A stretch of DNA of 26,339 bases from a virus, in IMG/VR virus record IMGVR_UViG_3300027759_000373, positions 1-26,339 of that record; one strand, written 5' to 3'. A model generated the notes under the pieces. It searched no databases and had not been told where the DNA came from. It saw only the letters and a program-made list of their open reading frames with translations. Every line of letters starts with the position of its first letter. Position 1 is the first letter of the stretch. The position numbers and the translations under genes were made by a program. This document shows positions 1 through 26,339 of this stretch, one piece after another.

Positions 1-49
1 AAGACCAGTTATGAGCAACATCGCTCAAACGCTCTTTGATTTTCTCCAT
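1..49 (-). CDS. 5' end of a minus-strand gene, product unknown (partial)
   Basis: Reading the minus strand, a perfect AGGAGG ribosome-binding site (complement of 58-63) is followed after 8 bases by an ATG at 49. The first residues are MEKIKERLSDVAHNWS, and the gene then leaves the window. Another in-frame ATG lies at 55, but it is only 2 bases from the AGGAGG, so 49 is the better start. The gene diverges from the glycosyltransferase at 135. Too little is visible to assign a family; the visible part is charged and probably helical. Confidence 0.6.
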   Translation of the reverse strand, partial: MEKIKERLSDVAHNWS

Positions 50-78
50 TGGCATTTCCTCCTTTAGAGATAACGAAC

Positions 79-84
79 TATAAT
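79..84 (+). promoter_or_regulatory. Candidate -10 box in the divergent intergenic region
   Basis: A perfect TATAAT lies at 79-84, between the minus-strand gene and the glycosyltransferase. Transcription would start near 91, leaving a leader of about 45 bases before the ATG at 135. No convincing -35 box was found. The complement reads TATTAT at 85-80, so the same bases could serve the minus-strand gene, but that is speculative. Confidence 0.45.
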
Positions 85-94
85 AGTAGCATTA

Positions 95-113
95 CTTGAC
101 AGCGGGTGTCAAG
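95..113 (+). promoter_or_regulatory. Perfect 7-bp inverted repeat in the glycosyltransferase leader
   Basis: CTTGACA (95-101) and TGTCAAG (107-113) are exact inverted repeats around a 5-base GCGGG centre. The element lies just downstream of the predicted start of transcription and before the ATG at 135. It could be an operator or a leader hairpin. There is no T-run after it, so it is not a classical terminator. Confidence 0.4.
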
Positions 114-134
114 CTAGTTGACCAGAAAATAAAT

Positions 135-1121
135 ATGAATATATCGCTTGGAATGCCCAGATTGGGACTAAATCCTGCAACAGGATATGGATATGCAGCG
201 CAACATATAGTTAATTCATTACAACTTTTAGGACACACAGTAAATTGGAGTGATCCCAAAGCTGATGTTCAATTAAATTTTACACAACCTAGTAATTATA
301 AATTACATAGAGGTCAATATCAAATTGCATATACTCCATGGGAGTCAACGGTTATACCAGAACGCTGGCGAGAAAAGCTAACTCTTTGTGATGAGATCTG
401 GGCTACTTCAGATTGGTGTGCAAATGTATTTACAGATAATGGATATAAAAATGTTAAAGTGTATTCACATGGTATTGAAGATATATGGACACCAAAACAA
501 AGATTAGAATCTGACACTATAAAATTTTTGCATGTTGGAGAACCTGCTCCAAGAAAAGCGGGACAAATGGTAGTAGATGCATTTGTAGAACTTTATGGAA
601 ATAACCCCAAGTACTCTTTAACTATAAAAGCACATAAGAGTAATACTACTCGCATCTATGATAACAGAGTAGATAAAAATATTATTGGGGTTCCTGGCGA
701 TTTATATAGCAATATCAAATTGATAACAGATGAGTTAAACGATAAGGCTCTAGTAAAGCTTTACCATGATCATGACATTCTGGTATATCCAAGCTATGGA
801 GAAGGCTTTGGTTTTATTCCACTTCAAGGACTTGCAAGTGGTATGCCAACAATATCTACTTATGATTGGGCACAATATAAAGATTACATTGGACCTTTAA
901 AATTAAAATCAAATCTAATAGACTCTCCTTGGGAATATGCACATGAAGGACAAGTGTTTGAACCAGAGTATCAACATTTAGTAAAGGTTATGGCAGATGC
1001 TGCTAGTAATTTTAAAGCATACTCTGGTTATTACTTTAATCAGTCAACTAAGATCCATAAAGAATATGATTGGGTTGAGTTGACCAAGAATGCATTTAGT
1101 CATTTAGCAGAAAAATTCTAA
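135..1121 (+). CDS. Glycosyltransferase, GT4-like (GT-B fold)
   Basis: This 328-residue protein looks like a retaining GT-B glycosyltransferase that moves a sugar from a nucleotide sugar to an acceptor. The N-terminus has the Gly-rich acceptor-side loop (NPATGYGYA) and a later SHGIE segment. The C-terminal half has LHVGEPAPRKAG, where the nucleotide-sugar domain begins, and the hallmark YPSYGEGFGFIPLQGLASG. The family's E-x7-E signature is seen here as E223-x7-Q231, so the second Glu is Gln. An upstream TTG at 96 would add 13 residues, but the MNISLGMPRLGLNP start at 135 fits the fold better. No good ribosome-binding site precedes it. In phages such enzymes decorate DNA, capsid or host glycans. 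No sugar-synthesis genes are adjacent, so donor and acceptor are unknown. Confidence 0.8.
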   Translation: MNISLGMPRLGLNPATGYGYAAQHIVNSLQLLGHTVNWSDPKADVQLNFTQPSNYKLHRGQYQIAYTPWESTVIPERWREKLTLCDEIWATSDWCANVFTDNGYKNVKVYSHGIEDIWTPKQRLESDTIKFLHVGEPAPRKAGQMVVDAFVELYGNNPKYSLTIKAHKSNTTRIYDNRVDKNIIGVPGDLYSNIKLITDELNDKALVKLYHDHDILVYPSYGEGFGFIPLQGLASGMPTISTYDWAQYKDYIGPLKLKSNLIDSPWEYAHEGQVFEPEYQHLVKVMADAASNFKAYSGYYFNQSTKIHKEYDWVELTKNAFSHLAEKF

Positions 1122-1147
1122 TACCTCTTCCCCTTTGAATTAAACTT

Positions 1148-1156
1148 TGGTAGAAT
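1148..1156 (+). promoter_or_regulatory. Possible extended -10 promoter for the reductase gene
   Basis: TGGTAGAAT at 1148-1156 matches the extended -10 form TGnTAnAAT. It sits in the 91-base gap between the glycosyltransferase and the reductase. No clear -35 box is present. A short hairpin, CCGC-AAG-GCGG (1182-1192), and purine-rich GGAGAAAAGG (1191-1200) follow before the ATG at 1213. The gap is too short to hold a cobalamin riboswitch. Confidence 0.35.
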
Positions 1157-1212
1157 TAGACTTCAACTAAAAAATCATAAACCGCAAGGCGGAGAAAAGG
1201 TGTTATTTAAAA

Positions 1213-3147
1213 ATGTCAAGAACTATTGAAAACCCATACGAAAATTTTATTGCATTGTCTCGTTATGCAAGATGGCTGTCAGAAGAAAACCGTCGTGAGA
1301 CATGGGGAGAGACAGTAGATAGATATTTTGACTTTATGCTAAACCATCTTTTTAAAGAACACTCATATGAACCAGAATCAAAGTTAATAGAAGAACTTAA
1401 GTTAGCAGTCTTTAACAGAAATGTTATGCCATCAATGCGATCAGTAATGACAGCAGGTGCTGCATTAGATAGAGATCACGTAGCAGGATACAACTGCTCA
1501 TTTGTTCCAGTAGATAGTCCAAGGTCATTTGATGAGACTATGTATATTCTTATGTGTGGAACGGGAGTAGGATTTTCTGTTGAGTATAAGTACGTTAATA
1601 AACTTCCTGCCGTCCCAGAAGCATTTGAAAAATCAACGACAACTATTTTAGTAGAAGATTCTAAACAAGGTTGGGCAAAAGCATATCGTGAACTGCTTGC
1701 CTTACTTTGGTCAGGACAAATTCCAGCAATTGACGTATCAAAGGTACGTCCCGCAGGCGCAAGACTTAAAACAATGGGTGGCAGATCTTCTGGACCACAA
1801 CCATTAGTTAATCTATTTGATTTTACTATTGCAAAGTTTAAATCAGCAGCAGGTCGCAATCTAAAGCCTATTGAAGCGCATGACATCATGTGTAAGATTG
1901 GTGAAGTTGTTGTAGTTGGAGGAGTTCGTCGCTCAGCTATGATTTCTCTTTCTAATATTAATGATATTGAAATGGCCGCAGCAAAATCTGGCAACTGGTG
2001 GGAGAATAATACCCAGCGTTCACTATCTAATAACTCTGTTGCGTATTCACGCAAACCAGACATGGAGCAGTTTATTGCAGAATGGAAATCTCTATATGAC
2101 TCAAAGTCAGGAGAACGAGGTATATACAATGTGGCCGCAGCTCAAGCCCAAGCAGCCAAGTATGGAAGAAGAGATCCAGATATACACTACGGAACTAACC
2201 CTTGTTCAGAGATCATCTTACGTCCTTATCAGTTTTGTAACCTTTCAGAAGTCGTACTACGTGAAAATGATACAAAGAAAGATATTGAACGCAAAGTTGA
2301 ATTGGCAACTATTCTTGGAACGTGGCAGTCAACGCTTACAGACTTTAAATATCTTCGCAAAATCTGGAAAGACAATACAGAAGAAGAACGCCTACTAGGG
2401 GTATCTCTTACTGGACAATTTGGACATAAGTTTATGTCAGGCAAAGAAGACTTAGTTTCACTAGAAGCATTTTTGATGACTCTTAGAGAATCAGCAAGAG
2501 CAAAGAATAAAGATGAGGCTGGGAAAATTGGGATTCCAGAGTCTGCCGCTATTACATGCGTAAAGCCATCAGGAACAGTATCTCAATTGGTCGGGGTGTC
2601 TTCAGGAATGCATGCATGGCATTCTCCATATTATATTCGCACAGTTCGTGGCTCTAAGGGAGATCCAATTTCTACTTTTTTGAAGGAAGTCGGAATTCCA
2701 GTAGAGGATGACGTAATGAAGCCAAACGAGACTTACGTATTTTCATTTCCAGTAAAAGCACCAGAGGGTGCAATTGTTAGAAATGACCTAACAGCTATCG
2801 AGCATTTAAATATTTGGCTAGTTTACCAACGTGCTTGGTGTGAACATAAGCCATCAATTACAGTTTCAGTTAAAGAGGATGAATGGATGGAAGTAGGAGC
2901 CTGGGTATATAAGAACTTTGATGAAGTTTCTGGTATCTCATTCTTGCCGCATTCAGATCACTCTTATAAGCAAGCTCCATATCAAGAAGTAACAAAAGAA
3001 GATTACGAATCTTTGGTTGCCAAGATGCCCAAAGAAATTCGTTGGGAAGATTTGTCTTTCTATGAGACAGAGGACGGAACAAGCGGAACACAGACTCTAG
3101 CCTGTACGTCAGACGGAAATTGTGAGATTGTAGACATTTCCGCCTAA
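1213..3147 (+). CDS. nrdJ: Adenosylcobalamin-dependent (class II) ribonucleotide reductase, monomeric RTPR type
   Basis: This 644-residue enzyme reduces ribonucleotides to deoxyribonucleotides for phage DNA synthesis, using coenzyme B12 to generate the thiyl radical. The key residues are visible. C95 (YNCSF) and C342 (FCNLSE) form the reducible pair. C331 in NPCSEI is the expected radical cysteine, with N329 and E333 around it. The spacing C331-C342 equals the C408-C419 spacing of the Lactobacillus leichmannii enzyme. TCVKPSGTVSQLVG and GTGVGFSVE are further family motifs. The tail carries C631 and C637, the expected shuttle pair that passes electrons from thioredoxin. It is shorter than the roughly 740-residue L. 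leichmannii enzyme. No nrdA/B or nrdD/G is nearby. The host must supply or import cobalamin. The start ATG follows a loose GGAGAAAAGG. Confidence 0.93.
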   Translation: MSRTIENPYENFIALSRYARWLSEENRRETWGETVDRYFDFMLNHLFKEHSYEPESKLIEELKLAVFNRNVMPSMRSVMTAGAALDRDHVAGYNCSFVPVDSPRSFDETMYILMCGTGVGFSVEYKYVNKLPAVPEAFEKSTTTILVEDSKQGWAKAYRELLALLWSGQIPAIDVSKVRPAGARLKTMGGRSSGPQPLVNLFDFTIAKFKSAAGRNLKPIEAHDIMCKIGEVVVVGGVRRSAMISLSNINDIEMAAAKSGNWWENNTQRSLSNNSVAYSRKPDMEQFIAEWKSLYDSKSGERGIYNVAAAQAQAAKYGRRDPDIHYGTNPCSEIILRPYQFCNLSEVVLRENDTKKDIERKVELATILGTWQSTLTDFKYLRKIWKDNTEEERLLGVSLTGQFGHKFMSGKEDLVSLEAFLMTLRESARAKNKDEAGKIGIPESAAITCVKPSGTVSQLVGVSSGMHAWHSPYYIRTVRGSKGDPISTFLKEVGIPVEDDVMKPNETYVFSFPVKAPEGAIVRNDLTAIEHLNIWLVYQRAWCEHKPSITVSVKEDEWMEVGAWVYKNFDEVSGISFLPHSDHSYKQAPYQEVTKEDYESLVAKMPKEIRWEDLSFYETEDGTSGTQTLACTSDGNCEIVDISA

Positions 3148-3159
3148 TAGGTATATAAT
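3131..3159 (+). promoter_or_regulatory. Promoter for the holin-like gene
   Basis: TAGACA at 3131-3136 (5 of 6 matches to TTGACA), a 17-base spacer and a perfect TATAAT at 3154-3159. The -35 lies inside the last codons of the reductase gene. This is one of the two best-formed two-box promoters in the window. Confidence 0.6.
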
Positions 3160-3163
3160 GTAA

Positions 3164-3201
3164 TTGGGGTAAAACCCAAAATTACTGGGTACAATGCCCA
3201 G
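3164..3201 (+). promoter_or_regulatory. Tandem hairpins in the holin leader
   Basis: Two small stems stand side by side in the leader: TTGGG (3164-3168) with CCCAA (3175-3179), and CTGGGT (3186-3190 plus a wobble pair) with GCCCAG (3196-3201). They are followed by AAGGAGG (3206-3212) and the ATG at 3219. GGG-rich and CCC-rich arms occur in both stems, so arms could swap partners between the two. No T-run follows, so this looks like a structured leader, not a terminator. Confidence 0.45.
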
Positions 3202-3218
3202 AAATAAGGAGGATCTAA

Positions 3219-3443
3219 ATGACAAAAGATCTAAAAAAGAATGGACTAGTAGAAATGCAAGAAAAAATTCTAGCAGCACTAGCGAGTTATGGTCGTCACT
3301 TTTTGGGTGCGGCAATTGCTCTTTATATGACTGGTAATACTGACCCGTCAGATTTGCTTAAGGGCGGAATAGCAGCATGCCTGCCAGTTATTCTTAAAGC
3401 ACTTAATAGCAACGAGCCAGCTTTCGGTTTCACAAAGAAGTAA
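3219..3443 (+). CDS. Small holin-like membrane protein
   Basis: This 74-residue protein has a charged N-terminus (about residues 1-25). Hydrophobic stretches lie around 28-40 (HFLGAAIALYMTG) and 46-62 (LLKGGIAACLPVILKAL), followed by a polar tail with a NSNEPAFG segment. This layout resembles the small holin-like proteins of marine and freshwater phages, whose second helix commonly ends in LPVILRxLNPNDPAFG-like sequence. A holin forms inner-membrane lesions that time lysis. No endolysin or spanin is next to it. It has its own promoter, a structured leader, a strong AAGGAGG site and a downstream terminator, so it can be expressed separately from its neighbours. It could also be a membrane protein of other function. 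Confidence 0.6.
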   Translation: MTKDLKKNGLVEMQEKILAALASYGRHFLGAAIALYMTGNTDPSDLLKGGIAACLPVILKALNSNEPAFGFTKK

Positions 3444-3464
3444 TTCTTAAAATCAATTAGGATC

Positions 3465-3495
3465 ACTCCTGTGCTAAAATAAGCATAGGAGTTTT
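3465..3495 (+). terminator. Hairpin terminator after the holin-like gene
   Basis: ACTCCTGTGCT (3465-3475) pairs with AGCATAGGAGT (3482-3492) over 11 positions, including one G-T wobble. The loop is 6 bases, and a short T-run (3492-3495) follows. The left arm also contains TGCTAAAAT (3472-3480), which resembles the extended -10 boxes elsewhere in the window, so the same bases could instead be a promoter for the fibre genes. The hairpin reading is preferred. Confidence 0.6.
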
Positions 3496-3515
3496 CCTAT
3501 TAGGAGAGTTTGCAA

Positions 3516-3863
3516 ATGGCAGGACAAAAAAACTGGGAAGTAGACCAAAATACTACTTTCTCATTTATCTTAGAGTATAAGGACCCAGCAGGGGTCCCTA
3601 TATCACTTACTGGCGCAACCGCAAAAATGCAGGTACGTGATACAAAAGGCGGAAGCAAATTAGCTTTTACCCTTACATCACCAAGCGCAGGTATTGTTAT
3701 AGATGAAGCACTTGGCAAACTAACTATTAAGATGACCCCTACGCAAACTAGTAAATTATTCTATCCAAAATCTTCATATGACGTAATGGTAATAGATTCA
3801 AATTCAAACAAGGTAAAATTGCTTGAAGGCTTTATTACATTAAGTAGATCGGTAACCATATAA
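3516..3863 (+). CDS. Baseplate or fibre-associated protein, BppU-N-like
   Basis: This 115-residue, all-beta-looking protein begins MAGQKNWEVDQNTTFSFIL and contains DPAGVPISLTGATAKMQVR. That pattern resembles the N-terminal domain of lactococcal-type baseplate upper protein BppU and similar phage proteins, where it docks receptor-binding parts to the baseplate. The start at 3516 is preferred over the TTG two codons earlier because AGGAGA (3502-3507) lies 8 bases upstream. Its stop overlaps the next start (TAATG), so the two are translationally coupled. It opens the first fibre block. The fold match is by pattern only. Confidence 0.55.
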   Translation: MAGQKNWEVDQNTTFSFILEYKDPAGVPISLTGATAKMQVRDTKGGSKLAFTLTSPSAGIVIDEALGKLTIKMTPTQTSKLFYPKSSYDVMVIDSNSNKVKLLEGFITLSRSVTI

Positions 3864-4321
3864 TGCCAATTATAAACAACGACAACATTCCAAAGCTTGT
3901 AATTACTGAAACAGTAAATGATGTTTTAGTTGCATCTCCTGGACCTCAAGGTCCTAGAGGTAAAACAATATTAAATGGCAATGGAGTGCCTGCAGAAAAC
4001 AATGGTGTAGAAGGAGACTTCTACTATGACAAAAATACAACAAGATTCTATGGCCCCAAGCCTACCGACCTTACTTGGGCAGGTGCTACAAATTACCTAC
4101 TAAATGCAGCTACTCTAACCTATCCGTTTTCTACTAATCAGGTCGTTGCTGTAGGAAACTACTATGCCATCGCTATACCGCACAATTTGGGCTATAACCC
4201 CAATGTTACTATAAAAAACAGCGCTGGCGACATATTAGAAACAGGAATAGATTATAATAGTATTAACCAAATTACACTGACAATGGCTCAACCATTCGGT
4301 GGGACAGCTTACCTGTCCTAA
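3863..4321 (+). CDS. Short tail-fibre-like protein with a collagen-like spot and HNLG cap
   Basis: This 152-residue protein has an N-terminal beta segment, then a very short collagen-like stretch (PGPQGPRGK, about residues 27-35). The common fibre motif GDFYYDKNTTRFYGPK follows. A C-terminal domain starts near PHNLGYNPNVTIKN and ends FGGTAYLS. The same kind of C-terminal domain closes the next gene, so it is probably a trimerisation or receptor-binding cap. It overlaps the preceding gene by one base and is followed by an AAGGAG site for the next. Its exact place in the virion is unknown. Confidence 0.6.
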   Translation: MPIINNDNIPKLVITETVNDVLVASPGPQGPRGKTILNGNGVPAENNGVEGDFYYDKNTTRFYGPKPTDLTWAGATNYLLNAATLTYPFSTNQVVAVGNYYAIAIPHNLGYNPNVTIKNSAGDILETGIDYNSINQITLTMAQPFGGTAYLS

Positions 4322-4334
4322 AGGAGAATAGAAA

Positions 4335-5537
4335 ATGGCAAGAATATTTGTAACTGATATCAATCTTAATAAGAATGAACTTCAGAACGCTAGAATTCAA
4401 AACCTTAGTACTGCGCCATCTACGCCAGTAACAGGTCAAGTTTATTACGACACAACAACTAACACGATGTACTACAACAATGGACTAGCATCACCAAACG
4501 GCCCATGGGTAGCAATGAATGCTTCTCAAGAAGTAATTCAAGACATTATCGGAGCTTCCGTTGAAGGCGGAGTTGGATTAACAAGAACATACGTTGATAA
4601 CACAGGCATCACAACAATAGATTTAGATAACACAGCAGTAACAGCAGGATCTTATGGTTCCTCAACAGCAATTCCTATCTTTACAGTAGATGCTCAAGGT
4701 CGTTTGACTGCAGCATCAACTGCAACAGTAGCAACAAATCTTTCAATTGCTGCAGATACGGGAACAGCTGACACAGTAAGTCTTTTAACAGACACATTTA
4801 CAATTAGCGGTGGCGAAGGAATTGACACTGCCGTAACAAATAATACAATTACAATATCTGGAGAAGATGCAACTACCACTAATAAGGGTATTGCCTCATT
4901 TGCAGATGCAGACTTTACAGTAACAACTGGCGCAGTAACAATCAAGAATGTTAACCTTGCTACACAGACAACTGGAAACTATATTGCAACTATTGCTGGA
5001 ACAGCAAATGAAGTTGAAGTTTCAGGTTCAGGTTCAGAAAACTCTGCAGTAACAATTGGTCTTCCAAATGACGTAACAATCACTAACAACCTTACAGTTG
5101 GCGGTAACTTAAACGTAACTGGAACAATCAACTCAGTAAATACCACTCAGGTAAATATTGTTGATAACAAGATTAACCTTAATACCGACTTTACAGGAAC
5201 CCCAACAGTAGATGCTGGTGTCCGTGTAGAGCGTGGAGCATCTGCTGACGTAGAAGTTCTATGGAATGAAACAAATGATAACTGGACACTTACAAATGAT
5301 GGTACAAATTATCACGCAATTACACGTAAGTTTACCTCAACTGTTGGTAATGGATCATTAACTCAGATTCCAGTAACACACAATTTGGGATCTAGAACAG
5401 TAGTTGTAAATGTTTATGATTCAGCAACATATGACACAGTAGAATGTGATGTTGTTAGAACATCAACAACTGTTGTAACACTAGGATTCACAGCAGCACC
5501 AGCTTCTGGAGCATATACGGTAGTAATCGTAGGATAA
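4335..5537 (+). CDS. Tail-fibre protein with HNLG-type C-terminal cap
   Basis: This 400-residue protein has a typical fibre N-terminus (NELQNARIQNLSTAPSTP, then GQVYYDTTTNTMYYNNG), where a fibre attaches to the virion or to another fibre. A QDIIGASVEGG... repeat unit follows that recurs in the fibres at 5803 and 10864. The middle is Thr/Ala/Ser-rich and beta-repetitive, including NLTVGGNLNVTGTINS, a common phage fibre segment. The last 60 or so residues (THNLGSRTVVVNVYD...) match the cap of the preceding gene. No signal peptide or membrane segment is seen. AAGGAG (4321-4326) gives a good ribosome-binding site. Confidence 0.8.
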   Translation: MARIFVTDINLNKNELQNARIQNLSTAPSTPVTGQVYYDTTTNTMYYNNGLASPNGPWVAMNASQEVIQDIIGASVEGGVGLTRTYVDNTGITTIDLDNTAVTAGSYGSSTAIPIFTVDAQGRLTAASTATVATNLSIAADTGTADTVSLLTDTFTISGGEGIDTAVTNNTITISGEDATTTNKGIASFADADFTVTTGAVTIKNVNLATQTTGNYIATIAGTANEVEVSGSGSENSAVTIGLPNDVTITNNLTVGGNLNVTGTINSVNTTQVNIVDNKINLNTDFTGTPTVDAGVRVERGASADVEVLWNETNDNWTLTNDGTNYHAITRKFTSTVGNGSLTQIPVTHNLGSRTVVVNVYDSATYDTVECDVVRTSTTVVTLGFTAAPASGAYTVVIVG

Positions 5538-5548
5538 GGGGGCATTAG

Positions 5549-5803
5549 ATGTCTGTAAAAAGATTAGTCCCTTTACATGCAGTAGCCCTTGCTTCCGATC
5601 CTTCTGGATCCCGTATTGGAGATATTTACTACAATACTACAGATGAAGAATTAAGATACTATGACGGTACCGATTGGAATCCAATTGGAGCAGGAGCAAT
5701 TACAGGACTATTAGATCATATTCATACATATGATGGAGCTGTATTTTCTGTAGAAGCAACTGAAGTTCCAGCAGCTGGAACAGTTGACGGCGGTAGCGCA
5801 TAA
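5549..5803 (+). CDS. Short fibre-associated protein
   Basis: This 84-residue protein contains GSRIGDIYYNTTDEELRYYDGTDW. That is the same beta-hairpin motif found near the N-termini of the neighbouring fibres, with a short tail after it. It reads like a stand-alone N-terminal fibre adaptor. AAGGGGG lies 6 bases before the ATG. The stop overlaps the next start (TAATG), implying coupled translation with the long fibre at 5803. A joint assembly role is inference. Confidence 0.6.
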   Translation: MSVKRLVPLHAVALASDPSGSRIGDIYYNTTDEELRYYDGTDWNPIGAGAITGLLDHIHTYDGAVFSVEATEVPAAGTVDGGSA

Positions 5804-7350
5804 TGCCAGTTATAAAAATAAGAAGAGGCACAACTACACAGTGGAATGCATCTAGTAGAGTCTTGCAAGTTGGCGAACTTGGAATAGATACAACTCTAAA
5901 TAGAATAAAGGCAGGAAACGGAACTAACGTTTGGTCAGCTCTTTCCTATTTATCTTTATCTTCTGCAGAAATAGAAGAGTTATCTCAAGATGCAGTTTCA
6001 ACCGCTTTAGCGGCTGGCACACATTCAAATATAACCGTTACATATAGCGATAACGGTAATTCAATAAGTTTAGCGACTGGCCCAGATGTTATAACACAGA
6101 CCAGCCTATCAAATACTTTAACAAATGCAACAACTGGCTATGTACCAATTGCAGATGTGGGATCAGCAGATGGAGTAGCATCACTAGATTCAGGTGGAAA
6201 AGTTCCAGATTCAGAAATTCCAGCAGGTATTGCAAGACTAGCATCCCCTACATTTACAGGAACAGTTGCTGGTATAACAAAAACTATGGTTGGTCTTGGA
6301 AATGTTGATAATACTACAGATGCAAATAAACCAGTTTCAACTGCTGCACAGACGGCCCTTGACTTAAAAGCACCACTTTCTTCTCCAGGACTTACTGGAA
6401 CTCCAACTGCACCGTTAGCAGTAACTGGAACAAATACAACTCAAATTGCAACCACAAGCTTTGTACAACAAGAGCTTAATATTTTAACAACTGGTGCTCC
6501 AGCAGCACTTAACACCCTTGATGAACTTGCAGCAGCTCTTGGCGATGATGCCAACTACGCAGCTACAATTACAACAGCTTTGGGTAATAAAGCCCCACTT
6601 GCCTCACCAACATTTACAGGAACGGTAGGTGGAATTACAAAGTCAATGGTAGGACTTGGTAATGTTGACAATACAACTGATGCAAATAAGCCAGTTTCTA
6701 CAGCGACTCAAACAGCATTAGATTTAAAATTAAATTTATCAGATCCTTCGGTTGACTATTATATTACTAACTCTGGTTCTGGAGCCTATTTAGTAAACGG
6801 CGTATCTAACGGCCTTATGACATTTGAAAAAGGTAAAAAGTATCGGATTCATGTTAATGCCACAGGACACCCATTCTGGATTCAAACAGTATCTGGAGCT
6901 TATAGCTCAGGCAACGTATATTCAACTGGAATAACAAATGGTGGAGCACAAGCAGGTCATATTCTAGTAGAGCTTCCTCAAAATGCTCCAGATAGTCTTT
7001 ATTATGCTTGTGAATATCATTCATCAATGGCAGGATCAATTTCCGTACAGTCTCAGGATGTAGTGACAATAAATTCTAAATCTTCAAGCTACACTATTTT
7101 ACCAATAGACTCTAATAGAATTATTGAAATGTCTGCAGGCGGAACATTAACAATAACAGATTCTTCTTCTTTCCCTGTAGGATTTACATGCGATATTTTG
7201 CAAACAGGGGCTTCACAAGTTACAATAGCTGGAACTTCATTTACCCCTAATGCCACTCCTGGATTAAAATTACGTACTCAGTGGAGCAGCGCTACACTTA
7301 TTAAACGAGCACTTAATTCTTGGGTTGTATTGGGCGATTTGAGCGCATAA
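5803..7350 (+). CDS. Long tail fibre with Mtd-like N-terminus and cupredoxin-like domain
   Basis: This 515-residue modular fibre begins MPVIKIRRGTTTQWN...GELGIDTTLNRIKAGNG, the pattern of the major tropism determinant / hyaluronate-lyase-type N-terminal domain. A GTHSNITVTYSDN repeat unit follows. Next are two copies of a tail-fibre repeat (SPTFTGTVxGITKxMVGLGNVDNTTDANKPVS, starting near 6246 and 6603), separated by a GTNTTQIATTSFV unit. Residues about 318-418 look like a cupredoxin fold, with H356 (GHPFW), C403, H406 and M409 (CEYHSSM) in the positions of blue-copper ligands. The last 95 or so residues form a cap shared with the fibre at 22225. The two tail-fibre repeats are close in protein but differ at many third codon positions, so the duplication is old. 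Confidence 0.85.
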   Translation: MPVIKIRRGTTTQWNASSRVLQVGELGIDTTLNRIKAGNGTNVWSALSYLSLSSAEIEELSQDAVSTALAAGTHSNITVTYSDNGNSISLATGPDVITQTSLSNTLTNATTGYVPIADVGSADGVASLDSGGKVPDSEIPAGIARLASPTFTGTVAGITKTMVGLGNVDNTTDANKPVSTAAQTALDLKAPLSSPGLTGTPTAPLAVTGTNTTQIATTSFVQQELNILTTGAPAALNTLDELAAALGDDANYAATITTALGNKAPLASPTFTGTVGGITKSMVGLGNVDNTTDANKPVSTATQTALDLKLNLSDPSVDYYITNSGSGAYLVNGVSNGLMTFEKGKKYRIHVNATGHPFWIQTVSGAYSSGNVYSTGITNGGAQAGHILVELPQNAPDSLYYACEYHSSMAGSISVQSQDVVTINSKSSSYTILPIDSNRIIEMSAGGTLTITDSSSFPVGFTCDILQTGASQVTIAGTSFTPNATPGLKLRTQWSSATLIKRALNSWVVLGDLSA

Positions 7351-7351
7351 C

Positions 7352-8302
7352 ATGGCCAGAAAATTTGGCAAACATGGAAGACGTAAAAAACAAGTTCCAA
7401 ATTTATCTGGACTAACCAGATCTCAAGCACAAACAGAATTAACTGCTCGTGGATTTTCATATTCTGAGTCTTCTTCAAATACCGCTACGTCTGGTGACGA
7501 TACAAGAATAGCAAGTCAGGGTATAGCTGCAGATACCACTCTTCTGTATGGAGAATCTGTTCCTTTTGTTTATTATACATATGTAGCACCTTATTATAAC
7601 CCTTATAGTAACCCCCCACCTTACTATAACCCATATAGTAATCCACCCCCATATGATAATACTTACTATAATCCTTATAGCAATCCTCCTCCATATGATA
7701 ATCCTTATAGCAATCCTCCTCCATATGATAATACTTACTATAATCCTTATAGCAATCCTCCACCTTACTATAATCCTTATAGCAATCCTCCTAGTGGCGG
7801 CGGAGGATGCCACGTATTTGGCACACAAATATTAATGGCAAGCGGAACATATAAAAATATGGAAGATCTACAAATAGGAGATGCTATTTGTGGAGCATCT
7901 ATTCCAACTCTACCAGATGAAGAATATCCAAACTATGTAGATTTTTGGAATATATCAGAAACTTCAGGCATTGAAAAAATTAGCTCTGTTGTTACTGCTA
8001 AGATATATGACGCATTTGATTCATACTATAGATTTAACAATTTAATTAATATAACAAAAGAGCACTTAATTTTTGCTAAAATATCAGGAGAGTCTGTATG
8101 GAAATTTGTTGCCGCAGAGTATCTTAACGTAGGAGACAGTATTTTTGATGAAAATCTTCAAGAAGTAATAATTTCTTCTAAGGAGCTTATTTCAGAACAA
8201 ATACAAACTATTACAATTGATACTGAACCAAAAGACGTTTACTTTACTAAAGGAATGCTGGCTCACAACATTATTTGTGCAGATTGCGCTAGTAAACAAT
8301 GA
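7352..8302 (+). CDS. PASTA - Tyr/Pro-rich repeat - Hint domain protein
   Basis: This 316-residue protein has four parts. The N-terminus is basic (RKFGKHGRRKKQ). A PASTA-like domain follows at about 15-77 (VPNLSGLTRSQAQTELTARG, ending YGESVPFVYY). Residues 83-147 hold six NPYSNPP units. After a GGGG linker comes a Hint (Hedgehog/intein) domain at about 153-306: C153, GTQILMASG, MEDLQIGDAI, block-B TKEH (H238) and terminal H305-N306. The next residue is Ile, not Cys, Ser or Thr, so splicing is unlikely and cleavage is possible. Only 10 residues follow, including C309 and C312. PASTA domains bind peptidoglycan or muropeptides, suggesting cell-wall contact. There is one base between the previous stop and its ATG, and its stop overlaps the hydroxylase start (ATGA). 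Confidence 0.82.
   Translation: MARKFGKHGRRKKQVPNLSGLTRSQAQTELTARGFSYSESSSNTATSGDDTRIASQGIAADTTLLYGESVPFVYYTYVAPYYNPYSNPPPYYNPYSNPPPYDNTYYNPYSNPPPYDNPYSNPPPYDNTYYNPYSNPPPYYNPYSNPPSGGGGCHVFGTQILMASGTYKNMEDLQIGDAICGASIPTLPDEEYPNYVDFWNISETSGIEKISSVVTAKIYDAFDSYYRFNNLINITKEHLIFAKISGESVWKFVAAEYLNVGDSIFDENLQEVIISSKELISEQIQTITIDTEPKDVYFTKGMLAHNIICADCASKQ
7598..7792 (+). repeat. In-frame tandem repeat encoding NPYSNPP units
   Basis: There are six copies of an NPYSNPP-coding unit at residues 83, 93, 107, 117, 131 and 141 of the PASTA-Hint protein. Spacers are YY or YDNTYY types, giving alternating 10- and 14-residue periods. The DNA copies differ at third positions but stay in frame. Five units carry PPPY. 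The tract is made almost only of Tyr, Pro, Asn, Ser, Asp and Thr, suggesting an extended, polyproline-like rod. Confidence 0.9.
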
Positions 8303-8880
8303 TAATTCAATATCAAAATTTTTTACCAGAGTCTGACTATCTAACTTTAAGAAAATTTGCAGAAAAAACAAATGACTGGCAAAAAAATAATCATCCTTTA
8401 TGGAATAGGAGGGTTGTAAATACATTTAATGTAGACCCAAGAGAAAAGCAAGTTTTGATTACAATGTTAAAACTACATAATTTAACTAGAAAAGAAATTG
8501 AAAATAATTTAAATCCTGAAAAAGAATTGCATGCCGAGACCATACAATTTCAGAGAACGTTTGTTCAACCAGATCAGCCACCACATTCAGATTCGACTGG
8601 AAATAATGGAGAAGATAATGGAACCTCACAAAGAAAGTTTTCATCGTTAATCTATTTAAATGATGAATTTTCTGGCGGCAACCTGTGGTTTCCAAAGCAA
8701 GATACAGAGATTGAGCCTAAACCTAATACATTAATTGTTTTCCCAGCTACATTTGAATATATGCATGGAGTAAAAGCAGTGACAAGTGGCATCAGATATA
8801 GTATACTTGAATTCTGGACGTATGCAAAAGAACATACTTTTTGTGAAAATGTTTTAGAAAAAGAGGCAAATAATGGCTAA
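8299..8880 (+). CDS. Fe(II)/2-oxoglutarate-dependent oxygenase, prolyl-4-hydroxylase-like (copy 1)
   Basis: This 193-residue enzyme would use O2, 2-oxoglutarate and Fe(II) to hydroxylate a substrate. The metal triad is visible as H96-x-D98 (PPHSD) and H156 (MHGV). R166 (GIRYS), 10 residues on, is the 2-oxoglutarate anchor. The core strand LIYLNDEFSGGNLWFPKQ is typical of the P4H/phage hydroxylase family. The start overlaps the stop of the PASTA-Hint gene (ATGA), and its end overlaps the second hydroxylase by 8 bases, so all three are translationally coupled. Proline hydroxylation is the best guess given the upstream Pro/Tyr-rich repeat, but substrate identity is inference. Confidence 0.88.
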   Translation: MIIQYQNFLPESDYLTLRKFAEKTNDWQKNNHPLWNRRVVNTFNVDPREKQVLITMLKLHNLTRKEIENNLNPEKELHAETIQFQRTFVQPDQPPHSDSTGNNGEDNGTSQRKFSSLIYLNDEFSGGNLWFPKQDTEIEPKPNTLIVFPATFEYMHGVKAVTSGIRYSILEFWTYAKEHTFCENVLEKEANNG

Positions 8881-9490
8881 AGAAGATATAGTTGTTATAT
8901 ATGATTTTATAACAGACGAAGAATGTTTAGCAATTTTAGAATATGAAAAATATTTAACTGAAAATGATTTGTGGGATCAGGGAGATAAAAAAGGAGACCC
9001 AAAACAACACTGGGCAAAAAGATTTTTAGGTGTTCAAAATTTAACATTAAAAGAAAAAGGTTTTGGAACCCAAAAAGACCTTGAAATGATAGATCTTTGT
9101 GTTTCAATAAGAAAAAGAATTAGATCTAAAATAAAAGAAACTTGGGGACTTCAAGAAGAAATATACGCAGACTCGTTGAATTTAATTCGATGGCCACAAG
9201 CAGAACAACAACCACCTCATGCAGATTACGAAAACTTTGGCCTAGAGCCTCATGTGTGGAATTGGAGAGATATAGGAGTTGTATTATACCTAAATGACGA
9301 CTTTGTTGGCGGCCAAATATATTTCCCACAGCATGATCATTCAATAAATATTAAAAGAAAAATGTTAGCATTTTTTCCAGGGGACCAACAACATGCTCAT
9401 GGAGTTAAAAAAGTAGAAGAAGGCTGTAGATATACGGTCAATATGTTTTATACATATTTTGAGTCACACAAGGATACATTAGAGCAATGA
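8873..9490 (+). CDS. Fe(II)/2-oxoglutarate-dependent oxygenase, prolyl-4-hydroxylase-like (copy 2)
   Basis: This 205-residue enzyme is a diverged relative of the preceding one. The triad is H116-x-D118 (PPHAD) and H176 (AHGV), with anchor R186 (CRYTV); the H-to-R spacing of 10 is the same as in copy 1. VVLYLNDDFVGGQIYFPQ is the family core. The first 90 residues share little with copy 1, so the two enzymes probably differ in substrate or site. It overlaps the upstream gene by 8 bases and the downstream unknown-family gene by 4 (ATGA). No signal peptide was seen, so it acts in the host cytoplasm, where phage parts are made. Confidence 0.88.
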   Translation: MAKEDIVVIYDFITDEECLAILEYEKYLTENDLWDQGDKKGDPKQHWAKRFLGVQNLTLKEKGFGTQKDLEMIDLCVSIRKRIRSKIKETWGLQEEIYADSLNLIRWPQAEQQPPHADYENFGLEPHVWNWRDIGVVLYLNDDFVGGQIYFPQHDHSINIKRKMLAFFPGDQQHAHGVKKVEEGCRYTVNMFYTYFESHKDTLEQ

Positions 9491-10224
9491 TATTTAAAAA
9501 TAAAACGATAGAAAATCAAATAGAATTTTATTCTTGGTCTAATCAAGCCGAAGAATTAACCACAATGCCAGTTCCAGCAAAACTACATATATCTGAAATG
9601 TGGAAAGCAAAAGAAAGATATTATGGAAATAAAGAAAAAGAATTAGACCTTAGAATTTCTGGCGACAAAGGAAATGGTGTTCCTAATCTAGGATTAAAAC
9701 ATTGCATGCCATATTTTGATGCAATGACTGCTGGATATTTACAATTGCTTCATTGTGATCTTCAGGTTACTCAAGTAAACGGGCAACCAGAAATTAAATG
9801 GAGATCGTCTTTATCTCCGCTTCAGGTTAGACAAATAGAAGAAATAGATTCCCCTGACGGGTATAGCCCAAAGCACTACGCTTGGCTAATGCAATGGGGA
9901 TTAAAAACTCCCGAAGGATGGTCTTGTTTAATTACACAACCAATAAATAGACCAGAGTCTCCTTTCATATGCACTTCTGGATTTATGGATACAGATAAAT
10001 ATCATGCTCCAGGAAATATTAGCTTTCATGTTAAAGAAGGGTTTGAGGGTATAGTCCCAGCTGGTACTCCAATATTTCAAATTATTCCAATTAAAAGAGA
10101 ACCCTGGGTATCTATAAAAAATAATAATTTACGAGAAGAAGGACGATTTGATCAAGAAAGAAAGAAAAATGTTTTTTCTGGGTATTATAAAAAAAATCGC
10201 TGGCAAAAAAAGGAGTACGCATAA
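9487..10224 (+). CDS. Unknown-family protein, copy A (paralogue of the 19017-19736 gene)
   Basis: This 245-residue soluble protein shares clear blocks with the minus-strand gene at 19017-19736: CMPYFDAMTAGYLQ against CMPFLDAFTSGYIQ, a PEGWSCLITQPINRPESPF block against PEGYSVLFTHPLNRFDLPF, and AGTPIFQIIPIKREPW against AGTPMYQIIPIKRESW. From memory it may be the DUF6065 family; this was not checked. The Cys-Met-Pro and Pro-Ile-Lys-Arg-Glu motifs are candidate functional sites. It is coupled to the second hydroxylase (ATGA overlap), and its stop overlaps the next start (TAATG). A role as partner or scaffold of the oxidative enzymes is only suggested by context. Confidence 0.8.
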   Translation: MIFKNKTIENQIEFYSWSNQAEELTTMPVPAKLHISEMWKAKERYYGNKEKELDLRISGDKGNGVPNLGLKHCMPYFDAMTAGYLQLLHCDLQVTQVNGQPEIKWRSSLSPLQVRQIEEIDSPDGYSPKHYAWLMQWGLKTPEGWSCLITQPINRPESPFICTSGFMDTDKYHAPGNISFHVKEGFEGIVPAGTPIFQIIPIKREPWVSIKNNNLREEGRFDQERKKNVFSGYYKKNRWQKKEYA

Positions 10225-10625
10225 TGCATGATTCAAGTCTAACTAGATGGAAAAAACAAGCCATATTTGGCTTTGCTGGAACAAATTTAAAAATTGAGAC
10301 AATTAAAAATGCGGCAGGCAGATATCAAACAGCGATATTTGAGACAGATGAAATTGGCAGGTTAAGAGACCTAGCTATTAAGTTTTCTAAATATCATTCT
10401 TCAGAAGAAGATGCTTCGACTTTCTATGAATCATTGGTAAAAAACTTTATTGCAATACAGGAAAACCCTTCTTACCATTCAATAGAAGATGTTTATGTTA
10501 AGATAGAATCAGCCAGCCTTATACCTAATCATGACGGTCCTAGAAAGTTTGACTTTGTTAGAGTTCCCGCAGGAAACACAATAGTTGGACATAACATTAA
10601 TGTAGAGGAAAATGAGCGAGGATAG
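10224..10625 (+). CDS. Conserved-looking protein of unknown function
   Basis: This 133-residue protein is not recognised. It is soluble and of mixed alpha/beta character: an N-terminal SLTRWKKQAIFGFAGTNLK segment, a helical middle with acidic patches (SSEEDASTFYESLVKNFIAIQ), and a C-terminal strand-rich part ending in GHNINVEENERG. It is coupled to the gene before it (TAATG) and overlaps the next gene by 14 bases, so it belongs to the same operon as the two hydroxylases. Confidence 0.7.
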   Translation: MHDSSLTRWKKQAIFGFAGTNLKIETIKNAAGRYQTAIFETDEIGRLRDLAIKFSKYHSSEEDASTFYESLVKNFIAIQENPSYHSIEDVYVKIESASLIPNHDGPRKFDFVRVPAGNTIVGHNINVEENERG

Positions 10626-10818
10626 GGCGGCAAAGCCCTGGGACTTTCTAAACAAAAATATAGGAAGGGTAGAGCAGGATATTGCAGAAGATAGAATGGA
10701 TGTCTGCAGATCTTGTGAGCATTTCTTAAAAATGACGGGTCAATGCAAAAAATGTGGGTGTATTATGGCTATAAAAAGTAAGCTGCCTAATGCTACATGC
10801 CCAATCGGTAAGTGGTAA
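10612..10818 (+). CDS. Cys-rich mini-protein, likely zinc-binding
   Basis: This 68-residue protein has C32-x2-C35, C45-x2-C48, C50 and C63. The arrangement CRSCEHFLKMTGQCKKCGC...CPIGKW is seen in small phage proteins of cyanophage type. Four of the cysteines could hold a zinc ion as a treble-clef or ribbon. The N-terminal 30 residues are charged and probably helical. It overlaps the preceding gene by 14 bases and closes the hydroxylase operon. Role unknown: it could be a nucleic-acid- or protein-binding adaptor. Confidence 0.75.
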   Translation: MSEDRAAKPWDFLNKNIGRVEQDIAEDRMDVCRSCEHFLKMTGQCKKCGCIMAIKSKLPNATCPIGKW

Positions 10819-10837
10819 TTACTAATAGATATTGATG

Positions 10838-10843
10838 TATAAT
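10838..10843 (+). promoter_or_regulatory. Candidate -10 box before the second fibre block
   Basis: TATAAT at 10838-10843 stands 26 bases before the ATG at 10864, with GGGGAAGAGG (10845-10854) as ribosome-binding region between them. No clear -35. It begins the transcription unit of the second fibre block. Confidence 0.5.
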
Positions 10844-10863
10844 AGGGGAAGAGGTATACGTAA

Positions 10864-11604
10864 ATGGCAACAAATTTCCCAACTAGTTTGGACGCTTTAA
10901 CCAATCCGCAAGGAACTGATTCCGTAGCGGCAGTTCCTCATGCCGCCCAACACGCAAACGCAAATGATGCAATCGAAGCCTTACAGGCTAGAGTAGGCGT
11001 TACTGGATCAACTGTAGCAACCTCCCTTACAAATAGAATTGCAGTCTTAGAAGGTGCTTCTGTAGATACAGAGGCTATTCAAGATATTGTCGGCGCTATG
11101 GTATCAGGTAATACAGAGACAGATATAGTTGTTGACTATAATGATTCAACTGGAAAGCTTAATTTTGCCGCTGGCGCAAATGTTGTAACAACAACCTCTT
11201 TGACTAACACACTTACAAATGCTACAACAGGATATGTTTCAGTATCAGATGTTGGAAATGCAGACGGAATTGCAACATTGGGCCCAGATGGATTTGTTCC
11301 AGCCTCTCAATTAAATCTAGATGAAAAAATTCAAGATGTAGCAGCCCTTATGTTTACATCTGCAACACATAGTAATATAAGCGTTGCATATGATGACAAT
11401 ACTGGAAGACTAGCTCTTACTGGAATCCCGCTTACACAAGAGCAAGTACAAGATTTTATAGCGCCACTTTTTGCTCACGCATTTCACACAAATGTTACAG
11501 CAACATATGACGACACAAATAATAGAGTAGTTCTTGAAGGTTCAGGCGGGGGAGGATCAGGAACAGGCGGAAGCCTAACAAACTCCTGGTTCCTAGGAGC
11601 ATAA
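10864..11604 (+). CDS. Tail-fibre protein with three internal repeats
   Basis: This 246-residue protein opens with NFPTSLDALTNPQGTDSV, then HAAQHANANDAIEALQARVG, a common phage structural N-terminus with a short coiled coil. Three units of about 32 residues follow, each of the form QDxxxx...(H/T)xNIxVxYDDxxxxxxLxxG; the second and third begin with IQDVAALMF and VQDFIAPLF. SLTNTLTNATTGYVSVSDVG is shared with the fibre at 5803. The protein ends in a Gly-rich tail (GSGGGGSGTGGS) and SLTNSWFLGA. One base separates it from the next gene. Confidence 0.78.
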   Translation: MATNFPTSLDALTNPQGTDSVAAVPHAAQHANANDAIEALQARVGVTGSTVATSLTNRIAVLEGASVDTEAIQDIVGAMVSGNTETDIVVDYNDSTGKLNFAAGANVVTTTSLTNTLTNATTGYVSVSDVGNADGIATLGPDGFVPASQLNLDEKIQDVAALMFTSATHSNISVAYDDNTGRLALTGIPLTQEQVQDFIAPLFAHAFHTNVTATYDDTNNRVVLEGSGGGGSGTGGSLTNSWFLGA

Positions 11605-11605
11605 T

Positions 11606-12064
11606 ATGGCAGTCAGACGTTTAGGTATATCTAATCCAACACTCAATACAGACACTTCTGTATTCACTGCTGCATCCGCCACATACCTTTGCTCAGTAAT
11701 TGTTACAAATAAAGATTCTGTCGAAAAGACAGCTAGAGTTTGGGTACGGCCATCTGGTGCTACCCTCGCATCTCAATATGGCTATATTGTTTACGATGTT
11801 GCAGTTCCTGCAGGGAACTCGATTGAAACTCACAGATTTGCAATTTCGGACGGGGATGCAGTATGGGTAAGAGGAAATAGCTCAAACCTATCATTCTCCC
11901 TAAACGGTATATATGATTCGTCGGCTTCAATAGATGATCACTTAATAGATACTACAGGTGTCCATGGAATTGCAGATACAGCACAATTAGCCACACTTAC
12001 TACAACAAATTCCCTAAATACCCGCCTTATCTCAATTGAGCTAGGCCTAGGGATATTTGATTAA
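11606..12064 (+). CDS. Small beta-sandwich structural protein (paralogue 1 of 3)
   Basis: This 152-residue protein begins MAVRRLGISNPTLNTDTSVF and contains SVIVTNKDSVEKTARVWVRPSG and a GNSIETHRFAISDGDAVWVRG segment. The gene at 14743 follows the same plan, and the gene at 15136 a shorter version. The pattern (TN, strand, PAGxS, GD, WVR) suggests a small jelly-roll or Ig-like fold used as a fibre or baseplate accessory. The C-terminal 30 residues form a heptad-like helix (TTTNSLNTRLISIELGLG). No ribosome-binding site is evident, so it is probably translated by reinitiation after the upstream stop. Confidence 0.65.
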   Translation: MAVRRLGISNPTLNTDTSVFTAASATYLCSVIVTNKDSVEKTARVWVRPSGATLASQYGYIVYDVAVPAGNSIETHRFAISDGDAVWVRGNSSNLSFSLNGIYDSSASIDDHLIDTTGVHGIADTAQLATLTTTNSLNTRLISIELGLGIFD

Positions 12065-12075
12065 AACTTACAGAA

Positions 12076-12084
12076 TGCTATAAT
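12076..12084 (+). promoter_or_regulatory. Extended -10 promoter TGCTATAAT
   Basis: TGCTATAAT at 12076-12084 is preceded by AA. The identical AATGCTATAAT occurs before the fibre at 22225 and on the minus strand before the gene at 19017-19736. TTGATT (12057-12062) gives a -35-like box 16 bases upstream. AGGAG (12090-12094) would lie at the very 5' end of the transcript. Confidence 0.6.
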
Positions 12085-12100
12085 ACATTAGGAGAAAAAA

Positions 12101-14005
12101 ATGCCAAATTATTCAAGTTTATCAACACAGATCGATGCGATCAAGAGCGAAATATCATCCTCTCTCGCAGCATCTGCCTATTCAGCCCAAGATCTAGTAT
12201 ATGTAGCCAAAGCGCTACAAGCGCTAGGTTCAGTAGTTGCACCAGATGGTGTATCTAATATCACGGTTAATGACAATATTTATCTTGGCACAACAGCAGA
12301 AGCGTTTGCAACCACTGCTGCTCTAACAAATCCTAATTTAGTAATTGCTGTAAGCAAAAATGATTACGCACAAGTAGCATTCTCAAATAGATCTTCACAT
12401 GCGGATGCATCCACAGATGTTATTCTTTATTCAAATAATGGTAATGATGCCTCTGGTTATATTGACATGGGTATCACATCCTCTAACTTTGCCGATCCCG
12501 ACTTTACCATTACTGGTAAGGGTGACGGATATGTATTTATGGTCGGAGCAGATGCAGGAGCAACAGACCGAGGAAACCTAGTACTTGCAACTTCAGATAC
12601 GGGAACACAAAATAAGATTATTTTTGCTGCTGGCGGCTTATCTTCAGATGATACACAGATGGTTATTACTCCAAACCAAAATGTTCATATTGAAATTCCA
12701 ACCCCATCTACATCTCCTACAACAGGAGCATTGACAGTAGTTGGCGGAGTTGGTATTTCGGGAAATGTTAACATCGATGGAACAATTACATTCGGCGGAG
12801 CTGGAACTACAGTAGAAACATCAAACCTTGCAGTTACAGATCCATTAATTTTTACAGGAAATGATAATCAAGGAGATGCCCTCGACCTAGGATTTGTTGG
12901 AGAATTTGCAAATGCAATTTCAACAATTACCAAGACGGTTTCTAACAAGGCACTTACATCTAACGTAGCAACACTTACCACATCAGCAACTCACGGTTTT
13001 TCAATCGGAGACATTGCTGTTATTACAGGCGTGGACGCAACATTCAATGGAACTTATTACGTAAAAGCAGTTCCTACAACTACAACATTTACTTTTGATA
13101 AAACTAACGCTAACGTAACTTCAGCAGCAGCGACAGGCTCAGTCTCAGTATCGGGCCAACGCAGATATGCGGCGGTAGCAAGAGATGCCTCCGATGGAGT
13201 CATTAAATTCTTAACAAACATTACAACAAAGCCTACAACTACAATTAACTTTGCAGAGGCAGGAACAGTATACGCAGATATACTAGTAGATGATATTACA
13301 GCAGATGCAATTACTGCAACATCAGCCACAATTGGTGATGTATCAAATACAGAGCTCCAGTATCTAAATAACGTTTCTTCAAATATTCAAACACAGCTAG
13401 ATGCCAAACTAGCGTCAGCGACGGCGGCAACAACATATGCCCCTCTTGCTTCTCCAACATTAACTGGGACCCCATTATCAACAACAGCAGCAGTAGACAC
13501 AAATACAACTCAAATTGCTACAACAGCATATGTGGTTGGTCAAGGATATCTAAAGTCTGCTACAGCATCTTCAACATATGCTCCATTAACTGCAGCATCA
13601 CTTGTTCGTCCAGTATTAACATCAGCATTTGAAACAGTAACAGCTTCTGCTACGGCAGCAACTGGCACAGTTAACGTAGATATTTCAACATCTGCAGTCA
13701 AGTACTATACTGCAAACTCATCTGCAGATTGGACATTTAATTTCCGTGGCGATGGATCAACAACATTAAATTCACTTTTATCAAGTGGCCAATCAGCAAC
13801 AGTAGCGTTCTTAGTTACTAATGGTTCTACCGCTTATCGTCCTACAGCATTTACAGTTGATGGAGTTTCAGTAACTCCAAAATGGCAGGGCGGAACAGCC
13901 CCATCTGCAGGAAATGCTAACTCAATAGACTCATATACATTTACAATTATTAAAACAGCATCAGCAACATATACGGTTCTTGCATCTCAAGTTAAGTTTG
14001 CATAG
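12101..14005 (+). CDS. Long modular tail fibre (B-type cap)
   Basis: This 634-residue protein begins with a short helical segment containing SSLAASAYSAQDLVYVAKAL, like the fibre at 22225. NDYAQVAF and ASGYIDMGITSSNF lead into a DGYVFMVGA segment. GALTVVGGVGISGNVNIDG follows, a common fibre beta-helix repeat. An inserted domain (about 12931-13155) with NGTYYVKAVPTTTTFTFDK occurs four times in the window. A QTQLDAKLAS helix and the GTPLSTTAAVDTNTTQIATT repeat lead to a C-terminal cap of about 125 residues shared with the fibre at 15701. Its front half therefore matches one fibre and its end matches another. It has its own promoter and AGGAG site. Confidence 0.85.
   Translation: MPNYSSLSTQIDAIKSEISSSLAASAYSAQDLVYVAKALQALGSVVAPDGVSNITVNDNIYLGTTAEAFATTAALTNPNLVIAVSKNDYAQVAFSNRSSHADASTDVILYSNNGNDASGYIDMGITSSNFADPDFTITGKGDGYVFMVGADAGATDRGNLVLATSDTGTQNKIIFAAGGLSSDDTQMVITPNQNVHIEIPTPSTSPTTGALTVVGGVGISGNVNIDGTITFGGAGTTVETSNLAVTDPLIFTGNDNQGDALDLGFVGEFANAISTITKTVSNKALTSNVATLTTSATHGFSIGDIAVITGVDATFNGTYYVKAVPTTTTFTFDKTNANVTSAAATGSVSVSGQRRYAAVARDASDGVIKFLTNITTKPTTTINFAEAGTVYADILVDDITADAITATSATIGDVSNTELQYLNNVSSNIQTQLDAKLASATAATTYAPLASPTLTGTPLSTTAAVDTNTTQIATTAYVVGQGYLKSATASSTYAPLTAASLVRPVLTSAFETVTASATAATGTVNVDISTSAVKYYTANSSADWTFNFRGDGSTTLNSLLSSGQSATVAFLVTNGSTAYRPTAFTVDGVSVTPKWQGGTAPSAGNANSIDSYTFTIIKTASATYTVLASQVKFA
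12659..12703 (+). repeat. 45-base exact repeat (copy 1)
   Basis: All 45 bases are identical to 22771-22815, within the matching part of two paralogous fibre genes whose flanks differ at many third codon positions. Confidence 0.9.
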
Positions 14006-14017
14006 GAGGTTGGCTAA

Positions 14018-14743
14018 ATGCCACTATTAGAAACTTTAGGCTCTAGCTCTGCTAAAGCGTATGGATTAAATTCTTTTAAGCCTCCAGCGACTCTCCCTAT
14101 ACTTACAAATCTTTGGGGTCATTATGACGCTTCTGCAACTAATAACACAGTTGACGCTACCTTTGTAAACCAATTTACTGACCAAAGTGGTAACGGAAGG
14201 CATTTAACTTCTACGTCTAATCCTAGACGGCCATATGTAGTGTCCGCCTCTAAAAACGGGCGTAATACACTTAGGTTTTCTGGAGGACAAGGTCAAACCA
14301 CAAGTAGTCAAACTTTAGATGGTCCTTTTACAGTCTTTACCGTATTTAAAATGTATTCAATGGCTAGCTATAACAGTATCTGGGACGGTGTAAATAACAA
14401 TCAAGGAAATTTTGCTGCAAACACTGATAGTGGAACTCAAGTAGGGTTTTATACAGCTGGTTGGTTATTTCAACTTCCTGCCTCAAATAACACTTGGTAT
14501 AGAAGCACTATAGTTGCAAACTCTGCTGGAGGACAGTCTCTTATGTATTTAAATGACAATACTCCATCTACAGCCACTGAAGACGGAACTCCAACCTTTG
14601 GTGGTTTTCGTGTAGGAGAAGGAGATGGTGGCGGAGAAAACGCCAACATGGAATTTGCCGAACTCGTTGTGTATACAGGTGCTCTTTCTGCACCGCAACG
14701 AAGTGAAATTAACCAATACCTATCTGCTAAGTGGGCTATCTAA
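14018..14743 (+). CDS. LamG/concanavalin-like fibre protein
   Basis: This 241-residue protein has LWGHYDASATNNTV, then FTDQSGNGRHLTS and RPYVVSASKNGRNTLRFSG. This is the usual opening of LamG/concanavalin-A-like jelly rolls found in phage adhesins (a DASDxxS...WxDxSGNGxx plan). FTVFTVFKMYS, LMYLNDN and FAELVVYTGALSAPQRSEI are the later strands and typical ending. Such folds bind sugars, so a receptor-binding role is likely. A good AGGAGG precedes the ATG. It ends TAATG, coupled to the next gene. It is a distant relative of the C-terminal domain of the gene at 23999. Confidence 0.78.
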   Translation: MPLLETLGSSSAKAYGLNSFKPPATLPILTNLWGHYDASATNNTVDATFVNQFTDQSGNGRHLTSTSNPRRPYVVSASKNGRNTLRFSGGQGQTTSSQTLDGPFTVFTVFKMYSMASYNSIWDGVNNNQGNFAANTDSGTQVGFYTAGWLFQLPASNNTWYRSTIVANSAGGQSLMYLNDNTPSTATEDGTPTFGGFRVGEGDGGGENANMEFAELVVYTGALSAPQRSEINQYLSAKWAI

Positions 14744-15114
14744 TGGCTATATCAAGACTAGCAACATCTAATCCAGCATCTAATACAGATATACTTTTGT
14801 ATACTGGATCAAGAACTATTTTAACTTCAGTTATTGCTACTAATAAATCTTCAAATGCCGCAACAATTAGAGTATGGGTTGTACCATTAGATCAGGATGC
14901 AACTGCTGCAAATCATGTATTTATTTCTTACAATGTTTCGATTAGTGGGAACAACAGTCTTGAGACTTTTAGATTCCCCGTTTTAACTGGAGATAAAGTT
15001 TATGTGCGGGCATCAACAGGAGATATTTCATTTAGCCTTTCAGGTATAGATGATACAACAGTTACTGGGCTTGAGTATGCGACCTTAGAGGCGCTTATTC
15101 TGGGCTTGGCATAG
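14743..15114 (+). CDS. Small beta-sandwich structural protein (paralogue 2 of 3)
   Basis: This 123-residue protein begins MAISRLATSNPASNTDILLY and contains SVIATNKSSNAATIRVWVVPLD, then ETFRFPVLTGDKVYVRAS. It matches the plan of the gene at 11606. A GTG at 14731 would add four residues, but the ATG at 14743 overlaps the upstream stop and aligns with the paralogue's start, so it is preferred. It is likely a fibre or baseplate accessory. Confidence 0.65.
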   Translation: MAISRLATSNPASNTDILLYTGSRTILTSVIATNKSSNAATIRVWVVPLDQDATAANHVFISYNVSISGNNSLETFRFPVLTGDKVYVRASTGDISFSLSGIDDTTVTGLEYATLEALILGLA

Positions 15115-15120
15115 GAGATA

Positions 15121-15129
15121 TAGTATAAT
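15121..15129 (+). promoter_or_regulatory. TAGTATAAT promoter, leaderless type
   Basis: TAGTATAAT with the -10 at 15124-15129. The first base of the -10 lies exactly 12 bases before the ATG at 15136. At the usual distance, transcription would start at or within a base or two of the start codon. The same word and spacing recur at 22027 and 24989. No -35 box and no ribosome-binding site. Confidence 0.65.
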
Positions 15130-15135
15130 AACAAT

Positions 15136-15450
15136 ATGGCAAATTTCGGGAATGTAAAGTCAACTTCAGTAGGAACCTCGGCGGTAAACCTAAAGGTTGT
15201 AACTACCCCTACCCTTGTTACAGGATGTAATATCCTAAACAAGATTGGATCAACTGCCTCAATATCTCTTTATGTGACAAACAACTCAGTAAATTACTAC
15301 ATATTTAAAGACAAGCAGATTGACGGAAATACAAACGTAGAGGCAATAACAGGAAACAAGATTGTCCTCGTAAGCGGAGATACATTAAAGGCAATATCAG
15401 ATGTTTCAGCCGCCTTTGATATAATTGTTTCTACACTGGACGGATTCTAA
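15136..15450 (+). CDS. Small beta-sandwich structural protein (paralogue 3 of 3), leaderless
   Basis: This 104-residue protein has LVTGCNILNKIGSTASISLYVT, then YYIFKDKQIDGNTNVEAITG, and ends with KAISDVSAAFDIIVSTLDGF. This is a compact form of the fold also seen at 11606 and 14743, known as a small virion-associated protein in marine phages. There is no ribosome-binding site; a TATAAT stands where a leaderless transcript would begin. The stop overlaps the next start (TAATG). Confidence 0.7.
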   Translation: MANFGNVKSTSVGTSAVNLKVVTTPTLVTGCNILNKIGSTASISLYVTNNSVNYYIFKDKQIDGNTNVEAITGNKIVLVSGDTLKAISDVSAAFDIIVSTLDGF

Positions 15451-15701
15451 TGGCTACAATATCTAACCCAAATGAGGTCTCAGACCTCAGCTTCGCAAAT
15501 AGCACATTTTATGGATTTAAGATTATTGCCGATACAGGCAAGTTCTATGTCCATGTAATAAATGACGGGTCAACCGTAGAATTACCAGTAGATGACGTAC
15601 TAAAAGATAATCAGTATAGAACTTGGATTTGGACCAAAAATACTGTACAATTTAGTTGGGACGGCACAAAGAAAACACACCTTAAGATGGAGATAAAATA
15701 A
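15450..15701 (+). CDS. Small protein of unknown function in the fibre block
   Basis: This 83-residue, beta-rich protein contains FYGFKIIADTGKFYVHVIND, then NQYRTWIWTKNTVQFSWDGT. It is not recognised. It overlaps both neighbours by one base (TAATG on each side), between a small virion protein and the longest fibre. A role as adaptor or assembly helper for the fibre at 15701 is plausible but unproven. Confidence 0.65.
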   Translation: MATISNPNEVSDLSFANSTFYGFKIIADTGKFYVHVINDGSTVELPVDDVLKDNQYRTWIWTKNTVQFSWDGTKKTHLKMEIK

Positions 15702-18118
15702 TGACACAAATTATAGATTTAGGCAAACTTAGATTTCACTGGGCTGACTCATGGAGTTCATCTACAGAATACGAATTAAACGACGTAGTCAAATACGGTG
15801 GAAACGCATACGTTTACACAAATGCAGTAGCGACAACCAACAACCTCCCAACTAACACCACATACTGGAAAACAATGGTGGAAGGAATCAACTTCTTAGG
15901 TATATATGGAACTGGCACAGCGTACAAGCCAGGAGACTCAGTAACACATGGGGCAAACCTTTATCTTTGCGAAAACCCATCAACTGGAAATACTCCACCA
16001 AATGCTACATATTGGTCAAAGCTTGCAAGTGGTATTCAGTACGAAGGTGCATACAGTTCATCTGCACAGTATCAGAAAGATGACATTGTATCTTACGGCG
16101 GAAGCGTATATATTGCTCTGCTAGACCACACAAACTTTGCAACAAGCAATGCAACCTATTGGGCAAAATTAGTAGACGGTACATATCCAGCACAAGCTGG
16201 TTTAACAAATTATATTTTAAAAACAGATGGCTCAAACGTCTCATGGACAAATGCCCCAACATTAGATGATGCAACAATTACTGATGATCTAATTGTAGGA
16301 GGAACAACATATGCTGGAAATGCTGCAGATAATTTTGATACTGACGCAGTCCTAACTGGAGCCAGAGCAGTATTTGATATGGACTCATCTCCATATGGAC
16401 AGATTGCAGTACACAACTCAAATACAACTTCATCAACAGATGTTATTGCATATTCCGCAAATGGAATAGATGCCTCTGGTTGGATTGATATGGGTATCAC
16501 TGGAGAAGACTTTAACCAAGCAACATTTGGAATTACAGGACCAAATGATGGATATATCTTCATGCAAGCCCCTGAAACATTTACAGAGACTGTAACAAAC
16601 AAAGCATTAACAAGCAACGTAGCGACACTAACTATTGGAGCAAACGACTTTAGAGTTGGAATGCCAGTAACCGTATCAGGCGTTGACGCAACATTTAACG
16701 GAACATATACAATTACAGCCAGAACATCTACAACATTTAGTTATGCAAAAACAGCATCTAACGTAACATCAACAGCGGCTTCAGGTACAGCAGTTGCTGG
16801 TAAAACTGGAGCAGGTAATTTAGTTCTTGCAACTGGGGCAAACGGCACTGCAAATAAAATTGTATTTGCGGCTGGCGGTTATGATTCTGGCAGTACTCAA
16901 ATGGAAATTGTTCCAAATAGTAAAGTTTCTATTAACATCCCAACAGCCTCAACATCTTCTACAACAGGAGCACTTGTTGTAAACGGCGGAGTAGGAATTG
17001 CAGGCTCTGTTAATATTGCAGGAAATACAACAATTACAGGTAACCTATCATTCGGCGGAGGATCAACAAGCGCAGAAAACCTAACAGTTACAAACCCAAT
17101 GATCTTTGCAGGAGCTGGAAATAACGCAGATACTCAAGACTTAGGTCTTATCGGAGAATATTCAGCAACAGTAACAGTTTCTACAGCTACAGTAAATAAT
17201 AAAGCATTAGCAAGCAATGTTGCAACATTAACAACTGCAGCGGCACACAATTTCCTAGTAGGAGATAGAATAACAGTCGCTGGAGTAGATGCAACCTTCA
17301 ATGGTACATATGCACTTACAGCAGTTCCAACATCAACAACATTTAGCTATGCTAAAACAGCATCAAATGTAACTTCAGCAGCTGTATCGCCAACAGGAAC
17401 AGCAGATGCTGTAACTCGTCGTAAATACGCTGGTGTAGCAAGAGATGCTACTGATTCAAAGATTAAATTCTTCCAGGATGCAACAACTACTCCTTCATCA
17501 ACAGTCAACTTTGCAGAAGCAGGCGTAACATATGCAGATGTAGTAATGGATGACCTAGAAGTAGATCAAATTACTGCTACAGGTAACCTTGCAGTCGGCA
17601 CAAATAAGCTAACAGTCAACGCATCAACAGGTGCAGTAGGAATGTCTGGAGCCTTAACAACAACAGGATTAATTACAGCAAATGGTGGATTAACTACATC
17701 AGGAGCATTAACAGTATCTGGTGGTGCAGTATTTACGGGTGCAACAGATATTCAAGAAATGCGTGAAACGGTAGTAGATGTTACCCTCGCATCAAACGCA
17801 GGAACCTTAGATTGGACAGCGGGCAATATTTATTACATTGCAACAGCACCAACTGGAAACATGACGCTAAATGTTACAAACGTACCAACAGATGCTTCAA
17901 AAGTTATGACAATTAACGTGCTAACCACACAAGGATCAACTGGTTATATTCCAGCAACATTCCAAATAGGTGCAGCCGCACAAACAATTCGATGGGCTGG
18001 TGGAACCGCACCAACTCCAACATCTTCAGCAGGAAAGATTGATATCTTCTCCTTTACCATGCAGCGTACCACTGGTGGCGCATGGATTGTATACGGTACA
18101 GCTTCACTAAACTTCTAA
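15701..18118 (+). CDS. Longest tail fibre, three N-terminal CBM5/12-like units (B-type cap)
   Basis: This 805-residue protein starts with three units of about 48 residues (near 18-60, 65-108 and 114-156), each of form Y-x-x-x-D-x-V-x-Y/H-G-x-x-Y...YW. This is the pattern of chitin-binding CBM5/12-like modules. Next come ASGWIDMGITGEDF and DGYIFMQAPE, then the inserted domain twice (about 16582-16800 and 17185-17400, each with VDATFNGTY). GALVVNGGVGIAGSVNIAG fibre repeats and a long Thr/Ala-rich section follow. The last 120 or so residues are the cap shared with the fibre at 12101 (QGSTGYIPATFQIG, RWAGGTAPTPTSSAGKID). This is probably a major host-recognition fibre. It is translationally coupled to the gene before it (TAATG). 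Confidence 0.85.
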   Translation: MTQIIDLGKLRFHWADSWSSSTEYELNDVVKYGGNAYVYTNAVATTNNLPTNTTYWKTMVEGINFLGIYGTGTAYKPGDSVTHGANLYLCENPSTGNTPPNATYWSKLASGIQYEGAYSSSAQYQKDDIVSYGGSVYIALLDHTNFATSNATYWAKLVDGTYPAQAGLTNYILKTDGSNVSWTNAPTLDDATITDDLIVGGTTYAGNAADNFDTDAVLTGARAVFDMDSSPYGQIAVHNSNTTSSTDVIAYSANGIDASGWIDMGITGEDFNQATFGITGPNDGYIFMQAPETFTETVTNKALTSNVATLTIGANDFRVGMPVTVSGVDATFNGTYTITARTSTTFSYAKTASNVTSTAASGTAVAGKTGAGNLVLATGANGTANKIVFAAGGYDSGSTQMEIVPNSKVSINIPTASTSSTTGALVVNGGVGIAGSVNIAGNTTITGNLSFGGGSTSAENLTVTNPMIFAGAGNNADTQDLGLIGEYSATVTVSTATVNNKALASNVATLTTAAAHNFLVGDRITVAGVDATFNGTYALTAVPTSTTFSYAKTASNVTSAAVSPTGTADAVTRRKYAGVARDATDSKIKFFQDATTTPSSTVNFAEAGVTYADVVMDDLEVDQITATGNLAVGTNKLTVNASTGAVGMSGALTTTGLITANGGLTTSGALTVSGGAVFTGATDIQEMRETVVDVTLASNAGTLDWTAGNIYYIATAPTGNMTLNVTNVPTDASKVMTINVLTTQGSTGYIPATFQIGAAAQTIRWAGGTAPTPTSSAGKIDIFSFTMQRTTGGAWIVYGTASLNF

Positions 18119-18129
18119 AGGAGGCTTAA

Positions 18130-19014
18130 ATGCCATTTATTTCTAGCGTAAGAGGATCTTTCGGTGCACAAGGCCGTCCTGGCAAGAGAAAAGGAATTGG
18201 GGCAGGATCCACTGGTGGAGCAATCACAACAGCAGGCGGATATCGGATACACACATTCACAACAGTAGGCTCATCAACATTTACACCAGATGCAGAAGGC
18301 AATGTAGAAGTTTTAATCGTCGGCGGTGGATCTGGTGGCGCTGAAGGCGAAGGCGGAGCAGGCGCAGGTGGAGCTATTCAATACGGTTCAACAATTGCTA
18401 TTGCACAAACAGGACAGAACGTAGTAGTTGGAAATTTTAGTGCTGGTAAAGCGCAAACTTCTTGGGGATCTCAAACTGCAGGAAATGCTGCTAGTCCATC
18501 TACATTTTCTTCTGTAACCGCCGTTGGTGGCGGTGCTGCTGCTGCTGGTCCTGGTAGCGGAGGAGCACAAACTGGTGCCGCTAACACAGGAAGCACACAA
18601 GGATCTGGATATACAGCCTACGGATATGCTGGAGGAGCTGGCGGTGGTAGATCAGGTGGCGGAGGCGCTGGCGGAGGCGGAACTGGCGGAAATGCTCCAG
18701 CAAACTACTCAGCTGGAAACGGTGGACCATCTAGATCATTTTCAATATCTGGAACAGCAACAGATTATGCAGGAGGTGGAGGTGGAGGTACTGCAAGTTC
18801 TAATGGAAGCGGAGACGGCGGTGCTTCAGTAGTTGGAATTGGTGGAGGCGCTGGCGCTGGTAATGGAATTTTTAATAACAATCAAGCACCGTCAGCAAGT
18901 ATAGCAAACAGAGGTTCTGGCGGTGGCGGTGGAGGACATATTCACGGTTCAGGAATTGCTGGTGCTGGCGGTAATGGATCAGCAGGAATTGTAATAGTCA
19001 GATACCCTATTTAA
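18130..19014 (+). CDS. Glycine-rich adhesin-like fibre-tip protein
   Basis: This 294-residue protein has GSFGAQGRPGKRKG near its start and a sugar- or protein-binding front (YRIHTFTTVGSSTFTPDAEG, then VEVLIVGGGSGG). A long Gly-rich part with repeated GGGGG-type runs follows, and the protein closes with AGIVIVRYPI. This matches the glycine-rich C-terminal domains of phage adhesins, where runs of Gly form polyglycine-II-like sandwiches at fibre tips (the Salmonella phage S16 gp38 type). Resemblance to S16 is by composition, not alignment. AAAGGAGG precedes the ATG. It ends only two bases before the convergent minus-strand gene. Confidence 0.78.
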   Translation: MPFISSVRGSFGAQGRPGKRKGIGAGSTGGAITTAGGYRIHTFTTVGSSTFTPDAEGNVEVLIVGGGSGGAEGEGGAGAGGAIQYGSTIAIAQTGQNVVVGNFSAGKAQTSWGSQTAGNAASPSTFSSVTAVGGGAAAAGPGSGGAQTGAANTGSTQGSGYTAYGYAGGAGGGRSGGGGAGGGGTGGNAPANYSAGNGGPSRSFSISGTATDYAGGGGGGTASSNGSGDGGASVVGIGGGAGAGNGIFNNNQAPSASIANRGSGGGGGGHIHGSGIAGAGGNGSAGIVIVRYPI

Positions 19015-19016
19015 TT

Positions 19017-19736
19017 TTAAATAAATTCTTTTCTTTTCCAAAAATAATTTTTATACCCATCATAGATATACTTTCTAATAGAATGTTTTTTCTTCATGAG
19101 TAAATCTGGATCATATTCATTTACACAAGACTTCCAAGATTCACGCTTTATAGGAATTATTTGATACATTGGGGTTCCAGCAGGAATAATTTTACCATTA
19201 AATTCCTTTTTTAAGAAAAATGGAAATGCTCCAGATATTTCATGGCTGTAAACATCACTATCTACAATTCCAGACAAAGAAGTAAACGGAAGGTCAAATC
19301 TATTTAACGGATGGGTAAATAACACAGAGTATCCTTCAGGCATAATTGGAACCCAATGTTGAAGCCATATAAACTCTATAGGGAAATATTCATTACTAAT
19401 TTCTAATGTAGTTGGTTTCATTCTATATGAAGCAATCTCAGGTCCCGTAGGAAATGCTATATTAACTTTATAGTTCCCATCAGAATCCTCGTCTACTTTT
19501 ATATATATATCAGTCCATGTTTCTTGTATATATCCAGAAGTAAACGCATCTAAAAAAGGCATGCACATTTTTATATTGGTATTGTTCTGAACTCCCTCGC
19601 TATTAAATTCAGGCTTTTCACGATCCACTGGTTTTACTTTTTTAAACCAGTCAGGAATATATTTTTTGGCTGATTGAGGGGGCAAAGAAGTTAAGGCGCA
19701 TTCCTTGCTAGAAGGTTGATACTGTATATTTTTCAT
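19017..19736 (-). CDS. Unknown-family protein, copy B (paralogue of the 9487-10224 gene)
   Basis: This 239-residue soluble protein is a diverged homologue of the gene at 9487 (shared blocks CMPFLDAFTSGYIQ, the PEGYSVLFTHPLNRFDLPF block and AGTPMYQIIPIKRESW). It is one of only two minus-strand genes in the window. It lies convergent to the glycine-rich adhesin (two bases between the stops) and divergent to the 19790 gene. A TATAAT extended -10 (complement of 19760-19768) stands 24 bases before the ATG; the ribosome-binding site is weak. Copy A sits with the hydroxylases and copy B beside the halogenase operon. Function unknown. Confidence 0.82.
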   Translation of the reverse strand: MKNIQYQPSSKECALTSLPPQSAKKYIPDWFKKVKPVDREKPEFNSEGVQNNTNIKMCMPFLDAFTSGYIQETWTDIYIKVDEDSDGNYKVNIAFPTGPEIASYRMKPTTLEISNEYFPIEFIWLQHWVPIMPEGYSVLFTHPLNRFDLPFTSLSGIVDSDVYSHEISGAFPFFLKKEFNGKIIPAGTPMYQIIPIKRESWKSCVNEYDPDLLMKKKHSIRKYIYDGYKNYFWKRKEFI

Positions 19737-19754
19737 ATTATTCCATTCTATATG

Positions 19755-19783
19755 TTTACATTATAGCATTTAAATGATAGACT
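19755..19783 (+). promoter_or_regulatory. Two-box promoter of the halogenase operon, leaderless
   Basis: TTTACA (19755-19760), exactly 17 bases of spacer, then TGATAGACT, with the -10 TAGACT at 19778-19783. The GTG start at 19790 is exactly 12 bases after the first base of the -10, the same distance as at the three TAGTATAAT genes. The promoter overlaps the minus-strand one. Confidence 0.6.
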
Positions 19784-19789
19784 TTACAA
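19760..19789 (-). promoter_or_regulatory. Minus-strand promoter, extended -10 TGCTATAAT
   Basis: On the minus strand, TTGTAA (complement of 19784-19789) is followed by TGCTATAAT, with the -10 as complement of 19760-19765. The spacer is 18 bases. It faces the + strand promoter in the same bases, so the two directions probably exclude each other. Confidence 0.55.
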
Positions 19790-20161
19790 GTGCCTATTTT
19801 TAGAACTACATATAATATATTAAAAGATCCATCACAGGGAGATATCTTTGACGAAAACTGGATGAATTTTGATACTATTCAAACACCTCCTAAGAGAAAT
19901 TGGGACTATGCTAGAGAAATGCAAATAGAGGATGTTGACGTATGGGAAGTTATTTCTGAAGGAGGCAAAGGAATTGGAATATATGCGTCCTGGTCTCCAT
20001 ATGCAGAGTTTTATATGGTTACAAATGGTTTAGACAGAATAGAAACTTTTTATGGAGTAGGAGCACAAAAAAGATTAAAGAGATACCTAGATAGCCTAGG
20101 CATTCGTTACCCCCAAAATCCAATATGGGTAGAGCCAGAGGAAATGTATTTATATGAATAA
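19790..20161 (+). CDS. Small unknown protein, first gene of the halogenase operon (GTG start, leaderless)
   Basis: This 123-residue protein is not recognised. It is rich in Trp, Tyr and acidic residues (DVDVWEVISEGGKGIGIYAS, then WSPYAEFYMVTNG), and the middle looks beta-rich. The C-terminus has a positive helix (GAQKRLKRYLDSLGI) and an acidic tail. The GTG at 19790 is taken as start because a -10 box stands at the leaderless distance and no ribosome-binding site is present. Its end overlaps the halogenase start by 8 bases, so the two are co-translated. A role as partner of the halogenase is possible. Confidence 0.72.
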   Translation: MPIFRTTYNILKDPSQGDIFDENWMNFDTIQTPPKRNWDYAREMQIEDVDVWEVISEGGKGIGIYASWSPYAEFYMVTNGLDRIETFYGVGAQKRLKRYLDSLGIRYPQNPIWVEPEEMYLYE

Positions 20162-21746
20162 TAAAATAGATAAAATTGTAATTATAGGTGGAGGATCAGC
20201 AGGATGGATGGTTGCCTCTACATTAATAAAGTTTTTCCCAGAAAAAGATATAACCCTTGTTGCATCTGAGTCAATACCAACAGTTGGCGTAGGAGAAAGT
20301 ACACTAGCAGACCTAAATGCATGGCTTCATCTTTTAGACATTAAGGTATCTGACTTTTTATCAGAAGTCGATGGAACTTTTAAAATGGGCATTGGGTTTA
20401 CTGATTTTTATAATAAAGATTCGGGCACGATATTCTATCCATTTGGAAGACCAGACACCGCCGCCTCATTGTTTGGCCTGACAGACTGGCATATTAGAAA
20501 AGCTCAAGACGATTCAATTGATTCAACAGATTATGTAAATACGCATTTCCCACTAATGAGTTTAATTAATAGCAATAAGATGCTATCTGAAAATACTGAA
20601 GAATTTCTTCCAACAGTAAAATCTAGGGACATTGGCTATCAAGTAGATGCCTCAAAGTTTGGATGGTATCTAAGAACAAAATATGCAATGCCAAAAGGCG
20701 TAAAGTTTATGGATAATGTTGTTACAAAAGTTAATGTAGGAGAAGATGGAGTTTCATCAATCGACCTAGATAACGGAAATAATATCACAGCCGATTTATT
20801 TGTAGATTGCAGCGGATTCAAGAGTCTGCTTTTAGGTGAAGCTTTAAACGCAGAATTTGTTTCTACAAAACATAGACTGCCTAATAATAAAGCCTGGGCT
20901 TCTCCAGTTGCATATACTGATAAAGAAAAAGAGCTTGAGTTATTTACAAACTGTACAGCGATAGAAAACGGCTGGGTTTGGAATACCCCTTTATGGTCCA
21001 GAATAGGATCTGGATATGTTTACTCTGATGAATTTGTTGATGATGATACAGCATTGCAAGAATTTAAATCCCACCTAGATTCTAAAAAAATGAAAGTCTA
21101 TAACCCAAACAGGTCTAAGGACATGGAATTTAGACAGGTGCATATAAGAAACGGATACTATAAAAAAACATGGATAAAAAATACTGTTGCCATAGGTTTA
21201 GCATCAGGGTTTTTAGAGCCGTTAGAAAGCACGGGGCTATGGTTTGTTCATCAACACGCAATAAATATTGTAGATATATTGAAAAGAAAATATGTAACTC
21301 AATTTGATAAAGATCTATATAACACTCGCACCAATAAAGACTATAAGATTATGATGGATTTTGTGGCCCTTCATTACGCATTCAGCAATAGGGCTGATAC
21401 GCCGTACTGGAAATCTATATCTTCTAAAGTTTTTTCAGAAGAAATGATGGAGAATTTACCAAACGGGATAGACCCAGATGGATTTGCTGGATTTTCTCAA
21501 TCTTTTAATATGGGAAGAGAATATACTGGATACGGGATCACTTCTGTTGCTGTTGGTCTCGGATACCATTTATTTGAAAAACATAATGTAGATAGAAACA
21601 TTTTTTATGGACAACAAGATTTTGCAGAAGGTCTTTCTAATAGCTTTAGCTATATGGATGCCAGAAAAGAAAAATGGAATCATGCTGCAAAATTTCAGCC
21701 AACACACTATCAATACTTAAAGGAGAATCACTATAATGAAATTTAG
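20154..21746 (+). CDS. Flavin-dependent tryptophan-halogenase-family enzyme
   Basis: This 530-residue protein has the family hallmarks in order: FAD-binding GGGSAGW (12-18), GVGEST (45-50), the catalytic lysine in TFKMG (K77, equal to K79 of PrnA/RebH), W274-V-W276-N-T278-P279 (the WxWxIP motif, here with Thr for Ile) and FLEPLESTG (353-361). Such enzymes use FADH2, O2 and halide to make a hypohalous-acid-like species that halogenates aromatic rings. A viral member, VirX1 of cyanophage Syn10, is known. It overlaps both neighbours (8 and 11 bases). No flavin reductase gene is in the window, so FADH2 would come from the host or from elsewhere in the genome. The substrate, free or in a protein, is not readable. 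Confidence 0.88.
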   Translation: MNNKIDKIVIIGGGSAGWMVASTLIKFFPEKDITLVASESIPTVGVGESTLADLNAWLHLLDIKVSDFLSEVDGTFKMGIGFTDFYNKDSGTIFYPFGRPDTAASLFGLTDWHIRKAQDDSIDSTDYVNTHFPLMSLINSNKMLSENTEEFLPTVKSRDIGYQVDASKFGWYLRTKYAMPKGVKFMDNVVTKVNVGEDGVSSIDLDNGNNITADLFVDCSGFKSLLLGEALNAEFVSTKHRLPNNKAWASPVAYTDKEKELELFTNCTAIENGWVWNTPLWSRIGSGYVYSDEFVDDDTALQEFKSHLDSKKMKVYNPNRSKDMEFRQVHIRNGYYKKTWIKNTVAIGLASGFLEPLESTGLWFVHQHAINIVDILKRKYVTQFDKDLYNTRTNKDYKIMMDFVALHYAFSNRADTPYWKSISSKVFSEEMMENLPNGIDPDGFAGFSQSFNMGREYTGYGITSVAVGLGYHLFEKHNVDRNIFYGQQDFAEGLSNSFSYMDARKEKWNHAAKFQPTHYQYLKENHYNEI

Positions 21747-22029
21747 AACACAGTGGCTAGAGGCTTTAAAAACTATGAGATTTAAGTCTTACTGGGACAA
21801 GCCAAATACCGTAGAGTTTTTTGCCTTTATGACAAAAATTGCAATCATATTTCCTGGCCTACTATTGGGCAAGCAGTTTTGGTGGCTATACATATTTGCC
21901 TTAGTTTCAAGCATATCTTTAATATGGTCCTCTACGGTAAAAACTCTGCCTACAATTATTTGGTTTAATATCCTATGGTCCATGCTAGCGTCCTTGTCTA
22001 TAGCAAAGCATTTTGGACTTATCTTGTAG
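21736..22029 (+). CDS. Small three-helix membrane protein
   Basis: This 97-residue protein has three likely membrane segments (about 28-46, 48-66 and 70-93: FMTKIAIIFPGLLLG, WWLYIFALVSSISLIW, TIIWFNILWSMLASLSI). The preceding N-terminal part is positively charged and soluble. It overlaps the halogenase by 11 bases and follows an AGGAG (21721-21725). A function with the halogenase is possible only by context. It could also be a lysis or superinfection-exclusion protein. Confidence 0.7.
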   Translation: MKFRTQWLEALKTMRFKSYWDKPNTVEFFAFMTKIAIIFPGLLLGKQFWWLYIFALVSSISLIWSSTVKTLPTIIWFNILWSMLASLSIAKHFGLIL

Positions 22030-22035
22030 TATAAT
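22027..22035 (+). promoter_or_regulatory. TAGTATAAT promoter, leaderless type
   Basis: TAGTATAAT with the -10 at 22030-22035, exactly 12 bases before the ATG at 22042, inside and just after the stop of the membrane-protein gene. Same word and spacing as at 15121 and 24989. No -35 box. Confidence 0.6.
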
Positions 22036-22041
22036 TAAACC

Positions 22042-22188
22042 ATGCCTGGATACTTGACTAATAGATATATTACCTTGAACCCCGCCGCCGATGTTCAGAC
22101 GGTAACAACAAGCGTAACAGCCCTTGCCTCAAGAGTAACTGAGGCGGAATCAAGCATAGATGATCTTAGCCTTAATATAGGCGTTTAA
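22042..22188 (+). CDS. 48-residue mini-protein, leaderless
   Basis: It reads MPGYLTNRYITLNPAADVQT, then TSVTALASRVTEAESSIDDL, and ends LSLNIGV. The middle and end form a heptad-like helix, similar to the C-terminal helix of the gene at 11606. It is supported by a TATAAT at the leaderless distance, by its position between a promoter and the next fibre, and by its fibre-like composition. It could act in fibre trimer assembly. Confidence 0.5.
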   Translation: MPGYLTNRYITLNPAADVQTVTTSVTALASRVTEAESSIDDLSLNIGV

Positions 22189-22198
22189 ACCTACTTAA

Positions 22199-22207
22199 TG
22201 CTATAAT
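22199..22207 (+). promoter_or_regulatory. Extended -10 promoter TGCTATAAT
   Basis: TGCTATAAT at 22199-22207, preceded by AA, gives the same AATGCTATAAT word as at 12074 and on the minus strand at 19760-19770. The ATG is 23 bases after the -10 start. AAGGAG (22213-22218) would be at the 5' end of the transcript. No -35 box. Confidence 0.6.
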
Positions 22208-22224
22208 TTCAGAAGGAGATACAC

Positions 22225-23997
22225 ATGGCACTTACAACAGAAATTGGTTTAGTTAAAACGGAAATAGCTTCATCGCTAGCCGCTTCTCTATATACCGCAA
22301 AAGATTTAGTATACGTAGCAAAGGCAATTGAAGCCCTAGCAAATGCTGAGACAACAACTGGAGTCTTTGAGACAGTCGATGTAAACTCTCTTCTATATGT
22401 TGGCCCAAATGCAGACACATTTAATACAGCGGCGGGACTAACAAATCCTGTAATCGTTGCACAGATATCAAATAATGATTATGCTCAAATAGCATTTAAG
22501 AATACCAGCTCAGGCGCAAACGCCTCAACAGACTTTATTGCATACTCAAACAATGGAACAGACTCAGATGGCTACATTGATATGGGTATTACTTCACAAA
22601 ACTTTTCAGATCCAGACTTTACTATTACAGGAGCTGGCGATGGATATATATTTATGGTCGGTGCCACAGGTGGAACAGATAAAGGTAACTTAGTACTTGC
22701 TACATCCGATACAGGTTCACAAAACAAAATTATTTTCGCAGCAGGTGGATTAGCATCTGATGATAGCCAAATGGTTATTACTCCAAACCAAAATGTTCAT
22801 ATTGAAATTCCAACCGCATCCACTAGCCCTACAACAGGAGCTCTTACAATTGTTGGTGGTGTTGGTATATCTGGCGATATTAATATTGCTGGTAACGTAA
22901 CATTCGGCGGAGCAGGAACTAGTCTTGAAACATCTACCCTTGCAGTAGCAGACCCACTAATATTCGTAGGTAATGATAATATTACAGATGCCGTAGACCT
23001 CGGTCTTATTGCTGAATATGCAACATCGGTTTCTACTATTACAAAGGCCGTATCTAACAAGGCCCTTACTTCTAACGTAGCTACCCTTACTACCTCTACA
23101 ACTCACGGTTTTGCCGTTAATGATATTGTGGTTGTTAGTACTATTGATGCAACATTTAACGGAACATATGTTGTAAAATCTGTTCCTACAACAACTACCT
23201 TTACTTATGACAAGGTTGCAACTAACGTAGCTTCAACAGCTATAGCTGGTGCAACTGGCTCTGCTGTAGTAAGTCTTAAACGCAAATTTGCTGGTGCAGT
23301 AAGAGATGCAACAGATGGAGTATTTAAGGTATTTAAAGATGCTACAACTAAGCCATCTAGCACAGTTAACTTCTCAGAAAGCGGACTGGCATTTGCAGAT
23401 ATGAGAATGGCAGGACTAACAGCATCATCTGCTGCAATCGGTTCAGTAACAAACACAGAAATTGGATATTTAAGCGGAGTTACAAGCTCCATTCAGACAC
23501 AGCTTGGAACAAAGGCTTCATTAGTTTCACCAACATTTACTGGAAACGTAGTTCTACCAAACACCACAGTTATTGGTGATATGGATGCAACAGAGCTTGG
23601 ATATCTTAATGGAGTTTCTTCAAACATTCAAACACAGCTAGATGCAAAGTTATCTTCTGCGACAGCCTCATCTACATATGCGCCGTTATTGCAAACAACA
23701 ACAACTCCAACATTTTCAACAAACAACTATACTTTAATTGCAAGCGATGCTGCAAAGATTGTTCTAGCATCAAACAGCACAACTGCTGGAACAGTTACAA
23801 TACCATCTGGAGTATTTACGGTTGGTCAAGTAATAACAATTGTACAGACTGGTTCTGGACAACTTACATTGACTGCAAGTGGAACAACTTTAAATTCACA
23901 AGGATCAAAATTAAAGCTTAGTGGACAATATGCTTCATGCCAACTTGTTTGCACTGCAAGCAATACATTTATAGTATTCGGCAACTTGGCGGCGTAA
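22225..23997 (+). CDS. Long modular tail fibre (A-type cap)
   Basis: This 590-residue protein has an N-terminal and central part matching the fibre at 12101: the helical ASSLAASLYTAKDLVYVAKA segment, DSDGYIDMGITSQNF, DGYIFMVGATG and MVITPNQNVHIEIPTASTSP. One inserted domain follows (about 23040-23265, IDATFNGTYVVKSVPTTTTF), then two IQTQL helical units (NTEIGYLSGVTSSIQTQLGT and ELGYLNGVSSNIQTQLDAK). The last 95 or so residues (YTLIASDAAKIVLASNSTTA, ending TFIVFGNLAA) are the cap seen on the fibre at 5803, not that of 12101. So the cap was exchanged while the shaft was kept. A strong AGAAGGAGAT site precedes the ATG. Confidence 0.85.
   Translation: MALTTEIGLVKTEIASSLAASLYTAKDLVYVAKAIEALANAETTTGVFETVDVNSLLYVGPNADTFNTAAGLTNPVIVAQISNNDYAQIAFKNTSSGANASTDFIAYSNNGTDSDGYIDMGITSQNFSDPDFTITGAGDGYIFMVGATGGTDKGNLVLATSDTGSQNKIIFAAGGLASDDSQMVITPNQNVHIEIPTASTSPTTGALTIVGGVGISGDINIAGNVTFGGAGTSLETSTLAVADPLIFVGNDNITDAVDLGLIAEYATSVSTITKAVSNKALTSNVATLTTSTTHGFAVNDIVVVSTIDATFNGTYVVKSVPTTTTFTYDKVATNVASTAIAGATGSAVVSLKRKFAGAVRDATDGVFKVFKDATTKPSSTVNFSESGLAFADMRMAGLTASSAAIGSVTNTEIGYLSGVTSSIQTQLGTKASLVSPTFTGNVVLPNTTVIGDMDATELGYLNGVSSNIQTQLDAKLSSATASSTYAPLLQTTTTPTFSTNNYTLIASDAAKIVLASNSTTAGTVTIPSGVFTVGQVITIVQTGSGQLTLTASGTTLNSQGSKLKLSGQYASCQLVCTASNTFIVFGNLAA
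22771..22815 (+). repeat. 45-base exact repeat (copy 2)
   Basis: All 45 bases are identical to 12659-12703. Both copies lie at equivalent in-frame positions of two paralogous fibres. Confidence 0.9.
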
Positions 23998-23998
23998 C

Positions 23999-24985
23999 AT
24001 GACTTATCCAATTCTATTTGGAGTTATGGCTGGTCAAGGCGGAGTACCTTCAGCACCAACAATAGGAACAGCAACTGCCACTGGACCAAACTCAGCAACA
24101 GTTTCTTTTACAGCTCCAGCAAATCCTGGTGGATCAGCAATTACATCCTACACTGCTATATCAACTCCAGGAAACTTTACTGGAACTCTTAGCCAGTCTG
24201 GTTCTGGAACTATAACAGTTACTGGATTATCTGCTGCAACTGCATACACATTTAAAGTTTACGCTACTAATGCTGATGGTAATTCTTTGCAGTCTTCCTC
24301 ATCTAATCAAATAACAACTGTAAACATTGCAGTTACCAGCGGACTACTATTCTGGCTAGATGCTTCTGACTCTTCATCTTACTCTGGCGGAGGCTCTTGG
24401 AATGATATAAGCGGTAACGGAAGAAATTATACAAAGGTTGGATCTCCAACACATGTTTCTGCAGGAAGTGCTAGTTACTTTACTGGATTTGCAGCAGGAG
24501 ATTATTTTAGCGGTCCAACTAATTTTATGCCAACGGGTTCATCTCCAAGAACTGTTATAACAGTAGTACGGACTCCTGGTTCGATAACGGGATACCAGCA
24601 TGTATTCCATCATGGAACAGATTCTATGGGGCAGTCTTTTGGTGTGGCACACGTTACTTCGACTGGATGGAATACACATACATGGTCATCTTCATACAGT
24701 CCTGGAATCTTTGCAACAGTAAACACAAACGTAATGGCTTCAGCAGGTGTTCAAAACTCAAGCACACAGTGGTGGTGGAATAACACAACAGCTTATAGCG
24801 GATCTGGTAGTACCTCCGTAAATACTGGAAGCACATATAACTTTATTGGAGCAAGAGTCGCATTTGGAGAAAACTGGGATTATGGCGGACGCATATACCT
24901 AGTTGCTGCATATGATAGATTGTTATCTACAGGAGAAATTACCAGCGTCTACAACTCAATTAAGACTAGATTCAGTCTTCCATAA
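23999..24985 (+). CDS. fn3 plus LamG-like adhesin
   Basis: This 328-residue protein has an N-terminal fibronectin type III domain at about 14-104 (PSAPTIGTATATGPNSATVS, PGGSAITSYTAIS, VTGLSAATAYTFKVYATNAD). A LamG/concanavalin-like domain follows at about 112-328, starting LLFWLDASDSSSYSGGGSWN and then DISGNGRNY; its ending matches the plan of the 14018 protein. fn3 domains in virions often hold the particle to host surface sugars. Its start is one base after the stop of the preceding fibre, suggesting reinitiation. A receptor-binding role is likely. Confidence 0.8.
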   Translation: MTYPILFGVMAGQGGVPSAPTIGTATATGPNSATVSFTAPANPGGSAITSYTAISTPGNFTGTLSQSGSGTITVTGLSAATAYTFKVYATNADGNSLQSSSSNQITTVNIAVTSGLLFWLDASDSSSYSGGGSWNDISGNGRNYTKVGSPTHVSAGSASYFTGFAAGDYFSGPTNFMPTGSSPRTVITVVRTPGSITGYQHVFHHGTDSMGQSFGVAHVTSTGWNTHTWSSSYSPGIFATVNTNVMASAGVQNSSTQWWWNNTTAYSGSGSTSVNTGSTYNFIGARVAFGENWDYGGRIYLVAAYDRLLSTGEITSVYNSIKTRFSLP

Positions 24986-24988
24986 ATA

Positions 24989-24997
24989 TAGTATAAT
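24989..24997 (+). promoter_or_regulatory. TAGTATAAT promoter, leaderless type
   Basis: TAGTATAAT with the -10 at 24992-24997, exactly 12 bases before the ATG at 25004. Third copy of the word and spacing. No -35 box and no ribosome-binding site. Confidence 0.6.
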
Positions 24998-25003
24998 AAT
25001 ATT

Positions 25004-26339
25004 ATGAGTTATCAATTGAAGGTAATTAAAGATTATCCGATTGGCTTTTGGCCATTGGATGAGTCTTCTGGTTCTACCGCCGCCGACTCATCGGGATGCG
25101 GTAACAATGCCACATATGTAGGATCTCCTGCATCAAATATATTACCATTAGTTTCTGGCGGGGTATCAGGAACAAAAATAACAAATACAGCATATATAAC
25201 TGTACCCGTTACTAAAGATTATTATGGGGCAACAGTAGGAGCAGGATTTGCAACCTCTTATACTTCAGACAATGACTTTACTTTAGAGGCATGGGTTAGT
25301 CCATCAATTCAAACTGTAAATCAAACTACTATCTTTGCTGATTCCGCCGACAATATAGGACTGTTCTGGGAAAAAGGAGATGTTGTATTTAAAGTATCTT
25401 CTACAGAACAAATTAGGTGGGCAGTAAGTTATTCTAAAAAAGCATTTCATTTAGTAGGAATATACTCAGTTGATTCTATTAAATTATTTATAGATGGTAG
25501 ACAGGTAGCAATTAAAACAATTGATAATAATTTTAAATTCACAAACGCTTCCCTAGATTTACAAATTGGACCAACCTCAAATGCATCCGATTCTTTTATT
25601 GTAGATGCTCCAGCCGTATATAGATATGGGCTAACAGGGGCTAAGATTGCAGAACATTTTACCGATGGCAACTATTACGTGCAACCAGTTCATGTAGCCC
25701 AACCAGAGGGCGGCAAAGTATTTTCTTGCTCAGACATTAACAACCGAGTAGACTTTGATTACATATATGGAGTATCTAAGCCATGGGATGAATTAACAGA
25801 TTCTAATACTTACTATGATGAAGCAGGTCAGTATGTATCTTTTATTCCCACCGAATCTTCTACAGCAAAAACATCTATCATTCAAGACTTTTTATTTATC
25901 CCAACAGCAAGCGGATTTACAAATTCAAAAATTGAGTGGCGTAACGATTTAGGAATTGTAGTAGAAACAAGTGTGGACGGAACCAATTATCTAACTTGTG
26001 AAAACGGAGACTCTATACCTCAATATACAAAGGGATCATTTAATTCAAGCGGCGTCCTATATATCAAAATTACAATGTCTACCACAAATGCTAGCAAGTT
26101 CCTCCCAAGACTTTCATATTTCTCAATTAGATTCTACAGAGAATCTTTGATATATGCAGATAACTCAAATAGTTATATTGGATCTAATAGTCAATTTATG
26201 GTGGGATCATTAAATTACTCCCCATTAATTAGACATTATAATAATGGAATAAGAGCTAAATCAGGATATGGATTTGATTCTAATACTGGATTAAACATAA
26301 GTACTGTAGAAATGTTTTTTACTCCTAAAACAAATGGAG
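25004..26339 (+). CDS. Large LamG-like structural protein (runs off the window)
   Basis: The frame is open from ATG 25004 to the end, about 445 residues, with no stop. It has an N-terminal LamG/concanavalin-like domain: YPIGFWPLDESSGSTAADSS, GNNATYVGSP, DFTLEAWVSPS, KLFIDGRQVAIKTID, LQIGPTSNASDSF and VYRYGLTGAKIAEHF. Later parts (SIIQDFLFIPTASGF, SKIEWRNDLGIVVETSVDG) look like a second beta-rich domain. The last residues (NISTVEMFFTPKTNG) suggest another LamG-like repeat starting near the window end. Its promoter predicts a leaderless message. It is probably a large tail or adhesin protein. Confidence 0.78.
   Translation, partial: MSYQLKVIKDYPIGFWPLDESSGSTAADSSGCGNNATYVGSPASNILPLVSGGVSGTKITNTAYITVPVTKDYYGATVGAGFATSYTSDNDFTLEAWVSPSIQTVNQTTIFADSADNIGLFWEKGDVVFKVSSTEQIRWAVSYSKKAFHLVGIYSVDSIKLFIDGRQVAIKTIDNNFKFTNASLDLQIGPTSNASDSFIVDAPAVYRYGLTGAKIAEHFTDGNYYVQPVHVAQPEGGKVFSCSDINNRVDFDYIYGVSKPWDELTDSNTYYDEAGQYVSFIPTESSTAKTSIIQDFLFIPTASGFTNSKIEWRNDLGIVVETSVDGTNYLTCENGDSIPQYTKGSFNSSGVLYIKITMSTTNASKFLPRLSYFSIRFYRESLIYADNSNSYIGSNSQFMVGSLNYSPLIRHYNNGIRAKSGYGFDSNTGLNISTVEMFFTPKTNG

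Follow-up and report, generated by a model that had tools for sequence, protein, structure and literature searches.

Proline-rich rod genes adjoin 2OG-Fe(II) oxygenase arrays in probable freshwater actinophages: a candidate cassette for protein prolyl hydroxylation

The window, i.e. the whole stretch of DNA analysed here, is a 26.3-kb virus record that carries a class II ribonucleotide reductase (RNR) gene and, on one strand, a series of tail-fibre-like genes. Within it, the gene at 7352..8302 (+) encodes a protein of 316 aa with a basic N-terminus, a PASTA domain, a rod rich in Tyr, Asn and Pro, and a Hint-like C-terminal domain. The PASTA domain (aa 14-70; 7391..7561, +) matched Pfam PF03793 with an E-value of 2.1e-6 and 28.1 bits, above the cut-off of 23.2. 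The Pro-rich rod (7583..7792, +), which is the proposed hydroxylation substrate, consists of 30- and 42-nt DNA repeats and holds six NPYSNPP units starting at aa 83, 93, 107, 117, 131 and 141, five of which run on into PPPY. The Hint-like domain (7808..8299, +) resembles Hint/intein autoprocessing domains in having Cys1 and a terminal His-Asn. It differs from inteins in that the terminal Asn is followed by Ile, the +1 Cys or Ser that serves as splicing nucleophile being absent, and in its weak Pfam matches (E 1e-3 to 3e-3), which lay under the curated cut-offs for the Hint and intein profiles (19.6 against 32.1 bits and 17.5 against 29.7 bits). PHROG 38766, annotated as 'virion structural', matched aa 149-308 of the same protein with an E-value of 3e-12.

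Two genes encoding 2OG-Fe(II) oxygenases follow directly. OX1 (8299..8880, +; 193 aa) shares an ATGA overlap with the rod gene, and OX2 (8873..9490, +; 205 aa) overlaps OX1 by 8 bases; their PF13640 matches (E 4.9e-12 and 47.1 bits for OX1, E 4.2e-9 and 37.7 bits for OX2) exceed the curated cut-off of 27. The earlier note on this DNA had read the layout at 7352-9490 correctly, including the six NPYSNPP units, most of them with PPPY, the ATGA and 8-base overlaps and the complete HxD...H...R sites. The coordinates it gave for the cassette were right but stopped short, because the run of overlapping genes continues past 9490 to 10818. A phrog_7084 protein gene (9487..10224, +), probably a cassette partner and distant kin of DUF6065, has an ATGA overlap with OX2. 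It is joined by overlap to a gene for a 133-aa protein that accompanies OX2 in PASTA-rod phages (10224..10625, +), and the last member of the run, overlapping the preceding gene, encodes a small Cys-rich, zinc-ribbon-like protein (10612..10818, +). Upstream of the rod gene lies a tail-fibre-like gene with an Mtd_N domain (5803..7350, +; PF18454, E 1.9e-11) and matches to tail-fibre PHROGs; judged by this neighbour, the cassette belongs to the predicted tail/host-recognition region.

In relatives of the rod protein the order 'PASTA then Pro-rich rod' was kept and the remainder was variable. Fibronectin III (FN3) replaces PASTA as the head in L020-L022, where the NPP rod and both oxygenases are still present, and phages with FFPP rods also carry FN3 instead of PASTA. 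The end of the protein may be an intact Hint-like domain, a degenerate one, a Cys-rich replacement or none. Cys1 of the Hint-like domain was lost in L008, L009b, L011, L016 and L049, most of which had also lost the terminal His-Asn, although their sequence still looked like the fold; these ends appear to be degenerate autoprocessing domains kept on virion-type proteins. Hint autoprocessing was rejected as the core function, since many relatives lack the domain or have it in degenerate form.

The repeat units of relatives include NPYSNPPPYDN and NPPVYSNPPVYDN as well as NPPPY and NPPVY types, and more distant rods are built of NPGF, INEPV, HAPY, PSFPPPFPP or FTPFSF. Pro is the sole residue common to all rods. 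Those linked to oxygenase arrays have PPx[FY] in common, with F at 607 of 629 PPx positions in the FFPP type and Y in the NPP type. Copy number and unit of the rod also differ among close relatives (window 7590-7805; L003, L004, L005 and L056). This variation in the 30/42-nt DNA repeats suggests that repeat length may evolve by recombination.

Among isolates, the reductase of the window is closest to those of Streptomyces phages of ~130 kb, with 66% identity. WhiB, which marks Actinobacteria and the phages that infect them (PMC10202952), was found in six of the 14 records related to the window that were tested, comprising all four of at least 100 kb and two shorter ones. Since the reductase is Streptomyces-phage-like and WhiB occurs in related contigs, the group most likely consists of freshwater actinophages. 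Phages of freshwater Actinobacteria are now culturable (PMC10202952). Among isolate phages none with the same cassette was found, OX1 and OX2 matching only distant cyanophage or marine oxygenases, and the one match of the FFPP-type OX2 was to a marine single-cell virus, with 24% identity. The sole match among bacterial genomes was a contig of 5.3 kb from a Chitinophagaceae MAG (L211, JAFMJX010000128.1). This contig holds a phage FN3-FFPP rod with an oxygenase array and was probably mis-binned.

The catalytic residues of OX1 (H96/D98/H156/R166) and of OX2 (H116/D118/H176/R186), an iron triad with the basic residue that serves 2OG, were invariant across the aligned relatives. Compared with L003, dN/dS was ~0.12 for OX1 and ~0.04 for both OX2 and the phrog_7084 gene; all three are thus working genes under purifying selection. 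When profiles were searched against the PDB, human prolyl 3-hydroxylase 1 (P3H1, leprecan) was the best match of both enzymes (5.6e-10 for OX2 and 4.5e-13 for OX1), and further matches were to Bacillus anthracis P4H, EGLN1 (PHD2) and an algal P4H. The predicted models had a pLDDT of 92.5 for OX1, with P3H1 and the chlorovirus enzyme vCPH as best Foldseek fold matches, and of 90.1 for OX2, with P3H1, B. anthracis P4H and vCPH; apart from vCPH, Foldseek retrieved the enzymes that the profiles had found. OX1 and OX2 thus resemble protein prolyl hydroxylases. Because identities to characterised enzymes, P3H1 among them, are only ~20% and the solved structures of the superfamily in the PDB are rich in prolyl hydroxylases, which biases the nearest-structure evidence, this likeness supports the predicted reaction without proving it. 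In contrast to P3H1, OX1 and OX2 are single-domain proteins, and no CRTAP/cyclophilin-type partner was recognised for them. B. anthracis P4H (PDB 3itq, 5hv0, 5v7y), the second-best structural match of OX2, is a small bacterial enzyme of the same fold, but it is a single enzyme with no linkage to a phage rod.

In a maximum-likelihood tree, OX2 of the window grouped (support 96/94) with an oxygenase of every FFPP-type array examined, whereas OX1 and the other array members lay in other groups. The OX2 type is the enzyme that most constantly accompanies the rods.

The association between rods and oxygenases was evaluated from three starting points. Records with NPP-type rods (n=25) were reached via the repeat protein or repeat DNA patterns. 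Related phages in which the repeat occurs without an oxygenase as often as with one, which the earlier note had named as the case against its proposal, were looked for and not found: PF13640 genes were carried by 23 of the 25 records, and the other two (G012 and G014) are truncated, ending soon after the rod. The degenerate NPPPY and NPPxYxNPP scans also picked up unrelated contigs as chance matches (e.g. L047); used as controls, 2 of 19 such contigs carried a PF13640 gene.

As a neutral anchor, 49 records were fetched by ribonucleotide reductase. Many of them had oxygenase arrays, with as many as 14 PF13640 genes in a record. Among those of at least 25 kb, all 13 with an array had a Pro-rich rod, which in 12 of the 13 lay at most 841 bp upstream of the array. 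Over all RNR-anchored records the association gave a Fisher p of 0.0015, a value that is indicative only as the contigs are related. Most rod-only records of this set end shortly after the rod. The rod of G062 (PPPPP/PPADPP) is a real counter-example, with no PF13640 match in 20.6 kb. The nearest oxygenases to the FTPFGF rod of G049 are 5.5 kb downstream, the records with INEPV (G059) and NPGF (G044) rods have one oxygenase each, which is not of the OX2 type or is incomplete, and the record with the HAPY rod (G091) is truncated. Oxygenase-free relatives (18 stretches, 345 kb, 426 genes) contained a single rod-like protein, which was of another type (EPPAVEPPA).

The third set comprised 69 further loci fetched with a profile of the OX2-type enzyme (A1), which is blind to rods. 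At all 51 informative loci a Pro-rich rod gene adjoined the oxygenase array, with a median gap of 67 bp and no exceptions; the remaining 18 were uninformative, having less than 2.5 kb of upstream sequence in the record. The OX2-type enzymes of the rod-positive loci formed 35 clusters at 90% identity and 20 at 80%. Their rods were mostly of PPGFFA, PPLFFS or FFPP repeats and typically stood on two FN3-like domains, some having a Hint-like end. Chance co-occurrence of rod and oxygenases was rejected by the NPP-rod, RNR-anchored and OX2-profile tests, which are not independent of one another since the contigs are related and in which the thresholds of the rod detector were set after seeing examples.

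Rod heads, ends and repeat units swap while the OX2-type enzyme stays. Such constancy of the rod as the immediate neighbour, at 51 of 51 loci, makes it unlikely in our judgement that the linkage exists without a substrate relation, as it would if the tail-fibre region were a cargo hotspot in which rods and oxygenases are co-inherited and the oxygenases act elsewhere, on another fibre, on host proteins or on cell-surface components. Collagen-like fibre genes, which were considered as the true array partner, also speak against such a hotspot: they were rejected because they showed no association with arrays (16 of 45 array loci versus 6 of 18 oxygenase-free loci). The arrays do, however, lie among tail genes of related contigs, and cyanophage arrays adjoin fibres without such rods. 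Moreover, the phrog_7084 family was present at 51 of 69 array loci versus 1 of 18 oxygenase-free loci, and DUF6065 genes at 66 of 69 versus 0 of 18 (e.g. L171:7237-7947, L177:5550-7026). Since these genes are equally linked, more than linkage is needed to single out the rod.

The phrog_7084 and DUF6065 families are distantly related to each other (hhalign E 3e-4), and the phrog_7084 profile gave no significant match in the PDB. One may speculate that these constant partners act as chaperones or modify the product further. Relatives of phrog_7084 with ~32% identity were also seen in haloarchaeal tailed viruses such as HF2 (phage records H132-H146). The 133-aa protein lies next to OX2 in L003-L009, L011, L016, L017 and L020-L022 and was absent from FFPP arrays. 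Exceptionally long 2OG-oxygenase arrays were observed in these probable freshwater actinophages (L220-L288, G053, G055, G070, G073 and G080), the maxima being 14 PF13640 genes for a single record (G053) and some ten for a single array (L267).

Regarding the residue, the earlier note had thought of Tyr as well as Pro and of an adhesive of the mussel-foot kind. An adhesive role remains conjectural. Tyr hydroxylation finds no support as a general rule, and Tyr was rejected as the common target, because Phe takes the place of Tyr in most rods and the same oxygenase lineage serves Phe-rich, nearly Tyr-free rods (PPGFFAPPGFFA, FFPPFFPP). Pro is more likely than Tyr to be the target residue in the rods. 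It is quite improbable that the main target in the rod is instead an aromatic residue (Tyr to a DOPA-like product, or Phe) or Asn/Asp: FFPP-type rods have Phe for Tyr and little Asn, yet the OX2 lineage is common to both rod types, and the nearest structures are all prolyl hydroxylases. Oxygenases of the PF13640 family typically hydroxylate aliphatic C-H bonds, which also counts against an aromatic target. In favour of such a target, the PPx[FY] rods place aromatic residues with the same regularity as Pro, Tyr and Asn abound in rods of the NPP type, several specificities could be accommodated in long arrays, and the window also holds a tryptophan-halogenase-like gene.

2OG-Fe(II) oxygenases are numerous in phages, notably aquatic ones; published accounts describe their function as uninvestigated, and the usual guess is metabolism or DNA repair (PMC3037559, PMC9602691). 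Cyanophages carry 1-24 of these enzymes, S-SCSM1 having 24 (PMC3037559, PMC9602691). The cyanophage homologues have been read as acting in DNA repair or 2OG modulation (PMC3037559), and a role in host metabolism has been assumed for them (PMC9602691). That the enzymes described here are likewise metabolic or DNA/RNA-directed auxiliary enzymes, drawing down 2OG or demethylating nucleic acids, we regard as very unlikely, as they had no AlkB-type best match, their Pfam and PDB matches being PF13640 with prolyl hydroxylases, and they are strictly paired with a gene of structural type. The strict pairing with an adjacent Pro-rich rod offers a concrete, testable target for unexplained phage oxygenases.

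On these grounds the arrays seem rather probably to be a cassette for post-translational Pro hydroxylation of the adjacent phage rod protein. The substrate link that had been proposed is well supported by comparison, with the pairing at 51 of 51 informative loci, and fits the P3H/P4H-like profiles and folds; it is still something that we infer, as are Pro as the residue, the location in the virion and the biological effect. The product of 7352-8302 would combine an adhesion-type head (PASTA) with a proline-rich rod and a Hint-like end, and the overlapping genes, which are probably translationally coupled, would co-produce it with OX1 and OX2. While the virion is being assembled, or earlier, the two enzymes would oxidise the prolines of the PPx[FY] repeats, and hydroxylation might stiffen the polyproline-type rod and/or alter its receptor- or protease-facing surface. 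OX2 would be the constant enzyme, and OX1 and the extra enzymes of arrays of up to about ten could modify other positions or residues, long arrays giving several site specificities. We suggest only tentatively a wider picture: a Pro-rich tail rod that is modular, evolves fast and is hydroxylated by 2 to ~10 enzymes of differing site preference would be widespread in freshwater actinophages. Perhaps a hydroxyproline-rich virion rod is varied combinatorially, leading to changed receptor binding or to escape from host recognition.

Animal and plant P4Hs likewise act on repeated Pro-rich substrates (collagen and extensin). The likeness of the phage rods is of the extensin type; they have PPx[FY] and not Gly-X-Y as in collagen. 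Viral prolyl hydroxylation is already known: vCPH (PDB 5c5t, 5c5u), whose fold is among the closest to OX1 and OX2, is a protein prolyl hydroxylase of a chlorovirus. Chloroviruses are eukaryotic viruses with one such enzyme, whereas 2 to ~10 stand beside a dedicated rod gene in the actinophages, where the system is known from genes alone. To our knowledge, no rod-plus-array cassette is known in chloroviruses. A prolyl 4-hydroxylase gene is known from chlorovirus PBCV-1 (Eriksson et al. 1999, cited in PMC7019647), and an unpublished amino-acid analysis found no hydroxyproline in its particles (note cited in PMC7019647), which is a warning against equating the gene with modification of the virion. 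Our literature search found no relevant paper on phage prolyl hydroxylation and none that describes phage oxygenase arrays paired with Pro-rich rods. The pairing is potentially a widespread system. If the proposal is true, bacteriophages make hydroxyproline-rich proteins as plants, animals and chloroviruses do, compact prolyl hydroxylases with sequence specificity for PPx[FY] repeats are open to study and biotechnology, and virion protein hydroxylation suggests itself as a general role for unexplained phage 2OG oxygenases.

T4-like cyanophages, the isolates whose enzymes are closest to OX1 and OX2, have tandem or clustered PF13640 genes, some of them beside tail-fibre genes. They are of another family and host, and the neighbours of their arrays are Gly-rich or Arg/Gln/Pro-rich and not PPx[FY] rods. 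In Synechococcus phage S-SCSM1 (L210:1552-2817), five 2OG oxygenases flank a short tail fibre that carries long RQPRxFRxP repeats of Arg, Gln, Pro and Phe, a possible cyanophage parallel to the rod cassette.

In the window, a tryptophan-halogenase-like flavoenzyme (PF04820, E 1.9e-102) is encoded amid tail-fibre genes at 20154-21746 (+), and Tyr-rich rods are one conceivable target for it; prnA-type genes have been listed for cyanophages (PMC3037559). A relative of the phrog_7084 gene of the cassette lies on the opposite strand at 19017-19736 (-), just before the halogenase region.
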